In this document: in pieces, positions 1-64,000 of the stretch
How positions within the stretch are numbered: position 1 is the first letter of the stretch
How the letters are laid out: every line of letters begins with the position of its first letter
Assembly: GCA_002840435.1 (NCBI GenBank)
Contig: PHAT01000005.1
Coordinates: 672,460-736,459, forward strand
Reading direction: 5' to 3'
DNA: 64,000 nt
From: Deltaproteobacteria bacterium HGW-Deltaproteobacteria-6
GTDB lineage: Bacteria; Desulfobacterota; Syntrophia; Syntrophales; Smithellaceae
The notes under the pieces: model-generated
Seen by the model: only the letters and a program-made list of their open reading frames with translations
Database searches by the model: none
What the model was told of the DNA's origin: nothing
Translations under genes and position numbers: made by a program

Positions 1-107
1 CGCCGCATTACGGGACGGATGCCGACTGCAATCTCTGTCATCATCAGCATGCCAGGTCGGAGAATCTTTGCGCCCAGTGCCATAAGTTTGATTTTATCGT
101 TCCGTAA
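1..107 (+). CDS. C-terminal end of a multiheme c-type cytochrome (5' partial)
   Basis: Reading from base 3, the frame gives 34 residues ending in TAA at 105-107 and contains two heme-binding CxxCH motifs, CNLCH and CAQCH. The gene begins before the window. It lies 37 bases upstream of an NrfD-like gene and in the same direction, so it is probably the first visible member of the same redox operon, where a multiheme cytochrome normally receives or donates electrons for the NrfD/ferredoxin pair. The fragment is too short to name the family or count the hemes. Confidence 0.75.
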   Translation, partial: PHYGTDADCNLCHHQHARSENLCAQCHKFDFIVP

Positions 108-144
108 ACTGAAGTTGATCTGAGCCGACATAAGGAAAAAGATC

Positions 145-1389
145 ATGGTGCGTTCGGAAGAATCAGCATGGATGGGATGTGTTAAGGATGCAGCGGGCCG
201 CGTAATAAACGGCGGTCCGCTGTATTTTGTCTTTTTAATTTTTTTTACTCTTCTCTTCCTCGCCGGTGTCGTTTCCGGCGTTTATTCCCTGTTTATTGCA
301 GGCAGCCGCCATGCTTACGGCACCTTCCGGGAGATCCCGCTGGCGCTGCTCATTGCCACATACATTTTCTTTGTTGTGGCATCCACCGGGCTTTGTCTGG
401 TTTCTTCCATCGGACACGTGTTCGGCAACCGAGACTTTCTGCCGATTGCCAAACGTTCCGTCCTTCTGGCTTTAATTACGATCATATCCGGTTTTCTGGT
501 GATCGGGCTGGAAATCGAAAATCCCTTCCGGATGATGATTTACTTTTTTACATCGCCTAATTTTTCCTCCAACATCTGGTGGATGGGCGCCCTTTACATG
601 ATGTACATGATTTTTATGGCAATAGAATTTGTTCTGCTCCTGCGCGAATCTCATCGCGTCGCTGCCTTTTTCGGGTTCCTGAGCGTCGCCTTCGGTGTGG
701 CCGCGCATAGCAATCTGGGCGGTATTTTTGCCATGCTGCATGGCCGGGATCTCTGGTATGGTCCGTTCCTCCCTGTTTATTTCATTATATCGGCAATGAT
801 GACGGGCAGCGCTTTCATTATCTTTTTCAGTATCGTGGCGCAAAAGCTCCGCAAACAGGCCATGGAAGAGGATGAGAAAAAATCGCTTTTACTGGTCAGT
901 AAGCTGGCCATGCTGATGATTGCCGCCGTTATGTTTATGACGATCTGGAAGATGATCACGATAACCACGGCCGGTGCAACGCTTCTGATCACCATTTATG
1001 AAATGATCAGCGGAGCGCATGCCTTCAACTTCTGGGTATTGGAGGTGACTTGCGGCATGGTCATTCCTTTTTTTCTGTTTTTGCTTTCCGGGGGCCGGAA
1101 GCAAAGCTTGATGATTGTTGCCGCGAGCTTTATGATCTTCAGTATCTTCTTCATGCGTCTGGATCTGGTGGTGACTGCACAAATTGTTCCTCTTTACTGG
1201 GAACTGGGCGTCAAAGAGTTTTCTCAATTGCTTACTTATACTCCCACGTGGAGAGAAATCCTGGTTGCCATGGGGGGTGCCGGCTTTTGCGGGATGGCGT
1301 TTTTACTGGGGGAAAAGATATTCAACGGTTTTGGCGATGTCCGTTGTGATGAGCCGGTCGAAAACGGAAAGACTGAGAGTGAACCATGA
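145..1389 (+). CDS. NrfD/PsrC-like integral membrane quinone-interacting subunit
   Basis: The 414-residue protein is almost entirely hydrophobic, with about ten predicted membrane spans, and has the look of the NrfD/PsrC/HmcC/QrcD family. These proteins exchange electrons with menaquinone through a partner iron-sulfur protein. An AAGGA ribosome-binding sequence precedes the ATG. The stop overlaps the start of the next gene (ATGA), which encodes exactly such a partner. Family knowledge: in Hmc, Qrc and alternative complex III the same trio occurs (NrfD-type subunit, 4x[4Fe-4S] protein, multiheme cytochrome). Direction of electron flow and quinone specificity cannot be read from sequence. No molybdopterin subunit is visible nearby. 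Confidence 0.85.
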   Translation: MVRSEESAWMGCVKDAAGRVINGGPLYFVFLIFFTLLFLAGVVSGVYSLFIAGSRHAYGTFREIPLALLIATYIFFVVASTGLCLVSSIGHVFGNRDFLPIAKRSVLLALITIISGFLVIGLEIENPFRMMIYFFTSPNFSSNIWWMGALYMMYMIFMAIEFVLLLRESHRVAAFFGFLSVAFGVAAHSNLGGIFAMLHGRDLWYGPFLPVYFIISAMMTGSAFIIFFSIVAQKLRKQAMEEDEKKSLLLVSKLAMLMIAAVMFMTIWKMITITTAGATLLITIYEMISGAHAFNFWVLEVTCGMVIPFFLFLLSGGRKQSLMIVAASFMIFSIFFMRLDLVVTAQIVPLYWELGVKEFSQLLTYTPTWREILVAMGGAGFCGMAFLLGEKIFNGFGDVRCDEPVENGKTESEP

Positions 1390-2135
1390 TTTTCAAGCCG
1401 TTTGACACAGAAAAAATATTGGAAAAATCCGAAAAGATTTCCGAGATGGATCGCCGGAGATTTTTAAAAATCGGTTTCGCGATTACCGGTGTGTTTGCGG
1501 GAGGCTCAATTGTGTCGCTCGTATCCGCCGCTGAAAAAATATTCCCCCCCGGGTCCTTTATGGACAGGTATCCTTATAAACCACACTACTGTATGGTGGT
1601 CCGCGTGGACCAGTGCATCGGCTGCCGCCGCTGCATGAGAGGCTGCATTGACACCAATCATGTGCCGGACTATGGCTGGCGTACGCTCGTCCTGGAAAGG
1701 GAAGTTCCGCTGGCGATCGGACAGAAGAGGGAATTTATCCCGGTGCTTTGCAATCAGTGCAATAATCCGCCCTGCGTCCGCGCTTGCCCCGTGGTTGCGA
1801 CATACAAGGATAAAGCAAACGGCATTGTCATGATGGATAACAAAAAGTGCATCGGCTGTAAAATCTGCATGGTGGCCTGCCCGTACGATGCCCGGTATTT
1901 CAACGAGGAAAAGCACGCTATCGACAAATGCGATTTTTGCTTTGAATCAAGGCTTTCACGCGGCGAGAAAAACGTTGCCTGTTCGGTGGCGTGTCCGGCG
2001 GATGTCCGTGTTTTCGGCGACTTGTCCAATCCAAAGGATCGCGTATATAAATTGATTCATCAATTGCAAAAGCCCGTCTGGGTTCTTAAAGAACACACGG
2101 ACGCCAAACCCAATATATTTTATATGAAAGGGTAG
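1386..2135 (+). CDS. Tat-exported four-cluster [4Fe-4S] ferredoxin-like subunit (HmcB/DsrO/NrfC type)
   Basis: 249 residues. Near the N-terminus is a twin-arginine signal (DRRRFLK) followed by a hydrophobic stretch, so the folded protein is exported to the periplasm. Four cysteine groups follow in the NrfC/PsrB arrangement: CIGCRRCMRGC, CNQCNNPPCVRACP, CIGCKICMVACP, and a last split group (CDFC ... CSVACP). This supports four [4Fe-4S] clusters that wire the membrane subunit to a cytochrome. It overlaps the NrfD-like gene by 4 bases, implying translational coupling, and is followed after 13 bases by a 12-heme cytochrome. Confidence 0.9.
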   Translation: MIFKPFDTEKILEKSEKISEMDRRRFLKIGFAITGVFAGGSIVSLVSAAEKIFPPGSFMDRYPYKPHYCMVVRVDQCIGCRRCMRGCIDTNHVPDYGWRTLVLEREVPLAIGQKREFIPVLCNQCNNPPCVRACPVVATYKDKANGIVMMDNKKCIGCKICMVACPYDARYFNEEKHAIDKCDFCFESRLSRGEKNVACSVACPADVRVFGDLSNPKDRVYKLIHQLQKPVWVLKEHTDAKPNIFYMKG

Positions 2136-2148
2136 CCGGGATAGTCCA

Positions 2149-3237
2149 ATGCATAAACGTTTTTTGATGATCTTTAATTTGCTTTTGATCTGTTTCGCGC
2201 CCGTAACCACGATGGCGGCCGACGTGGTTGCTGCCGGCATTCTTTATACCAAACCGATAGAGTCCGTCATTTTTACGCATCAGGACCATGCGCAGAAGGA
2301 TTTTTCCTGCAGCACCTGCCACAGCGGTTTGTTTGAGATGGAAGCCCTCAATGCCCAGAAAAGTAAAGATTTCACCATGGATTCCCTTTACAAGGGGAAA
2401 TATTGCGGAGCCTGTCATAACGGCAAAAAAGCTTTCGCTTCCGATACGCAATGTGCGCGCTGCCATTCCGGTTTCGCAGCCTTGGCGCCCGCCAGAGAAG
2501 TCCTTGCCTACAAATCATCCGTGATGCTGGGCAAGGGCGATAAAGGTGTGGCGTTTCATCATGAGACGCATGTCAAAAAAGCAACGTGCCGCAGCTGCCA
2601 TCCCTCCCTGTTTAAACCCAAAGAAGGAGCGACAAAAATCACGATGACGGATCACGGCCGGAATCAATACTGCTTCACCTGCCATGACCAGAAGCGCAAA
2701 GATACGTTTGCCTGGAGTGATTGCAGCCGGTGTCATAAAAAGGCCATTCCCTCTCCGAAGGAAGCCATCCATTTCGGCAAGGGCGCTAAAGCCGTTTCTT
2801 TCAAGCATGAAAGCCATCAGCTTAAAGCGGGCTGTAAAGCCTGTCATCCGCAAATGTTTGCCTATGGGAGGAGCGGAGCCCGGATTGATTTCAACGATCA
2901 TGTCAACGGAAAATCGTGCTTTACCTGTCATGCCGCCAAAGACGGATCTGCGTTTTACGACTGCAACCGCTGTCACAAAGATAAGCCTGCCGCCAAAAAA
3001 TCGGCTTATTACCCCGCTGTGCTGAAATATAAAACGCCGGTGCAGAATGTTTATTTCCATCACGCCAGCCACGCGACGTTTTCGTGTAATCAATGTCATC
3101 CTCAGCCGTTTACCGTTAAAAAAGGCCAGACAAAAATGACCATGTCGGAAATGTATCAGGGCAAGACCTGCGGCATGTGCCATAACGGTGATAAGGCATT
3201 TTCCTCGCGCGATTGTGCCAGGTGCCACAAGAAGTAA
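2149..3237 (+). CDS. Dodecaheme c7-type cytochrome (periplasmic)
   Basis: 362 residues with an N-terminal signal peptide (hydrophobic core, then MAAD). I count twelve CxxCH motifs: CSTCH, CGACH, CARCH, CRSCH, CFTCH, CSRCH, CKACH, CFTCH, CNRCH, CNQCH, CGMCH and CARCH. They fall into four repeats of three, each spaced like a triheme cytochrome c7 domain, with distal histidines such as FxHxxH before each group. This is the architecture of the polymeric 'nanowire' cytochromes known from Geobacter (the GSU1996 type). It is the last gene of the redox operon and probably passes electrons between the NrfD/FeS complex and other periplasmic partners. The first and last modules share an MxxLYKGK / MSEMYQGK-like element before CGxCHNG. 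Confidence 0.92.
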   Translation: MHKRFLMIFNLLLICFAPVTTMAADVVAAGILYTKPIESVIFTHQDHAQKDFSCSTCHSGLFEMEALNAQKSKDFTMDSLYKGKYCGACHNGKKAFASDTQCARCHSGFAALAPAREVLAYKSSVMLGKGDKGVAFHHETHVKKATCRSCHPSLFKPKEGATKITMTDHGRNQYCFTCHDQKRKDTFAWSDCSRCHKKAIPSPKEAIHFGKGAKAVSFKHESHQLKAGCKACHPQMFAYGRSGARIDFNDHVNGKSCFTCHAAKDGSAFYDCNRCHKDKPAAKKSAYYPAVLKYKTPVQNVYFHHASHATFSCNQCHPQPFTVKKGQTKMTMSEMYQGKTCGMCHNGDKAFSSRDCARCHKK

Positions 3238-3360
3238 TTCGTTTATATAATTTTCAGCTGACAGTTACGGGGCTCATCCTCAGGATTACGGCAGGGTGAG
3301 GTTGCATTACAGTGTGTGCTATGGTAAAAAAACTGCAATGATCTATAGGAGTGAATTCAT

Positions 3361-4749
3361 TTGAGCAAAAATAAATCCGTTATCTGGTCTTTCTTTTCAT
3401 CCGTTCAACTGGCCATTGTTCTTCTTGCTTTGATTGCTTTTTTTGCCCTGATCGGAACGCTGATTCCCCAGCGGGAAGCCGCGGGGGAACTGGCGGGGCG
3501 CCTGTCGCCCGCGCTGTTTTCCTTTTTGCAGAAGATACAGATATTCGATCTGTATCATTCCGTATGGTTTTTCCTTTTGTCGGGGCTTCTGGCGATCAAT
3601 ATCATCATCTGCTCGCTTGATCGTTTCCCTTTAGCCTGGCGGCGTTTCCGGACAAGCCTCACGCCTCAAAACGAAGATGCCTTTCAAAATATTCCGGATG
3701 AAAACAAATTTCAGTCTGCGTCCGATCTTCAGAAAGCGGCGGACGCGGCCGCCGTGCTTCTGCGGAAGAAATACCGCGGCGTGGCGCGGACGGATGTGCC
3801 GGGCGGCGTTTTCCTCTGCGCGCAAAAGGGGCGCTCTTCACTTTTCGGGGTCTACATCGTTCATTTAAGTTTTCTGGTTTTAATTATCGGCGCCGTTATC
3901 GGATCGGTTTTCGGTGTTGAAGGATACGTCAACATTAGGGAAGGCGAGGCCGTCAATGCCATTCAATTGCGCAATGGCAGCCAGTCCCTGCCCCTGCCTT
4001 TCTCCGTCCGCTGCGATAAGTTCACCCTGGAGCTTTATGACGGCGGCGCACCCAAAAGCTATCGATCGGATCTGACGTTCTTAAAGAACAACCAGGGCGT
4101 TCATTCGGGAAAACTTCTTGTCAATCATCCCATTGCATTTGACGGGTTCCGCTTTTATCAGTCAAGCTATGGCGCCGCACCGGGCGGGAAGGCCACGCTG
4201 GCCCTGCTGAGGAGCGGCGGCCGCCGCGATATCATGAATGTAGGGGAAGGGTACACGTTTGAACTGCCGGGAAAAGAAGGAGAGTTTCAGGTTTTGAGGG
4301 TGGAAAAAAATCTGATGAATATGGGGCCCGCGATTAAAGTCGCCGTCCGGTCTAAAAAAGAAACGGTTACCTTCTGGGTCTTCCAGCATCTTGAAAAGAT
4401 CAATGCCATGAATCCTGATATCATCAAACAGGTTCCGATGTTTAATCCCGGGCTTTTCCAGCCTTATACATTTGCGCTTCTGGGGCTGGAGGAGAAATAT
4501 TATACCGGCCTGCAGGTCAACCGCGATCCGGGAACGCCTGTTGTCGGCGCGGCGGCGGTGCTGCTGATTTGCGGATTGCTGCTGGTCTTGTTTTCGTATG
4601 CGCGGCAGGTTGGAATCCGGATTGATCAGGTTAAGGGCAATGTTCGCATCAGCGTCACGGGCCGTAGCTATAAGAACAAGTCGGGTCTGGAACAGGAAGT
4701 TCAATACCTTATTGCAGAACTGAAGGATAATCTGGAGAATTCCAAATGA
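3361..4749 (+). CDS. resB: Cytochrome c biogenesis protein ResB/Ccs1
   Basis: 462 residues starting at TTG, chosen because AGGAG lies about 10 bases upstream and the protein then begins directly with the typical first membrane helix (VQLAIVLLALIAFFALIGT). The rest has the ResB layout: membrane helices near residues 18-35, 65-85 and 165-185, a large periplasmic domain, and a final helix around 400-420. With CcsB it forms the system II heme exporter and cytochrome c synthetase. It overlaps the next gene by 4 bases. Position directly after three cytochrome-related genes suggests it serves their heme attachment. Confidence 0.9.
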   Translation: MSKNKSVIWSFFSSVQLAIVLLALIAFFALIGTLIPQREAAGELAGRLSPALFSFLQKIQIFDLYHSVWFFLLSGLLAINIIICSLDRFPLAWRRFRTSLTPQNEDAFQNIPDENKFQSASDLQKAADAAAVLLRKKYRGVARTDVPGGVFLCAQKGRSSLFGVYIVHLSFLVLIIGAVIGSVFGVEGYVNIREGEAVNAIQLRNGSQSLPLPFSVRCDKFTLELYDGGAPKSYRSDLTFLKNNQGVHSGKLLVNHPIAFDGFRFYQSSYGAAPGGKATLALLRSGGRRDIMNVGEGYTFELPGKEGEFQVLRVEKNLMNMGPAIKVAVRSKKETVTFWVFQHLEKINAMNPDIIKQVPMFNPGLFQPYTFALLGLEEKYYTGLQVNRDPGTPVVGAAAVLLICGLLLVLFSYARQVGIRIDQVKGNVRISVTGRSYKNKSGLEQEVQYLIAELKDNLENSK

Positions 4750-5588
4750 TCAATACAACCATTTTGAGCTGGGTCACGTTCATCTATTTTGCGGCATTTG
4801 TTTTTTATCTTTTCCGGATGATCCTGGGAAGGGAATTCTGGGGAAAACTGGCGACCTGGACGGCGCTCATGGGTCTTGCCGCTCAGAGCCTTGCCCTGAT
4901 CATACGCTGGAAAACATCTTATGATCTCGGCATGGGGCATGCGCCTTTGTCAAATTTTTATGAGTCCCTGATTTTTTTTGCGTGGACGATTGTTCTGTTA
5001 TATCTGCTGATGGAGTGGCGGCTGAAAAATCGCAGCATCGGCGTTTTTGTCATGCCGGTGGCGTTCTTGATTATGGCTTACGCCTCCATTGCTCCGGGTA
5101 TCAATAACCGCATTGAGCCTTTAATCCCGGCACTGCAAAGCAACTGGCTGACCTCGCACGTACTGACCTGTTTTATGGGTTATGCCGCGTTTACCGTGGC
5201 ATTCGCGCTGGGCATTATGTTCCTGATCAAGCGTGCGGCTGGCGCGGATTCATCCAACACCAATGCTTTTATCCGGCTGATGCCGTCCGAATATCAGATG
5301 GATGAACTGATGTATTCCAGCGCCGCCCTGGGATTTATTTTTCTGACACTGGGGATCGTAACCGGCGCAGTCTGGGCGCACTATGCCTGGGGCTCTTACT
5401 GGAGCTGGGACCCGAAGGAAACCTGGTCGCTCATCACATGGCTGACATACGCCGTCATGCTGCATGCCCGTCTGGTGCGCGGCTGGCGCGGCCGCCGCAT
5501 GGCCATCATGGCAATCGTCGGTTTCGGCTGTGTCCTGTTTACCTATCTGGGCGTGAATTTCCTGCCCAGTCTGCACAGCTACATGTAA
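4746..5588 (+). CDS. ccsB: Cytochrome c biogenesis protein CcsB/ResC (CcsA family)
   Basis: 280 residues with about eight membrane spans and the diagnostic tryptophan-rich WWD-type signature WGSYWSWDPKE near residue 218, which positions heme on the outer face of the membrane. Conserved histidines flank it (for example near LTSHVL and MLHARL). The start overlaps the resB stop (ATGA). ResB and CcsB together make the system II cytochrome c synthase, typical of deltaproteobacteria, Gram-positives and chloroplasts. Confidence 0.92.
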   Translation: MINTTILSWVTFIYFAAFVFYLFRMILGREFWGKLATWTALMGLAAQSLALIIRWKTSYDLGMGHAPLSNFYESLIFFAWTIVLLYLLMEWRLKNRSIGVFVMPVAFLIMAYASIAPGINNRIEPLIPALQSNWLTSHVLTCFMGYAAFTVAFALGIMFLIKRAAGADSSNTNAFIRLMPSEYQMDELMYSSAALGFIFLTLGIVTGAVWAHYAWGSYWSWDPKETWSLITWLTYAVMLHARLVRGWRGRRMAIMAIVGFGCVLFTYLGVNFLPSLHSYM

Positions 5589-5646
5589 TTTCAATTCCAA
5601 GGACAGTATTGGCCATTCCGGTAAATATTCCCGGTAAGGTAAGGTC

Positions 5647-5707
5647 CATTCATTACGCGCTCCCCGACCATCTGATGACCTGAAGGTTATCAGGTCACGC
5701 GTGAATG
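5647..5707. terminator. Compound hairpin between convergent genes
   Basis: A perfect 8-bp inner stem (TGACCTGA at 5676-5683 with TCAGGTCA at 5690-5697) sits inside an outer pairing of CATTC/ACGCG with CGCGT/GAATG. It lies between the ends of ccsB (+) and the chemoreceptor gene (-). There is no T tract, so the terminator role is inferred from position only. Confidence 0.35.
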
Positions 5708-5718
5708 ATGCCCGCGGC

Positions 5719-7098
5719 CTAGGACTTCGTTAACTTGTCAAGCTTTCTGACGAAAGCGGCAATATCCCTGGACATCGTAGTGAGTTCCGCCGATACTGCG
5801 GCGGTTTCCTCGGCACTGGCGGCATTGGCCTGAATGACCGTGTTGATGTTGTCAACGGCCCGTTCAATTTCCGAAATTCCGAGCGTTTGATCCGCCGAGG
5901 ATTCACCGATGACTTTCAGTTGCCGGGTAAGATGATCGGATACTTCCATAAATTTCGTAAACGCTTCATCGGACGTGACGGCAAAATTCGTGCTTTTCTT
6001 GATGTTATCGATGCTGCTCGAGATAACGTCCTGCGTGTTTTTCGAAGCTTCGGCTGATTTGCGGGCCAGGTTCCGCACTTCGTCGGCAACGACGGCAAAC
6101 CCCACGCCGGTTTCGCCGGCCCGGGCGGCTTCAACGGCCGCGTTGAGGGCGAGGAGATTGGTCTGGAAGGCGATGGAATCGATCGTTTGGACAATGCGGG
6201 CCGTTTTGACACTGGCTTCGTTGACCTCATTCATGGAGGATCTCAGCCCCTTTAGAGACGTGTTGGTGGAGGCGACAATTATGCCCGTGTCGTTCATGAG
6301 CTTCTGAGCATTGGAAACGATTTCGGCATTTTTTCTGGTCTTATCTGAAATTTCTTTGAGCATGGCGGTGGTTTCCTGCATGGAGGCCGCCTGTTGTGCC
6401 GCTCCTTCAGCGATGCTCTGGCTTGATGAGCCGATGGTTCCTGATATTTCGGTCAGTTTAAGCGACGCCTCACGGACGTCATCGACGGAATCGACCAGCT
6501 GTTGATTGGCCCTTCGCATGGCCGTGATGATAAGCAGTGATAAAACCGAACAGAGGACAATCCCGATGAAACCGTCGGCGAAGCTGCTTTTGACGATGCT
6601 TAATGCTTCGTTGCTGACTTTATCACGGACGGCAAAATAGTAGACGAAAAAAACACCAAGATACCAGACGGACGTCATCAAAATGGCCTTCCGTTCACAG
6701 AAGAGGGTGGCAAAGACAATGGCAATATACATGAAATGAACATAGCTGACCAACCCTTCATAGATGACAGGCGAGTTGTATTTAATCAGGAATCCGGCGG
6801 ATGTACAAAGCACCTGGACCACCAGCATGCTATAGGCTGCTGCTTTATATTTCCCCGCCCGGATCAGGAAGATGGCGATAACGGCGATGGATTCGATAAC
6901 AAAAATCGGAGCAATTGCTTTTTTGAATTTTTCTGCGTCAGCAGAAAGAAGGAAGAGTCCTAAAACGATAAACATAATAAAAGCGCAAAAACTGAAGAGA
7001 TAAAGAAACCATGCCCGCTGCTGTGTCAGATGATCTTTATCCTTAAAACGGTGCATGATGGAATTCCGCATTCCAGCCCAAGCGTTATTTGCAGCCAT
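5719..7098 (-). CDS. Methyl-accepting chemotaxis protein with membrane-embedded sensor region
   Basis: 459 residues. The first ~200 hold about six hydrophobic segments with no sizeable periplasmic loop, so sensing is probably within or near the membrane. From ~220 to the end is the coiled-coil signalling domain, with the highly conserved tip around residue 320 ([18 protein letters not shown], then [13 protein letters not shown]). I see no HAMP consensus and no C-terminal CheR-docking pentapeptide. AAAGGA precedes the ATG. It stands alone, with no che genes nearby. A second, broken receptor gene lies at about 25 kb. Confidence 0.9.
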
Positions 7099-7196
7099 AA
7101 GTCTTTCCTTTCTTTGCCCGGTTCGTAATAATGATGTTCACTGTTTCCTTGGGTTATTAAAAGTAATACCAGGAAAAATGTATCGGATCAGTGCGG

Positions 7197-7655
7197 TTAT
7201 TTTTTTAAAAATTCCAGAACTTCGTTAATGTCCGGCAATTCCCGGATGGGGTAGACCTTTACAAAAACGGCCTTTCTTTGTTCGTCGAGGATAATATTGG
7301 CGCGTTCCGAAAAACCAAACTTATCGATGAAAATGCCCATCCGTGCCGCTATGCCGCCATGCGGCCAGAAATCCGAAAGCAGGTCAACTTTTTCGATGCC
7401 GAGATTTTTTGCCCATGCTTTTTTACAGGGCACGGAATCCACGGAAAATCCCAGCGGGACGGTGCAAAGCGACTGCAAAACTTCGAAATGGGCTTCCAGC
7501 GACTGCATCTGTTTGGCGCAGACCTCCGTCCAGGCTAGCGGATGAAAAGACAACAGGATTTTTTTCCCCGCAATTGACGCCGTATCCACCGTCACGTCCG
7601 TGTGACTCTTCAATGAAAAGTCTCCAAACACATCTCCAACTTTAATTCTTGACAT
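7197..7655 (-). CDS. Peroxiredoxin (AhpC/TSA family)
   Basis: 152 residues with a thioredoxin-like fold pattern and the peroxidatic-cysteine signature PxxxTxxC (PLAWTEVC near residue 45). A further cysteine at SVPCKKAW is the likely resolving residue of an atypical 2-Cys or AhpE-like enzyme. It reduces hydroperoxides, here presumably as oxygen-stress defence for an anaerobe. A strong site (AAGGAGGG) precedes the ATG. It is followed 98 bases downstream by the chemoreceptor gene on the same strand; co-transcription is possible but not shown. Confidence 0.85.
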   Translation of the reverse strand: MSRIKVGDVFGDFSLKSHTDVTVDTASIAGKKILLSFHPLAWTEVCAKQMQSLEAHFEVLQSLCTVPLGFSVDSVPCKKAWAKNLGIEKVDLLSDFWPHGGIAARMGIFIDKFGFSERANIILDEQRKAVFVKVYPIRELPDINEVLEFLKK

Positions 7656-7755
7656 TTTATTCCCTCCTTATTTTCATACAGCAAGCATCGTTCTTCTGAA
7701 TCTGTTTATTCCTCAGCGGCAAACACTGGACCGTAGAACCATCGAGCGGTGAACC

Positions 7756-8850
7756 TCACCTTTCCATCGTCGGATAATCCGTATACCCCTTTGCGCCTCC
7801 CGCATAGAAAGTCGACTCATCCCAGCGGTTCCACTTGGCGCCGGCGGCGACGCGTTCCACCAGATCGGGGTTGGCGATAAATGCTTTGCCGAAGGCAACG
7901 GCGTCGGCAAGCCCCTCTTCTATGACACGGCTGGCGGAATCCGCGCGGAAGCCGCAATTAATGACCAGTTTACCCTTATAGCGCGGACGGAAATGTCTGG
8001 CGATTTCCTTCACGGCATAAGGGACATTATCCACCGGGACCATCGGTTCTACAAAATGGACATAAGCCAGGTCGGGATAATCGTTCAGCCGTTCGACAAG
8101 GTATTCAAAAACAGGAAGGGTGTCTTGATCAATCGTGATGCCGAAGAATCCATGGGCGGATGGATTGAGCCGCAGACCTACGCGGTCAAAGCCGATGGAC
8201 TTTCCTATGGCGTCGAGGGTTTCAAAGAAAAAGCGCGCCTTGTTTTCGCGTGAGCCGCCGTAAATATCGGTGCGCGTGTTGGCGCAGTTGACGAAGAACT
8301 GATGAAAAAGATATCCGTTGGCTGAATGGATTTCCACACCGTCAAACTCCGCGGCAACGGCATTTTGCGCCGCCCGGCGAAAGTCCTGCGTGGTGTTGAG
8401 GATTTCTTCAATGGTCATTGCGCGGGGCGTTGACGTCTTTTTAAAACCTTCGCCGGTAAAGACCTTATCACCGGCATTGACGGCCGACGGCGCAAGCGGC
8501 GGCAAACCCTGATGAAAGTCGCTGTGGGACATCCGGCCCACATGCCAGAGCTGGCAGAAAACATGCCCGCCTTTTTGATGAACCGCACCCGTGGCGAGTT
8601 TCCAGCCCTCAATCTGTTCGGGGCTGTAAATGCCCGGTGTGTGGATGTAACCCACGGCCCGTGTGGATACCTGCGAGCCTTCCGTGATGATCAGCCCCGC
8701 GCTTGCCCGCTGGGCGTAGTATTCGGCGATGAGGGGTGTTGCTTTGTTGTCGGCGTTATCCGCGCGGCTGCGCGTCATGGGTGACATGAAGATCCGGTTA
8801 GGGAGCTCCATCCGGCCAATTTTGATTGGCTTTAACAGAGTGTTGTTTAT
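7756..8850 (-). CDS. Old Yellow Enzyme family FMN-dependent ene-reductase
   Basis: 364 residues from the start chosen here. The sequence is a classic OYE/NemA barrel: LPNRIFMSPMTRSRA near the N-terminus, HxxN substrate-binding pair in GVEIHSANGYLFHQF, the FMN-phosphate region near the C-terminus (FGKAFIANPDL) and the terminal GYTDYP. Such enzymes reduce activated C=C bonds using NAD(P)H. The start is odd. A perfect AGGAGG lies 5 bases before an in-frame ATA codon (8850-8848), exactly where family members begin (xNNTLLKPIKIG), while the frame upstream to 9024 is unlike any OYE. The next ATG (8811) would cut into the conserved N-terminus. Either ATA initiates, or ATG was mutated or misread. Confidence 0.88.
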   Translation of the reverse strand: MNNTLLKPIKIGRMELPNRIFMSPMTRSRADNADNKATPLIAEYYAQRASAGLIITEGSQVSTRAVGYIHTPGIYSPEQIEGWKLATGAVHQKGGHVFCQLWHVGRMSHSDFHQGLPPLAPSAVNAGDKVFTGEGFKKTSTPRAMTIEEILNTTQDFRRAAQNAVAAEFDGVEIHSANGYLFHQFFVNCANTRTDIYGGSRENKARFFFETLDAIGKSIGFDRVGLRLNPSAHGFFGITIDQDTLPVFEYLVERLNDYPDLAYVHFVEPMVPVDNVPYAVKEIARHFRPRYKGKLVINCGFRADSASRVIEEGLADAVAFGKAFIANPDLVERVAAGAKWNRWDESTFYAGGAKGYTDYPTMER

Positions 8851-9073
8851 GGCGTCCTCCTGTTTTTGAAACAGAGATGCTTTACAAACGACTGCTGATT
8901 GGCAAAAATCCAATTCCGAAAAGAACAAACGTCTGACCGCCGGGATCAGATTATTTAGCTGTATATTTTTTATACTGAATGGCCGGTGGATGTCAAGGTG
9001 AATGGTATAAATCAGGCTCACCAATTTGATGATCCTGACGGCAAGGCTTCTCCGGAGCGGGAGTGCTCAGAAA

Positions 9074-9772
9074 TTATTCAATAGACATGAGCGACTGCCA
9101 GCGTTCCCATTCGGTGGACGAAGGCAGGCCGTGATCTTTGATCAACTTGACAATAGGTTCTTCGTTAAATCGTAAATAAGGATTGATTTTTCGTTCGCAG
9201 GCCAGCGTGGAGTAAAGAAAATCCGGATCGCAGGATTGACGGAAGCGGTCGATATCCTTGTTTTGCGGCTCCAGATGCCGGGCAAAGGCCAGTGAATCGC
9301 TGACGTAATCGTGCCCCGCGAAAATGCGCGTGTCGTCGGGCAGAGCCATCAGGCGCAGGATGGAATTGAAAAATCCCCTCAGATCGCCGGAGAAATTATT
9401 GCCGATGGTTCCGTTAAACAGCGTATCCCCGGTGATCAGATTACGGCCTGCGTGAAAGCAAATCGAGTCCCTGGAATGTCCCGGCGTCCGGTAAACAACA
9501 ACGGGCTCGTTGTCGATGATGATTTCCTGATTGTCGGTAAGCGCCGTACAGTCCAGAAATTTTGCCTTTGTTTTCTTCAGGAGATGATCGTCACCCGGTG
9601 TATGATCATGATGCCGGTGCGTGTTGGTGACATGCTTAAGCGTCAGGCTGTGTTGTTCCAGAAAAGCAAGGATTTCCTGCCATGCGCCGCCGTCGACGGC
9701 CATGGCTTCCGTCCTGCCGTAAAGAAGGTAAGCCAGATTGTCCCCGTATCGAAACTGTTTAATATCGAGCAT
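9074..9772 (-). CDS. Metallo-beta-lactamase fold hydrolase, glyoxalase II-like
   Basis: 232 residues. The zinc-binding motif THRHHDHT is at about residue 52, followed by GHSRDS, a metal-bridging GDTLF and GHDYV, as in hydroxyacylglutathione hydrolase. The C-terminal part (NPYLRFNEEPIV) resembles the small C-terminal domain of GloB. The likely reaction is hydrolysis of a thioester such as an S-lactoyl thiol, though the thiol used here is unknown. It begins 10 bases after the isochorismatase-family gene, so the two form an operon. Confidence 0.82.
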   Translation of the reverse strand: MLDIKQFRYGDNLAYLLYGRTEAMAVDGGAWQEILAFLEQHSLTLKHVTNTHRHHDHTPGDDHLLKKTKAKFLDCTALTDNQEIIIDNEPVVVYRTPGHSRDSICFHAGRNLITGDTLFNGTIGNNFSGDLRGFFNSILRLMALPDDTRIFAGHDYVSDSLAFARHLEPQNKDIDRFRQSCDPDFLYSTLACERKINPYLRFNEEPIVKLIKDHGLPSSTEWERWQSLMSIE

Positions 9773-9782
9773 GCCACTTCCT

Positions 9783-10322
9783 CTATTTCACAATTTTAAA
9801 GATGTCTTTGGCTTTCGGGTCGGCGGCTGTGCGCAGCAGCTCAAATAAAACCATTTCCGTCGAGGTCAGATGCGCCCCGGCGCTTTTGATGGCTTGAATG
9901 CCGATATCCCGGTTTTCCACCGTGCGCGAAGAAACGGCGTCCGCGACCAGATGAACGGTGTAGCCGTTTTGCATCAGGTCCAGCGCCGTCTGATAAACGC
10001 AGATGTGGCATTCGATGCCGGTCAGGACGACGTGCCGGCGGGTGAGGGATTCAAGGTGGTCATGAAAAGGAGCGTCAGCCCAGCAGCTGAAGGTTTCCTT
10101 GGCCATCGGGCGGATGCCATCGAGTTCCTCCGCCAGTTGGGGGATGGTCGGCCCCAGTTTTTCCGGTATCTGTTCCGTAACCATGATCGGCAGATTCAAC
10201 GTCCTGAATCCCCGGATCAGTTTGACGTTGTTGGCAAAAAGATTTTCCCGGTCAGCCATGACCTGAGCCAGTTTGCCTTGAAAGTCGATCATGATTAATA
10301 CGGCGGCGGTGCGGCTTAACAT
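9783..10322 (-). CDS. Isochorismatase-family cysteine hydrolase (YcaC-like)
   Basis: 179 residues with the three catalytic elements of the family: an early Asp (LIMIDFQ, residue ~13), a Lys in MAKETFS, and the nucleophile Cys in GIECHICV. Substrate is unknown; relatives include nicotinamidases and YcaC-type amidohydrolases. GGGAGGG precedes the ATG by about 4 bases. It is the first gene of a two-gene unit with the glyoxalase II-like gene. A perfect palindrome 30 bases upstream may regulate the pair. Confidence 0.83.
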   Translation of the reverse strand: MLSRTAAVLIMIDFQGKLAQVMADRENLFANNVKLIRGFRTLNLPIMVTEQIPEKLGPTIPQLAEELDGIRPMAKETFSCWADAPFHDHLESLTRRHVVLTGIECHICVYQTALDLMQNGYTVHLVADAVSSRTVENRDIGIQAIKSAGAHLTSTEMVLFELLRTAADPKAKDIFKIVK

Positions 10323-10351
10323 TTTCCCTCCCGTGAATCAGTTCCTGCTTG

Positions 10352-10366
10352 TCCTGTCTGACAGGA
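10352..10366. promoter_or_regulatory. Perfect palindrome, candidate operator
   Basis: TCCTGTC-T-GACAGGA is a 7+7 inverted repeat with a single central base, 30 bases upstream of the isochorismatase-family start. The size and position fit a dimeric repressor site. No regulator gene lies alongside, so the function is inferred from symmetry only. Confidence 0.4.
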
Positions 10367-10699
10367 TCGCGATGTGTCGCTACACTAATTAATTTGCTTA
10401 AATCTTGTCAATCATTATTATTGCTGATAAAATAGTGCAAAAATCGGGGAAGAATAATGACCTTTGCCTGCTCATGAAAAATGTTCTTTTGCATGAATGC
10501 CGGGACGCACGCTTGATGGAAGGATCATTGCCGTTTTCCGCACCGGGCCTTGTTGTAACAGGAGCAGGCAAATAATCTTACGGTCAATCTGCAATGGACA
10601 GGCAAGCCCGGCAATTCTATACTTTGTTAAACTTGCTGAAATGAGTGAACCGGCGCAGCCGCTTCATTGACCGGATATCTGATGATTAAAGGAGGGTAT
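10367..10699. other. Divergent intergenic region, no gene seen
   Basis: About 330 bases between the isochorismatase-family gene (-) and uspA (+). I see no credible ORF or RNA gene. It should hold promoters for both directions. A weak GG-N10-GC element at about 10518-10531 resembles a sigma-54 site but mismatches the consensus at several positions. Confidence 0.5.
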
Positions 10700-11149
10700 A
10701 TGATTTCAACAATTCTTGTGCCGTCGGACGGATCCAAACCGTCTCAGAAAGCCGCTGTGTATGCCGTCGATCTTGCCAAACAACTGCATGCCTCCATTAT
10801 TATTCTGATCGTGATCGACAAGCGTCTGTTCATGGCCCTGGAAGCTCCGGCTTCGAAGACGTCAAGGCAGCTCACGGATACAACTGAAGATTATCTGAAT
10901 GAGGTGGCCGGAGGCTATGCCCGAGAAATAAAAAAATTATGTGATAAAAACGGCGTCGCAGCGAAGGTGTCCATCAGGATGGGATATCCGGTGGAGGAGA
11001 TCATAAATGAAGCCAGAAAGTCCAAGGCCAATCTCATTGTCATGGGTTCCCGCGGCAGAAGCGCCCTGTCGGCCACAGTCCTTGGCAGCGTTTCCTATGG
11101 TGTTCTCCACCATGATAAATGTCTTCCCGTGCTTATTGTAAGGGGTTGA
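10700..11149 (+). CDS. Universal stress protein, UspA family
   Basis: 149 residues. The start is the ATG at 10700, because GGAGGG ends only a few bases before it and the protein then begins MISTILVPSDGS, the standard UspA opening. The ATP-binding signature is present near the C-terminus (GSRGRSALSATVLGSVS, matching G-2x-G-9x-G-S). The single-domain cytosolic protein probably binds ATP and acts in stress or growth arrest. It is monocistronic, with a small hairpin and T tract after the stop. Confidence 0.9.
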   Translation: MISTILVPSDGSKPSQKAAVYAVDLAKQLHASIIILIVIDKRLFMALEAPASKTSRQLTDTTEDYLNEVAGGYAREIKKLCDKNGVAAKVSIRMGYPVEEIINEARKSKANLIVMGSRGRSALSATVLGSVSYGVLHHDKCLPVLIVRG

Positions 11150-11172
11150 TTGCGGCCTTTTTCGCGGCGGGG

Positions 11173-11195
11173 GCGGAGTTGCTTTCTCCGCTTTT
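11173..11195 (+). terminator. Short hairpin with T tract after uspA
   Basis: GCGGAG (11173-11178), a 7-base loop and CTCCGC (11186-11191), then TTTT. A second inverted repeat (GCCTGAGG 11196-11203 with CCTCAGGC 11221-11228) follows between the convergent genes. Confidence 0.5.
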
Positions 11196-11234
11196 GCCTG
11201 AGGCCTGTAATCATTAAAGACCTCAGGCCGGTCC

Positions 11235-11636
11235 TTATTTTCTTTCACTCAGTTCCAGCAGGATGCCGCCCGTGGATTTGGGATGCACAAAAGCGATTCT
11301 CGCGCCGCCTGCGCCGTAGCGTGGCTTTTCATCAATCAGGCGGACGCCCCGGGCCTTGAGTTCGGCAAGCGCCGCCTCGATGTTGTCCACGCGCAACGCC
11401 ATGTGCTGAATGCCTTCGCCGTTTTTTTCAATATATTTGGCAATGGGGCCGTCTTGTGATGTGGATTCCAGAAGCTCGATTTCCGAATCCCCCACCGGGA
11501 AAAAAGATACCTTTACTTTTTGTTCCGCCACTTCTTCCACGCCAGTCGACTTAATGCCCAGCATTTCATAGAATTTGGCGCTTTCCGCCAGATTCTTTAC
11601 AGCGATGCCGATATGATCAACCTTTAAAATGTTCAT
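11235..11636 (-). CDS. mce: Methylmalonyl-CoA epimerase
   Basis: 133 residues of the vicinal-oxygen-chelate fold. It opens with [12 protein letters not shown], contains [11 protein letters not shown] in the second half and ends with [14 protein letters not shown]. Metal ligands are the His of DHIG, the His of GIQHMA and the late Glu. It interconverts the 2R and 2S epimers of methylmalonyl-CoA in propionyl-CoA metabolism. The MeaB-type GTPase lies 82 bases upstream on the same strand, a pairing common in methylmalonyl-CoA pathway loci. The mutase itself is not in the window. AAGGAG precedes the ATG. Confidence 0.9.
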
Positions 11637-11648
11637 GTTGTTCTCCTT

Positions 11649-11682
11649 GTATTTCGTATCTCGTCGTTCGTATTTCGTATCT
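11649..11682. repeat. Two imperfect 21-base direct repeats
   Basis: GTATTTCGTATCT occurs at 11649-11661 and again at 11670-11682, giving a 21-base period, in the gap between the epimerase and MeaB genes. It resembles low-complexity dispersed intergenic repeats rather than a mobile element. Confidence 0.5.
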
Positions 11683-11718
11683 TGTGAAGCAGGTTTTACC
11701 CTGAACCTTGCTGCTTTT

Positions 11719-12717
11719 TTAAAACTTCCGCCCCTTCAGGCAATCCAGTACACGGGCCGCGGCGGTAGTCGGGGTGATGATTTCTTTTTCAACGTCCTCC
11801 ATTGAGTCGGCCAGAACCCGCGCCGCCGGGCTTTCGTAAAACCACTCCTGAACGCCTTCCCGCACCATAAACTTCAACCATTCTCTGGCCTGTTCCTTCC
11901 TCTTTTTCTGGAGTTCGCCGCTTGCAGTCAGTTTGCTGCGATGGTCGAGGATAATATTTAAAATATTATCCAGTCCGTCCATGGTGACGGAACTGCAGGT
12001 GACGACCGGCGGTGTCCAGTTGCGATAGGGGGCGGAGAGCAGATGAAACGCCGTTTCATACTGCCGCCTGGCCAGTGCGGCCCGTTCAATGTTGTCGCCG
12101 TCGGCTTTGTTGACGGCGACGGCATCGGCCAGCTCCAGAACGCCTTTTTTGATGCCCTGCAATTCGTCGCCGCCTCCGGCAATCATCAGCACCAGAAAGA
12201 AATCCACCATGGACACCACGGTTACTTCCGATTGACCGACGCCGACGGTTTCGATCATGACCACGTCGAATCCCGCCGCCTCACAGGCCAGCATGGATTC
12301 ACGCGTCTTGCGCGCCACGCCGCCCAGCGTTTTGCCGGACGGGGAAGGCCGGATAAAAGCCTTTTCGTTTACAGCCAGTTTTTCCATTCGCGTTTTATCC
12401 GCCAGGATGCTGCCGCCCGTTTTAGGCGAGCTGGGATCAACCGCCAGTACGGCAACCCGGTATCCTTTCCGGGTCAGCATGGTTCCGAAGCTTTCGATAA
12501 ACGTGCTTTTACCTGCGCCCGGCAGACCCGTAATGCCCAGGCGCAGCGCCCTGCCCGTGTAAGGCATCAGCCTGTCCAGGATTTGCCGTGAAAATTCCTG
12601 ATCGGCGGGCAAAGAGCTTTCAATGAGCGTGATCGTTTTGGCCAGCATCCGCCGGTCCCGGTCAAGGACGCCCTGAACGTAAGTCTGCACATTTCGTTTT
12701 TCCATAACCTGTTCCAT
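11719..12717 (-). CDS. meaB: MeaB/ArgK-type GTPase of methylmalonyl-CoA mutase
   Basis: 332 residues from the chosen ATG (another ATG four codons on, at 12705, is equally possible). G-protein motifs are clear: P-loop GLPGAGKST near residue 65, [27 protein letters not shown] and base-recognition NKAD. This G3E-family chaperone loads and protects the B12-dependent methylmalonyl-CoA mutase. The family is often misnamed as an arginine transport kinase. It is just upstream of the epimerase on the same strand. Together with propionyl-CoA synthetase elsewhere in the window it implies a working methylmalonyl-CoA route. Confidence 0.9.
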
Positions 12718-12962
12718 TGTCCGGTCTTTTATACCGACAGGCGCTGCGATAGGCAACCAATTTTTTTATCCGGATGGGGGTTTCATTTTCCCGGATGGTC
12801 GGCGGAGGCAGTCACCATGACTTAAGCTCTGTGTAAAGGAAAGGCTGTAAGGTTGTCAATAAATTGAATTGTCAAACCCGATGGTTTCAGTTATAGCTCC
12901 GGGCATAAGGGATCGTTTCACGGCCTTTCATTTTGCCTGTATTTGAAGGAACGGACAATGCC

Positions 12963-14510
12963 ATGATGAAAGCGGAGAGCGGCGCAAAACAGAACGGATG
13001 GGGCGGGGAAACAACCGCTTTTCTTGCCCTGTTCCTGGACAATGCCGGCGTGCTGATCTTTTTAAACGCCATCCTGGTCTTCACTTTCAACTATCCCGTG
13101 GATATTATCCTGACGCGCATGATTCCGGGCACGGCCATCGGCGTCTTCATGGGCGATCTTGTTTATACCTGGCTGGCCATCCGGTTGAAAAGAAAAACCG
13201 GACGTCCGGATGTCACGGCAATGCCGCTGGGTCTGGATACGCCGTCCACCATCGGCATTGCTTATGCGGTCCTGGGGCCTGCCTACGTTGTCACCCGTGA
13301 CGCTGAGCTTGCCTGGCACATCGGCATGGCCACGCTTTTCATGATCGGCGTCGTTAAAATAATTATCTCTTTTTTCGGCGGATGGATTCAGCGCAATATT
13401 CCCACAGCGGGGCTTTTGGGTTCCATCGCCGGCATCGGATTGATGCTGCTCGGCTTTCTGCCGCTCATCGAAATATTCAATGAGGCTGTGGCCGGCATGG
13501 TAGCCATGGGGCTGATCTTTGCCGCGCTCTACAGCAAAATGCGCCTGCCCGGGCGAATTCACGGCGTTTTGGCAGCGGTGCTTTTCGGCACGGTGATTCA
13601 TTTTGCGCTGGGCTTCAGCGGCTGCCTGCCGGAGTATCAGGCGCCCTCCTGGGAGATGCATCTGTGCCTGCCGCTGTTTTCCGTCGATTTTCTCAAAACC
13701 CTGCCGCAGAGTATTCAGTATCTGCCCATTGCCATTCCCTTCGGTATTCTGACGATCATCGGCGGCATCAATAACACGGAAAGCGCCCGCCTGGCGGGCG
13801 ACCAGTACCGAACAAGGGATATCCTGCTGACCGAGGCTTTGACGTCGCTCATTTCGGCTTTCTTCGGCGGCGTGGCGCAGACGACGCCTTATATCGGCCA
13901 TCCCGCCTATAAAAAAATGGGAGCGACCTGGCGTTATACGCTGGCCACCGGCCTGGCCATCGGTATCGGCTCCATGGTCGGGCTGATGTCGCTGTTTGTC
14001 AGCCTCATTCCGCGCGCGGTTATCGCCCCCATTTTCATTTTTGTCGGTTTTGAGATCATTCATCAGGCCTACTCCGAATCGCCTCCATCCCATTCTCCGG
14101 CGGTGAGCCTGAGCTTTCTGCCGGTCATTGCCAGCCTCGTGGTGATTATTCTCGGACAGTTCACAGGCGCCATGAACATGACACCCGGCGAACTGCCGCT
14201 GCGTCTGCAACACCTGCATCAGACGCTGACCATGCTCAGCAACGGATTTATTCTGACAGGGCTGCTCTGGGGCAGCATGCTCGCCTTCCTGATCGATCAC
14301 CGGGCGAAACTGGCGGCATTATGCGCCGCCCTCTGCTCGCTGCTCACGCTCTTCGGCGTCATTCATTCCGTCATGCCCACCGGAGAACTTTATCTGCCCT
14401 GGCGGATGGCATCAAACGCTCACTACATGCTCGCCCTGGCCTATCTGGCACTTGCGGGCATTTTGTTGATATTGACGGGGAAAACGGATAAAGAACAAAC
14501 ACGATCATAA
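12963..14510 (+). CDS. NCS2-type (xanthine/uracil/guanine family) permease-like membrane protein
   Basis: About 515 residues with 12-14 hydrophobic spans. The frame runs upstream to a TTG at 12933, but the paired ATGs at 12963 and 12966 look the better starts. Family-like regions are LFLDNAGVLIFLNAILVF near the N-terminus, GGINNTESARLAGDQ around the eighth span and GGVAQTTPYIGHPAYKKMGA around the tenth, corresponding to the substrate-contact segments of nucleobase permeases. The substrate is unknown; the usual QNxGxxxxT motif is changed to QTTPYIGHP, so it may not carry a nucleobase. It is transcribed divergently from meaB and precedes a CoA-transferase fusion gene by 86 bases. Confidence 0.72.
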   Translation: MMKAESGAKQNGWGGETTAFLALFLDNAGVLIFLNAILVFTFNYPVDIILTRMIPGTAIGVFMGDLVYTWLAIRLKRKTGRPDVTAMPLGLDTPSTIGIAYAVLGPAYVVTRDAELAWHIGMATLFMIGVVKIIISFFGGWIQRNIPTAGLLGSIAGIGLMLLGFLPLIEIFNEAVAGMVAMGLIFAALYSKMRLPGRIHGVLAAVLFGTVIHFALGFSGCLPEYQAPSWEMHLCLPLFSVDFLKTLPQSIQYLPIAIPFGILTIIGGINNTESARLAGDQYRTRDILLTEALTSLISAFFGGVAQTTPYIGHPAYKKMGATWRYTLATGLAIGIGSMVGLMSLFVSLIPRAVIAPIFIFVGFEIIHQAYSESPPSHSPAVSLSFLPVIASLVVIILGQFTGAMNMTPGELPLRLQHLHQTLTMLSNGFILTGLLWGSMLAFLIDHRAKLAALCAALCSLLTLFGVIHSVMPTGELYLPWRMASNAHYMLALAYLALAGILLILTGKTDKEQTRS

Positions 14511-14596
14511 CATTGCTTCCCGTTCCGGTGATTGTTTCAGCCGGCGCCGCAGGAGTTGAAGGCAATATGGATTCTATTTAATTTCAGGAGGGACAC

Positions 14597-16450
14597 GTGG
14601 CAAAAACATACAAGGACAAGGTTGTTTCCGCGCAGACGGCAATCAACTCCATCTCACGCGGCAAGAGGGTTTTCATCGGTTCTTACTGCGGCGAGCCGCA
14701 GCATCTCGTGCGGGCGCTCATTGCCCATACGGACCATTTCTCCGATGTGGAAGTCGTCCGCTTTCTTAATCTGGAAGGGTCGCTGATGGGGCTGGTCGCG
14801 GAGGAAACGAAAGGGCGCTGCTACCACGTGCGCTCCATCTATCAGGGATCGGGCATGATCAAGGGGCTCACGGCTTCCCGGCGTTTTCTCACGCCGATGA
14901 ATCTTTATACGGTGCCTGCCTTGTTTCATCAGCGCCATATTCCCATTCACTATGCCCTGATTCAGACTGCGCCCCCCGATGCGTTCGGGTGGCTTAATCT
15001 GGGCGTTTCCGTGGACATCACGCTGGCTGCCGCTCATGCGGCCGACGTCGTTATCGTCCAGGTCAACCCGAATATGCCGGTGATTCCGGGCTATGGCATG
15101 ATTCATGTGGATGAGGTGGATTACATTGTCGAACACCAGGAAGATCTCCTGACGGTTTACCCCACGCCTGAAATCAAAAGCGCGGATCGGGTAGCCAGGC
15201 TGCTGTCCAACCTTGTGGAAGACGGGTCGACCCTCCATATCAGTCCAGGTTTTACGTCAGAACTCATTTTGGATGCTCTGGGCGGTAAGTGCGATCTGGG
15301 CGTCCACTCCCTGATGATCCTCGATGCCATGCAGGAACTGGCCAACCGCGGTATCATCACAAACCGGAAAAAGGGATTTAACGAAGGCAAGATGGTTGCT
15401 TCCGGCGCCATAGGCTCCGATGAACTTTACCATTTTCTGAATGGAAACCCCGCCATTGAATTCCGGCCGTGCGATTATGTAAGCAATCCGGCCATGATCG
15501 CGCGTCACAATAAGATGACGGCTATCAACCGTGTAACGTCCATCGATCTCAAGGGGCAGGTGGCGGCCGACGGGATTGCACAGAACCATTTTGCCGATGT
15601 GGCAGGCCTGGTGGACTTCAGCCGGGGGGCGGCCATGGCGCCTTCCGGCAAGTCCATTGTTGTTGTCCAGTCGGTTGCCGACGACGGTCAATCCAGCAAC
15701 ATCGTTCTGGAACAGGCAGCGGGAACCGTGGCCATCCCGGCGGCCGATGTGACTTACGTGGTCACCGAATACGGCGCCGTCAACCTGTTCGGCAAAAACG
15801 TGCAGGAACGCGCCATGGCCATGATCAGCGTCGCCCATCCCGATTTTCGCGAGCAGTTGTTTGAACAGGCCAGGCGCGAGGGTTTAATCGGCCAGGAACG
15901 CAAGTTGTATGAATCCCAGTTTGGCGTCTATCCGGCCTGGCTGGAGGAAGTGTTGAATGTCGCCGGTCAGAAGATCACGCTGCGTCCCGTCAAAACCGTT
16001 GATGAACGGCTCATTCAGGAGCATTTTTACGAAATGAATGAACAGGACATTGCCAAGCGCTTTTTTGGAAGGCGGCATCACTTTTACTGGGATGAAGTCA
16101 AAGACATGTTTATTGTCGATTACATCCGGAATTGCTCTATCGTCGCCTATCTGGGCGAAGAGGGGTACGGAAAAATCATCGGCATCGGCGGGTATTTTCT
16201 GGAAGGAAGCGGCGCCGGAGAGGTTGCCTACTCCGTAGCCAATGACTGGAAAGGAAAGGGGATTGCCGTAAAGCTTCAGCAAAAAGTTGTGGACGCCGCT
16301 TTGGCGAACGGCCTGACGGGTCTTGACGCCCTGGTTCTCAAGGAAAATTTTTCCATGCTCGGTCTGTTTAAGAAGCTGCCGTATCAGATTCGCACGTCCT
16401 ATGAGGATGGGGTCTTAACCCTGAAATGCCGGTTTGATGAGCCGGCATGA
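14597..16450 (+). CDS. Acetyl-CoA hydrolase/CoA-transferase fused to a C-terminal GNAT acetyltransferase domain
   Basis: 617 residues beginning at GTG (AGGAGGG 4 bases upstream). Residues 1-~430 are a full acetyl-CoA hydrolase/4-hydroxybutyrate-type CoA-transferase, with GSYCGEPQHL near the start, SVDITLAAAHAADVVIVQVN in the middle and the active-site region VTEYGAVNLFG. From about 455 a GNAT domain follows: KITLRPVKTVDERLIQEHFYEM, then AYSVANDWKGKGIA, the acetyl-CoA pyrophosphate loop. The fusion suggests that an acyl-CoA made or used by the first domain is linked to an acyltransferase or regulatory acetyl-CoA-binding domain. The architecture is known in deltaproteobacteria, but the job of the GNAT part is unclear. 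Confidence 0.88.
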   Translation: MAKTYKDKVVSAQTAINSISRGKRVFIGSYCGEPQHLVRALIAHTDHFSDVEVVRFLNLEGSLMGLVAEETKGRCYHVRSIYQGSGMIKGLTASRRFLTPMNLYTVPALFHQRHIPIHYALIQTAPPDAFGWLNLGVSVDITLAAAHAADVVIVQVNPNMPVIPGYGMIHVDEVDYIVEHQEDLLTVYPTPEIKSADRVARLLSNLVEDGSTLHISPGFTSELILDALGGKCDLGVHSLMILDAMQELANRGIITNRKKGFNEGKMVASGAIGSDELYHFLNGNPAIEFRPCDYVSNPAMIARHNKMTAINRVTSIDLKGQVAADGIAQNHFADVAGLVDFSRGAAMAPSGKSIVVVQSVADDGQSSNIVLEQAAGTVAIPAADVTYVVTEYGAVNLFGKNVQERAMAMISVAHPDFREQLFEQARREGLIGQERKLYESQFGVYPAWLEEVLNVAGQKITLRPVKTVDERLIQEHFYEMNEQDIAKRFFGRRHHFYWDEVKDMFIVDYIRNCSIVAYLGEEGYGKIIGIGGYFLEGSGAGEVAYSVANDWKGKGIAVKLQQKVVDAALANGLTGLDALVLKENFSMLGLFKKLPYQIRTSYEDGVLTLKCRFDEPA

Positions 16451-16548
16451 CCATGTCCCGGAAAGAAAAGTTTTCAATGACGGCCTCTGTCCATCAGGCG
16501 TCGGTTGCATGACAGGGCTGCTCCGGTAACAGTGCAGAGAATCATCCG

Positions 16549-19083
16549 CTAGGGAATTTGTTGTGACGATTCCGACAGGACTTTGCGAAGCGCCATGCCG
16601 ATGTTTTCAAGCAGGTAGGGTTTTTGGACATAAGCGCCGGCGCCGAGTTTCATGGCCTGCTTGACGCGGGCTGTTTCTGAAAATCCGCTGACGATGATGG
16701 CCTTTTGTCCCGGGTGCTTTTTCAGAATGCGCTTGTAGGTTTCCAGACCGTCAATTCCCGGTTCCATCAGCATGTCCAGAACCAGAACATCGGTGCTCTG
16801 ATGATTCATGTAATCAACTGCATCTTCGCCGCTGGCCATGGCTTTGACCTGGTAACCCAGTTTGGACAGCATGCTTGTGGCCACTTCTCTCTGGTCGTGG
16901 ATGTCGTCGATGACCAGGACCGATTCGCCGCGTCCCATATAAGTATCCGGAGACATGTCTTTCGGACGCTTGCTGTCAATGGTCTCATGCGTGGCGGGAA
17001 AATAAATCGTGAAGGTGCTTCCCCTGCCCGGTTCACTTTGCACGTCAATGTAACCGTCATGATCCTTGATGGTCCCCCAGACGACAGACAGACCCAATCC
17101 CGTTCCGCTTCTGCCCATCACTTTTTTGGTGTAGAAAGGTTCGAATATTCGGCCGATATCGGAAGGCGAGATGCCCTGACCGCTGTCACAGATAGTCAGG
17201 GCAACATAGTCGCCCCGGCGGACTTCGGTGCCGTCGGAAAGAGGTTTGTCCAGATAACAGTTGCCGGTGGTGATGGTGACCTCTCCCTTATCGGTAATGG
17301 CTTCAGTGGCGTTGGAGATGAGATTCATCAGCGCTTTTCCCAGATGCACGGGCATTCCCTTCATGTTGAGCAGATCACCGGCAAGCACCTTGTCAAATGT
17401 AACATGAGGGTGGTAGGATTGAATGCGGTCGAATTCCGGTGTTTGCAAAAAATCAGATATAATGTTGTTGAGATTGACCACTTCCGTCGATACGTTGACG
17501 CCGCGTCTGGCCATGGTTAACATGTCCTGAATGATGGCCGTTCCTTTTTCGCTGGATTTCAAAATGTTGTGCAGATATTTCGTTAACGGATTATCTTTCT
17601 CTATTTTGGTCAGCATCAGCTGCGTATAGCCGACCAAGACGCCCAGAACGTTATTGAGATCATGTGCGACGCCGCCGGCCAGCGTTCCCAGAGATTCAAT
17701 TTTTTCGACGCGGTGCAGCCTTTCTAACAGGATCCTGCGTTCCTCCTCCGCCTGTTTTCTTTCCGTGATGTCTCGGGTAATGAAAACAACGCCGTTGATT
17801 CCGTCGTAATCAATCAGATTTTTCCCCAGGGTTTCAAAAGTTCTCCATGTTCCGTCGCCTCTTAAACCGCGAAATTCGGTTGTGTCTCCCTGATTAGTCT
17901 TGTCCATCAGACCGGCGAACCGGCTTCGAACCAGGGCCTGATCGTCAGGGTGGATAAATTTCAGAAACGATTTGCCGGGAAAGGTTTCAAGCGGGTAACC
18001 GAAAATGCCTTCGGCGGACGGACTGTTGTATGTTATCCGTCCTTTTGTGTCCAGAATGGTGATCACGTCCGACGACCGTTGAATCAGCGTCCGGAAACGG
18101 TCCTCACTTTTTCGCAGGGCCTCTTCAGCTTCCTTTCTTTCGGTGATGTTGACAAAAACCATCTGAGCGCCGACCGGTGTGTCGTCTTTTTTTAGAATGG
18201 TGGTGATGACCTCGGCCCATACGGGGGATTTGTCTTTTCTGGCAATGGGGAGCTCAAAACGTCTGGGGATATCGCCCTCCGTCCGGGCCGCGAATCTTTC
18301 GAGCAGACGACTGCGCGATTCATCATCAAACGATTCCAGGCCGAAACCATCTTTGCCGATAACCTTCTCCCGGGACCATCCCATCATTTCCTCGATGCGC
18401 TTGTTGATGTAGAGGACTTTTCCCGACATATCGATTCTGCCGACGCCAATCGGGGCGGTCTCGATAAAATCACGGTATTTTTCTTCGCTTTCTTTCAGGG
18501 CTTTTTCCACTGCTTTACGCTCGGCAAGTTCATCGGAGAGTCGGGCATTAATCAGGGATATCTCCGCCGTCCGTTCTTCCACGAGTTCTTCAAGGTGTTG
18601 ACGATAGGAATCCAGTTCGGTTTCCGTCTTGCGCCGGTTTGTAATGTCATGGACATTCATGACGAAGCCCTTAACAATACCGTTATGCAGCAGGTTGAAG
18701 CCGATGCCTTCCAGAACACGGGTTGAACCATCTTTGTGCCGGATGCTGAAGGCGTTGGAGATTTTAATTTCCTTTGTCAGGACGGATTTGCCGAAATCCA
18801 GAATTGCCCGGGGAATATCGGCCGGGATAATGTAATCGAAACCGCTTTTCCCGATGAGCTCTTCCGGTTTATATCCGAGATGCAGCTCAATGGCGGGATT
18901 GACATAAGTAATGACGGCTTTTTTATTAACAATGATGATAATGTCTGATGAATTCTGTGTAATGGCGCGGAAGAACGATTCGCTTTTTTTTAAGTCCGCG
19001 ATTTGCTGCTTCAAAAATTTAATTTCATCGCCACTGGAAGTTGAAATGCTCAATTTATAATTCATCCCTCTAACTATTTTCAA
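16549..19083 (-). CDS. Hybrid sensor histidine kinase (PAS x3, HisKA, HATPase, receiver)
   Basis: 844 residues, no membrane spans. Three PAS domains lie at roughly 35-150, 200-320 and 330-445, each ending in an ITERK/ITNRR-type PAC tail. They are followed by HisKA with phospho-acceptor GGVAHDLNN (~470), ATPase motifs (ISNATEAI, DSGQGI, GTGLGLSVV) and a C-terminal receiver domain (~715-835, VLDMLMEPGIDG). The receiver has no output domain, so a downstream partner in trans is needed. The TTG start at 19083 is kept; an ATG at 19065 is possible but has GAGG touching it. It is convergent with the CoA-transferase fusion gene. Confidence 0.9.
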   Translation of the reverse strand: MKIVRGMNYKLSISTSSGDEIKFLKQQIADLKKSESFFRAITQNSSDIIIIVNKKAVITYVNPAIELHLGYKPEELIGKSGFDYIIPADIPRAILDFGKSVLTKEIKISNAFSIRHKDGSTRVLEGIGFNLLHNGIVKGFVMNVHDITNRRKTETELDSYRQHLEELVEERTAEISLINARLSDELAERKAVEKALKESEEKYRDFIETAPIGVGRIDMSGKVLYINKRIEEMMGWSREKVIGKDGFGLESFDDESRSRLLERFAARTEGDIPRRFELPIARKDKSPVWAEVITTILKKDDTPVGAQMVFVNITERKEAEEALRKSEDRFRTLIQRSSDVITILDTKGRITYNSPSAEGIFGYPLETFPGKSFLKFIHPDDQALVRSRFAGLMDKTNQGDTTEFRGLRGDGTWRTFETLGKNLIDYDGINGVVFITRDITERKQAEEERRILLERLHRVEKIESLGTLAGGVAHDLNNVLGVLVGYTQLMLTKIEKDNPLTKYLHNILKSSEKGTAIIQDMLTMARRGVNVSTEVVNLNNIISDFLQTPEFDRIQSYHPHVTFDKVLAGDLLNMKGMPVHLGKALMNLISNATEAITDKGEVTITTGNCYLDKPLSDGTEVRRGDYVALTICDSGQGISPSDIGRIFEPFYTKKVMGRSGTGLGLSVVWGTIKDHDGYIDVQSEPGRGSTFTIYFPATHETIDSKRPKDMSPDTYMGRGESVLVIDDIHDQREVATSMLSKLGYQVKAMASGEDAVDYMNHQSTDVLVLDMLMEPGIDGLETYKRILKKHPGQKAIIVSGFSETARVKQAMKLGAGAYVQKPYLLENIGMALRKVLSESSQQIP

Positions 19084-19453
19084 TTCCGGTTGCCGGTTTT
19101 CAAGCGGCTCTTTTTATACAACATTAAATCGATCATCGCAAAGTCTTATTTATTTGCAGGGTCATTTCAGCAAAAAGGTTTTTTACTTCCCTGCAAGAGT
19201 TGCAAAAAAAGAACAGACGGGGAATCAGGAAGAAATCTTTGGTGCTGAATCGTCAGCTCACATGAGCAATTCAAAATTTTTTTGTATTAAAATTTCCATA
19301 CAGTGGGGATGTAAAGCGCTGCTTGAAGAATTATTCCCTAGTTGCTGGGGAGTTATTCCCCGATGACATCCGCTTCGAAACTGCGAAGACCGGTGCTGAT
19401 AATGTTTCATGCATGATTACAGGCATATAGGTAAGTTACCGCCGATTCCGAAG
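19084..19453. other. Intergenic region upstream of a sigma-54 promoter
   Basis: About 370 bases without a convincing ORF. At 19334-19361 TTCCC, GGGGA and TCCCC blocks form overlapping inverted repeats (TTCCC-N8-GGGGA, and GGGGA-N5-TCCCC). They lie about 100 bases upstream of the -24 element, a usual distance for an enhancer-binding-protein site. It should also contain the promoter of the hybrid kinase gene on the other strand. Confidence 0.45.
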
Positions 19454-19470
19454 TTGGCATGCTGGTTGCT
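19454..19470 (+). promoter_or_regulatory. Sigma-54 (-24/-12) promoter
   Basis: TTGGCATGCTGGTTGCT matches the consensus YTGGCAYGN4TTGCW, with GG at 19456-19457 and GC at 19468-19469 separated by exactly 10 bases. The predicted transcript start (~19481) is about 27 bases before the ATG of the small exported protein at 19508. A sigma-54 activator (NtrC type) is encoded nearby at 21934-23265, a plausible but unproven regulator. Confidence 0.72.
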
Positions 19471-19507
19471 ATACACATGAACAGAACTGATGGGGAGATG
19501 GCTGTTG

Positions 19508-19900
19508 ATGAAAAAAACTTTGGTTTGCATGGCAGGCGTGATTTGTCTTTTGGCCGCATTTGCATTGGCCGCCGACAAGCCCGCAACAGTGTCAAACCAG
19601 GGAGCCGTACTGAAAACGACTAACGTCAAAACGGCTAAGATGAATGCCAGGGGAAAGGTTGTTGAAATTTCCGACAAGGCCATCAAGATCGAACGAGGCA
19701 TTAAAGGCAACCTGGAAATCATGGAGTTAGCGCTGGAGAATCCGGTGCAGGATATCGCAGTGAATGATTCCGTAAAAATCGTTTACAGTGTTAAAGACGG
19801 GAAACTGACGGCATCGAGAGTAGCCAAGCTGGGGGCAAAAAATCCCGGCAAAAATGGAATAAAGCAGTCAAAAGAGAAACCAGCATCTGCTGCGAAGTAA
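19508..19900 (+). CDS. Small exported protein of unknown function
   Basis: 130 residues, not recognised. The ATG at 19508 is chosen because it begins an ideal signal peptide (MKKTLVCMAGVICLLAAFALAAD). The mature part has a compact beta-rich region (MNARGKVVEISDKAIKIE ... VNDSVKIVYSVKDGKLTASRV) that looks like a small OB-like or SH3-like barrel, followed by a Lys-rich tail. GGGGAG lies ~11 bases upstream. It is transcribed from a near-consensus sigma-54 promoter, so expression is probably conditional. A second small exported protein follows 81 bases downstream. Confidence 0.72.
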   Translation: MKKTLVCMAGVICLLAAFALAADKPATVSNQGAVLKTTNVKTAKMNARGKVVEISDKAIKIERGIKGNLEIMELALENPVQDIAVNDSVKIVYSVKDGKLTASRVAKLGAKNPGKNGIKQSKEKPASAAK

Positions 19901-19981
19901 TTCGTACGATGCCTTTCTATAGGTGGAGTCCCTAAATAAAAGAGGGGTTATTTAAAAACTATTAACAAGGAGGATTTTAAG

Positions 19982-20233
19982 ATGAAGCGTATTGTATTGT
20001 TAGTTGTTGCATTGGTTTTCGCATTTTCTATGTCAGTTATGGCAGCCGATAAGGCAGCCGCACCCGCAGCTCCCGCCGACAAGGCCGTAGCAACCGATAA
20101 GGCACCGGATGCCGACAAGAAAGCAGACGCAAAGAAACCCGCAAAGAAAGCAAAGAAAGCAAAGAAAGCAAAGAAGGCCGAAAAGAAAGCCGACGAGAAG
20201 AAAGCTGAAGAAGCTGCTCCGGCCGCAAAATAA
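19982..20233 (+). CDS. Small exported Lys/Ala-rich repeat protein (histone H1-like composition)
   Basis: 83 residues. A signal peptide (MKRIVLLVVALVFAFSMSVMAAD) is followed by a tail made almost only of A, K, P, D and E, with a central array of KKA repeats encoded by a 9-base period (aaagaaagc). The composition resembles histone H1-like tails, but the signal peptide predicts export, so a DNA role is unlikely; binding anionic polymers, lipopolysaccharide or the cell wall is more plausible. AAGGAGG precedes the ATG. A strong terminator follows directly. Confidence 0.75.
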   Translation: MKRIVLLVVALVFAFSMSVMAADKAAAPAAPADKAVATDKAPDADKKADAKKPAKKAKKAKKAKKAEKKADEKKAEEAAPAAK

Positions 20234-20260
20234 GTTTTTATAACTTATGATTGTGCACGA

Positions 20261-20292
20261 AAAGGGATGAGTGAAAACTCATCCCTTTTTTT
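20261..20292 (+). terminator. Strong intrinsic terminator
   Basis: Stem AAAGGGATGAG (20261-20271) with CTCATCCCTTT (20278-20288), loop TGAAAA, then a run of T. It ends the unit of two small exported proteins and separates it from the histidine kinase gene. Confidence 0.9.
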
Positions 20293-20364
20293 TGCACGCG
20301 GCGTCCATGAAACCACGCCGATTTGCGCAAAGTCCTCGTGGTTTATTTTATTTCTTTCTGCTAT

Positions 20365-21921
20365 ATGTTTTCCACCATGTTGAAAAATTTGCTGACAAAA
20401 ATTATCGATTACAACAGCAATTTAACCGTGCGGTTCAGGCTTGTGGCGCTGACGGTGGCAGGTCTTGCCGTTACCATGGCTATCTGGGGGATTATCCATC
20501 TGACCGCCCTGGACAGAATTCTGGTTGATCAGCAGGTGAAAAGAATGGAAGGCGTCGCGGATACCGTCAGTACATTTTATCAGCATTTTCCGACCAGGCA
20601 GGGCATCGCCGCTCTTGATTTGGCCCTGAAGGATCACATTCAGGCGGACGTCCGTCTGGCCAGAATCGATATTTTTGATACGCGCCGCAACCATGTTGAT
20701 TATGTTGCCGGCGCCAGCCGTGTCCAATATGAATGGCCGGATAATATTGTGGCCGAAGTCAGCGCCAAAGGAAAATCGCGTTATGTCAAGCTGGAAACAG
20801 ACTCGGGACCCTCTCTGGGGCTGCTCTATCCCGTTTCCGGAGAAACCAAGGATTCCCGCATCATCGTCGGCATTATTGCGTTTTCACGGGCGAATGCGGA
20901 AATTATGAACCGCGCGCGGCAATTGCTGATCTTCAGCAGCGCCGGGCTGCTGCTGGCCATCCTATTGCTCTTGGCCGTCAGCTATGGCTGGATGATCGGA
21001 CGGCCGCTTAAAATGATTATCGAAACGATTGATGAATTTCAGAAAGGGCGGTATGTGAAACGCATTCCCATCGTCCGGGAGGATGAATGGGGGCAACTGG
21101 CCGATCATTTCAATCAGATGGCCGACGAAATTCAAAACGTTATGGCCAGAAATCTCGATCTGACCAGCCATCTGGCGGATCGTGTCCGCGAAGAAACGCT
21201 CAACGTCGTTCAACTGCAAAAACAGGTTGATGATCTGAAACAATTAACCGCCCTGGGGCAATTAACGGCCAACCTGGCTCATGATTTAGGAACACCGCTT
21301 CATTCCATTGCGGGGCTTGCCAAACTGATGCTGGAGCGGGAAGGCTGGCCGCCGGATGTTGCGCATAAGTTAAATTTGATTGTCGAACAGACCCAGAGGC
21401 TGGACAATGTCATTCAGAATGTGCGCAAAGCCACGCGCCTTCCGGAACTTCATTTTGAATTGATGACCGTGCATAAAATTTTGAACGACACACTGCCGCT
21501 GGTCGAGCCTCTGATCCAGAAAAGTCATGTGACCATTGATGTGCACATTGACCGGTCTACCGCATCTTTATATGTTGATCGTTTCCGGATTCAGACCGCG
21601 CTCATGAATATCATCCAGAATTCCATTGACGCCATGCCCGCCGGCGGCAAAATCAACATATCCGCCGAAGATGACCGTACGGCAAAGACCATTAAAATCC
21701 TGATTGCCGATAACGGGCAGGGGATTGCGGCTGATCACCTGAAAAAAGTCTGTGAACCGTTTTTCAGCTCCCATGAAGATGAAGGAATGCGCGGTCTGGG
21801 GCTGGCCATCGTTCGTGATATTGTTAAGGCGCACGGCGGCCAGATGGACATGCAAAGCATGCCGGGCAGCGGAACTTCCGTCATCCTTTACTTACGAATG
21901 GCTGATCAGGTGAGCGAATAA
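20365..21921 (+). CDS. Membrane sensor histidine kinase with HAMP domain
   Basis: About 518 residues from this ATG; no ribosome-binding site decides the start, and codons at 20323, 20338 and 20377 are alternatives. One span lies near residues 20-45, then a periplasmic sensor region of ~150 residues (no family recognised), a second span (~LLIFSSAGLLLAILLLLAVSYG), HAMP, HisKA with LTANLAHDLGTPLHSI, and an ATPase domain (QNSIDAM, DNGQGI, GLGLAIV). Its stop is 12 bases from the stop of an NtrC-type regulator on the other strand; the two are probably cognate partners in spite of the convergent arrangement. Confidence 0.9.
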   Translation: MFSTMLKNLLTKIIDYNSNLTVRFRLVALTVAGLAVTMAIWGIIHLTALDRILVDQQVKRMEGVADTVSTFYQHFPTRQGIAALDLALKDHIQADVRLARIDIFDTRRNHVDYVAGASRVQYEWPDNIVAEVSAKGKSRYVKLETDSGPSLGLLYPVSGETKDSRIIVGIIAFSRANAEIMNRARQLLIFSSAGLLLAILLLLAVSYGWMIGRPLKMIIETIDEFQKGRYVKRIPIVREDEWGQLADHFNQMADEIQNVMARNLDLTSHLADRVREETLNVVQLQKQVDDLKQLTALGQLTANLAHDLGTPLHSIAGLAKLMLEREGWPPDVAHKLNLIVEQTQRLDNVIQNVRKATRLPELHFELMTVHKILNDTLPLVEPLIQKSHVTIDVHIDRSTASLYVDRFRIQTALMNIIQNSIDAMPAGGKINISAEDDRTAKTIKILIADNGQGIAADHLKKVCEPFFSSHEDEGMRGLGLAIVRDIVKAHGGQMDMQSMPGSGTSVILYLRMADQVSE

Positions 21922-21933
21922 AAACAGGGAATA

Positions 21934-23265
21934 TTATTTTTCATCCGTGAGACCATAGCGGCGGATTTTCATGCGCAATGTTTTGCGGTCAATGCCCAGA
22001 ATCTCGGCGGCCTTGGATTGATTCCAGGAGGTTTCTTTCAGGGTCTGGAGAATTTGCTCCCTTTGCACTTCTTCCAGCGGCGTCATATCCTGCAGGCCCG
22101 GACTCTTTTTGGGTTCCGCCTTTTGCCGGAAACGGTCCGGCAAATTTTCCGGCAGGATGACTACAAAAGGCGAAAGCAGCAGGGTTTGCTGCAGGACGTT
22201 TTCCAGTTCGCGCACATTGCCCGGCCAGTCATAGGCCATGAGCAATTCCAGGGCTTCCATCGAAACACGCACACCGGGGTATCCCAATTTCTTCAGCATG
22301 GCCTCGATCAGCAGGGGAATATCGTCCCGGCGTTCCCGTAAAGGCGGAATGCGCAGCCGTACGATAAAACGATAGAGGAGATCCAGGCGAAAACCGCCTG
22401 AATTGACTTCTTCATCAATATTTTTATTGGCGGCGGCAACCACGCGGACCGCGACATGGCGCACGTCGTGTCCGCCGATTCTGCGCACTTCGCCGTCCTG
22501 CATAAACCGCAGGAGCTTGCTTTGCAGCGCCGTGGACATTTCCGTGATCTCATCCAGAAAAATGGTGCCGCCCTGAGCGGATTCAATCAGGCCCATATGC
22601 TGATGATCCGCGCCGGTAAAGGAGCCTTTTTCATAGCCGAAGAGTTCCGATTCGAGCAGGTTGTCGGGAATCGCGCCGCAGTGCACAACCACAAAAGGCT
22701 TCAGGCGGCGCGTGGACATGTGATGGAGGGAGCGCGCGGTCAGTTCCTTCCCCGTGCCGCTTTCGCCTTCAATGAGCACGCTGGCCGGAGAATCGGCGAC
22801 CCGGGCAATTTGTTTGTAAAACTCAACCATAGTTGCGGAAGAGCCGATCAGCTTCGCCTCTTCGATGGCGGCAAGCGGGCCGTTCGACCGCCGCTCCCGC
22901 AACTCCCGCACCTCCAGAACTTTTTTAACAAGCGTGCGGCAGTCTTCGGGTGAAAAAGGTTTGCTGATGTAATCCCAAGCACCCAGACTGATCGCTTCCA
23001 TGGTGGTTTCCAGAGAGCCGTAGGCAGTCATCAGGATGACGGGCAGGTTCGGCCATTTTTTCTGAACTTCGCCTAAGAATTGCAGACCGTCCATGCCGGG
23101 CATGCGAATATCGGACATGAGTAAATCATATTTTGACAGATCCTGTCTCAGCGCGTCAAGGGCGGAGGTAAATGCGGTAACGTCATAGCCGTCGCGCAGC
23201 AGAACTTCCTGGAGAAATTCACAGGCGACGGCGTCATCATCAATCACTAATATACGGGCTTTCAT
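21934..23265 (-). CDS. Sigma-54-dependent response regulator, NtrC family
   Basis: 443 residues. The receiver domain at 1-115 has phospho-acceptor Asp in LLMSDIRMPGMDG. The AAA+ domain (~140-370) has Walker A GESGTGKE, the sigma-54 contact loop as GSFTGA (Ser replacing the usual Ala) and Walker B GGTIFLDE. A C-terminal Fis-type helix-turn-helix (NQSKAAEILGIDRKTLRMKI) follows. It activates sigma-54 promoters after phosphorylation, probably by the adjacent convergent kinase. The sigma-54 promoter at 19454 is the nearest candidate target. Confidence 0.93.
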   Translation of the reverse strand: MKARILVIDDDAVACEFLQEVLLRDGYDVTAFTSALDALRQDLSKYDLLMSDIRMPGMDGLQFLGEVQKKWPNLPVILMTAYGSLETTMEAISLGAWDYISKPFSPEDCRTLVKKVLEVRELRERRSNGPLAAIEEAKLIGSSATMVEFYKQIARVADSPASVLIEGESGTGKELTARSLHHMSTRRLKPFVVVHCGAIPDNLLESELFGYEKGSFTGADHQHMGLIESAQGGTIFLDEITEMSTALQSKLLRFMQDGEVRRIGGHDVRHVAVRVVAAANKNIDEEVNSGGFRLDLLYRFIVRLRIPPLRERRDDIPLLIEAMLKKLGYPGVRVSMEALELLMAYDWPGNVRELENVLQQTLLLSPFVVILPENLPDRFRQKAEPKKSPGLQDMTPLEEVQREQILQTLKETSWNQSKAAEILGIDRKTLRMKIRRYGLTDEK

Positions 23266-23300
23266 AAAAACACCTGCTATGACGGGTGAAGAGAAAAATA

Positions 23301-23750
23301 TTAAGGCAGAGACGCCACGAAAGAGCCTGTAAGCTTCCGGCTGCCCTGCGCATCCTGAGCAATGATATCGCAGCGGATTCTTTTTTCACCGTTTTCTTCA
23401 TACTTTTCGATTACCTTACCGCTCACGGTGATGGTTGCCCGGTCCTTGGTCTGTTCGAAATCATCCAGATTAACCGGCAGCGTCATGCTCATGAAATGCA
23501 CGGAAAATTTTTTTAAATATTTGTTGTCGATCCAGGAGGTGATGGCTTCCCCCGCGATCCCCATAATAAACATGCCATGGGCAATGACCGTATCCATGCC
23601 GATGGCTCTGATAAAGCTGTCATCGTGGTGCAGGGGATTAAAGTCGCCGGATGCCCCGGCATAACGCACGAGTTGCGTCCGGGTGATGGGCGCGGACGTA
23701 TAGACCGGGATGGCATCGCCGACTTTTATCGCGTCAAAATTTATTGTCAT
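23301..23750 (-). CDS. MaoC-like hotdog (R)-enoyl-CoA hydratase/dehydratase
   Basis: 149 residues from the ATG at 23750 (AGGA 9 bases upstream; the frame runs further but without family sequence). The hydratase signature is clear: SGDFNPLHHDDSFIRAIGMDTVIAHGMF, with the catalytic Asp and His around residues 34-39. It acts on a 3-hydroxyacyl-/enoyl-CoA. It follows a second hotdog gene by 10 bases; such pairs form heteromeric dehydratases with one catalytic and one substrate-binding half. Confidence 0.88.
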   Translation of the reverse strand: MTINFDAIKVGDAIPVYTSAPITRTQLVRYAGASGDFNPLHHDDSFIRAIGMDTVIAHGMFIMGIAGEAITSWIDNKYLKKFSVHFMSMTLPVNLDDFEQTKDRATITVSGKVIEKYEENGEKRIRCDIIAQDAQGSRKLTGSFVASLP

Positions 23751-23760
23751 GTCGTCATTC

Positions 23761-24234
23761 CTATCTTTCCATAAAGGTCGTGCGCGCTCTGACAACCAGT
23801 TCCCCTCTTTGATTGATCATTTCCGTTTCCAGAACCGTTACCTGGATATGCAGGCCTCTTCGTCCCGGCTTACCACGATCATACATGTCGACAACCTTCA
23901 TTTTGCGGGTAATCACATCGCCCGCACAGATCGGCGCAAAGTATTCGTATTCTTCCTCGCTGTGCAGGAGCCGGTTCAAATCGGCGCCCAGCGCGTCGAC
24001 TGTTCCCAGCAAGCCGCCGCCCGTCCAGAATATAAAACTCGAGGGGAAAGTAGGCGGGATGGGAATGTTTTCGAAACCGGCGCTTTGAGCCGCATTTTCA
24101 TCGCGATAAATATCCCTGATATGATCGACATCATCCTTCTGTGAAATGGCGGCGACAAATTCAGCGATTTTGTTTTTTTCGACTTTTATCGAATAAAGCG
24201 GGAATTCCATGCCGAGTTTCGACTTATCCGCCAT
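23761..24234 (-). CDS. MaoC N-terminal-type hotdog dehydratase subunit (FAS1-like)
   Basis: 157 residues, starting at the ATG after GGAGGGTGCT. The sequence begins with a short linker and then the N-terminal hotdog pattern (FAAAISQKDD-like, PPTFPSSFIFWTGGG, LLHSEEEYEYFAPICAGDVITRKMKVVD). The usual catalytic DxNPxH motif is absent, so it is probably the non-catalytic partner of the downstream MaoC protein. Together they resemble 3-hydroxyacyl dehydratase pairs such as HadAB. The pathway is unknown because no other acyl-CoA genes adjoin. Confidence 0.82.
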   Translation of the reverse strand: MADKSKLGMEFPLYSIKVEKNKIAEFVAAISQKDDVDHIRDIYRDENAAQSAGFENIPIPPTFPSSFIFWTGGGLLGTVDALGADLNRLLHSEEEYEYFAPICAGDVITRKMKVVDMYDRGKPGRRGLHIQVTVLETEMINQRGELVVRARTTFMER

Positions 24235-24386
24235 AGCACCCTCCGGAAGAATAGTATTATGTGTTACGACGCATACCACATCCAGACCGGAATTTCACGT
24301 CTTAATGACACGGCCATATCACGAATCAGGCAGAGCCGCTGAAAGCCGCTTGACAAGCAATACATCTTGCCTGTACTTTGGCAGTC

Positions 24387-24668
24387 ATGAAGATCTGCCG
24401 GAGCTGTAAAAAAGAAATTCCCGTTGATCTCTTTGTCGGTCGGCAGGAGCAGTGTCCCTTCTGCGGAGCAGATCTCCACAGTTGCCTCAACTGCACCTTT
24501 TATGAGCGCGGCGTCTATAATGACTGCCGTGAAGCGCAGGCCGAGCGGGTTTTGGATAAGAGCCGCTCGAATTTCTGCGACTACTTCCGCTTTCAAACGG
24601 TTAAGAAAGATTCCCAGTCCGTTGCGTCTGACCCAAAAACCAGGCTGGAGTCCTTATTTAAAAAATAA
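24387..24668 (+). CDS. Small zinc-ribbon protein of unknown function
   Basis: 93 residues from the ATG. Cysteine pairs CRSC, CPFC and CLNC, plus later single Cys residues in YNDCREA and NFCDYF, predict one or two zinc sites. The segment SCLNCTFYERGVYNDCREAQAERV is conserved in a small uncharacterised deltaproteobacterial family as I remember it, but I cannot name a function. It is divergent from the MaoC pair. Confidence 0.7.
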   Translation: MKICRSCKKEIPVDLFVGRQEQCPFCGADLHSCLNCTFYERGVYNDCREAQAERVLDKSRSNFCDYFRFQTVKKDSQSVASDPKTRLESLFKK

Positions 24669-24804
24669 CATTGCGGGAAGCCGTGCGGTCCGTGAATCCG
24701 GGCCGGCATGCGCTGATGGTCAGGGTCCTGCGCGTTCAGCCGGAGACTTTTTTAAACGCTGTCCGGACAGCAGGCGCAGACGGCGGCTGGCGAGCCCAGT
24801 TTTT

Positions 24805-24841
24805 AAAAAAAAAAGCAGCACCCCCGTATGGGTGCTGCTTT
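24805..24841 (-). terminator. Intrinsic terminator of the truncated chemoreceptor
   Basis: AAAGCAGCACCC (24812-24823) pairs with GGGTGCTGCTTT (24830-24841), loop of six. On the minus strand the stem is followed by a long U tract (complement of the A run at 24805-24811), placing it after the chemoreceptor remnant. It may also work weakly for the plus-strand zinc-ribbon gene. Confidence 0.85.
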
Positions 24842-24898
24842 CAAGGTTTCCGTGCGCGTGTTTATCTCACAACATGTTTTCTTCCAGCGGCTTTGCCG

Positions 24899-25441
24899 TT
24901 AAAACTCCTTTTTTCCCATACCGATCAGGACCGTCTGTTTTTTTAGGGTTGAACCGGTCTTGTCTGTTTTTGCGGCAAACTTGAATGCCTCGCCCGCATC
25001 ATCTTGCTCCGTCTTGAAAATGGACATGACACTGGCCAGATTTTCCGCGTTGCCGGCGGTCTTTTGCGTGGTGATGTTCATCTCGGCAATGGCCCGGCCC
25101 ACCTGATCAATGCCCTGGGATTGCTCCTTGGAGGCTACAGCGATTTCACTCATCAGATTGACTACTTTATTAGCACTGGCTGTGACCTCACTGAATGCAG
25201 TGCTTGTAATACCCACCAGACTTTCTCCGTTCTTGACCTTGTTAACAATATCTCCGATCAAATCGGAGGATCCTTTTGCCGATTCCGTCGCCCTCATGGC
25301 CAGATTCCGCACTTCGTCGGCCACGACGGCAAAGCCCGTTCCTGCTTCACCGGCGCGGGCCGCTTCCACGGAGGCGCTGAGCGCCAGCAGATTGGTCTGA
25401 AACGCGATCTCATCGATGCTTTTGACAATTTTCTGGGTCTG
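24899..25441 (-). pseudogene. Methyl-accepting chemotaxis protein, 3' fragment only
   Basis: Translating from 25441 gives about 180 residues of a receptor signalling domain: [20 protein letters not shown], the tip [20 protein letters not shown], then [21 protein letters not shown] and the C-terminal coiled coil. The sensor, membrane and first half of the signalling domain are missing. Immediately upstream of the first homologous codon is an in-frame TAA, and homology switches to an unrelated gene on the other strand at the same base. An internal ATG could in theory start a 156-residue piece, but without the descending helix it would not signal. The natural terminator is retained. Confidence 0.85.
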
Positions 25442-25752
25442 TTAAAATTTATAAAAATGCTTATCCGTCGGCGGTCACTTTAAGCGGCATGTCCATGGCC
25501 AACGTCAAAGTTCCCGCACTGGTTGGCCGGAATATTTTAGGTATTAAGGATGCCGACGGCAAGCCGTTTGTCCAGATGTCTCTTGATAAACGAAAAAAGA
25601 ATTTCAATGATCCTACTCTCGAGACAGAGTGTAAATGGATGGATAAGACGACCAAAAAAACTGAAACGCGAACTCTGATCGGCGCCGGGTATTCCTGCGG
25701 CGGACAGATCGGCGATATCAGTTTATCGGTAACTTATGAAGGAAAAATGTAG
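25441..25752 (+). pseudogene. Cache-domain protein, 3' fragment
   Basis: The plus-strand frame is open from the junction at ~25441 and gives [16 protein letters not shown], then VPALVGRNILGIKDADGKP, FVQMSLDKRKKNFND and a natural end at VTYEGKM. The GRNILGIKDADGKPFVQ block resembles the single-Cache (sCache_2) ligand-binding fold used by receptors and by stand-alone periplasmic sensor proteins. The N-terminal half is missing. A start at 25489 is possible but would leave half a domain. It is head-to-head with the chemoreceptor fragment. Confidence 0.6.
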
Positions 25753-25782
25753 TTCAGTTCAAAGCTGAAAAGCAATTAAAAA

Positions 25783-25826
25783 CCGCATCGCTCCGGGATC
25801 CGTCTGCGGCCTCCGGAACGATGCGG
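25783..25826. terminator. Long hairpin after the Cache fragment
   Basis: CCGCATCG-C-TCCGG (25783-25796) pairs with CCGGA-A-CGATGCGG (25812-25826): 13 pairs and one mismatch. On the minus strand the stem is followed by TTTTTAA; on the plus strand there is no U tract. Confidence 0.55.
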
Positions 25827-26260
25827 GGCTTGTCCGATAGAAATCCATCTTCCGGCAAAAGTCAGTTTGAACTGTCCTCCTTGAGTGCAAAAAGAGGGGG
25901 TCAGAATCTGTTCGTGCCTTACGGCCGGTCTGGTCTTAACATCTCAAAAAGATTTTTAATAAATAACCCGTTTCATAAAGTGCTTCTTCCTGCGGGGCTG
26001 AAAAGTTACCGATCGTGCTTTGATCGTCATTCAATATCGCTTCGGAAGCGAAGCATGAGGAAAGATGCGAAAAGGAAACAACGGGCGCGGCTGATATTTT
26101 TTCGGGGTTTATGGTGATTTCAGCAGCTGATGGTTTCATGTGTTTATAATACCCCATTATTTGATGAATTTGCCATTACTTTATTGAAAGCCAAAGGCAT
26201 ACGGTCTGTCTTTGATCTTTTTGACAGCAATATTAACGACTCCCAATGGCCGGAAAGGTA
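25827..26260. other. Non-coding or decayed region, nothing recognised
   Basis: About 430 bases with only short ORFs on both strands. A plus-strand stretch near 26150-26260 (LLKAKGIRSVFDLFDSN) has a protein-like composition and might be a gene remnant. No start, ribosome-binding site or known family supports it. Confidence 0.4.
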
Positions 26261-26291
26261 TAAAAAAACCCGGCCGCAAAGGGCCGGGTTT
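26261..26291 (-). terminator. Intrinsic terminator of the fumarase-Por-Nuo cluster
   Basis: AAACCCGGCC (26266-26275) with GGCCGGGTTT (26282-26291), six-base loop, followed on the minus strand by a U tract (complement of the A run at 26262-26268). It lies 26 bases after the stop of the last gene. Confidence 0.9.
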
Positions 26292-26316
26292 CTTTTGTTT
26301 GGTGGTCAGATGCTTC

Positions 26317-27030
26317 TTAGCGGCATTCCGTGCAGGTGGTTAGTTCCTTGAAAGGCACGCCGGTTTTTTTGCTGATGAATTTCAACTGATCGACGGGCGC
26401 GAAATATTTGCCGCATTTCTCACAGGTCTGCATTTTGAAGGTGCGTCCCCAGATTTTGCGTTTATCGCCGGTCGAGAGCATTTCAATATGGCCGGTGGGG
26501 CAGACATAGACGCAGGCGCCGCAGCCGATACAGACATCCGATTTTTCATGATAAGGGGTGCCGACTTCTTTATAAGATCCCCGGGAAAATAAACCGATGG
26601 CGCTCACGCCTACCACTTCTTCACAGACGCGCACGCAGGAGCGGCACAAAATGCACTTGCCTTTGTCTGTATCTGCGGCATACCGGGCTTGGGGTTCCAC
26701 GCCCATTTCCCCGGCTATCTTCTGGAGCACGTCGGATTCGGGGCAACGGGCTAAAAGCAATTCCATGACCAGGCGTCGAACATTTTGCACCCGGGGGCTT
26801 TTGGTGTCGACAATCAAACCGTCCTCCACGCCGTAGAGGCAGGAGGTGACAATTCGGGTCCGGTTGCCTTTTTTGATTTCGACCACGCAAAGTCTGCATG
26901 CACCGGATCGGGACACGGATTCATGCGCGCAAAGGGTGGGGATCGAAATGCCGGCGCCGCGAATGGCTTCCAGAAGCATCGAACCTTTCCGGGCCGATAT
27001 ATTTTTTCCGTCAATAATCATATTTACCAT
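26317..27030 (-). CDS. NuoG/HydC-like iron-sulfur subunit, short form
   Basis: 237 residues. The N-terminal plant-type [2Fe-2S] domain has cysteines in IPTLCAH, GACRLC and TSC. In the His-Cys region that normally binds a third cluster, only one Cys (ARCPESD) remains, so that cluster is probably absent. Two [4Fe-4S] sites follow (CILCRSCVRVC and CIGCGACVYVCP). An extra C-terminal CEKC ... CTEC pair could bind zinc or another cluster. The molybdopterin-like domain of full NuoG is missing, as in diaphorase-type HoxU/HydC subunits. It is last in the cluster, 14 bases after the NuoF-like gene. Confidence 0.82.
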   Translation of the reverse strand: MVNMIIDGKNISARKGSMLLEAIRGAGISIPTLCAHESVSRSGACRLCVVEIKKGNRTRIVTSCLYGVEDGLIVDTKSPRVQNVRRLVMELLLARCPESDVLQKIAGEMGVEPQARYAADTDKGKCILCRSCVRVCEEVVGVSAIGLFSRGSYKEVGTPYHEKSDVCIGCGACVYVCPTGHIEMLSTGDKRKIWGRTFKMQTCEKCGKYFAPVDQLKFISKKTGVPFKELTTCTECR

Positions 27031-27044
27031 GATGTCTTCTACCT

Positions 27045-28907
27045 CTACTTCACGTTGATTGCATCAAATTTACAGCTCTGAATACAGGCGCTGCAACGGG
27101 TGCATTTATCGTTATCAATACTGTGAGCTTTCTTCTTTTCGCCGGTGATGGCCTGCACAGGGCAGGCCTTGATGCATACGCCGCAGCCGGTGCATTTTTC
27201 CGCGTTGATGCTGTAAGTGATGAGCGCTTTGCAGACACCCGCCGGACAGCGGTGATCTTTGATGTGCGCTTCATATTCCTCGCGGAAATACTTGATCGTG
27301 CTCAAAACCGGGTTGGGAGCGGAGCCGCCGAGAGCGCAAAGCGACCCGTCGGCAATCGCGGACGACATGGTTTCCAGAAGCTCGATATCTCCTTCTCTGC
27401 CTTTCCCTGCGCAGATATCTTCCAGGATGTCGCTCATCCGGCGAATACCTTCACGGCAGGGGACGCATTTGCCGCAGGACTCTTCCTTGAGGAACTCGAG
27501 AAAGTAACGGGCGACGTCCACCATGCAGGATTGGTCGTCCATGACGATCATGCCGCCGGAACCCATCATGGAGCCGACTTCATAGAGTTTGTCGAAATCA
27601 ACGGGGATGTCCAGCAGGCTTTCGGGAATGCAGCCGCCCGACGGACCGCCGGTTTGCACGGCCTTGAACTTGCGGCCGTTGGTAATACCGCCGCCCATGT
27701 CATAGATGATTTCATAGAGCGTGGTGCCCATGGGGACTTCAATCAGGCCCGTGTTGTTGATTTTGCCGACCAGAGAGAAAATTTTCGTTCCCTTGGACCC
27801 TTCTGTTCCGATCCCAGCGTACCAGTCCGCCCCTTTATTGATAATCAGCGGAACGTTGGCCCATGTTTCGACGTTGTTGAGGACGGTGGGCTTGTCATAA
27901 AGGCCTTTTTCCACCGCGTGGACATATTTGGCGCGCGGTTCTCCGGCGCGGCCTTCGATCGAAGCAAACAGAGCGGATGATTCACCGCAGACGAATGCTC
28001 CTGCGCCTTTGTTGATATGAATATCAAACGAAAAATCCGTGCCCAGAATATTTTTCCCTAAGAAGCCCAATTCTCTCGCGGCTTCAATCGCAATCGTGAG
28101 ATGCGTCACCGCTAGCGGATATTCGTTTCTCACGTAAATGTAGCCTTCGTGCGCGCCTACCGCGTAAGCGCCGATGATCATGCCTTCAATGACGCTGTGG
28201 GGATTGCCTTCCATGAGACTGCGGTCCATATACGCGCCGGGGTCTCCTTCGTCGCCGTTGGCGATGACATACTTGGGCTCGCCATGTGCTCTGCGCACAC
28301 CTTCCCACTTGACGGCCGCATGAAAACCACCACCGCCGCGGCCTCTGAGTCCGGCCTTTTTCACTTCCATGATGACGCCTTCCGGGGTCATTTCAGAAAG
28401 CGCCTTGCCCAGCGCCTGGTAGCCGTCGATGGCCAGATAATCCTCGATCCGGCTCGGATCCAGCATACCGTTTTGGCCGAACACCACACGGTTCTGCTTT
28501 TTATAGAAGGGCAGGTCGTCTTCGCGATACAGGGTTTTTTGCGTCTCCGGATGGCGGTAGACCAACCGGCTGATGACTTCGCCTTTGGCCAGGGTTTTGG
28601 AGACGATTTCCGCGACGTCTTCGACTTTCACATGCTGATAAAAATACTTGTCGGGATGGATGACGATCATGGGCCCCTTTTCGCAGAACCCCAGACAGCC
28701 GGTAGCGAGGACATCCACGTTCATCAGAACATCCACGTCCATTTTTTGTTTTTTTAATTCGGCCTCGAGGGCCTCTTTGACCTTGAGACTGCCGGAAGCA
28801 CGACAGCCGGTGCCGGCGCAAATGGTGACAAACTTTTTCTTCGGGCCGTAATATTTTGCCAAATTATCGTAAATCTGGAGGGCTTGGGTATCCGGTTTTT
28901 CGTTCAT
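27045..28907 (-). CDS. NuoF/HydB-like NAD(H)-binding flavoprotein subunit
   Basis: 620 residues, longer than plain NuoF. Residues ~20-110 form a thioredoxin-like [2Fe-2S] domain (CAGTGC ... GCLGFC). The NuoF core follows, with NADH site GRGGGGFHAAVKWE, FMN site ANGDEGDPGAYMDR, and the N3-type [4Fe-4S] motif SCGKCVPCREG. The C-terminus adds two ferredoxin clusters (CTGCGVCIKACP and CTRCSACIQSC). This is the architecture of HydB and other Bfu-type electron-bifurcating enzymes. It overlaps the NuoE-like gene by 4 bases. No hydrogenase subunit lies nearby, so the partner of the ferredoxin side is probably Por-reduced ferredoxin. Confidence 0.9.
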   Translation of the reverse strand: MNEKPDTQALQIYDNLAKYYGPKKKFVTICAGTGCRASGSLKVKEALEAELKKQKMDVDVLMNVDVLATGCLGFCEKGPMIVIHPDKYFYQHVKVEDVAEIVSKTLAKGEVISRLVYRHPETQKTLYREDDLPFYKKQNRVVFGQNGMLDPSRIEDYLAIDGYQALGKALSEMTPEGVIMEVKKAGLRGRGGGGFHAAVKWEGVRRAHGEPKYVIANGDEGDPGAYMDRSLMEGNPHSVIEGMIIGAYAVGAHEGYIYVRNEYPLAVTHLTIAIEAARELGFLGKNILGTDFSFDIHINKGAGAFVCGESSALFASIEGRAGEPRAKYVHAVEKGLYDKPTVLNNVETWANVPLIINKGADWYAGIGTEGSKGTKIFSLVGKINNTGLIEVPMGTTLYEIIYDMGGGITNGRKFKAVQTGGPSGGCIPESLLDIPVDFDKLYEVGSMMGSGGMIVMDDQSCMVDVARYFLEFLKEESCGKCVPCREGIRRMSDILEDICAGKGREGDIELLETMSSAIADGSLCALGGSAPNPVLSTIKYFREEYEAHIKDHRCPAGVCKALITYSINAEKCTGCGVCIKACPVQAITGEKKKAHSIDNDKCTRCSACIQSCKFDAINVK

Positions 28908-29389
28908 TGCTGTGCCCCCTCTTCGTTAATTTTTTTAATGATTTTATCAACCTTGTTCATTGTTACCTGGCCGTGGTAGTCGGTATTGATGACGACGACG
29001 GGTCCCAGCGCGCAGGCGCCCACGCAGTTGACGGTTTCGAGTGAGAACTTTCCATCGGGCGTCGTTTCACCGGGCTTGATGCATAGCGTGCGTTCAAACT
29101 TGTCCTGCAGGGCGGATGCACCGCGGACATGGCAGGCCGTTCCCTTGCAGATTTTGACCACATGTTTTCCGCGCGGCTTCAAACTGAAGGCGGTGTAAAA
29201 CGTGGCCGCTTCATACACCCGGCTCATCGGCACATTCATCACGCTGGCCGCTGTTTTCAAGGCTTCTTTCGGAAGGTAATTGAAGGCTTCCTGAATATCC
29301 TGCAAAACGGCAATCAGCGCGCTTTTGTTGCTTTTGTGCTTTTTGATGATTTGCTTTGTTTTTTGCTTAATTTCACTGACGTTTGTCAT
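28904..29389 (-). CDS. NuoE/HydA-gamma-like [2Fe-2S] subunit
   Basis: 161 residues from the ATG after GAGGTG; a longer frame to 29437 lacks family sequence. The 24-kDa thioredoxin-like fold has cluster ligands in CKGTACHVRGA and CVGACALGP. It supplies the [2Fe-2S] cluster beside FMN in NADH dehydrogenase-type modules. It is the first of three NuoE-F-G-like genes placed directly after porB, with ATGA coupling to the F-like gene. Confidence 0.9.
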   Translation of the reverse strand: MTNVSEIKQKTKQIIKKHKSNKSALIAVLQDIQEAFNYLPKEALKTAASVMNVPMSRVYEAATFYTAFSLKPRGKHVVKICKGTACHVRGASALQDKFERTLCIKPGETTPDGKFSLETVNCVGACALGPVVVINTDYHGQVTMNKVDKIIKKINEEGAQQ

Positions 29390-29451
29390 GCTTTTTTCAC
29401 CTCGGTATTCTTTGGGGGGTAAAGCCCCGTTATTCATTATGCATTGCCTGT

Positions 29452-30390
29452 TTAGAGAAATTTTGCTTTTTCTACAAGTTTCTTAAACTCAACCGTTATT
29501 TTTTCCTGGATCATATCGATTTCATCCGCGGTCAGGTGACGGAAACGGCCCTGAGGCTTGAAATAATCTTTGATCGGTTTAAGTTTTTTCGGCATGTCCG
29601 GAGACATGCGATAGTGGCCGTTTTCCACTTCAAACAGCGGGAAAACACCCGTTTCCACGGCCAGGCGTCCCATGGATACCGCCGTTTGTGACGGGCTGCG
29701 CCAGCCGGTCGGACAAACTGAGAAGCAGTGAATATAAGAAGGCCCCTTAATGCTTTTGGCTTTTTCCATCTTGCGGATAAAATCCAGAGGATAGCTGGGA
29801 CAGACGGTGGCGACATAAGGAATGTTATGTGCGACCATGATTTCCGGCATGTTCTTTTTCCAGGTTTTCTGCCCCATGCTTACTTTGCCCGCCGGAGCGG
29901 TCGTGGTGGATGCGCCCATCGGCGTAGCGCTGGAGCGCTGAATGCCCGTGTTCATATAAGCTTCATTGTCGAAGCAGACGTAAATCATATCATGGCCGCG
30001 TTCCATGGCGCCGGAAAGCGCCTGAAATCCGATGTCCATCGTGGCGCCGTCGCCGCCCATGCCGACAACTTTGACATAGCGGTCGTCAATTTTGCCTTTT
30101 TTGCGCAGCGCTTTGAGGCCCGCTTCAATGCCGGAAGCGACAGACGCTGCGTTTTCGAAGGCCACGTGAATCCAGGGAACTTGCCATGCCGTCGTGGGAA
30201 ACATGCTGGAGACGATTTCCATACAACCGGTCGCGGAAGCAATGACCGTGTTTTCACCCAGCGCCTTGGCCATCAGCCGAACGGCCAGCACTTCAGCGCA
30301 ACCGGAGCAGGCCCGGTGGCCGGATGATAGTAATTCCTGCTTATTAATCAGCCGCGGGGCAAATAATTCAAAATTTTCAATAATATTCAT
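29452..30390 (-). CDS. porB: Pyruvate:ferredoxin oxidoreductase, beta subunit
   Basis: 312 residues. Thiamine-diphosphate-binding and cluster residues are visible: GHRACSGCAEVLAVRL near residue 25 (two of the cluster cysteines), SATGCMEIVSS, and the ThDP/Mg motif GGDGATMDIG. FPTTAWQVPWIHVAFENAAS is the PorB version; 2-oxoglutarate enzymes differ here. Its ATG overlaps the porA stop (TAATG). The enzyme decarboxylates pyruvate to acetyl-CoA and reduces ferredoxin, or runs in reverse for biosynthesis. Related 2-oxoacids cannot be fully excluded. Confidence 0.88.
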   Translation of the reverse strand: MNIIENFELFAPRLINKQELLSSGHRACSGCAEVLAVRLMAKALGENTVIASATGCMEIVSSMFPTTAWQVPWIHVAFENAASVASGIEAGLKALRKKGKIDDRYVKVVGMGGDGATMDIGFQALSGAMERGHDMIYVCFDNEAYMNTGIQRSSATPMGASTTTAPAGKVSMGQKTWKKNMPEIMVAHNIPYVATVCPSYPLDFIRKMEKAKSIKGPSYIHCFSVCPTGWRSPSQTAVSMGRLAVETGVFPLFEVENGHYRMSPDMPKKLKPIKDYFKPQGRFRHLTADEIDMIQEKITVEFKKLVEKAKFL

Positions 30391-31565
30391 TATTCTCTTA
30401 CCCCCCAGAATTCATAGGTGTCAGCAGCCTGGTTTCCCGTGTCCGCCAGAACTTTTTCAAACATTCCGGTGAAATCGTGCACGGTAACGTCGCGGCCGCC
30501 CAGTCCGTAAATGTAATTGTAAATCAAAGGCCGTTGAGTTTCGGCAAAAAGAGCGGATTTAATTTCTGAAAAAACAGGTCCGCCGGGACCGCCGAACGAT
30601 ACGGCGCGGTCGGTCACAATCAATTTCTTGACGTTTTTAACGACTGCCTTAAGCTCGTCAAACGGGAAGGGTCTCCAGAGTCTCAGCTTGACCAGACCCG
30701 CCTTAACGCCTTTGGCGCGCAGTTCATCGATGGCCATTTGAGCGGTTTCACCCATCGAGCCCATGGTCAGAAGCAGGGTGTCCGCGTCATCCGCCTTGTA
30801 AGTTTCGACCGGCTTGTAGTTGCGGCCGAACAATCTTCCCCACTCGTCCCAGACTTCCAGAATGACTTTTTTGGAGTTCTTGATGGCTTCGTCCTTGGCC
30901 TTCATGATTTCCGTAAAATAATCGGACATGGCGAAGGCGCCCATCGTTGCCGGCTTTGCGGGATGAAGCGTTGCGTGGGGAACAAACGGGGGCAGGAATT
31001 GATTTACTTCTTCCTGTGTCGGCATTTCAAAAGGTTCCACCATGTGCGTTAACTGAAAACCATCAATATTAATATTGACCGGCAACATGACGTCTTTGTG
31101 CTCGGCGATTTTGAAGGCAATGATGGACATATCAATGGATTCCTGTCCGTTTTCCACAAAAATGGAGATCCAGCCGGAATCGCGCTGCGGCATAATGTCG
31201 GAATGATCGTTTAAAATATTCAGGGGGCCGGAGACCGCCCGGTTGGCTATCGCCATGGTGATCGGCAGACGCATTGCCGAAGCGATAGGCAGCAATTCAT
31301 GCATATACATCAGTCCCTGCGAACTGGTAGCCGTGTAGGAACGGGCTCCCGTGCCGGATGCGCCAATCACCGCGCTCATGGCCGAGTGTTCGGATTCAAC
31401 CGTCACGAATTCCGCATCGATTTTGCCGTCTGCGACGAGGTCGGACAGATGTTCCGCGATGTGTGACTGGGGTGTAATGGGATAAACGGCTGCCATGTCG
31501 ATATTGCAAAGTCCGACGGCTTCCGCAACGGCAACTGCCACTTCCATACCTATGCGTTTGCCCAT
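30390..31565 (-). CDS. porA: Pyruvate:ferredoxin oxidoreductase, alpha subunit
   Basis: 391 residues. Family marks are YPITPQSHIAEHL, VESEHSAMSAVIGASGTGAR, and the PorA-type stretch LNDHSDIMPQRDSGWISIF. The C-terminal domain includes TMGSMGETAQMAID and the segment DRAVSFGGPGGPVFSEIKSA. It binds pyruvate and the ThDP pyrimidine side together with PorB. GGAGGG precedes the ATG. It is one base from porD and coupled to porB. Confidence 0.88.
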   Translation of the reverse strand: MGKRIGMEVAVAVAEAVGLCNIDMAAVYPITPQSHIAEHLSDLVADGKIDAEFVTVESEHSAMSAVIGASGTGARSYTATSSQGLMYMHELLPIASAMRLPITMAIANRAVSGPLNILNDHSDIMPQRDSGWISIFVENGQESIDMSIIAFKIAEHKDVMLPVNINIDGFQLTHMVEPFEMPTQEEVNQFLPPFVPHATLHPAKPATMGAFAMSDYFTEIMKAKDEAIKNSKKVILEVWDEWGRLFGRNYKPVETYKADDADTLLLTMGSMGETAQMAIDELRAKGVKAGLVKLRLWRPFPFDELKAVVKNVKKLIVTDRAVSFGGPGGPVFSEIKSALFAETQRPLIYNYIYGLGGRDVTVHDFTGMFEKVLADTGNQAADTYEFWGVRE

Positions 31566-31566
31566 G

Positions 31567-31845
31567 TTATCCCTCCTCTATCATCTTGATTGCGCGGGGC
31601 CAGCACTCATGCGAGCAAATGCCGCAGCCCTTGCAATAATCCATATTTGCCACAAAAAAACCGTCTTCGCTTTGCTGAACGCATCCTTCGGGGCAAAAAA
31701 CGTAACAGATGCCGCACTTGATGCATTTCGTGTTGTCCCAAATGGGTCGTTGCGACCGCCAGCTTCCCGTATGGTACTCGCTGGCGCTACCCGGCTCGGA
31801 CACAACACAGCCGATGGGAAGTTCCCGCCATGTCTTTAATGTCAT
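31567..31845 (-). CDS. porD: Pyruvate:ferredoxin oxidoreductase, delta (ferredoxin-like) subunit
   Basis: 92 residues. The N-terminal segment GSASEYHTGSWRSQRPIWD is the hallmark of PorD, and two [4Fe-4S] motifs follow (CIKCGICYVFCPEGC, CKGCGICSHECWP). It relays electrons from the ThDP site to external ferredoxin. GAGGTAAGT precedes the ATG, 9 bases after porC. Confidence 0.9.
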   Translation of the reverse strand: MTLKTWRELPIGCVVSEPGSASEYHTGSWRSQRPIWDNTKCIKCGICYVFCPEGCVQQSEDGFFVANMDYCKGCGICSHECWPRAIKMIEEG

Positions 31846-31854
31846 ACTTACCTC

Positions 31855-32403
31855 TTAATTGATTATTTTGATTTCGTCGTATGCCCGTTTCATCGCGTTG
31901 AGATTCTTCTGGGCGATTCTGCCAAACCGGTGTTCAATCGCATCCTTCATCGCGTCAAGTTCCATGACGCCGACGACTTTGAGGAGTGCACCGATCATGG
32001 TCGTGTTGGCAATGGGGACACCCATTTCCTTGCGCGCGATGCCGGTGCCGTCCACCGTGGCGACCGCGCCGTTGAAGTTCAGCTCCTTGCGAATCTCTTC
32101 AGGTGTTTTAGGTGTGTTGACGATTAATTTTCCACTGGATTTTAATCCGTCGGTAACATTGACCAGACCGATCAGACTGGAGTCGAGCACCAGAACGACA
32201 TCGGGCTCATAAATGCCCGAGCGGACGTTAATTTTCTTGTCATCAATGCGGGTAAACGCCGCAACGGGCGCCCCTCTTCTTTCCGGGCCGAAACTGGGAA
32301 ATCCCTGAGCATATTTTCCTGCGGCAATTGCCGCAACTGCAAGCAATTCCACCGAAGTTACCGCTCCCTGACCGCCCCGGCCATGCCATCTGACTTCTAT
32401 CAT
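31855..32403 (-). CDS. porC: Pyruvate:ferredoxin oxidoreductase, gamma subunit
   Basis: 182 residues, typical length. It opens with WHGRGGQGAVTSVELLA and contains FPSFGPERRGAPVAAFTRID, both diagnostic of PorC. GAAGGAG lies upstream of the ATG. The order porC-D-A-B is that of archaeal and many anaerobic bacterial four-subunit enzymes. It begins 104 bases after the fumarase beta gene on the same strand; that gap shows no clear terminator, so all nine genes may be one transcript. Confidence 0.9.
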   Translation of the reverse strand: MIEVRWHGRGGQGAVTSVELLAVAAIAAGKYAQGFPSFGPERRGAPVAAFTRIDDKKINVRSGIYEPDVVLVLDSSLIGLVNVTDGLKSSGKLIVNTPKTPEEIRKELNFNGAVATVDGTGIARKEMGVPIANTTMIGALLKVVGVMELDAMKDAIEHRFGRIAQKNLNAMKRAYDEIKIIN

Positions 32404-32507
32404 TTACCTATTTCTCCTTCATAAACTTTACACAAAACGACCGCCTTCCATAATATAGATGGTATTTTGAGTCAATATCTTTTCTCGGTATCATAATTCG
32501 ATTGATA

Positions 32508-33092
32508 TTACAATATGATGCGCCACTTGCTCTGTTCGGATTGGTAAAGATCGCGGCCTTTGGAATCGTTGATGACCACTATCGGCAGATCAACAACGGT
32601 CAATTTGCGGATGGCTTCCGGCCCCAGGTCTTCATAGGCGACCAGTTCCATTTTTTTCACGCATTGTGCGCCGAGTGCGGCGATGCCGCCGATTGCGCCG
32701 AAATACACCGCTTGGTATCGCCTGATTGCTTCCACGACTTCCGGCGAACGGTTACCTTTGCCGATCATTCCTCTCAACCCGTGTTTGATCAACGCCGGTG
32801 TGAAAGCATCCATCCGGTAGCTGGTGGTAGGTCCGATCGAACCGATGATTTTGCCGGTCGGCGTGGGCGAGGGGGCGGCGTAGAAAATGGTTGCAGTCGA
32901 TAAATCGACCGGCAGGGGAAGACCTTTGGTGAGCGCCTCATACAAACGGCGGTGAGCGGCGTCTCTGGCTGTGTAAACCTCGCCGCTCAAAAGCACCATG
33001 TCGCCCGCCCGCAATGAGGCGCAGATATCGGCGGTCAGCGGCGTCTGAATACGGATGGGAGCGTTTTCACGAGGGGCGTTCATTTCTGTCAT
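32508..33092 (-). CDS. Class I fumarate hydratase, beta (C-terminal) subunit
   Basis: 194 residues from the ATG that overlaps the alpha stop (ATGA). Family sequences include LLSGEVYTARDAAHRR, GPTTSYRMDAFTP and GAIGGIAALGAQCVKK. With the alpha subunit it forms the two-subunit, oxygen-sensitive iron-sulfur hydratase (fumarase, or L-tartrate dehydratase TtdB in some species). Fumarase is favoured by the central-metabolic neighbourhood. Confidence 0.87.
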   Translation of the reverse strand: MTEMNAPRENAPIRIQTPLTADICASLRAGDMVLLSGEVYTARDAAHRRLYEALTKGLPLPVDLSTATIFYAAPSPTPTGKIIGSIGPTTSYRMDAFTPALIKHGLRGMIGKGNRSPEVVEAIRRYQAVYFGAIGGIAALGAQCVKKMELVAYEDLGPEAIRKLTVVDLPIVVINDSKGRDLYQSEQSKWRIIL

Positions 33093-33955
33093 ATCGTTTC
33101 TTCCCGGTGTCTGGCCACATGGCACTGGATATTGACGGCTACCGGCAGCGAAGCAATATGGCAGGGCATCATCTCAGCCTGGACGGCCAGGGTGGTGACT
33201 CTGCCTCCCAGGCCGGCGGGACCGATTCCCAGGGCATTTATTTTTTCGTAAAGCTCGCTTTCCATTTGTTTCAGGCGTTCATCCGATTCATTCTTTTTGC
33301 CTACCGGTCTCAAGAGGGCTTTTTTGGCGAGAATACAGGCCTGCTCGAGCGATCCGCCGATGCCGATGCCCACGATAATCGGCGGACAGGGATTGGCCGA
33401 GGCTTTCTCCACGGTTTCCATAACAAATTTTTTAATGCCGTCGATTCCCGCGGAAGGGGTCAGCATCTTGGCCGCGCTCATGTTTTCACTGCCGCCGCCC
33501 TTAGGCATGGCGATAATTTTTAATTGATTGCCGGGCACCATGTCCAGATGGATAACGGCGGGTGTATTATCCCCTGTGTTTTTCCTGGTAAAAGGATCGC
33601 ATACGGACTTGCGCAGAAAGCCTTCTTCGTAAGCCTGGCGTACGCCTTCGTGAATGGCCTCCCGCAAGTCGCCGCCGACAATACGGATATCCTGTCCTAT
33701 TTCAACAAACAATACCGCCAGTCCCGTATCCTGGCAGATCGGCATAGCGTCGCGGCAGGCAATATCGGCATTCTGAAGAATTTTTGTGAGCACCTGTCTG
33801 CCAATGGGCGATTCTTCACGGGCATGCGCACTTTGCAAAGCGGAAACCACATCCGCTCCCAGCTCGGTATTAGCCTTTATAAACAGGTTCTTGACGGTTG
33901 CCGTGACCCGCCTGGCAGTGATCCGCCGTAAAGTATTTCTTTTTTTATTTTCCAT
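33089..33955 (-). CDS. Class I fumarate hydratase, alpha (N-terminal) subunit
   Basis: 288 residues. Cluster-ligand cysteines are in NADIACRDAMPICQDTG (two candidates) and GSLEQACILAKKAL. The catalytic stretch KGGGSENMSAAKMLTPSAG is clear. It converts fumarate to malate reversibly in the cytosol. It appears to be the first gene of the nine-gene minus-strand cluster. TtdA of tartrate dehydratase is the main alternative. Confidence 0.88.
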   Translation of the reverse strand: MENKKRNTLRRITARRVTATVKNLFIKANTELGADVVSALQSAHAREESPIGRQVLTKILQNADIACRDAMPICQDTGLAVLFVEIGQDIRIVGGDLREAIHEGVRQAYEEGFLRKSVCDPFTRKNTGDNTPAVIHLDMVPGNQLKIIAMPKGGGSENMSAAKMLTPSAGIDGIKKFVMETVEKASANPCPPIIVGIGIGGSLEQACILAKKALLRPVGKKNESDERLKQMESELYEKINALGIGPAGLGGRVTTLAVQAEMMPCHIASLPVAVNIQCHVARHREETI

Positions 33956-34096
33956 GAGTTATTTTTTTCCACTATCCACATGCCGCCTCAAAACAGTCAG
34001 AGGCAAGGCGCCCGAAAGCGCATCCGGCATGCGCCCGATGTACAGTCCGCATATGCGCAGCCCGGCGTATGCCAGGGGCTGTTTTCAGGCGCCATG

Positions 34097-34696
34097 CTAC
34101 ATGCCGCGACGGAATTCCAAAGACTTCGAAATGGTCATCTTGTCCACATATTTTAAATCGCCTCCCATGGGCACCCCCATGGCGATGCGTGTGATCTGAA
34201 TATTGGAATCTTTGAACATCCGGGTAATCAGCAGCGCCGTGGCTTCGCCATGCACATTGGGATTCGTGGCCAGGATCAATTCCGTTATCCGGCCTTCGCT
34301 GATTCGTTTGGACAGCTCACCCAGGCGCAGATTTTCCGGTCCGATGCCGTCGAGCGGCGCCAGCGCGCCGTGTAAGACGTGATACATTCCATGGAAAAAA
34401 CCGCTTTCTTCAATGGCCGCCAGTGCGTCCGGTTCTTCTACTACGCAGATCACGTGTTGATCGCGCGCCGGATTATTACAGATATGGCAGATGTCTTCTT
34501 CCGTCGGATTGAGGCAGATCCGGCAGAGCCGGATTTTCCGTTTTACTTCGACCAGGCTTTCCGCCAGTTTTTCCACGTCATCGGGGGTGGCGCGCAAAAT
34601 ATAGTTAGCGAGCCTGGCCGCCGTCTTTTCGCCGATTCCCGGAAGTTTGGCCAGTTCCTCAATCAGGCGTTTAATAGGTTGTGCGTAAGATTTCAT
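34097..34696 (-). CDS. recR: Recombination mediator RecR
   Basis: 199 residues, full length. N-terminal helix-hairpin-helix ([16 protein letters not shown]), a four-Cys zinc finger ([16 protein letters not shown]), a Toprim domain ([14 protein letters not shown]) and the C-terminal segment ([18 protein letters not shown]) are all present. With RecO/RecF it loads RecA at single-strand gaps. It lies 8 bases after ybaB in the conserved dnaX-ybaB-recR order. Confidence 0.96.
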
Positions 34697-34704
34697 GAGG
34701 CGCC

Positions 34705-35019
34705 TTACATGCCCATCCCGGGAATTCCCAGCCCGCCCGTGATCTTGGACATTTCCGAGGAAGCCATTTCCTGCGACTTGCGGATGCCTTCGTTTACCGC
34801 CGCCGCGATCAGGTCCTGCAGCATTTCAATGTCTTCAGGATTGACGACTTCTTTTTCAATTTTGAGCGACACAATTTCAAACTTGCCGTTGACGACAACG
34901 CGAACCATGCCGCCGCCTGCCTGCGCTTCGATGGTTTTATTCTCCAGTTCCTGCTGGAGTTTGCCAATTTTTTCCTGCATCTTTTTGGCCTGTTTCATGA
35001 TGTTATTGATGTTATGCAC
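34705..35019 (-). CDS. ybaB: YbaB/EbfC family nucleoid-associated protein
   Basis: 104 residues. The coiled N-terminus ([21 protein letters not shown]) and the DNA-contact core ([21 protein letters not shown]) are typical, and it ends in a short Gly/Met-rich tail. The dimeric protein binds DNA and usually sits between dnaX and recR, as here, 4 bases after dnaX. Confidence 0.95.
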
Positions 35020-35023
35020 TTTG

Positions 35024-36730
35024 CTATCCCCCCATCTTTTTTTCAGTAATTGGTTTAATGTCGATCAGTTCCGCGCCTTCAAACTGGGCCAGCACTTTCT
35101 GGAAAATCGGCGAGTTCATGGCTTCACGCTTGATGTCGTTTAAGTTGTTTGCTTTGGCGCCGCGTGTGCTGACATTATTGCCGTTTGTTTTTGGCGTTTC
35201 AATGGTTTGAATCTTCAGGGCAACCTTTTGTGAATAGTAAATCCCCGCGATCCTCTCCAGTTCTTCTTTTTGCGGCGATCTGGTGATGTCGTCGAGAAAA
35301 AGGCAATTGCCGGGAACACCCAGCGTTAGACAACCGTCTTCCAGTCCGAGAACTTCCGCCGTGTCAATTTTCGCCCCCAGCGGCGGATTTTCACTTTTAA
35401 TGAAATTTTTCAAATCATCGCCTGGCGCAGGTTTGGCGGTTGGGCGGGGCTCCGTTTGGACGGAAGCCGTTTCCTGCCGGGGCATGGAAGACGATGGCTG
35501 ACCGCTTCCCGTCGGCGAAGGCGAATGGGTCTGTTTGGTCATGCCCTGTTCGGCGTAACCTTCATTCGCGTGCGGCGGACCGTTCTGAAGCTTTTGCTCC
35601 AGCGCTTCGAGCGTCGCCATGATTTCACCTACCGGCAGGACCGGTTCCAGATAAGCCATTCTCACCAGGACGGTTTCAATTTTCATCCGCACTTCCTGGC
35701 TCCGGCGCAGGCTGTCGGCTTCATTAAGCAGAATGTCCAGATAACGCTGCAATGTTTCGCGGGAAACATTTTGCGTCTGATGTTTGAGTTTTGCCACCTG
35801 TTCCGGTGCGATATCAAAAGAAGAACTGTTGTCCGCGGCGATTTTGACCAGAAGCAAATTACGAAAATGTTTCAAGAGCATGGAGTAGAAGTGCTTCATA
35901 TCGATGCCTGCCAGATAGGCTTCGGCCAGGATCGTCAGGCAGCTGCCGGCGTTATGGGCCAGGACGGTTTCGGAGAGGCGGTAAAGATACTTGCGGTCGG
36001 CCAGTCCCAGAATGTCTTCTACGTCCTCATCGGAAATGGTCAGGCCGGCATAGGAAATGACCTGGTCGAAAATGCTCTGAGCGTCGCGCATGCTGCCGTC
36101 GCCCGCTTCGGCAACCCAGGAAAGGGCCGTGGGGCTGATCGCAATGCCTTCCGCGGCGGCCACCTTGCCTAAATTGGCTGCAATTTCGCTTTGCGAAATG
36201 CGGCGGAAATCATAACACTGGCAGCGCGACAGGATCGTTGCCGGAACTTTGTTGTTTTCAGTCGTGGCAAAAATAAAGATCACATGTCCGGGGGGCTCTT
36301 CGAGCGTTTTTAAAAGCGCGTTGAACGCTTCCCGCGTCAGCATGTGGACTTCATCGATGATATAGATTTTATACTTGGATGCGGCCGGGGCGAATTTGAC
36401 ATTCTCCCTGAGCTCCCGGATTTCGTCGATGCCGCGGTTGGAGGCGCCGTCGATCTCGCGCACATCCATGGCGTTTCCATCCGTGATTTCAATGCAGTTT
36501 GGGCATTTGTTGCAGGGTGTGGCGGTCGGGCCTTTTTCGCAGTTGAGCGATTTGGCCAGGATCCTGGCCACGGATGTTTTACCGACACCCCGGGGGCCTG
36601 CAAAGAGAAAGGCGTGTCCGATCCGGCCTTGTCCGATGGCGTTACTTAAGGTCCGGACCACAGGTTCCTGACCTGCGACGTCGTCAAAGGTTTGCGGTCT
36701 GAATTTTCGTGCTAAAACCAGGTATTCCAA
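35024..36730 (-). CDS. dnaX: DNA polymerase III gamma/tau subunit
   Basis: 568 residues from TTG at 36730, chosen because GAGG precedes it by 6 bases and the protein then reads LEYLVLARKFRPQTFDDVAGQ, the normal DnaX opening; an ATG at 36790 would add 20 unrelated residues. Clamp-loader features are Walker A GPRGVGKTS, the four-Cys zinc module (C ... CNKCPNC), Walker B IIDEVHML and sensor LSRCQCYDF. The Pro/Ser/Gln-rich linker and C-terminal tau-like domain follow. Confidence 0.93.
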   Translation of the reverse strand: MEYLVLARKFRPQTFDDVAGQEPVVRTLSNAIGQGRIGHAFLFAGPRGVGKTSVARILAKSLNCEKGPTATPCNKCPNCIEITDGNAMDVREIDGASNRGIDEIRELRENVKFAPAASKYKIYIIDEVHMLTREAFNALLKTLEEPPGHVIFIFATTENNKVPATILSRCQCYDFRRISQSEIAANLGKVAAAEGIAISPTALSWVAEAGDGSMRDAQSIFDQVISYAGLTISDEDVEDILGLADRKYLYRLSETVLAHNAGSCLTILAEAYLAGIDMKHFYSMLLKHFRNLLLVKIAADNSSSFDIAPEQVAKLKHQTQNVSRETLQRYLDILLNEADSLRRSQEVRMKIETVLVRMAYLEPVLPVGEIMATLEALEQKLQNGPPHANEGYAEQGMTKQTHSPSPTGSGQPSSSMPRQETASVQTEPRPTAKPAPGDDLKNFIKSENPPLGAKIDTAEVLGLEDGCLTLGVPGNCLFLDDITRSPQKEELERIAGIYYSQKVALKIQTIETPKTNGNNVSTRGAKANNLNDIKREAMNSPIFQKVLAQFEGAELIDIKPITEKKMGG

Positions 36731-36892
36731 ATGAACCTCGTTTTGTGGGTTTCCTGTACCGGATAACTCCTGCTTTGCGGGATGGTTCAACTGACCGATT
36801 CCACTTGTAACCTTGTGTGCCCTTAAGGCATCACGTTATGCGCTTTGCTTTCGGAATTGGAGTTTCGCTAAAATTAAACAGGTGACCGGGTT

Positions 36893-36978
36893 TACCGCAA
36901 CACACGATGGTATTTGCTGCCGCTGCTTCCTTCCGGACCTGACGGGGTTCACAAGCCTTCGTTGTACGGGACCCGGCC
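36893..36978 (-). ncRNA. ffs: Signal recognition particle RNA (4.5S type)
   Basis: The minus strand reads GCCGGGTCCCGTACAACGA, then the conserved apical domain (GTGAACCCCGTCAGGTCCGG, AAGGAAGCAGCGGCAGC), and closes with a CCCGGT end that pairs with the 5' GCCGGGT. The GGAAG tetraloop region and asymmetric loop are the Ffh-binding site. Ends are estimated from the terminal pairing. It lies upstream of dnaX and next to two tRNA genes. Confidence 0.92.
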
Positions 36979-37087
36979 ATATTTCTGCCTGATCCAGACT
37001 CTTAATGGATAAATCGACAGGAATCAACCCAAATTTTAAGGACACATGTCTGAATGAAAAGGGTGAGATTTAACCTGCTGTAATTAA

Positions 37088-37181
37088 TGGCGGAGAGTGG
37101 GGGATTCGAACCCCCGTGGGAGCTTGTGACCCCCAAATCGATTTCGAGTCGATCCCGTTACGACCACTTCGGTAACTCTCC
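37088..37181 (-). tRNA. tRNA-Ser (anticodon CGA)
   Basis: 94 bases including an encoded CCA. Acceptor GGAGAGT pairs with ACTCTCC, the anticodon stem ATCGA/TCGAT encloses loop CTCGAAA (anticodon CGA, reads UCG), a long class II variable arm is present, and the T arm is GGGGG-TTCGAAT-CCCCC. Confidence 0.97.
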
Positions 37182-37243
37182 GATTATCTCATGATCATTT
37201 TTCGATAGGGACGTTGGCATTCAACGCCCCTATCGTTAATATC

Positions 37244-37337
37244 TGGCGGAGAGAGCGGGATTCGAACCCGCGGTACACCTTTGTGGGCATACACACGATT
37301 TCCAGTCGTGCTCCTTCGGCCACTCAGACATCTCTCC
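37244..37337 (-). tRNA. tRNA-Ser (anticodon GGA)
   Basis: 94 bases including an encoded CCA. Acceptor GGAGAGA with TCTCTCC, anticodon stem CACGA/TCGTG with loop CTGGAAA (anticodon GGA, reads UCC and UCU), long variable arm, and T arm GCGGG-TTCGAAT-CCCGC. It starts four bases after the end of tadA on the same strand. Confidence 0.97.
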
Positions 37338-37341
37338 GCGC

Positions 37342-37815
37342 TTATTTAATTGCCGACTCGGCTCTTATCCTCTTTTCCCTAAAAAATCTACTCAAAATTT
37401 CCCCGCATTCTTCCCGCAGGATTCCCTCCGTCACATCCACCTGATGATTCAGGCGGTTATCAGTTAAAATATGGTAGAGGGAACAGACAGCGCCGGCCTT
37501 CGGGTCCCGGGCGCCGAAAACCACACGCGCCAGTCTGGCCTGAAGAATCGCGCCGGCGCACATGATGCAGGGTTCGAGTGTCACAAACAACTCTGCGCCG
37601 TTCAGTCGGTAATTACCGGCGATAGCGCAGGCCTTCCGGATCGCCAGCATTTCAGCGTGTGCCGAGGCATCGTTGCCGGCAACAGGAGCGTTATGCGACT
37701 GCGCCAGGACGTGACCATCCTGCACCAGCACCGCGCCGACCGGCACCTCGTCCTGATCGAACGCTTTTCTTGCCTCGTCAAGCGCCATATTCATGAAATT
37801 GATATCCGTCAGCAT
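37342..37815 (-). CDS. tadA: tRNA adenosine(34) deaminase TadA
   Basis: 157 residues from the ATG at 37815 (AGAGG upstream); the frame extends to 38181 but the extra residues are unrelated and overlap the TonB-C gene. Catalytic and zinc motifs are HAEML (near residue 53) and PCIMC (near 82). VPVGAVLV and the C-terminal helix are typical. It deaminates A34 to inosine in tRNA-Arg(ACG), an essential step. Directly upstream of two serine tRNAs and the SRP RNA, it forms part of a translation-related block. Confidence 0.94.
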   Translation of the reverse strand: MLTDINFMNMALDEARKAFDQDEVPVGAVLVQDGHVLAQSHNAPVAGNDASAHAEMLAIRKACAIAGNYRLNGAELFVTLEPCIMCAGAILQARLARVVFGARDPKAGAVCSLYHILTDNRLNHQVDVTEGILREECGEILSRFFREKRIRAESAIK

Positions 37816-37912
37816 CCGGTGCCTCTTCTTTTTCTTCTTTATGGCCTTTTCGTTATCATATTGTTGATTTTGAGGCAAATGCCGTATATGATTATCACCA
37901 AGCGAGATAACG

Positions 37913-38470
37913 ATGGATTCAAAAAAAATTTTCCTGGTGCCGGTTATTATATCCATTATCGGGCATGCCGCGTTGATTACGGCCAGCAGTATGGTGGATT
38001 TGCGTGATAATGTGAAAGCCGCGGAACTCTTCACGATACAAATCACAGACCCTCCGGCTGTCGAACCGAAAAGTGAGCAGGAGCCGGTGCGGGATAAATT
38101 ACCCGGACGCGTTGAAAACGGAAAACCACTGCCGGAAAGCGGACGGGAAGACACGGTGGATATCGGTTCTTCCGACGTCAAATATGCGGCTTATTTAGCG
38201 GGAGTGAAAAGAAAGATCCTGCGTCTCTGGACGTATCCGGTTGCCGCGTATAAAAAGAATGAAGAAGGGGTGGTGGTGGTCAGAATATCGGTTGACGCGA
38301 ACGGCGCTTTGGCCCGGGCTATGCTGATGACATCTTCCGGTTTTGTGACGCTTGATGCCAGCACGCTGGACGTTATCCGGGCGGCCGCGCCTTTCCAGCC
38401 GTTGCCGGGGCATTATGAACTGTCGCGTCTGCACATTATTGCTTCTTTCAGTTATCGCATGAAAGATTGA
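37913..38470 (+). CDS. TonB C-terminal-domain protein
   Basis: 185 residues. One N-terminal membrane anchor (KIFLVPVIISIIGHAALITA), a Pro/Glu-rich linker (DPPAVEPKSEQEPV) and a C-terminal TonB/TolA-like domain (ILRLWTYPVAAYKKNEEGVV, VRISVDANGAL, ASTLDVIRAAAPFQPLPG) are present. It probably spans the periplasm and transmits proton-motive energy or binds an outer-membrane partner. ExbB/ExbD are not nearby. It lies 40 bases before lepB on the same strand and diverges from tadA. Confidence 0.82.
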   Translation: MDSKKIFLVPVIISIIGHAALITASSMVDLRDNVKAAELFTIQITDPPAVEPKSEQEPVRDKLPGRVENGKPLPESGREDTVDIGSSDVKYAAYLAGVKRKILRLWTYPVAAYKKNEEGVVVVRISVDANGALARAMLMTSSGFVTLDASTLDVIRAAAPFQPLPGHYELSRLHIIASFSYRMKD

Positions 38471-38510
38471 GAAGGGTCTCGCTACTTCACTAATTAAAAG
38501 GGATTATCGC

Positions 38511-39146
38511 ATGATGAAAGAACAAGAAGCATTACCGGTAAAAGAAAAATCAAAAATCAGAGAATATATTGAAGCGATCCTGACGGCGATCCTGATCGCC
38601 GCCTTTATCATTTCTTTTGTGGTCCAGGCGTTTAAAATACCGTCCGGCTCCATGATTCCGACGTTGCTGATCGGCGACCATCTTTTCGTTAATAAATTTA
38701 TCTACGGTGTGAAAATCCCGTTTTTCAGAAAAACGATCATTCCGATTACCGACCCGAAAAAAGAAGATGTGATCGTTTTTATATTTCCTCAGGACCGATC
38801 CAAAGATTTTATCAAGCGCGTGATCGGCACTGCCGGCGATAAAATTGAAATGAAGAATAAAAAACTCTTTATCAACAATCAGGCGTACGCGGATCCTTTC
38901 GGCGTTTATGATGATGATAACATTTATCCGGCCGACGTGCAGCCGCGCGATAATTTCGGTCCGGTGGTCGTTCCCCCCAATTCTCTTTTTGTCATGGGGG
39001 ATAATCGCGATCATAGCCTGGACAGCCGTTTCTGGGGCTTTGTCGATTTGAAGGACGTTCAGGGCAAGGCATTTATTCTTTACTGGTCATGGAATGCGGA
39101 AGAAAAAAATGTCCGCTGGACCCGTCTGGCCAAGCTGATCAAATAA
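38511..39146 (+). CDS. lepB: Signal peptidase I
   Basis: 211 residues with one N-terminal membrane helix (AILTAILIAAFIISFVVQAF). The catalytic Ser is in PSGSMIPTL (~residue 46), the general-base Lys in DFIKRVIGT (~103), and box E is MGDNRDHSLDSRFWG. It cleaves signal peptides on the outer face of the inner membrane. A 16-bp hairpin follows the gene. Confidence 0.95.
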   Translation: MMKEQEALPVKEKSKIREYIEAILTAILIAAFIISFVVQAFKIPSGSMIPTLLIGDHLFVNKFIYGVKIPFFRKTIIPITDPKKEDVIVFIFPQDRSKDFIKRVIGTAGDKIEMKNKKLFINNQAYADPFGVYDDDNIYPADVQPRDNFGPVVVPPNSLFVMGDNRDHSLDSRFWGFVDLKDVQGKAFILYWSWNAEEKNVRWTRLAKLIK

Positions 39147-39170
39147 AGGCGGCTTCGCAACAAAGCAAAA

Positions 39171-39204
39171 GAAAGCCGGCCGGATATTTATCCGGCCGGC
39201 TTTC
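39171..39204. terminator. Bidirectional terminator between lepB and the acyl-CoA synthetase gene
   Basis: GAAAGCCGGCCGGATA (39171-39186) pairs perfectly with TATCCGGCCGGCTTTC (39189-39204). TTTCTT follows on the plus strand and TTTTGC on the minus strand. It lies between two convergent gene ends. Confidence 0.85.
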
Positions 39205-39234
39205 TTACGTTAGCATGCAGCCTGACAGCCTGTT

Positions 39235-41136
39235 TTACTTTTTTCCGTAACCGATTGTTCTGGCCGATTCCGCGATGGCCGGCAGAACAGCCGGATCATC
39301 GATCGTGGAGGGGACGACATAATCCTTGCCGTCCACGATTTTGCGCATCGTGCTGCGCAGGATCTTCCCCGAACGGGTCTTGGGGAGAGCCTTCACGACG
39401 GCGGCTTCCTTGAAGCAGGCCAGCGCCCCCAGTTCATTGCGCACCATCTGCACCAGTTCTTTGATGATCTCCTCGGGCTTTCTGTCCACGCCGGCTTTCA
39501 ATACCACAAAACCCACCGGCACCTGGCCTTTGAGTTGATCGTCCGCGCCCAGAACGGCGCATTCCGCGACGTCCTGGTGCCTGGAAACGATTTCTTCCAT
39601 CGATCCGGTGGAAAGCCTGTGACCGGCCACGTTAATGACATCGTCGATCCGCCCCATGATGTAGACATACCCGTCGGTATCAAAGCGGCCCCCGTCGCCG
39701 GTAACATAGTAGCCGGGTCTTTCGGTTACATATTCCAGATACCGCTTGTCGTCTTTCCAGAGGGTCGGCAGACAGCCGGGGGGCAGAGGCAGTTTAATCA
39801 CCACGGCGCCTTCCTCTCCGTCGGGTAGGACATTGCCGTCCATGTCCAGAATCTGAACGTTATAGCCGGGAACCGGCTTGGTGGGAGATCCGGCTTTGAT
39901 CGGAAATGGTTCGATGCCCATGCAGTTGGCCGCTATCGGCCAGCCGGTTTCCGTCTGCCACCAGTGATCGACTACCGGGATTTTCAGCATGTCGCCGGCC
40001 CAGTGATAGGTGTCGGGATCAAGGCGTTCACCGGCCAGAAACAGATATCTTAAACAGGCAATGTTGTATTTCTTCAGGTAATCCCCGTTGGGGTCTTCCT
40101 TCTTGATGGCCCGGAAGGCGGTAGGAGCCGTAAACAGAACGGATACGCCGTGCTGGGAAATGACCCGCCAGAAGGCGCCGGGATCGGGTGTCCCCACCGG
40201 TTTGCCTTCATAGAGAATGGTGGTGCAGCCGTAAAGCAATGGCGCGTAAACAATGTAAGAATGTCCGACCACCCAGCCGACGTCGGATGCCGCCCAGAAG
40301 ACTTCACCGGGACGGATGTCATAGATGTGTTTCATCGACCATTTCAGGGCCACGGCATGGCCGCCGTTGTCGCGCAGGACGCCTTTGGGTTTGCCGGTGG
40401 TTCCCGAGGTGTAAAGAATGTAAAGCGGATCAGTCGCCAGAACCGGCACGCAGGGAACGGCCCTGGCGTCTTCCATCAACGCCGTCCAGTCCAGGTCGCG
40501 GCCGGGCGTCAACTCAGCCTGCACCTGCGGGCGCTGGTAGATGATGCATTTCTCCGGTTTGTGGGCGGCAATCTTAATCGCTTCATCCAAAAGCGGTTTG
40601 TAGGCCAGAGTCTTTTTTCCTTCGATGCCGCAGGAGGCGGATATCATCACTTTGGGTTGGGCGTCGTCTATGCGGATGGCCAGCTCGTTGGGGGCAAATC
40701 CGCCGAAAACCACGGAGTGTACGGCGCCGATGCGCGCGCACGCCAGCATCGCCACCACGGCTTCCGGAATCATCGGCATATAGATAATAACCGTGTCGCC
40801 TTTCGTGACGCCTAATCCGGTCAGAGCGCCCGCAAATCGGGAGACCAGGCTGAGGAGTTCTCCGTAGGTGATCTTTTTAACGGTGCCGGTGACGGGACTG
40901 TCGTATATAACGGCGGTCTGATCTTTCCGGCCTGATTCCACCTGGTAATCCAGAGCATTATAACAGGTATTGAGTTCGCCGCCCACAAACCACCGGTAGA
41001 AAGGTTTGCGGCTGTCGTCCAGAACTTTATCCCAGGGCTTCGTCCACTGGATGGCTTCTCCTGCTCTCCCCCAGAAAACGTCGGGCCGGTTGATAGACTG
41101 CTCATATACATCTCTGTATTTCAACGAATCAGACAT
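39235..41136 (-). CDS. Propionyl-CoA synthetase-like (AMP-forming) acyl-CoA synthetase
   Basis: 633 residues from the ATG at 41136, immediately after GGAGGGGGT. ANL-family motifs are P-loop YTSGTTGKPKGVLRDNGGH, TETGWPI, GDGGRFDTDGYVYIMGRIDD and the catalytic Lys in TRSGKILRSTM. The RDNGGH variant of the P-loop and the overall sequence favour propionyl-CoA synthetase (PrpE/ACSS3 type) over acetyl-CoA synthetase. It would activate propionate for the methylmalonyl-CoA route suggested by mce and meaB. Acetate or butyrate use cannot be excluded. The final Lys is a likely acetylation site. Confidence 0.88.
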   Translation of the reverse strand: MSDSLKYRDVYEQSINRPDVFWGRAGEAIQWTKPWDKVLDDSRKPFYRWFVGGELNTCYNALDYQVESGRKDQTAVIYDSPVTGTVKKITYGELLSLVSRFAGALTGLGVTKGDTVIIYMPMIPEAVVAMLACARIGAVHSVVFGGFAPNELAIRIDDAQPKVMISASCGIEGKKTLAYKPLLDEAIKIAAHKPEKCIIYQRPQVQAELTPGRDLDWTALMEDARAVPCVPVLATDPLYILYTSGTTGKPKGVLRDNGGHAVALKWSMKHIYDIRPGEVFWAASDVGWVVGHSYIVYAPLLYGCTTILYEGKPVGTPDPGAFWRVISQHGVSVLFTAPTAFRAIKKEDPNGDYLKKYNIACLRYLFLAGERLDPDTYHWAGDMLKIPVVDHWWQTETGWPIAANCMGIEPFPIKAGSPTKPVPGYNVQILDMDGNVLPDGEEGAVVIKLPLPPGCLPTLWKDDKRYLEYVTERPGYYVTGDGGRFDTDGYVYIMGRIDDVINVAGHRLSTGSMEEIVSRHQDVAECAVLGADDQLKGQVPVGFVVLKAGVDRKPEEIIKELVQMVRNELGALACFKEAAVVKALPKTRSGKILRSTMRKIVDGKDYVVPSTIDDPAVLPAIAESARTIGYGKK

Positions 41137-41226
41137 ACCCCCTCCTTTTATCATAAGATATTTGATATTATCAGCGCTAGCAAAACCAGCAAGCCCTGTC
41201 AAGACGGATTAAAACAGTTTGACGGC

Positions 41227-41259
41227 AAAAAAAACGGTTGAAGCATGATGCTTCAACCG
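41227..41259 (-). terminator. Intrinsic terminator after the SLOG-like gene
   Basis: CGGTTGAAGCA (41235-41245) pairs with TGCTTCAACCG (41249-41259). On the minus strand an eight-base U tract follows (complement of A run 41227-41234). It separates the SLOG-like gene from the downstream acyl-CoA synthetase gene. Confidence 0.9.
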
Positions 41260-41297
41260 CCTTATGGCCGCTGCAATTATTTTTGTCGCCTGACCGA

Positions 41298-41855
41298 TCA
41301 GCTGATGGACCGCTCCAGCAGTTCCCGGATTGCTTTTTTGCCGTTTTCTTCCAGAAAGCGCGTGCCCCCGCCGGCAAAATGGGTATGAGTGATGACCGGT
41401 TCATCGCCTTTCCTGTGTTCAACCCAATTGAGCTTATTCCACGTGAACCAGGCATTTTTCTTCTGATCGAATACGGAGAGCGGCTTGTTGCAGATTTTGC
41501 TGAACTCCGCACCCCAGCCGGTGCCGCCCTTGACGGTGTTATCCGGCAGGATTTCGCCGACAATAAAGACTTCCTGGCCGTTGTTGATCTGATACCAGAT
41601 GGTTTGCAGGATTTTACGGAAGGTCGCGTTATCCGTGTAGCGGCGGTTCATCAGGCGTGAGATATATTCCAGCGAGACATCGCCGTTTTTCAGTTCCTCG
41701 TGCGTCAGCACGCGCAGTCCCCTGTGCCGGATAATGGTGTGCCCTTCGAAAGTAAAGTTTACTTCTTCTATGCCCAGGCGCTCGGCGTTTTGGCCGAACT
41801 CCGCTTCCGCACCCTGTGCGCCGCCGCTGAATAAAATACAATCCTCTTTTTTCAT
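41298..41855 (-). CDS. SLOG-superfamily (YpsA-related) nucleotide-binding-like protein
   Basis: 185 residues. LFSGGAQGAEAEFGQNAERLGI near the N-terminus and VKGGTGWGAEFSKICNKPLSVFDQ after the middle follow the SLOG Rossmann pattern: a glycine-rich loop after the first strand, then a GGTG loop followed by 'KP.YVFDQ'. SLOG proteins bind or process nucleotide derivatives such as ADP-ribose. No function is known for this one. It is monocistronic with its own terminator and divergent from mutY. Confidence 0.6.
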   Translation of the reverse strand: MKKEDCILFSGGAQGAEAEFGQNAERLGIEEVNFTFEGHTIIRHRGLRVLTHEELKNGDVSLEYISRLMNRRYTDNATFRKILQTIWYQINNGQEVFIVGEILPDNTVKGGTGWGAEFSKICNKPLSVFDQKKNAWFTWNKLNWVEHRKGDEPVITHTHFAGGGTRFLEENGKKAIRELLERSIS

Positions 41856-42042
41856 TTTTTGTTCCTCTCCTTAATTTCTTCTATTGATGAGTTAACCAGA
41901 AAATCTAACGATGTGGAAAACAACGATTCGTATGTCTCAAGTGTGGGTTCAGGTTGTCCTATAAACGTTTATCTGTCAAGAGGAAAATTGTTCACAAACC
42001 GTGAGATTGCCATACTCCCGGCAATGAGATATACCATCAGCC

Positions 42043-43143
42043 ATGATTAAAGATGCCGTCAGAATCAAGAATCTTCTGAGTCGTAAATTGCTTGCCTGGT
42101 ACAAAAGCCATCAGCGTCCGCTTCCCTGGCGGGAAACAAGCGATCCTTACCGTATCTGGATTTCGGAAATCATGCTGCAGCAGACTCAAGTGGATACGGT
42201 CATTCCCTACTATCATCGTTTTTTGAAAGTGTTTCCGGATGTTGATACGCTGGCCCGCGCTTCCCTGCAGGATGTCCTCAAGGTTTGGGAGAACCTGGGG
42301 TATTATTCACGGGCCAGGAATATTCATGCCGCCGCACGAATGATTGTCGACCGGTTTGACGGCCGGATTCCCGACACACCCGACGCAATCAAAACGCTTC
42401 CCGGCATCGGCGAGTATTCCGCCGGCGCGATTTTAAGCATCGCCTGCGGGCAGGCGCTTCCCGCTGTGGACGGCAATGTGCGCAGGATTCTCAGCCGTGT
42501 GCTGGCCATCCGCCAGCCGGTAGACGAACCCCGGGAACAAATGAAGTTGAGGGAGTTGGCTGCCCAGCTGGTCCCCGCTGAACGCCCCGGCGATTTTAAT
42601 CAGGCGCTGATGGATCTCGGCGCAACGATTTGCAGGGCGAAAAATCCCGATTGTCCGGGTTGTCCCGTAAAGTCCATTTGCCGCGCGCGCCTTCTCGATT
42701 TACAAAACATTCTGCCGGTCACGCGAAAGGCTCCCGCCATTCCCCGCAGGCTCGCGTCAGCCGCCGTTGTCCGCAATCAGGAAGACAAACTGCTGCTGGT
42801 GCAGCGGCCTGCCACCGGATTACTCGCGTCCTTATGGAAATTGCCCGGGGGTTTGGTGGAGACGGGCAAAAAAATGGAGAACAGTTTGCGTCATAGTGTA
42901 AAAAAGGAGCTGGGCGTTACCGTCCGTGTGGGGAAGGAGGTAGCTTGCGTGGATCATGTTTACACCCATTTCCGTCTGACGCTGCATGCCTACGAAGCTG
43001 TTTTATTGAAAGGCGAACCTGAAGCACTTGGCTGCGGGGGGTGGCGATGGGCAGCACCTGCGGATATAAGGAAACTGCCTTTGTCCAAGATTGACCGGAT
43101 GGTTATTGCCGCAATAAAAAAAGGTCTGCCGTTCATAAGCTGA
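42043..43143 (+). CDS. mutY: A/G-specific adenine glycosylase MutY
   Basis: 366 residues. The catalytic Glu is in SEIMLQQTQVDTVIPYY, helix-hairpin-helix LPGIGEYSAGAIL is followed by catalytic Asp in VDGNVRRILSR, and the [4Fe-4S] motif is C-x6-C-x2-C-x5-C (CRAKNPDCPGCPVKSIC). A C-terminal NUDIX-like domain (WKLPGGLVETGKK) recognises 8-oxoG. It removes A mispaired with 8-oxoG. The stop lies inside a terminator hairpin shared with the convergent gene. Confidence 0.95.
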   Translation: MIKDAVRIKNLLSRKLLAWYKSHQRPLPWRETSDPYRIWISEIMLQQTQVDTVIPYYHRFLKVFPDVDTLARASLQDVLKVWENLGYYSRARNIHAAARMIVDRFDGRIPDTPDAIKTLPGIGEYSAGAILSIACGQALPAVDGNVRRILSRVLAIRQPVDEPREQMKLRELAAQLVPAERPGDFNQALMDLGATICRAKNPDCPGCPVKSICRARLLDLQNILPVTRKAPAIPRRLASAAVVRNQEDKLLLVQRPATGLLASLWKLPGGLVETGKKMENSLRHSVKKELGVTVRVGKEVACVDHVYTHFRLTLHAYEAVLLKGEPEALGCGGWRWAAPADIRKLPLSKIDRMVIAAIKKGLPFIS

Positions 43144-43155
43144 CGGCAGACCTTT
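43120..43155 (-). terminator. Terminator overlapping the end of mutY
   Basis: AAAGGTCTGCCGT (43120-43132) pairs with ACGGCAGACCTTT (43143-43155). The best U tract is on the minus strand (A run at 43115-43122), serving the OmpA-like gene; TTTGTC on the plus strand gives weak bidirectional use. Confidence 0.8.
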
Positions 43156-43205
43156 GTCGCTGTCCCGGCCGGTTGATATTGTTATTTTCCCGGCCGTCCG
43201 GACTG

Positions 43206-44318
43206 TTATCTGGACAAAATATCCGAAAAGGTAATTTCCACTCTCTTGTTTTCTTCAACGGCGCTTTTTGAATACAGCGGCTCGGCGGTTCCGGCTCCGG
43301 AAGCACTGATGCCTGCCGTGGCGACACCTGCTTTGACAAAAGCCTCCTTCAGCATTCCGGCCATATTCTCCGTCGCTTTGGTGTTTTCTGTTTTATCCGG
43401 TTTTCCAAAACCATAAACTTTTAATTGAGCTTTCACATCGGGATATCTCTTTATCAGATCGGCAATGCTGTCGATGATTATTCCGGATCCGGGCGCCAAT
43501 TTCATGGCCGGCGTCTTGATCAGGTCGTGTCTGGGAATGATCAGCGTCATGCCTGTGGCCGTCATCTTGGACAGGGCATCCATTTTGCTCACCGCCTGCC
43601 AGAAAGAAGAAACTTTATTCAATTCTCTTACTTTATTCTGGATTTTTACGGCATCCTCTCCCTTTTGGCTTTGCAGCGTCTTCAGGTCTTCGATGGTCTT
43701 TGTCTTATCAACAACGTCATTTCTCAAAGAAGTCACCACGCCGTTTAATGCCGCCACCTGGCCGGTTAAATTGGCGTTGTCGGCTTTCAGCGATGAAACT
43801 TCCTTCGCGATGCTGATTTTTTCGAGTTTCAGGGCGGATAATTCACTGGAAATATTTTTCATATCTCCCCGGGGTTTGGCGAGTTCATCTTTTAATAACT
43901 TGATTTCTTTGTTTTTAGCGTCAAATATTTTTATCTTCGCTTCCGTTTCCGGAATAAGTTTCTCCAGACGTGAATTTTCCTGTTCCTGGTTTACTTTTTC
44001 CAGCCGGGACAGCACAACCTGGCACATAACCTCCGCCATATTCGCGTAATGCTTGACGGTAGGAATGGCAGCTTCCTCAACTTTGCCGCGCCAGTTGGTT
44101 TTTGCTTTTAATTCCGCTTCTGCTTTCTTCAGATAGTTTTGCGCGCTCTCCACATCCGCCGTAAAAGGCTTTGTTTCATGACTGCGGGAGAGGATTTTCT
44201 CTACGGATGATTTTGCTTTTTGCATGATGAAATTAAGATCATCGCTTTGGGCGAAAACATGGCCATTGATCGGCAAGATCATCAATAACATGGTTAAAAC
44301 AATAATGGTTTTTTTCAT
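43206..44318 (-). CDS. Coiled-coil outer-membrane-associated protein with OmpA-like C-terminal domain
   Basis: 370 residues. A signal peptide (MKKTIIVLTMLLMILPINGHVFAQ), a long helical/coiled-coil middle (~60-230, heptad-like ISIAKEVSSLKADNANLTGQ) and a C-terminal region resembling OmpA (IIDSIADLIKRYPDVKAQLKVYG, ENMAGMLKEAFVKAGV, SAVEENKRVEITF) are present. The OmpA-like domain should bind peptidoglycan. Canonical NxxLSxxRA is altered (NTKATENMAGML), so binding may be atypical. ATGA overlap with the upstream DUF4398-like gene implies joint function. Confidence 0.8.
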   Translation of the reverse strand: MKKTIIVLTMLLMILPINGHVFAQSDDLNFIMQKAKSSVEKILSRSHETKPFTADVESAQNYLKKAEAELKAKTNWRGKVEEAAIPTVKHYANMAEVMCQVVLSRLEKVNQEQENSRLEKLIPETEAKIKIFDAKNKEIKLLKDELAKPRGDMKNISSELSALKLEKISIAKEVSSLKADNANLTGQVAALNGVVTSLRNDVVDKTKTIEDLKTLQSQKGEDAVKIQNKVRELNKVSSFWQAVSKMDALSKMTATGMTLIIPRHDLIKTPAMKLAPGSGIIIDSIADLIKRYPDVKAQLKVYGFGKPDKTENTKATENMAGMLKEAFVKAGVATAGISASGAGTAEPLYSKSAVEENKRVEITFSDILSR

Positions 44319-44710
44319 TGCGCGCCCTCCTTGCCGGACAGAATGTCATCGAGATTCTTCTGCAATTTCTCAAGTTTTGCCCTGGTCACGGCGGTTTTTT
44401 CGGCTGCTTCACGCTCTTCGGATTTTACCTTGGCGTAATTCATGAGTGTCTGGGCCATTTCCAATGATTCCAGAGCGGCCTTTTCTTTTTTAGTGTCTAT
44501 TCGTTCCTGAGCCTTGGTGATGTTCGTTCGCGCTTCATCCAGGATGTCCTTGGAATAAATATTGGCCTTGGTCTGGGTCAGGGTTGCGAGAGCAGCCTTT
44601 GTTTTGAGAGCCTGATCGATCGTTGACTGAGAAACGTTCTGGGCAAACACCGGTGTGATGCCTGCGGCAACTGCTGAGAATAGAGAAATAATTATGATGC
44701 ATTTTTTCAT
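44315..44710 (-). CDS. Exported DUF4398-like helical protein
   Basis: 131 residues with a signal peptide (MKKCIIIISLFSAVAAGITPVFAQ). The body is helical and charged (DEARTNITKAQERIDTKKEKAALESLEMAQ), resembling DUF4398 proteins that usually accompany OmpA-like proteins in proteobacteria. Its stop overlaps the start of the OmpA-like gene. The pair is probably a periplasmic envelope-support module of unknown exact role. Confidence 0.75.
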   Translation of the reverse strand: MKKCIIIISLFSAVAAGITPVFAQNVSQSTIDQALKTKAALATLTQTKANIYSKDILDEARTNITKAQERIDTKKEKAALESLEMAQTLMNYAKVKSEEREAAEKTAVTRAKLEKLQKNLDDILSGKEGAQ

Positions 44711-44925
44711 AAGAACCTCCTGAAAAATAACGATAATTATTGTTCCGACGATATGAGCATTTCATAGGACATGATCGGCAATATGTCAATAAAGAATATT
44801 GCCGCGGCGGCATCACCGCAGTTTTACCCGCAGCCGGACAAAACAGTTCATCAAAAATATGTAAGTTGAATTCTTTAAATAAATCGTGATAGCGTTATTC
44901 AACTTCTTTTTAAAGGGCAGGTTCA

Positions 44926-45117
44926 ATGACCGGCAATAACCGAGCGGATATCAAAGTGGGGGCAAGCGTCAAGGTAGTGCAAAAGCAGGATCAGCGCTCA
45001 GGGCTTCTTACCTGCGGCATCGTGCAGGCTATTCTGACCAGATCCGGCACCCATCCCCACGGAATCAAGGTGCATCTGGAAAGCGGGATAGTGGGCCGGG
45101 TCAAGGAGATCCTCTGA
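44926..45117 (+). CDS. YwbE family protein
   Basis: 63 residues, full family length. NRADIKVGASVKVVQKQDQR, LTCGIVQAILTRSGTHPHGIK and VHLESGIVGRVKEIL match the small YwbE family. It has a beta-barrel look and no known function. AGGTTC precedes the ATG. It is followed 36 bases later by an ornithine cyclodeaminase-like gene. Confidence 0.88.
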   Translation: MTGNNRADIKVGASVKVVQKQDQRSGLLTCGIVQAILTRSGTHPHGIKVHLESGIVGRVKEIL

Positions 45118-45153
45118 ATTTTCACAAAATATATGCAAAAGGTTTGAACGGAC

Positions 45154-46137
45154 ATGAAAACACTGATTCTGACAAGGCGGGACGTTGAAGGGATTCTAAC
45201 GCCTGCGGTGACCAATGATACCGTGGAGAAGGCTTTCCACGCCTATGGCCTGGGGCAGACCGATATGCCGCCTAAGAGCTATTTGTATTTTCCGAAAGGA
45301 GATCTCCGGTCCATGCCGGCTTATGTTCATGGCGGGGGCTTTGACATTGCCGGCATCAAATGTGTCACGGTTCATCCGCAAAATGCTGCGGGCAGCCTGC
45401 CGACGGTTATGGCCGTTATCATTCTGAATGATCCCCGGACCGGTTTTCCGCTGGCCATCCTGGACGGCACTTATCTGACATGCGTTCGAACCGGCGCCGC
45501 CGGAGCGATTGCCGCCAAGTACCTGAGCCGGGAAGACGCGGAAGTCGCCGGATTTGTCGGCTGCGGCGCTCAGGCCAGATCACAGCTTTCATGTCTGCAA
45601 AATGTGCGTAAGATCCGGAAAATAAAGATATGGCAGTTTGAGGGCGATAAGGTATGCGCGCAGACCTTCCGGCGCTGGGCAAAGGCGGCCTGTCATGTGG
45701 AAGCCGTGGTATCTTCCCGAATCGACGATGTGACCCTGAATGCCGATGTTGTTGTCACCTCGACACCATCGCGCCTGCCGCTGGTGAACCGTGTTTCTGC
45801 GGGAACCCACATCAACGCCATTGGAGCGGACGCGCAGGGCAAACAGGAAATTAATCCGGAAATACTGAAACAGGCCAAAGTAGTGATTGATGACTGGGCG
45901 CAGGCTTCCCACTCCGGTGAAATTAATGTGCCCCTGAGCCGGAAGCTGATCGGCAAAAGAGACGTGCATGCCCAGTTGGGGGACATCGTGGCCGGAAAGA
46001 AGAAAGGGAGAACATCCGCTGAGGAGATCACGCTTTTCGACTCGACGGGGCTTGCCATTCAGGATATTTCCTGCGCTTATGTTGTTTATCAGGCGCTCAA
46101 AAACAAACGGGGCATTCAAACCGTCAAACTTTTTTAA
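45154..46137 (+). CDS. Ornithine cyclodeaminase/mu-crystallin family dehydrogenase
   Basis: 327 residues. Active-site and NAD-binding features of the family are MPPKSYLYFP, GIKCVTVHPQN, DGTYLTCVRTGAAGAIAAKYL, the Rossmann loop GFVGCGAQARSQL, and the C-terminal ITLFDSTGLAIQDI. Members act as ornithine cyclodeaminase, alanine dehydrogenase or ketimine reductase; sequence alone does not decide which. It is followed 108 bases later by an ADP-forming acyl-CoA synthetase gene in the same direction. Confidence 0.85.
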   Translation: MKTLILTRRDVEGILTPAVTNDTVEKAFHAYGLGQTDMPPKSYLYFPKGDLRSMPAYVHGGGFDIAGIKCVTVHPQNAAGSLPTVMAVIILNDPRTGFPLAILDGTYLTCVRTGAAGAIAAKYLSREDAEVAGFVGCGAQARSQLSCLQNVRKIRKIKIWQFEGDKVCAQTFRRWAKAACHVEAVVSSRIDDVTLNADVVVTSTPSRLPLVNRVSAGTHINAIGADAQGKQEINPEILKQAKVVIDDWAQASHSGEINVPLSRKLIGKRDVHAQLGDIVAGKKKGRTSAEEITLFDSTGLAIQDISCAYVVYQALKNKRGIQTVKLF

Positions 46138-46245
46138 TGGCCGGGGCGCCTTTGTCCATCAGGCTGGAAGGATTCTCACGCTCTATGCCGGATGGCCCGG
46201 AATGATAGTGCAAAGGCGCCGGCTCATGTCAGGAGGTATTTCAGG

Positions 46246-48324
46246 TTGAAAAACAACATCACCACACTCAACGAATTTGAAGGAGCAACCCTGCTCAGAC
46301 AGTCAGGAATTCCCGTCACAGACGGTGTTCTGGCGCATGATGAATCCGAAGCGCAGTCCGCGGCAGAGAGACTGGGCTTTCCGGTGGTCCTGAAGATTTG
46401 TTCCGAAGCTGTTCCGCACAAGACAGAGCGGGGCGGTGTCGTGCTCAACATCAGGGATGCCGCATCGCTTGGCTTCGCCTGCCGTGAGATGAAAAAAAAC
46501 TTTTCCGATGTTCCCCACGCGCTGCTGGTTCAGAAGATGGTGAAGTCCGGGACGGAGTTGATTCTGGGAGCCAGGCGGGATTCCGTCTTCGGACCCGTTG
46601 TGCTGGTGGGCATTGGTGGTATTTTTACCGAAGTCTTCCGAGATTCGGTAATCGACCTGGCCCCTGTGGATGAAAAAAGCGCGCTGGCGATGATCCGGCG
46701 TCTTAAAGGCATGGCGCTGCTTACAGGCTATCGCGGTCAGGAACCTCTCGACCTCGGCGCGGTAGCAAAGGCCGTTGCCGCTCTTTCGGGACTCATCCAC
46801 AGCCGGCCGGACATTTCCGAAATTGATGTCAATCCTTTCATTGCTTATCCGGATGGGGCCATAGCCGTTGACGCGTTGGTGCGGCTTGCCGGGAGTCCCG
46901 CCGTATCTCCACGAAAGCGCACGGATCCGGGAACGGTAGCGCCTTTCTTCAATCCGTCCTCCATGGCCGTGATCGGCGCTTCCAGAAGCCCCGGCAAAGG
47001 GGGCAACATCATTCTGCGCAATTTGCTCAAAGCCGGTTTTAAGGGCGGCCTGCATCCCATTAATCCCACCGCCAGGGAAATTCTCGGGCTCAGGGCCTAT
47101 CCGAGGGTCCGTGACGTGCCCGGGCCTGTGGATCTGGCCATGATCGTCATCCCCAAAACCGCCGTGCCTGAAGCGCTTTCGGACTGCGCCGCTAAGGGGG
47201 TCACCAACATCATCCTGAGCACGGGCGGTTACTCGGATATGGGAGAAGCAGGCGCGAAAGAGCAGAAAGTCATCATCGATCAGGGAAGAAGGGCCGGCAT
47301 CCGGATCATGGGGCCAAACAGCATCGGCACGCTCAATCCGCGGGCCGGCCTGGCCACGTCGATTGTCGGTCTTGATCCGATTAAGCCTGGCGGGGTGTCC
47401 ATCATCGGGCAGTCCGGCGTTTTTTCCTCGGGCTGGGCGCGCTGGATAGAAGACACCAAACCTTTCGGGCTGGCCAAGGTGGCGTGCATCGGCAATAAGG
47501 GCGACATCAATGAAAGCGACCTTCTGGAATTTCTGACGGATGATTCCGAGACCGGCACTATCGGCATGTATCTGGAAGGCGTTATTGACGGGAGACGTTT
47601 TGTGAAAGCCGCGTCCGCGGCTGCCAGGCAAAAACCCGTGGTGGTGATGAAAGCCGGCCGAAGCGAAGCCGGGGCGGCTGCCGTTGCCTCGCATACCGGA
47701 TCGCTTGCCGGGTCGGACGCCGTATTTGACGCGGTTTGCCGCAGGACGGGGCTTGTCCGCGTGCATAATTCCGAAGCCTTCTTCGATACCCTGTCAGCGT
47801 TTGAAAAGCTTCCCCTGCCGCGGGGAAACCGCATGGGGGTGCTCTCCATTACGGGCATGGGCTGTGTTGCGGCCACTGATGCCGCCGAGGAATACGGGAT
47901 TGTTCTACCCGCGCTTCAGCCCGCCACACTTAAGCAACTGGCGGAGGTGATTCCGCCCTGGGCGCCGGTGCGCAATCCCATTGATACCTGGTCCGCCATT
48001 GAACAGCATGGATCGAAAAAAGCATCCAGCCGCATCGCCTCGAGCCTTTTGAACCAGAAGGATGTGGATGCCCTTTTGATTACCTTCGTGCTCATGCCGG
48101 AAAGCGTGTTTGACATTGCCGAAGCCTTTGCCGATATTTTCAGCCGACATCCGCACAAACCCGTCTATGCCAGTTATTACGGCGGGACGGCAAAAGAGAT
48201 CAGCCACATTCACGAGGGGTTCGCGAAACTTCGCGTGCCGTGCTATCCCACGCCGGAGCGCGCGATGTTCGCTTTTGCCCGCATGGTTCAATATGCCCGG
48301 TTTCGCGGTCTGATCCGCGGCTGA
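46246..48324 (+). CDS. ADP-forming acyl-CoA synthetase, beta-alpha fused
   Basis: 692 residues from TTG at 46246, chosen because AGGAGG lies 9 bases upstream; the frame extends to 46192 without family sequence. Residues ~1-220 are an ATP-grasp (beta) domain (GFPVVLKICSEAVPHKTERGG, SEIDVNPFIAYPDG). From ~240 come the CoA-binding domain (SMAVIGASRSPGKGGNIILRN) and succinyl-CoA-ligase-like domains (IMGPNSIG, catalytic-His region SHTGSLAGSD). It makes ATP from acyl-CoA and ADP, or the reverse. The ATP-grasp-first order is the reverse of the more common alpha-beta order. Confidence 0.85.
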   Translation: MKNNITTLNEFEGATLLRQSGIPVTDGVLAHDESEAQSAAERLGFPVVLKICSEAVPHKTERGGVVLNIRDAASLGFACREMKKNFSDVPHALLVQKMVKSGTELILGARRDSVFGPVVLVGIGGIFTEVFRDSVIDLAPVDEKSALAMIRRLKGMALLTGYRGQEPLDLGAVAKAVAALSGLIHSRPDISEIDVNPFIAYPDGAIAVDALVRLAGSPAVSPRKRTDPGTVAPFFNPSSMAVIGASRSPGKGGNIILRNLLKAGFKGGLHPINPTAREILGLRAYPRVRDVPGPVDLAMIVIPKTAVPEALSDCAAKGVTNIILSTGGYSDMGEAGAKEQKVIIDQGRRAGIRIMGPNSIGTLNPRAGLATSIVGLDPIKPGGVSIIGQSGVFSSGWARWIEDTKPFGLAKVACIGNKGDINESDLLEFLTDDSETGTIGMYLEGVIDGRRFVKAASAAARQKPVVVMKAGRSEAGAAAVASHTGSLAGSDAVFDAVCRRTGLVRVHNSEAFFDTLSAFEKLPLPRGNRMGVLSITGMGCVAATDAAEEYGIVLPALQPATLKQLAEVIPPWAPVRNPIDTWSAIEQHGSKKASSRIASSLLNQKDVDALLITFVLMPESVFDIAEAFADIFSRHPHKPVYASYYGGTAKEISHIHEGFAKLRVPCYPTPERAMFAFARMVQYARFRGLIRG

Positions 48325-48352
48325 CGGGTGTTGCGGGACGGATCCATCGTGA

Positions 48353-48382
48353 CTTGTCTGATGCCCCGGGGCGTCAGACAAG
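48353..48382 (+). terminator. Hairpin after the ADP-forming synthetase gene
   Basis: CTTGTCTGATGCC (48353-48365), loop CCGG, then GGCGTCAGACAAG (48370-48382): 13 pairs with one G-T wobble, 28 bases after the stop. No T tract follows, so it may be a processing or weak terminator structure. Confidence 0.45.
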
Positions 48383-48543
48383 CTTGTAAAATACCATCCC
48401 GTTCCGGAACGGTGGTTTTCCTTCTTGACAAAAACGGAAAGTTTTGCACTTTTTAATCCCGCCGTTGCGGGATGAGCGTTAATAAGCCTTCGCTTGCTGC
48501 AAGGTGGTTGATCGTCGCATAATTCTATATCAGGCAGGTATGC

Positions 48544-49917
48544 ATGGAGCTCTTCTTCGATCCAAAATCCGTCGTTGTTATCGGCGCCTCGAATTCTTCC
48601 TTCAATCTGGGAGCCACAATCTGTAACATGCTGAAGGATTATCTCAGCTATACCGGAGCCGTCTATGCCGTCAATTCCAAAGGCGAGATGGTGAATGGCT
48701 GTGCGGGTTATTCATCGGTTCTGGATTTGCCGGAAACACCCGATCTGGCCATCATTATTATAGCGGCGCGAAACGTTCCCGGTATTATCCAGGACTGCGC
48801 GCAAAAGGGCATCAAACGCATCATCATTGAGAGCGCCGGTTTCTCGGAGGGTGGAGAAACGGGCGAGGCGATGCAGTGCGAAATGGACGATGTTGCCCGC
48901 AAAAACGGCATCCGCATCATGGGACCCAACTGCCTGGGAACGCTGAGCACACGCAATAAATTTTGCAGTTTTTACGGCGTCAATCCCAGCCTGGTGGAGA
49001 TGAATCAGGTCTTTGAGTCGCCGGGCACGATGTCCTACATCATTCAGAGCGGCGGTGTGGCCGTCTTGGTGATGGAATCCCTTTACTATGATCTGGTCGG
49101 CATCAACAAGGTGGTCAGCATCGGGAACAAATGCGATGTGGACGAAGCAGACCTGATCGATTATTTTCAAAAGGACGCAACCGAAGTCATCGGCATCTAC
49201 CTGGAGAATGTCGCTGACGGCCGCAAACTCATGGAGGCCGCGGCAAGATCCCGCAAGCCCGTTCTGATTTATAAAGTGGGCAAAACGAAAGAAGGGGCAA
49301 TGGCCGCCATGTCGCATACGGCGGGAATGGCCAACAACGATTCAATTTTTGATGCCGCCTGCCGACAGGCGGGGATTATCCGTCTTCAGACGATCGACGA
49401 ACTCCATTCGCTTCCCAAGATGTTTACCGAAATGCCCCTGTTAAAAGGGAAGCGAATAGCAGCTTTCACCAACTCCGGCGCCTTCGGCAGCATTGCCGCA
49501 GACCTGCTGGTGCAGGCGGGCCTGCAGTTGGCGCACCTTGCCCCGCAGACCCAGGAGAGACTGAAAAAAGCCGGCCAGGTTTTCAATATTAAAAATCCCG
49601 TGGATATCGGCCCCGCGCCGCCGCAGACTTATCTGGATATTTTTGAAATTCTTTTATCGGCGGACGAAGTGGACGGTCTTTTGCCGCTGCTCAGCGTCTG
49701 GCAGACTTTTGTGATCGATTGTCTGCACGAGCTCTTGAAGATGTGCAAGCATTACGACAAGCCTGCGGCCATTTACACGCCGAACGCCATCGCCAAATCG
49801 ATTGCCATTCGCGCCAAACATAAAATTCCCATCTTTGAGACGTCGGAACAGGCGGTGCGGGCTCTGTCTGCCTCCCATACGTATTATGAATCTCTCCTGA
49901 AAAGGAATTTTATTTGA
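48544..49917 (+). CDS. CoA-binding/succinyl-CoA ligase-like protein, alpha part only
   Basis: 457 residues. The CoA-binding domain (VVVIGASNSSFNLGATICN) is followed by ligase domains with IRIMGPNCLGTLS, IIQSGGVAVLVMES, VVSIGNKCDVDEADL and phospho-His region SHTAGMANND. It is the alpha half of the ADP-forming acyl-CoA synthetase family. The ATP-grasp half is absent, so it either pairs with a beta subunit elsewhere (perhaps the N-terminal part of the preceding gene) or has another CoA role. It starts 219 bases after the previous gene, with a perfect TTGACA at 48425-48430 in the gap. Confidence 0.82.
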   Translation: MELFFDPKSVVVIGASNSSFNLGATICNMLKDYLSYTGAVYAVNSKGEMVNGCAGYSSVLDLPETPDLAIIIIAARNVPGIIQDCAQKGIKRIIIESAGFSEGGETGEAMQCEMDDVARKNGIRIMGPNCLGTLSTRNKFCSFYGVNPSLVEMNQVFESPGTMSYIIQSGGVAVLVMESLYYDLVGINKVVSIGNKCDVDEADLIDYFQKDATEVIGIYLENVADGRKLMEAAARSRKPVLIYKVGKTKEGAMAAMSHTAGMANNDSIFDAACRQAGIIRLQTIDELHSLPKMFTEMPLLKGKRIAAFTNSGAFGSIAADLLVQAGLQLAHLAPQTQERLKKAGQVFNIKNPVDIGPAPPQTYLDIFEILLSADEVDGLLPLLSVWQTFVIDCLHELLKMCKHYDKPAAIYTPNAIAKSIAIRAKHKIPIFETSEQAVRALSASHTYYESLLKRNFI

Positions 49918-49934
49918 GCTTTCTAAGACCAATA

Positions 49935-49975
49935 CCTGTGTGCTTGTTTGAGCCTTCCCACAACAAGCACACAGG
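49935..49975. terminator. Hairpin between convergent CoA genes
   Basis: CCTGTGTGCTTGTT (49935-49948) pairs perfectly with AACAAGCACACAGG (49962-49975) around a 13-base loop. No U tract on either strand, but the position 18 bases after one stop and 29 from the other supports termination. Confidence 0.55.
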
Positions 49976-50004
49976 CAACATGACAGCAAAATCTTTTTTC
50001 AGTT

Positions 50005-51360
50005 TTACGCCGCAAGTTTAGAGGCATCTTTTTTGTTGGAACGCCGCCAGATCCCCATCTTTTCCGCATCCTGAATCAGCTCTTCACGGAAGTCGGGATG
50101 GGCAATATTGATCAAGGCTTCCGCGCGCTCCCAGGTGCTCCTGCCCTTCATGATAGCCGTGCCGTATTCCGTAACGATGTAGTGGGAAATTGTCCTCGGA
50201 ATGGTGACGATGGAACCCGGCTCCAGGAAGGGACGGATGCGCGATTTGAGATTTCCGTGTTTATCTTTTTTGGTCGAGGAAAGACAGATAAAGGACTTTC
50301 CGCCCTTGGAATGGTAGGCCCCGTAGATGTAATCAAACTGTCCGCCGGTTCCCGAAATCTGACGCATTCCCGTTGATTCCGAAGAAACCTGGCCGTAGAG
50401 ATCAACTTCAACGGCATTATTGATGGCCATCATATTATCATTGGACGCGATCCGTTCGGGTTTGTTGGTATAATCAACGGAATAGGAAGCGCAGCAGGGG
50501 TTGTGATCCAGAAAATCATAGAGCTTCTGGCTGCCCAGGGCAAACGTGTAAACCATTTTACCCGCATCCACGCCTTTTTTCCTGTTGGTCACGCGTCCTG
50601 CCTCATACATATCCACGAAGGAATCCACGAGCATTTCCGTGTGAACGCCCAGATCCTTCAGATCGGATTTGGCGATGAGCATCCCGACGGCGTTGGGCAT
50701 GGCCCCGATGCCCAGCTGGATGCAGGCTCCGTCAACAAGCTCGTTGACAATGATGGAAGCGATCTTCTCATCCACTTCTGAAATGGCCGGAAGGGGAACG
50801 GAAATGAGGGGCTTGTTGTCCGACTCAACGATGAAATCGACTTCGGAGATGTGAATCGATTCATTCAGTCCGCCGCAGCAATATGGAACTCGGTCATTGA
50901 CTTCGACGATGACCGTTTTGGTGTGATCGGCGATGGATTTGGAGATGGAGTTGGACGGTCCGAAGTTGAAGTATCCCTTGGCGTTCATGGGCGCCACTTT
51001 GACCATGAAGACATCGGAATCAACCAGGTCGTAAAGGGACGGGCCCTCGTGGTAAAGTAGGGGAATGTAATTGCAAAGCCCCTTGTCGTGGAGGATGCGG
51101 TCTCCTCCCCCGAAATGCCAATTGTTGTAATGAAATTTCCCGCGTGTCGGATCAGCGGTTGCCACGGCGGCCAGTCCCGGGAACGTTACGGCGCGGACTT
51201 TGACATTGTCCAGTTCATCGACCCGCAAGGCCAGATATTTGTCCATATAGGTGGGCGAACAGGCAAAGTGTCCATAGTCAACCCAGTCTCCGGATTTGAT
51301 GACTTTCGCTGCTTCTTCGGCGCCGACCTTTTTATTCGCGTATTCTTCTCTGTGTTTCAT
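50005..51360 (-). CDS. Butyryl-CoA:acetate CoA-transferase-like (4-hydroxybutyrate CoA-transferase family)
   Basis: 451 residues, single full-length domain pair. Marks include VDYGHFACSPTYMDKYLA near the start, QLGIGAMPNAVGML, RQISGTGGQFDYIYGA, HSKGGKSFICL and the active-site Glu region IVTEYGTAIMKG. The GTGGQ and GGKSFI blocks are typical of butyryl-CoA:acetate and 4-hydroxybutyrate CoA-transferases. It moves CoA between acetate and a C4 (or similar) acid without ATP cost, fitting syntrophic or fermentative acid metabolism. It is a paralog of the first half of the GNAT-fusion protein. Confidence 0.88.
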   Translation of the reverse strand: MKHREEYANKKVGAEEAAKVIKSGDWVDYGHFACSPTYMDKYLALRVDELDNVKVRAVTFPGLAAVATADPTRGKFHYNNWHFGGGDRILHDKGLCNYIPLLYHEGPSLYDLVDSDVFMVKVAPMNAKGYFNFGPSNSISKSIADHTKTVIVEVNDRVPYCCGGLNESIHISEVDFIVESDNKPLISVPLPAISEVDEKIASIIVNELVDGACIQLGIGAMPNAVGMLIAKSDLKDLGVHTEMLVDSFVDMYEAGRVTNRKKGVDAGKMVYTFALGSQKLYDFLDHNPCCASYSVDYTNKPERIASNDNMMAINNAVEVDLYGQVSSESTGMRQISGTGGQFDYIYGAYHSKGGKSFICLSSTKKDKHGNLKSRIRPFLEPGSIVTIPRTISHYIVTEYGTAIMKGRSTWERAEALINIAHPDFREELIQDAEKMGIWRRSNKKDASKLAA

Positions 51361-51502
51361 GGCTTCCCTCCCGATTTAAATTATGTTCCCTTGACGGCCA
51401 TAAGATAAACGGGAGGCAAACATTTGAAAATCCGCACGATGCTGTTTAAAAGGTGCATGAAAGGATGGGTATGGTATAGGCAAAAGACCTATCGTGACGC
51501 TT

Positions 51503-52159
51503 TTACTCTCCCTGTTCCTGAACCCATTCCACCGCCCGGCGGACCAGTTCCGGCGAGCTTTTGATGCCCAGCTTCATTTTGATTTTTTCCCGGTAGGTTC
51601 CGACGGTTTTGATGCTGACATGAAGTTTATCCCCGATTTCCTTCCGGCCTGTTCCTTTGCCGATAAGCGTGAACACTTCCAGCTCCCGGTCCGAAAGGGT
51701 ATCGATGGGATTTTGAGGAGACGCCGCCGGTTTTCCCGTCATCATGCCGAGGAATGATTCGACGACGGATTCGCTGAAGAACATCTTTCCCGCCAGAACG
51801 TGGCGGATCGCCACAATAACCTTATCGGTCATCTCCTGCTTCATGATGTATCCCCTGGCTCCGGCCCGGAGAACCCGCTCCGCGTAGATGGATTCATCAT
51901 GCATGGAAAGGACAAGAATCGGGAGATCCGGAAGATGTTCATGAAAATCCTTGATCAGATTCAGGCCGCTGACGCCCTTCAGGGTGAGATCAACGATCAT
52001 CATATCCGGTCGAGCCTTGACGAGAATCTTCTTCGCTTCGATGACGTCTTCGGCCTCTCCGCAGATCTCCATGTCCTTTTCTTCATTGATCAGCTGGGCA
52101 AGCCCCTTGCGGAATATGGGGTGATCCTCCACGATCATCACTTTTGCTTTACGAGACAT
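51503..52159 (-). CDS. NarL/FixJ-type response regulator
   Basis: 218 residues. The receiver domain (1-120) has acidic pocket IVEDHP, phospho-Asp in MIVDLTLKG, and Thr/Lys equivalents (LSMHD, GYIMKQ). A LuxR-type helix-turn-helix (LSDRELEVFTLIGKG, GDKLHVSIKTVGTYR) ends it. It starts inside the last codons of its kinase gene (22-base overlap), with AGGAGG inside that gene, so the two are translationally coupled. Confidence 0.93.
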   Translation of the reverse strand: MSRKAKVMIVEDHPIFRKGLAQLINEEKDMEICGEAEDVIEAKKILVKARPDMMIVDLTLKGVSGLNLIKDFHEHLPDLPILVLSMHDESIYAERVLRAGARGYIMKQEMTDKVIVAIRHVLAGKMFFSESVVESFLGMMTGKPAASPQNPIDTLSDRELEVFTLIGKGTGRKEIGDKLHVSIKTVGTYREKIKMKLGIKSSPELVRRAVEWVQEQGE

Positions 52160-53988
52160 TGGATCGTTGTGCCTCCTTTTGAATTGTTCCGGACTTCTAT
52201 TTCTCCCCCGATCATCCTGGCGCGATAACTCATGATGCTGAGCCCCAAGCCTTTTTTCTTGCCCTTTGCCACGGAGATTCCCATTCCGTCATCGACGATG
52301 GACAGCCGGATGATATTGTTTCGCGACACCATGCGGATCTCGATCGCCGTGGCTTTGCCATGTCGAATGGCGTTGTTTACCGATTCCTGGATGATATGAT
52401 ACAGGTGGGCCGCCGTCGTATTATCCCTGATCGACACGGTCTTTCCCATGAATACTTTGCAGGATACGCCGAAGATGCTCTTCACATGGGCGGCAAATTC
52501 CCGGACAGCAGGCGCCAGGGTATTTTCATCAAGATAGATCGGGCACAGCCCGCGCGCCAGGGTCCTCGTTTTGGTGATGGCGCCCCGGATCAGTTTAACG
52601 ATTTCGCCGGAAATATCGGCTTCCGGCAAGTCCAGTGCGCGCAGACGTTTGGCCAGCAGCATGCCCATGGCTTCAATCCCGATGAGGTGCTGTTGCAGAT
52701 CATCGTGGAGGTCCTGGCCGATTTGCTGCCTTTCGCGCTCGCTGATGGCGAGAATTTCGTTTTCCAGACGCTTCTGCTCCGTCACATCGGCAAAGACGGA
52801 GATGATGCATGTTTCTCCGCCCAGTTCGATGACATCGGCGGAATAGATTCCCATCCGGGTTTCCCCGGACTTAGGCTGAAAAAAGACTTCTTCGTTTTGC
52901 AGCCCTCCCCGATCCAGAAGTTTGTTGATCAGTCCGCGGCGATACTCCTCGGAGGGCCAGACATTGAGTTCAACAGACGTATGGTCGATGGTTTCCTCAC
53001 GGGTCCGGCCGGTGATGCGCAGGAAGGTGTCGTTGACATCAATGAACCGCCCGTTTTCTAAAGTGCTGATGGTCATGGCATCGGGACTGGATCGGAAGGC
53101 CTTGGCGAATTTTTCTTCAGAATGGCGGATCGCCTCCTCGGCTTTTTTTCTTTCCGTGATGTCCGTAAAAATGGCGAATGTGCCCTCATATCGGCCTTTG
53201 GCGCCGTAAAGCGGTTTTGGCGAAACGATGGTGAAGATGGTCCCGCCGTCCTTTTTCCGCCAGGCCACCTCGTAGGGGCTGTATTGATCCTGACGTCGCA
53301 TGAGATGATCCAGCCAGACTTTCCGGTAGGCTCTCTCAATAAGTTCGATGACGGAACGGCCGATCAGCTCTTCACGCGGGTAGCCGATCATCTGACACAT
53401 CCGGTCATTCACATAGGTGACCAACCCGTGTTCATCCTGGACGCCGAGGCCGTCGTTCATCGTCTCGACGAGAAGACGGTACTTCTCTTCGCCTGCCCGG
53501 AGGGCTTCCTCGGCATTGATCCGTTCCGTGATGTCCAGAAGGGAGGCGACACTCTGGTTGGTGCCGGGAATGACGGCCACGGTCAAATAGCAGTAACGGA
53601 CTTCACCTTGCTTGTTGAGGACGCGGGCCTCGTAGTTCCGGGGCGCCAGGGTGGGATCGTTGCGCCTCCGGTAATGGTAATTAACCATATTTTCCAGGTC
53701 TTCGCGGTAAATGAAATCCTTCCAGCTTCGTTTGCCCTCGACGTCTTCCCGGGAAATTCCGGTAAGTTTCTCATATTCCGTATTGACCATGGTGATCGTC
53801 GTATCCTGATCGATGACGATCGTTGCCGCGCCGGTATTTTCAAAAATCGTCCGGTATTGCCGTTCGGATTGCTGGAGATTCTCCTCCGCCTTTTTCCAGA
53901 GCGCCTCGGCGGTTTCCAGTTTCCGGACCCGTTCACGAAGACGGGCTATCTGCTTTTGAAGTTTTTCGATCTTGATCTTCTCACTCAT
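52138..53988 (-). CDS. Cytosolic PAS sensor kinase of the NarX (HisKA_3) type
   Basis: 616 residues with no membrane span. A short coiled coil (KLQKQIARLRERVRKLE) leads into three PAS domains at about 45-155, 170-285 and 295-405, each closed by an ITERK/TEQKR-type tail. HisKA_3 with phospho-acceptor RQQIGQDLHDDLQQHLIGIE (~425) and a C-terminal ATPase (SVNNAIRHG, DDGMGI, GLGLSIMSYRA) follow. It phosphorylates the coupled NarL-type regulator. Signal unknown; PAS domains suggest redox or a small ligand. Confidence 0.92.
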   Translation of the reverse strand: MSEKIKIEKLQKQIARLRERVRKLETAEALWKKAEENLQQSERQYRTIFENTGAATIVIDQDTTITMVNTEYEKLTGISREDVEGKRSWKDFIYREDLENMVNYHYRRRNDPTLAPRNYEARVLNKQGEVRYCYLTVAVIPGTNQSVASLLDITERINAEEALRAGEEKYRLLVETMNDGLGVQDEHGLVTYVNDRMCQMIGYPREELIGRSVIELIERAYRKVWLDHLMRRQDQYSPYEVAWRKKDGGTIFTIVSPKPLYGAKGRYEGTFAIFTDITERKKAEEAIRHSEEKFAKAFRSSPDAMTISTLENGRFIDVNDTFLRITGRTREETIDHTSVELNVWPSEEYRRGLINKLLDRGGLQNEEVFFQPKSGETRMGIYSADVIELGGETCIISVFADVTEQKRLENEILAISERERQQIGQDLHDDLQQHLIGIEAMGMLLAKRLRALDLPEADISGEIVKLIRGAITKTRTLARGLCPIYLDENTLAPAVREFAAHVKSIFGVSCKVFMGKTVSIRDNTTAAHLYHIIQESVNNAIRHGKATAIEIRMVSRNNIIRLSIVDDGMGISVAKGKKKGLGLSIMSYRARMIGGEIEVRNNSKGGTTIQCLVKQK

Positions 53989-54238
53989 GCCATTTACCTC
54001 AAATCCGGAAGCCTGCCGGAAATCCGCTTTGATGAATGATTCAAAATTTAATGCAGTCTGTATACCGTGAGCGGAATGCAGACGTTTATGTTTGTATACT
54101 TCCTGAATGAAAAAGGGAAGATGAAATTAAACATCTTGCCCGAAAACCCGCCGCGATGATTTCTTTTCCGGCTGATTAATGGTAAGAACACAAGTTGACG
54201 CGCAGGACCGGTCATGCGCAAATGAAGACAGAGGTTTT

Positions 54239-54700
54239 ATGCAGATATTTATTGATGCGGATGCCTTTCCAAATGTGATCAGAGACATCCTGATTAAAGC
54301 GTCGCTGCGCCTGAGTATTCCCCTGATCTTCGTGGCCAACAAGCCGTTGCGCCTGGAGAAGCTGGCCCATCTGTCTTTGATCCTGGTTCCCGAAGGGCCG
54401 GACGTGGCCGATGACCGCATCGCCCAATTGGTCCAGCCGGGTGATCTGGTTATCACAGCGGACATCCCGCTGGCCGACCGGGTGGTGGCTAAAAATGCGT
54501 TTGCCATGAATCCCCGCGGCATGCTTTACACGGAGCACAACATCAAAGACCGGCTGGCCATGCGTGACTTGCTGGGCGAGCTGCGGGATAACGGCATGAT
54601 CACCGGCGGTCCCGCCGCCTTCAGCAAGAAAGACCGCCAGGCCTTTGCCAATCAACTGGACAGCTTTCTGGTCAGGCAACTGAAAGCCGAAAAACAGTAA
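54239..54700 (+). CDS. YaiI/YqxD family (DUF188) protein
   Basis: 153 residues from the ATG after AGAGG (the frame opens upstream at 54179 without family sequence). It starts MQIFIDADAFPNVIRDIL and contains VPEGPDVADDRIAQLVQPGDLVITADIPLADRVV and LRDNGMITGGPAAFSKKDRQ, the full family pattern. The clustered Asp residues suggest a PIN/NYN-like nuclease fold, but activity is unproven. Confidence 0.9.
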   Translation: MQIFIDADAFPNVIRDILIKASLRLSIPLIFVANKPLRLEKLAHLSLILVPEGPDVADDRIAQLVQPGDLVITADIPLADRVVAKNAFAMNPRGMLYTEHNIKDRLAMRDLLGELRDNGMITGGPAAFSKKDRQAFANQLDSFLVRQLKAEKQ

Positions 54701-54797
54701 AATAGAAATAGTTGAAAAGCAGTATCGAAGGGTACCGGCGCGGAAGCCGGCATCTTGAGCCTGTTGTTTTGCATGGTCCCTAAATCAACCCAAATGA

Positions 54798-54826
54798 TTG
54801 ACAGACGCTGTAAGCTATGCTACGCG
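54798..54826 (+). promoter_or_regulatory. Possible sigma-70 promoter of the thi operon
   Basis: A perfect TTGACA (54798-54803) with a poor -10 match 17 bases on (TACGCG). Transcription would begin near 54833, just ahead of the TPP aptamer, which is the expected place. Confidence 0.4.
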
Positions 54827-54839
54827 GCATTAACATACT

Positions 54840-54936
54840 GCATAAGGGGAGGCCGTGTTTTCGGCCTGAGAGTTTCGTAAGTAAGCGAAAGACCCTCATT
54901 ACCTGATCCGGATCATGCCGGCGTAGGGATCGCAAG
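54840..54936 (+). promoter_or_regulatory. TPP (THI-box) riboswitch aptamer
   Basis: The conserved elements appear in order: AGGGGAGGCC, hairpin and GGCCTGAGAG, an optional stem (TTTCG...CGAAA), ACCCT, ACCTGATCCGGATCATGCC and GGCGTAGGGA. This is the thiamine pyrophosphate aptamer. It lies directly upstream of thiE and should turn the operon off when TPP is plentiful. Confidence 0.95.
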
Positions 54937-54984
54937 AATAAATACCCCTTATGCAATTGAACCGTGGCATAAGGGGTATTTATT
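54937..54984 (+). promoter_or_regulatory. Riboswitch expression platform: SD-sequestering hairpin
   Basis: AATAAATACCCCTTATGC (54937-54954) pairs perfectly over 18 bases with GCATAAGGGGTATTTATT (54967-54984). The second arm contains AAGGGG, the only ribosome-binding sequence for the thiE ATG at 54986. The same decamer GCATAAGGGG also stands at the 5' edge of the aptamer (54840-54849), so CCCCTTATGC can pair with either copy. This supports translational control by mutually exclusive pairing. Confidence 0.85.
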
Positions 54985-54985
54985 T

Positions 54986-55660
54986 ATGGGTGGAAAAAAG
55001 AAAATTAATCCAGGGAGTCTCTATCTTGTTCTCAGCGGGGCATGCGGCAGCGGCCGGGGCCCCCTGGAGATCGCAAAATGGGCTATTGCCGGAGGCATCG
55101 ATATTCTTCAAATGCGGGAGAAGGATATGTCGCCTCAGGAATTATCAGCTTTAGGAACCGCCCTTTCCTGCTTGTGCCGGAAAAGCGGCATCATTTTCAT
55201 CGTCAATGACGATCCCCGTCTTGCCGTGGACCTTGACGCCGACGGCGTCCATATGGGGCAGGAAGATCTGACCGCATGCAGTGTCGATACGGTTCGGCGC
55301 ATTGTCGGACCCCGCAGGATTATCGGCCTGTCGACTCACAACCCCGATCAGTTTCGTGAAGCCCTTGCCCGGGATGTCGATTATCTTGCCTTTGGCCCCG
55401 TCTTTCAGACCAAAACAAAAAGTTATCATATTGGAACGGCGGATATCCGTCAGATCGTTGCCATCACGTCGAAGCCCGTTTTTTTTATCGGCGGCATTCA
55501 GACTGCCAATCTGGATATTCTCATCAAGAAAGGAGCGACGAATGTGGCTTTGATCAGGGATATCATGGAGGCGGAAGATGTGGTGGAAAGAACAGGATGG
55601 TACAAACGAAAGCTAACGGGGGCTTCCGGCCGGATGTTTTTGAATGGCCCGGAAAAGTAG
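54986..55660 (+). CDS. thiE: Thiamine phosphate synthase
   Basis: 224 residues. The TIM-barrel family motifs are DILQMREKDMSPQEL, FIVNDDPRLAVDLDADGVHM, GQEDL, RIIGLSTHNPDQF and YLAFGPVFQTKTK. It joins HMP pyrophosphate to the thiazole phosphate to make thiamine phosphate. The ATG lies 9 bases after an AAGGGG that the riboswitch hairpin can hide. It is first in thiESGHF. Confidence 0.93.
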   Translation: MGGKKKINPGSLYLVLSGACGSGRGPLEIAKWAIAGGIDILQMREKDMSPQELSALGTALSCLCRKSGIIFIVNDDPRLAVDLDADGVHMGQEDLTACSVDTVRRIVGPRRIIGLSTHNPDQFREALARDVDYLAFGPVFQTKTKSYHIGTADIRQIVAITSKPVFFIGGIQTANLDILIKKGATNVALIRDIMEAEDVVERTGWYKRKLTGASGRMFLNGPEK

Positions 55661-55671
55661 GAGGAAAGAAT

Positions 55672-55872
55672 ATGCGGATACGCATCAACGGCACGCCGGC
55701 TGCGATAGAGGGAGCCGTTAATCTTGAACAGTTGATCGTTGGCAAGGGACTCATACCGGAGCGGGTTGTCGTGGAGTTGAATCTGCGGATCATACCCCGC
55801 AACCAATGGAGAACGGTTTTGTTAAACGATGACGACGCCATCGAGATCGTCAGTTTTGTCGGAGGAGGTTGA
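55672..55872 (+). CDS. thiS: Sulfur carrier protein ThiS
   Basis: 66 residues with a ubiquitin-like beta-grasp pattern (IRINGTPAAIEG, VVELNLRIIPRNQW, DAIEIVSFVGGG) and the required C-terminal Gly-Gly, which is adenylated and then thiocarboxylated. AGGAGG is 6 bases before the ATG. The stop is almost fused to the thiG start. Confidence 0.93.
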   Translation: MRIRINGTPAAIEGAVNLEQLIVGKGLIPERVVVELNLRIIPRNQWRTVLLNDDDAIEIVSFVGGG

Positions 55873-55874
55873 AA

Positions 55875-56660
55875 GTGAAAGACAGATTGGAAATAGCGGG
55901 ACGAAGGATTGAAAGCCGCCTTTTGGTCGGCACGGGAAAGTTTCCCGGCAATGACGTGATGAGGGAGGCCCTTGCAGCATCAGGGGCCCATATTGTTACC
56001 GTGGCCTTAAGACGGGTGGATGCCGGGGCGATATCGGGAAGCATCCTCGATTTTCTCCCCCCGGAGTGCATTGTCATGGCTAACACATCGGGCGCCCGAA
56101 ATGCCGACGAGGCGATCAGGATCGCCCGCTTGGCCCGCGCGGCGGGCGCCGGCGATTGGATTAAAATTGAAGTCGTTGCGGACAACAAATACCTTTTGCC
56201 CGATAACCTGGAGACGCTGCGGGCGACGGAGAGTCTCGTCAGGGAAGGGTTTGTCGTTTTGCCTTACATGAACCCCGATTTGTCCATGGCTCGTCGATTT
56301 GTTGATTGCGGCGCTGCTGCCGTCATGCCACTGGGCTCACCTATTGGCTCCAGCCGCGGCCTTCGGACAAAAGAACTTGTAGAGATCATGATCCGGGAGA
56401 TTCCCATCCCCGTTATTGTCGATGCCGGTCTGGGTAAACCGTCCCACGCTTGCGAATGCATGGAAATGGGGTGTGATGCCGTGCTGGTCAATACAGCCAT
56501 TGCCATTGCCCCCAATCCCGTCAATATGGCCGCGGCTTTCAAGCTGGCCGTAGATGCCGGCCGCATGGCCTATGTGAATGGCATGGCCCGGCAGACCGAA
56601 ACGGCAAGGGCTTCTTCGCCGCTGACGGGATTTTTGCACGGGGATACCGGTGAAAAATAA
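55875..56660 (+). CDS. thiG: Thiazole synthase ThiG
   Basis: 261 residues from GTG at 55875; GGAGGAGG ends 6 bases before it, whereas a TTG at 55869 touches the site. The (beta/alpha)8 family is clear from SRLLVGTGKFP, EVVADNKYLLPDNLETL, LPYMNPDLSMARRFVDCGAAAVMPLG, PIGSSRGL and DAVLVNTAIA. It forms the thiazole phosphate ring from DXP, dehydroglycine and ThiS thiocarboxylate. Confidence 0.95.
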   Translation: MKDRLEIAGRRIESRLLVGTGKFPGNDVMREALAASGAHIVTVALRRVDAGAISGSILDFLPPECIVMANTSGARNADEAIRIARLARAAGAGDWIKIEVVADNKYLLPDNLETLRATESLVREGFVVLPYMNPDLSMARRFVDCGAAAVMPLGSPIGSSRGLRTKELVEIMIREIPIPVIVDAGLGKPSHACECMEMGCDAVLVNTAIAIAPNPVNMAAAFKLAVDAGRMAYVNGMARQTETARASSPLTGFLHGDTGEK

Positions 56661-56684
56661 TCGTTGAGGGACCAATAGAGACTT

Positions 56685-57803
56685 ATGAGCTTCTATCCTA
56701 TCTTAAATCAATACAGTGATGCAAAGATCGATCACACGATGACCTCAGTTTCCGGAACCGACGTGGAGCGGGCTCTGGCTAAGGATTATCCCGGGGCGGA
56801 TGACTTTCTGGCTTTGCTGTCGCCCGCGGCGGGCGTTTATCTGGAACAGATGGCGCGGCTTTCACAAGATCTGACCCTGCGGCATTTTGGCAGAACGCTC
56901 CAGCTCTATACACCCCTGTACCTGTCGGACTATTGTGAGAACCGCTGCACGTATTGCAGTTTCAGCGCTTTGAATCCGTTTCCCCGAAGGACGCTCAGCC
57001 TGGGCGAGGTGGACCGGGAAGGGGCCGTTATTGCCGCAACGGGGTTAAGGCATCTTCTGATTTTAACGGGGGAGTCGCGGAAGCAAAGTCCCGTCCGGTA
57101 TATTGGCGATTGCGTAGCCGTTTTGAAAAAATATTTTCATTCCATCGCGATTGAAATCTATCCCCTCTCAAAAGCGGAATATGCCGCGCTGATCGAGCGG
57201 GGGGTGGACGGTCTGACGCTATATCAGGAAACATATGATGAATCCGTTTATCGGGACATACACCCTGCCGGGCCGAAACAGGACTACCGTTTTCGGCTGG
57301 ATGCGCCGGAGCGGGCCGCCACAAGCCATATGAGGCAAATCAATATCGGGGCCCTGCTGGGACTTGCTGATTGGCGTAAGGAAGTCTTTGCCCTGGGGCG
57401 TCATGCCCGTTATCTTATGGACCGTTTTCCCGATGCCGACATCGGAGTCTCTGTCCCGCGGTTAAGGCCCCACAAGGGCGCCTTTATACGGGCCTGCGGC
57501 ATGACCGATTCTCATCTGGTTCAGGCGATCCTGTCCCTGCGTCTGTTTCTGCCGCGACTCGGAATTTCGCTCTCGACACGAGAGACGGAGACGTTTCGTG
57601 ATCATTTGATTCCCCTGGGGATTACGCGTATGTCTGCCGGGTCCGTCACCTCCGTGGGAGGCCATGGCCACCGGGCATCAGCGGAAGCCGCTTTGCCTCA
57701 GTTTGAAATTGCGGATCATCGCACCATCGAACAAATGACAGCACTGATCCGCTCCAGGGGTTACGATCCGGTCTTGAGCGATTGGGTGCCCCATGATCTA
57801 TGA
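56685..57803 (+). CDS. thiH: 2-iminoacetate synthase ThiH (radical SAM)
   Basis: 372 residues. The radical-SAM cluster motif CxxxCxxC is CENRCTYC near residue 85, preceded by LQLYTPLYLSDY. Later family blocks are LTGESRKQSPV, GLTLYQETYDESVYRDIHPAGPK and SAGSVTSVGGH. It cleaves tyrosine to give dehydroglycine for ThiG, the anaerobic counterpart of the oxygen-using ThiO. It overlaps thiF by 11 bases. Confidence 0.95.
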   Translation: MSFYPILNQYSDAKIDHTMTSVSGTDVERALAKDYPGADDFLALLSPAAGVYLEQMARLSQDLTLRHFGRTLQLYTPLYLSDYCENRCTYCSFSALNPFPRRTLSLGEVDREGAVIAATGLRHLLILTGESRKQSPVRYIGDCVAVLKKYFHSIAIEIYPLSKAEYAALIERGVDGLTLYQETYDESVYRDIHPAGPKQDYRFRLDAPERAATSHMRQINIGALLGLADWRKEVFALGRHARYLMDRFPDADIGVSVPRLRPHKGAFIRACGMTDSHLVQAILSLRLFLPRLGISLSTRETETFRDHLIPLGITRMSAGSVTSVGGHGHRASAEAALPQFEIADHRTIEQMTALIRSRGYDPVLSDWVPHDL

Positions 57804-58398
57804 ACCCTCTCTTATTCAAAAGATTGGCGCGGCAGGTGTTGAGAGACTTCGGGCAGTCAAAGTCGGCATTGCCGGCGCCGGCGGTCTGGGTTCCAACTGT
57901 GCGCAAAACCTGGTGCGCTGCGGGTTTTTGAGACTCAAGCTGGTTGATTTCGATATTGTTGAGGCATCCAACCTGGATCGTCAATTCTATTTCACTGATC
58001 AAACGGGGATGGCAAAAGTCGACGCCCTCAAAATAAATCTGCTGAGAATCAATTCCGGGCTTGATGTGGAGGCACTTACCGTCAAGATTGGCGAGGGTGA
58101 CGGTACAAACATCTTCGGTGATTGCGATATTGTTGCTGAATGTCTTGACCGTGCTGAGGCCAAGAGCCGGCTTGTTTCGGAGCTATTACCCATGGGAAAA
58201 TTGATTGTCGCCGCTTCCGGCCTTGGCGGTTATGGGGAAACGGACCGGATTAGGGTGCGTAGAATCAGGAATAACCTCGTCATCGTCGGCGATCTTACAT
58301 CCGATATAACAGACCATCCCGCTTTGTCGCCCCGGGTGAGCATTACAGCGGCAAAACAGGTTGACGTCATTCTCGAATATGTCTTGACGTCCCTATAG
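57793..58398 (+). CDS. thiF: ThiF family adenylyltransferase (short form)
   Basis: 201 residues, shorter than E. coli ThiF (about 250). The nucleotide-binding motif GIAGAGGLGSNCAQNLVR, the DFDIVEASNLDRQF block and AECLDRAEAKSRLV are present. The CxxC zinc pairs of the long form are missing, as in the short ThiF subfamily found with ThiSGH in anaerobes. It adenylates the ThiS C-terminus. Last gene of the thi operon; thiC and thiD are not in the window. Confidence 0.9.
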   Translation: MIYEPSLIQKIGAAGVERLRAVKVGIAGAGGLGSNCAQNLVRCGFLRLKLVDFDIVEASNLDRQFYFTDQTGMAKVDALKINLLRINSGLDVEALTVKIGEGDGTNIFGDCDIVAECLDRAEAKSRLVSELLPMGKLIVAASGLGGYGETDRIRVRRIRNNLVIVGDLTSDITDHPALSPRVSITAAKQVDVILEYVLTSL

Positions 58399-58474
58399 CC
58401 GCCGCAGTAACTTATCGGCTGAAGAGTACGACGATTCCAGACCGGGAAATGGAAAACGCCATGCAAAAGAATTC

Positions 58475-59419
58475 TTGTATTTGAATATGACCAGAATGCG
58501 AATTATCACATCCATGATTCCGCTCCTTCCCTCGGTCCAACATCTGGACGGTTATTGTGCCAGCCGGTTTTCTTATCTGACAAAGGATCAATGGCAGCAG
58601 GAAATTCATGCCGGTAAGTTATCTCTGGATGATGTCACAGTTTACGATCCCGCAGTATTGCTGACAGGCGGGGAAGTGCTTTCCTGGGACGGCAGCGGGA
58701 TCATTGAACCGGAAGTCGATGAAAAGTTCACGATCCTCCATGAAGATGAATGGTTCGTCGCTGTCAATAAAACAGGGAATCTGCCGGTCCATCCATCGGG
58801 ACGATATTTCAACCACACACTGACGGCAATGCTGGAGGACCGCTGCGCGCGTAAAGTCTATCCGGTGCACCGCATCGACCGCGAAACATCGGGCGTCATC
58901 CTCCTGGCCTTTGATGGGAGACGGGCCGGTGTTCTATCCGAAGCGCTGGCAGAAGGATCAAAGGAGTATCTGGCGCTGGTGCATGGATATTTCCCTGATG
59001 AAGAGTTGATCGTTGATTTGCCATTAGGGCGTGATACCCAGTCCGCCGTGAGCAAGAAATACAAAGCGTGGCCGGGCGGTGTGCAAAAGGCTTTGACACG
59101 GTTTCGGAAAATTCTCACGGCCGGTGATATGTCGCTTGTCCGGTGTTTTCCCGAAACCGGGAGGCTTCATCAGATACGCGCCCACCTGCTGGCCGCAGGT
59201 TATCCTATTGTCGGTGATAAACTCTATGGAAGGGATGAAACGGCTTTTCTCACCTTCATCAAGCAGGGCTTTACTGCCGGATTGCGGGAGAGCCTTGTGT
59301 TGCCGCGCCAGGCTTTGCACGCGGCAAGGCTGGTCATATTGCATCCGCAGACCGGAAAAGCATTAGTCATCCGTGCGCCTCTTCCCAAAATGTTTGCTGG
59401 GGTGTTACTTTTAACTTGA
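58475..59419 (+). CDS. RluA-family RNA pseudouridine synthase
   Basis: About 310 residues; the frame opens at TTG 58475 and an ATG at 58487 is an alternative. An S4-like N-terminal part (LTKDQWQQEIHAGKLSLDD) is followed by the catalytic domain: VNKTGNLPVHPSG, active-site Asp in VHRIDRETSGVILLA, KEYLALVHG and CFPETGRLHQIRAHL. It converts a uridine in rRNA or tRNA to pseudouridine; the target is unknown. The last third (59082-59399) is repeated at 60873-61191, and the natural last residues FAGVLLLT lie just beyond the repeat edge, so the present C-terminus may itself have been remade. Confidence 0.88.
   Translation: MYLNMTRMRIITSMIPLLPSVQHLDGYCASRFSYLTKDQWQQEIHAGKLSLDDVTVYDPAVLLTGGEVLSWDGSGIIEPEVDEKFTILHEDEWFVAVNKTGNLPVHPSGRYFNHTLTAMLEDRCARKVYPVHRIDRETSGVILLAFDGRRAGVLSEALAEGSKEYLALVHGYFPDEELIVDLPLGRDTQSAVSKKYKAWPGGVQKALTRFRKILTAGDMSLVRCFPETGRLHQIRAHLLAAGYPIVGDKLYGRDETAFLTFIKQGFTAGLRESLVLPRQALHAARLVILHPQTGKALVIRAPLPKMFAGVLLLT
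59082..59399 (+). repeat. Copy A of a ~318-base direct repeat (rluA 3' part)
   Basis: Matches 60873-61191 from TGCAAAAGGCTTTGACACGG to the shared end CCCAAAATGTTTGCTG. The first ~70 bases and the last ~160 are nearly identical; a central block (about 59156-59232) carries around 15 differences, almost all at third codon positions. Copy A is in frame as part of the intact gene. Confidence 0.93.
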
Positions 59420-59524
59420 ACTTTGTATCCAAATTTTAATCACTAAAATTCTTTTCTCAAACTTGCTAGAGAGATATTGTAACATGTTCTATCTTCATGG
59501 AAAGGAAGATTCTCCTCCGGCAGT

Positions 59525-60667
59525 TCATCTATCTCGGCCAATAAATTTCTCAATTTCTGCGATAACGGCAGAGTAAATAACGCGATGCCCCAGCCAGTTC
59601 GGGTGATCATTATTGTTGATGAACACGTTTTTTCCGTCTAGTATGGCCTTTTCCATAGTCGGGTACACATCAATATATTTAATTCCATGCCTCTGAAGTA
59701 TTGATATCACATTTTTTCTGGGTTTATTGAAATCGAGATTATTGTAATCAATTCCTCGTTCCGCTGCAGCAACGACATACATTCTACGGTAAATATCCAT
59801 TCCGTAAAACTCCCGCGGTTCGAGTAACACAACAATCAACTTGCCATCGAGTTTTGATTTCATATCATTAAACAGGGCATCAATAAGTTTATATCCATTG
59901 TTGGCACATCGCTCTATCTGGGGATCTTTATGCTTCATTACATATTTCCATCCGCCATTGATGGAATAAAAATGCTGCTTGAGATAATATGTATAATTAA
60001 GAAACTCTTCCTTAAGTCCTAGCTTGAAAGCTATGTTATTCAACCTGTCTCTGATAAGATCCTTGCTTACAACAAATTTGTTCATGTAAGCAAAATCCGG
60101 GGCATATTTAAAGACATTTTTAAGTGAATCGTCTCTAGGTTTGATGACAATACTGCCGTCCGCATCGCCGAAAGTCACATATTCGTCGGTACTCCAATAC
60201 TGGCTTTGCATCATGGACCCTTCATAGTCGTTACCGAGATTGAAAAAAATGATGCTCAAGCGGGGTTTGAAAGGAGTATTTTTTATTGCGATATACTGCC
60301 TTGCCAAGTCACTTCCGTTTTTACCCGCAATTTTCACAGAATACCTGTTGCCGAAATGATCGCGAATCAATTCCGAAAAGGCGTAACCATGGGCAACGCC
60401 GAAGCCGAACGTCCAGGAATCACCATATAATAGAATATCAGCCGGCTCTGCAGAATGTATGTTGTAATATTCAGGAGGTACAACACGAAATTCAAAACCA
60501 TCTTTGCTGATGACGATGTCATTTATCTTCTTCCCAGCCGGGCTGGTGCAGTGCATTCTAATAAGATTGAGAGTCATGTTTATGATGAATACCGCCGCAA
60601 AAAGGAAGAAAATTCCTAAAACCAACCCGTATGCGTATTTCAAATATTTTATTTTTTTATTGCTCAT
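59525..60667 (-). CDS. Membrane-anchored SGNH-hydrolase-like protein
   Basis: About 380 residues from the ATG at 60667 (a GTG at 60682 is possible). One N-terminal span (YGLVLGIFFLFAAVFIINMTL) leads a periplasmic SGNH fold: block I LLYGDSWTFGFGV with nucleophile Ser, an Asn block (FFNLGNDYEG) and block V with Asp and His in NNNDHPNWLGHRV. Relatives are esterases or O-acetyl transferases of cell-surface polymers. Substrate unknown. The gene is visibly more AT-rich than its neighbours and lies, in opposite orientation, between two copies of the rluA 3' end, so it was probably acquired. Confidence 0.8.
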   Translation of the reverse strand: MSNKKIKYLKYAYGLVLGIFFLFAAVFIINMTLNLIRMHCTSPAGKKINDIVISKDGFEFRVVPPEYYNIHSAEPADILLYGDSWTFGFGVAHGYAFSELIRDHFGNRYSVKIAGKNGSDLARQYIAIKNTPFKPRLSIIFFNLGNDYEGSMMQSQYWSTDEYVTFGDADGSIVIKPRDDSLKNVFKYAPDFAYMNKFVVSKDLIRDRLNNIAFKLGLKEEFLNYTYYLKQHFYSINGGWKYVMKHKDPQIERCANNGYKLIDALFNDMKSKLDGKLIVVLLEPREFYGMDIYRRMYVVAAAERGIDYNNLDFNKPRKNVISILQRHGIKYIDVYPTMEKAILDGKNVFINNNDHPNWLGHRVIYSAVIAEIEKFIGRDR

Positions 60668-60872
60668 AACCCTGTTTTTCACATTCGTTTGAGGTATTGT
60701 TCAGACAAGCGCTGGTACTCAGCAGCATGGTTATCATAAAATTATCGAAAAATTGTTAAGAAACATCTTTTTACGATATCGAGTATATGAAACGTGAACT
60801 TGACTGTCAAGGAAATCCGGTAGCGCCAAGTCAGAGAAGTTGGTCAAACTGGCTTTTCATATCCTGCAGGAT

Positions 60873-61191
60873 TGCAAAAGGCTTTGACACGGTTTCGGAA
60901 AATTCTCACGGCCGGTGATATGTCGCTTGTCCGGTGTTTTCCCGAAACGGGAAGGCTTCATCAGATACGTGCGCACCTGTTGGCTATGGGTTATCCGATT
61001 GTGGGTGATAAACTTTACGGGAGAGATGAAACGGCTTTTCTCACCTTCATCAAGCAGGGGATTTACTGCCGGATTGCGGGAGAGCCTTGTGCTGCCGCGC
61101 CAGGCTTTGCACGCGGCAAGGCTGGTCATATTGCATCCGCAGACCGGAAAAGCATTAGTCATCCGTGCGCCTCTTCCCAAAATGTTTGCTG
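60873..61191 (+). pseudogene. Copy B: truncated, frameshifted rluA 3' fragment
   Basis: A second copy of the rluA 3' part (319 bases). It lacks the catalytic Asp region and any start. Relative to copy A it has a one-base insertion (CAGGGC changed to CAGGGGA near 61059) that breaks the frame. Differences before this point are concentrated in one ~80-base block and are mostly synonymous (for example ACC/ACG, CGC/CGT, CTG/TTG, TAT/TAC), so the copy descends from a functional diverged homolog rather than from recent simple duplication. It runs to 61191, 46 bases before the end of the PagL-like gene. Confidence 0.9.
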
Positions 61192-61236
61192 TTGATCGGG
61201 CAGGTTCAACGAAACGGGGCGGGCCATTCCAGGCCG

Positions 61237-61902
61237 TCAGAATCGGTATTTCAGTCCTATCGCCAGAGCATTGGAGCCGCCTTTATCCGCGAAAAGGCCA
61301 TAGGCGTTTGACCGGTGATGAAGACGGGTGATTAAAGAGACGCGCGAGTATTCAGGCAGCCCCAAGGTTAACTCCATCATCCAATAGGCCAGCCACTTGG
61401 ACGTCGTTCCGTCGTTCATGATTTCAATTTCCGGGTCCGCCGTCGCGTAAGACGGTCCAAGTCCAAAAGCCAAACTGGTATCGATATATTTATCCCACCA
61501 GAACGCATCCCATCGGGCGGTCACAAGCGCGTTCAGCTCCCAATGGTTCTGAATGTTAAAATGCTTGACGACTTGCCCTTCTATCTCAAAACTCGCCATT
61601 TTTTTAAAGGCGCCTATCCGCCTGGCAATGCTGGCCGCCGCAAAATAGGAATTTTTAAAGTCCAGCGCTTCACCGACACCAAAAAAATTTTCCCAATGAT
61701 TGGTCGTCATTTGACCGGCAAAAATGTTTAAATAGTAAGGTTTTTTTTCTGCCTCATCGGCATGGGTAATGACGGGTGAAAAACAAATGATAATCAACAT
61801 GATTGACCATATAAAGCTGACCCTGTTCCGCCGGCTCGCGGCAATAAGCTTTATTTTGAATGGGTTTATTTGATGAAAATATTGATCGGGTATGGATAAC
61901 AT
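61237..61902 (-). CDS. PagL-like lipid A 3-O-deacylase / acyloxyacyl hydrolase family outer-membrane protein
   Basis: 221 residues. A signal-type hydrophobic segment ends near THADEAEKK (an unusually long N-region precedes it; GGAGATG supports the first ATG). The rest alternates beta-strand-like aromatic stretches (YLNIFAGQMTTNHW, WDAFWWDKYIDTSLAFGLGP) and ends in Phe (GLKYRF), as in small outer-membrane barrels. The active-site-like motif RLHHRSNAYGLF, followed by GGSNALAIG, matches the PagL His-Ser region. It may remove an acyl chain from lipid A. It is next to the SGNH gene island, hinting at a surface-modification locus. Confidence 0.78.
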   Translation of the reverse strand: MLSIPDQYFHQINPFKIKLIAASRRNRVSFIWSIMLIIICFSPVITHADEAEKKPYYLNIFAGQMTTNHWENFFGVGEALDFKNSYFAAASIARRIGAFKKMASFEIEGQVVKHFNIQNHWELNALVTARWDAFWWDKYIDTSLAFGLGPSYATADPEIEIMNDGTTSKWLAYWMMELTLGLPEYSRVSLITRLHHRSNAYGLFADKGGSNALAIGLKYRF

Positions 61903-62232
61903 TAAACCACATCTCCTTTCAGAAACAGGGTTTCAATTATTGCCTCATGCCATCACCCATACAAGGGGAGCCGAATTAAATTCCTTGAGACTGATATTTG
62001 CGTCTAATTCATGAAAAAGTCAAGAGGCTGTGTTGATGGATGATTATTAACAAAAGCAGCAGTTCGCGGGTATTGCGGATGCCTGACTGCAGAAAGTTGA
62101 GAATAATCCGGTGGCAAAATAACATTGCAGACAAAATATGAATAGGCAGCCGGTTCTCTTCGGTTCCGGTTGACGAGATCCCATGTGCCGTCATGTGCCC
62201 CCGGGGCTTCAAGGCGGCCTGGTGCCCCAAGC
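61903..62232. other. Intergenic region, no gene seen
   Basis: 330 bases upstream of the PagL-like gene and after the SET-domain gene, both on the minus strand. Only small hairpins (CCGG...CCGG near 62148-62171; GCCCCCGGGGC near 62200) are visible, with no clear U tract. Confidence 0.5.
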
Positions 62233-62709
62233 CTAGCTTTTTACGTCCAGCATGGTTCCACGGCAATTGGCCGCGCCGCACAGGCAGGCGTGTTCCTTTT
62301 TGACCCTGGTGGTTTTACGGCCTTCGATGGTCAGGCTGTAGTCGTAAAAGAGTTCCTCGCCGGGGTCGATATCGCGCACAGCATTAAGAAAGACGCGGTA
62401 ACCGTCCTGACAGGCTTCCAGATTCGGCTCGCAGGAATGGTTGATCCACCGGGCCGAGTTGCCGTCGTACTTGGCGTCGATGACATGGCCGTCGTCCAGA
62501 TGAAAGTAAAACGTATGGTTGGGCTGGCTGGGGTCGTGGGGGTGCCGGGCCAGAGCCTTGCGCCAGGTGATGATTTCTCCCTTGTATTCCAGAACTCTCT
62601 CGCCTTCCCGAATAGGTTTGACGGCGTAGACGCCCTTTCCGTGAATACCCGACTTGCGCACCTGTGTCCGGCGGCCGGCGGTTGAGGATATTTTGTTTTT
62701 GCTTGGCAT
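62233..62709 (-). CDS. SET-domain protein-lysine methyltransferase
   Basis: 158 residues. The SET core is complete: GIHGKGVYAVKPIREGERVLEYKGE (SAM-binding GxG and Glu-Tyr), DGNSARWINHSCEPNLEACQ (the NHSCxPN knot) and GEELFYDYSL (catalytic Tyr). A post-SET cysteine cluster (CLCGAANCRGTML) with the knot Cys should bind one zinc. Such eukaryote-like enzymes occur sporadically in bacteria; the target protein is unknown. It is monocistronic. Confidence 0.92.
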   Translation of the reverse strand: MPSKNKISSTAGRRTQVRKSGIHGKGVYAVKPIREGERVLEYKGEIITWRKALARHPHDPSQPNHTFYFHLDDGHVIDAKYDGNSARWINHSCEPNLEACQDGYRVFLNAVRDIDPGEELFYDYSLTIEGRKTTRVKKEHACLCGAANCRGTMLDVKS

Positions 62710-62896
62710 CGTTTGATCAGGACCTTCATGTGAATTGGTGGGCGTATATACAAGGAACGACCTTGCCGGTCAAGACCAATTTTACCATGACCTAAGATAT
62801 GATCCTGCTGTTTTTCTTACAGTTCATTTTGCAGATACTTATTAAATTAATTTGAACACCGGATGTTAAAGCGGGCGTAGTTTTCCAGGAAATTGT
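62710..62896. other. Intergenic region, possible small RNA on the plus strand
   Basis: No ORF. It precedes a strong plus-strand terminator although no plus-strand gene is present. AT-rich -10-like sequence (TATTAAATTAAT) near 62838-62850 could start a short transcript. Confidence 0.3.
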
Positions 62897-62942
62897 AATG
62901 CCCGGATACAATCATTCACTGAAACATATCCGGGCATTTTTT
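62897..62942 (+). terminator. Plus-strand intrinsic terminator with no obvious gene
   Basis: AATGCCCGGATA (62897-62908) pairs with TATCCGGGCATT (62927-62938), followed by six T. On the minus strand the U tract is weak, so it points to plus-strand transcription. Confidence 0.75.
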
Positions 62943-62995
62943 GAGATAATCATGATGGGTTAAGTCAGCTTTGACTCTTTCACACGCATTCTTTT

Positions 62996-63301
62996 TCAAC
63001 GAATCTGAATGCTGAAGTTCGGCAAATACAAACTGAACCCGGGTTGATGAGGTTCATAAACACGCACAACGGGCTGCGAGGCATAAACAGGAATTCTTTC
63101 CACAATCACCGGCTGACGATAAGGCCTCTGATAATAATGATGATCACGATAATCTCTGTGATTATATTGGTGATGTATTCGGTCTTGCCTGCCGCGATCG
63201 TCAAAGCGCCGGCCATTTCCCCAGCCCGGATCCGCTAATGCGGAAAAAGTAAAACCCGTAACGACTAGAATTGTGGCAAATGCCATGGTTAATTTTTTCA
63301 T
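62996..63301 (-). CDS. Small secreted His/Tyr/Arg-rich protein
   Basis: 101 residues, family not recognised. A signal peptide (MKKLTMAFATILVVTGFTFSALAD) is followed by a low-complexity region (RIHHQYNHRDYRDHHYYQRP) and a short aromatic C-terminus (PGFSLYLPNFSIQIR). The His-rich part could bind metal ions. GGAGAATG lies before the ATG. It resembles other small deltaproteobacterial secreted proteins of unknown role. Confidence 0.7.
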   Translation of the reverse strand: MKKLTMAFATILVVTGFTFSALADPGWGNGRRFDDRGRQDRIHHQYNHRDYRDHHYYQRPYRQPVIVERIPVYASQPVVRVYEPHQPGFSLYLPNFSIQIR

Positions 63302-63578
63302 TGTTCATTCTCCTTTCGCTTACCTTTCGTTGCTTTTGTATAACGCATATCTCATGCCAGGCAAATGGTGGCGAGCAACAGCCTTAATATTATTTGATTA
63401 TTTTAAATTTCTGGATTGTCCGGCGACAGTTCTGCCAATTATTAAACATAAAAGGTGGTTCGGAAGTATTCGATCTGAGTACGCAGATGGGTCGTTAGTA
63501 TCCATGGTTGGTAAACGGCAGCTGCATGGTTCCGCAGCCGTGTTTAACAGTCGGAAAAACAGGAAGCGCATCCTGAGA
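63302..63578. other. Intergenic region, nothing recognised
   Basis: 277 bases between the His/Tyr-rich gene and the end of the metallo-beta-lactamase-fold gene, both on the minus strand. No ORF, RNA or clear terminator was identified. Confidence 0.4.
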
Positions 63579-64000
63579 TTAAGCGGCGGTATAGAACAAT
63601 ATGTCGTTGATCAGGCTTTCCTTCAGTGCCCCGTCGCGTTTGAGTTCCTGGAGGTACACATAGGTTTCGTTGAGCGCCATGAACTTATCCCAGTCGTCCC
63701 AATCAGCCGCTGCCTCGCCGATTACCTCCGCGCAGATGGCATAGGTTGTTCTGGGCTTGGTGCTCAGGTTTTTCCGGAGCGCTTCCTTTTTCAAGGCATG
63801 ATGCGCGCGGATTTCCCGAATGCGCTCTGCAAGGCCGCTGAAAGAATTTCCATGCCCCGGATAGATGGTGGCAATCGGCAGCTTCTCAACAACGGTGAGC
63901 GACTCCAGATAGTTTTTCAGCGGCTGAAAAATTTCATCATAAATATTGGGGCTGAGACTTGGCGCGATATAAGGCAGGATATGATCGCCGGCCAGCAGCA
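63579..64000 (-). CDS. Metallo-beta-lactamase-fold hydrolase (C-terminal part; gene runs off the window)
   Basis: The last 140 codons of a gene that begins beyond base 64000. LLAGDHILPYIAPSLSPN supplies a metal-bridging Asp and IYPGHGNSFSGL a late His ligand, as in the glyoxalase II-like MBL family. A C-terminal helical domain follows (AERIREIRAHHALKKEAL ... DILFYTAA), of the kind seen in MBL proteins with a winged-helix tail. The substrate cannot be judged from this part. Confidence 0.8.
   Translation of the reverse strand, partial: LLAGDHILPYIAPSLSPNIYDEIFQPLKNYLESLTVVEKLPIATIYPGHGNSFSGLAERIREIRAHHALKKEALRKNLSTKPRTTYAICAEVIGEAAADWDDWDKFMALNETYVYLQELKRDGALKESLINDILFYTAA

Follow-up and report, generated by a model that had tools for sequence, protein, structure and literature searches.

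A GDSL-type hydrolase gene between direct repeats of the rluA 3' end in a deltaproteobacterial genome: a probable further instance of insertion with long target duplication

How does a single foreign-looking gene come to lie between the end of a housekeeping gene and a second copy of that same end? Gene gain without a transposase, an integrase or a tRNA site is thought to be common, and few traces of it are left. Such a trace appears to be present in the genome of Deltaproteobacteria bacterium HGW-Deltaproteobacteria-6, in a stretch of 64,000 nucleotides of contig PHAT01000005.1 (the window, to which all plain positions refer), where an SGNH/GDSL-type hydrolase gene is bracketed by two copies of the 3' end of an rluA gene. 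The features of the locus are as follows.

58475..59419, plus strand: RluA-family pseudouridine synthase gene, intact (NCBIfam TIGR00005, 201.1 bits, cut-off 192.7)
59082..59399, plus strand: repeat copy A, the rluA 3' end, 318 bases
59158..59233, plus strand: divergent block between copies A and B, holding 15 of the 17 substitutions
59400..60872, no strand: AT-rich inserted segment, present once in the genome, GC 0.388
59525..60682, minus strand: SGNH/GDSL-type hydrolase gene (Pfam Lipase_GDSL_2, E=1.1e-5, below cut-off), tail-to-tail with rluA
60873..61191, plus strand: repeat copy B, a displaced rluA 3' fragment, 319 bases, with a +1 frameshift near 61058
61192..61236, no strand: tail of copy B, containing TGATCGGGCAGG, which resembles the nearest relative from the rluA stop codon on
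61237..61902, minus strand: PagL-like gene (PF09411, 22.1 bits, curated cut-off 23.0), outside the repeat bracket
62233..62709, minus strand: SET-domain gene, convergent neighbor of rluA in most relatives examined

The preliminary description had reported that the rluA 3' end recurs beyond an AT-rich SGNH gene in reverse orientation, and its repeat coordinates were confirmed; a central block of about 80 bases with some 15 mostly synonymous changes, and a +1 frameshift in copy B, were likewise recovered. Long direct repeats thus bracket the insert, as in insertion with long target duplication. The two copies are 94% identical, with a start-to-start spacing of 1791/1792, and differ by 17 substitutions and by one additional base in copy B near 61058, which shifts its frame. 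The substitutions number 0 in 76 bases at 59082-59157, 15 in 76 at 59158-59233 and 2 in 166 at 59234-59399, so that the copies are nearly identical outside the block (2 of 242 sites changed), as against 15 of 76 inside it. The hypergeometric probability of finding 15 of 17 substitutions within 76 of 318 bases is 1.4e-8, none of 200,000 shuffles placed 15 substitutions in any 76-base window, and clustering by chance is excluded. Thirteen codons are changed in the block, with 2, 1 and 12 changes at codon positions 1, 2 and 3, and because 12 of the 13 are synonymous, decay of a copy free of selection is dismissed as the source of the block; 15 random substitutions would have produced a mean of 9.6 amino-acid changes, where 1 is observed. 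Divergence between the copies in the block is 0.197, the ortholog mean for the same block is 0.18, and by its codon pattern the diverged tract looks like part of a functional rluA of another lineage. A third rluA copy that could have donated the block was sought across the 4.09-Mb genome (53 contigs), which yielded copies A and B only. A diversity-generating retroelement with template and variable repeats was also considered and rejected, the changes not being limited to the adenines of either copy.

The gene called intact in the preliminary description is a complete open reading frame scoring above the TIGR00005 cut-off, but its final codons, GVLLLT*, are unlike those of all 14 aligned orthologs. 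Copies A and B both depart from the ortholog consensus at one base, after ATGTTTGCTG, and therefore even the intact rluA is without its usual last ~10 codons; past ATGTTTGC, or close variants of it, the 14 orthologs continue with GA, mostly reading DFIR. A native C-terminus was looked for elsewhere in the interval and was not found. The tail of copy B matches the nearest relative (L048) at 18 of 24 bases (shuffle p 0.04 for the sum over relatives, 0.23 for the best single one), and it contains TGATCG; in four of the relatives, L044, L045, L046 and L048, this string starts with the rluA stop codon. The tail of copy A shows no resemblance to any relative (shuffle p 0.70). We read the B tail as probably native but shortened by a deletion of some 28 bases, and the A tail as probably foreign, although the statistics for this are weak. 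In the block, copy A is nearer than copy B to all 14 orthologs; at 59269 and 59300, 7 and 12 of the 14 agree with B, and 4 and 2 with A. Since the block favors A and these two positions favor B, the foreign patch is not assignable to either copy with certainty.

The SGNH gene itself differs in composition from its surroundings, its open reading frame having a GC content of 0.394, the 1.9th percentile among the 688 frames of this contig that are 150 aa or longer, and the AT-richness named in the preliminary description is seen here and in the low GC of the whole insert. The family assignment rests on motifs and on a Pfam match under its threshold: the protein has a hydrophobic N-terminal segment, seen by eye, and the motifs GDSW, GND and DHPNWLGH, and the Gly-Asp-Ser, Gly, Asn and His blocks of SGNH/GDSL hydrolases are present in the GDSW, NGSD, GND and HPN columns, which are largely conserved but not invariant across 17 aligned distant homologs. 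Its Pfam score (26.4 bits) is below the curated cut-off of 32.9, and the curated threshold is reached by neither the SGNH nor the PagL-like protein. No match was found among 19 same-genus genomes (11 with 90% or more completeness and no more than 5% contamination, 8 incomplete or above 5% contamination), and weak matches occur in 6 of 196 relatives and in 10 of 394 genomes of the phylum, three genomes being common to both sets and the own genome excluded. Searches for the gene in plasmids and phages, and among close relatives sought in IMG/VR, gave no match, and the inserted segment has no other match in the rest of the genome. Because the SGNH gene is the only open reading frame of at least 80 aa between 59400 and 60872, the insert holds no integrase or recombinase. 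No Rfam element was found in 55000-64000 and no tRNA lies there, and an insertion site of that kind at rluA was discarded.

In relatives, rluA commonly faces the SET-domain gene directly. This convergent arrangement is found in 11 of 17 deltaproteobacterial loci (L044-L059 and L064), some of the others ending early, and none of 21 loci (L044-L064; tblastn, E<=1e-4) contains the SGNH gene, the PagL-like gene or a second rluA piece; this is the comparison that the preliminary description had proposed. Relatives with one target copy and no insert therefore exist at genus or family distance (nearest 82% at the nucleotide level). In the gap between rluA and the SET-domain gene, inspected by eye in three relatives, there is no clear gene in one (L050) and a different gene in two (L048 and L051). 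Because rluA faces the SET-domain gene in 11 of 17 loci without either gene, SGNH and PagL look like additions; the interval has probably gained both, and the repeats bracket SGNH only. A late arrival of the SGNH gene is supported. The PagL-like gene also has no match among the 19 same-genus genomes, and its matches in 8 of 98 other genomes all lie outside the genus. Its GC content lies at the 16.6th percentile and is no outlier. The C-terminal HHRSNAYG of its product resembles the His/Ser motif of PagL, and the protein may work like the PagL lipid A deacylase. The earlier proposal that SGNH and PagL form one surface-modification cassette is not supported, since copy B separates the two genes, the repeat brackets SGNH alone and the composition of PagL is unremarkable.

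With a little more confidence than doubt, we regard the locus as an insertion with long target duplication that most likely arose by one-sided homologous acquisition, either homology-facilitated illegitimate recombination or Campbell integration. In this scheme the cell would have taken up DNA of a relative that contained the 3' part of its own rluA with the SGNH gene behind it. One end of the fragment would have paired with the resident rluA through homology, the other being joined inside the resident rluA 3' region; alternatively, the fragment may have been circularised and integrated by a single crossover. Either route would leave, in order, a complete rluA with a foreign tail, the SGNH gene, and the resident 3' end, displaced together with the sequence that follows it; the 76-base block would be a patch of the other lineage's allele, and the displaced copy would later have acquired its frameshift. 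Donor, entry route and order of events are what we infer from this anatomy. One-ended events, homologous at one end and illegitimate at the other, have been documented (PMC3240628, PMC5361080), and mosaic outcomes with short, discontinuous donor patches are described for Bacillus subtilis transformation (PMC13344027). The preliminary description had put forward a homolog from a related strain, brought in by a Campbell-type crossover and then partly homogenised; the late SGNH gene, the tract from another lineage and the homology-driven entry are kept, but a circular intermediate, as opposed to a linear one-ended event, and a later homogenisation are no more than possible, and a short donor patch from a single event fits equally well.

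This acquisition is favored by the geometry, by the block, by the lack of an SGNH match in the genus and by the absence of such an insert from the relatives' loci examined. Gene ends resemble one another across relatives whereas spacers do not, and for that reason a relative's gene end arriving with its cargo explains both the block and borders that fall at coding ends. The main weak point concerns the bases right of the block, where the copies are nearly identical: 2 changes in 166 bases are unexpected if the whole 3' part of copy A came from a donor at ~20% divergence, and patchy or corrected exchange must therefore be added. The ambiguity as to which copy carries the foreign patch, and a B tail that is native only by weak statistics, also count against it. 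No donor of an rluA-SGNH fragment was found among 196 relatives, 394 genomes of the phylum, plasmids, phages and the close relatives sought in IMG/VR. The ComEC and DprA families are present in the genome, yet 10 and 11 of the 14 control genomes have them as well, Escherichia coli included, and competence of the host is therefore possible at most.

What lifts the locus above the ordinary is that several low-GC inserts of similar build occur within one genome. A repeat scan of 2,430,824 of the 4,086,018 bases (plus strand, 12-kb windows, repeats of at least 50 bases and at least 80% identity, gap at least 250 bases) gave 21 rows, of which 8, representing 7 loci, were kept by eye for an insert GC below that of the flanks.

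C5:731541: the SGNH locus, C5 being the contig of the window; repeat of the rluA 3' end
C5:868214: acyltransferase-3 insert; 214 bases, 97.7%; 3' end of a peptidase M15_4 gene, tail-to-tail like SGNH and rluA
C1:433840: VapBC-type pair (MazE-like antitoxin and PIN domain); 56 bases, 96%; 3' end of a response-regulator/SpoIIE phosphatase gene
C1:646545: low-GC insert; 84 bases, 89%; tRNA-Lys 3' end and the sequence behind it
C2:58011: low-GC insert; 68 bases, 100%; 3' end of a small unnamed ORF
C5:445379: insert with BrnT toxin and CopG-type antitoxin; 112 bases, 90%, plus 69 bases; non-coding repeat
C5:14203: low-GC insert; 173 bases, 93%; non-coding repeat

The 13 rows dropped were tandem paralogs (C5:910463, 910934 and 911595; C6; the second C14 row), pairs beside masked bases (two C17 rows), short pairs of ordinary GC (C1:72003, 517902 and 645702; C2:109439; C5:252384), and a first C14 row with one copy at the contig start and the other beside masked bases, which may be a further case. 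A hairpin of ~110 bases adjoins the acyltransferase insert; it is a dispersed repeat found in at least 12 other places in the genome and in many in relatives, and has no Rfam match. An integron cassette was rejected, this hairpin being a dispersed repeat and the SGNH segment matching nothing else in the genome.

The kept repeats comprise four protein-gene 3' ends, one tRNA-Lys end and two non-coding repeats, and in the four protein-gene cases the border falls at the stop codon or at most ~30 nt before it. For the acyltransferase insert, a relative (G012, 86%) has an empty site, with the aligned neighbors ~90 bases apart; the displaced piece has retained a stop codon and a flank resembling those of G012, and the flank of the intact gene matches none of three aligned relatives. 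The similar anatomy elsewhere in the genome and this empty site further favor acquisition. Against it, the TGA stop of the intact gene in that case also occurs in another relative (G010), and a native flank on the displaced fragment of the SpoIIE case is suggestive at most; moreover, the two copies at C2:58011 show 100% identity as far as the codon ahead of the stop, and divergence alone sets no border there. The VapBC-type pair recurs at 89% identity in another species of the genus (G004); there it has no repeats and immediately follows the stop codon of another gene, which by eye looks purQ-like.

The same geometry would result from a true insertion with long target duplication, in which the resident 3' end was copied through a staggered break or replication restart, the SGNH DNA was joined between the copies, and the block is a later, unrelated patch. 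We consider this unlikely, yet the best of the alternatives: the agreement of the copies at all but 2 of 242 sites outside the block and the perfect 68-base repeat on C2 speak for it, whereas blind duplication should often extend into the intergenic region, and the four protein-gene borders, suggestive though few, never pass the stop codon. It also requires a separate event for the block. Prophages and islands integrate at tRNA genes and restore the gene end with their own copy, and the locus might by analogy be what is left of an element directed to gene 3' ends by an integrase that is now lost or acts in trans. The restored gene with a new tail and the displaced old one, the tRNA-Lys repeat and the borders close to stop codons would all suit such an element, but the segment is without an integrase and both targets and repeat lengths (56-319 bases) vary between cases, which makes the idea quite improbable. 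A chimera assembled from co-occurring strains is very improbable: the genome is probably metagenome-assembled, a draft of 53 contigs with 4.16% contamination whose relatives L044-L059 are all MAGs, but both foreign junctions are sharp and outside the shared sequence, so that reads crossing them would be expected; the contig has a length of 940 kb, and similar anatomy recurs, in one case with the site empty in a relative.

The perfect stretches of 76 and 99 bases shared by copies A and B are predicted to let RecA loop the SGNH gene out, and only a crossover right of the indel would keep rluA in frame. The SGNH and acyltransferase-3 proteins may act on surface polymers, and their genes may switch. 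An improbable extension is that this genome recurrently gains and loses single genes without an integrase: the cargo would sit behind a core gene, which stays whole because its 3' end is present twice, and RecA could excise it; SGNH and acyltransferase-3 would then be reversible surface switches like Salmonella wzy, and toxin-antitoxin cargo would be held by addiction. Several such traces of gene gain are kept in one genome, and for one of them a relative shows the empty site; they could be used to study the entry of single genes into core loci and to ask whether such repeats allow surface genes to be switched when phages attack.

The kind of insertion seen here is already known, though rarely described, and the SGNH/rluA locus is most likely a further instance of it. 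As summarized in two later papers (PMC1643837, PMC4978471), insertion with long target duplication (Nobusato et al. 2000, Gene 259:99) places one or more genes between long direct repeats of the target and is often tied to restriction-modification genes in Helicobacter pylori. The SGNH insert between long direct repeats of its target rluA agrees with this, but the inserts of this genome differ from the H. pylori cases in those summaries in that their cargo is SGNH, acyltransferase and toxin-antitoxin genes in a deltaproteobacterium, and that a synonymous patch from another lineage lies inside one rluA repeat. In the displacement of type VI secretion effectors in Vibrio cholerae, old 3' material is found beyond the new cargo (PMC5361080). 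Homology at one end, an illegitimate joint at the other and old 3' material past the cargo would be shared with homology-facilitated illegitimate recombination, a mechanism that we deduce here from sequence only; unlike the effectors in that report, the displaced piece here is the end of a housekeeping gene. Finally, the Salmonella Typhimurium wzy gene, a single O-antigen gene, lies between identical intergenic repeats of 113 bases with no known recombinase; its excision, its presence as a circle, its regain in co-culture and a proposed role in reversible phage resistance are described (PMC12074656). Our locus resembles it as a single gene, with a putative surface role, between direct repeats of at least ~100 bases and with no known recombinase, but the rluA repeats are copies of a gene end and 94% identical, and whereas excision and circularisation of wzy were shown in that work, the locus described here is known from its sequence.

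The thiG-thiH-thiF genes directly precede rluA in the window (55869-58398), and no match to them was found in any of the 21 relatives' rluA loci, for which up to 6 kb upstream was covered, with less than 5 kb present in four. On the other side of the locus, the sequence upstream of the PagL-like gene (61904-61958), in which a possible AAACCC/GGGTTT hairpin was recognized by eye, has similar copies (81-82%) at C4:278280 and C3:311731 in the same draft genome. Elsewhere in the window, a direct repeat of 132 b with 80% identity occurs at 6064-6195 and 25298-25429, spaced 19 kb apart, and the latter copy also resembles stretches near C5:850 and 863 kb.

Other inserts between direct repeats are present in this genome. 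Non-coding direct repeats enclose a BrnT/CopG-antitoxin pair (L132:5379-6603; C5:445379-446603), with a hairpin element in just one of the two copies. A hairpin repeat of ~110 b is dispersed (C5:869762-869872, 445506-445614 and 484803-484912), and many copies across the genus are among the matches listed; an Rfam scan of two stretches (L150 and L132) returned no match for it.

A peptidase M15_4 gene is followed by an inserted acyltransferase-3 gene (L150:12534-13658 and 13882-14430; C5:868214-870096), accompanied by a 214-b duplicate of the M15_4 gene 3' end; in the relative G012, the site is empty and the insert is missing. Similarly, a 56-b duplicate of the end of a SpoIIE-type gene brackets a VapBC-type pair (L195:13840-14716; C1:433840-434716), and in the related genome G004 (locus L281), a pair 89% identical to it lies directly after the stop of a different gene.
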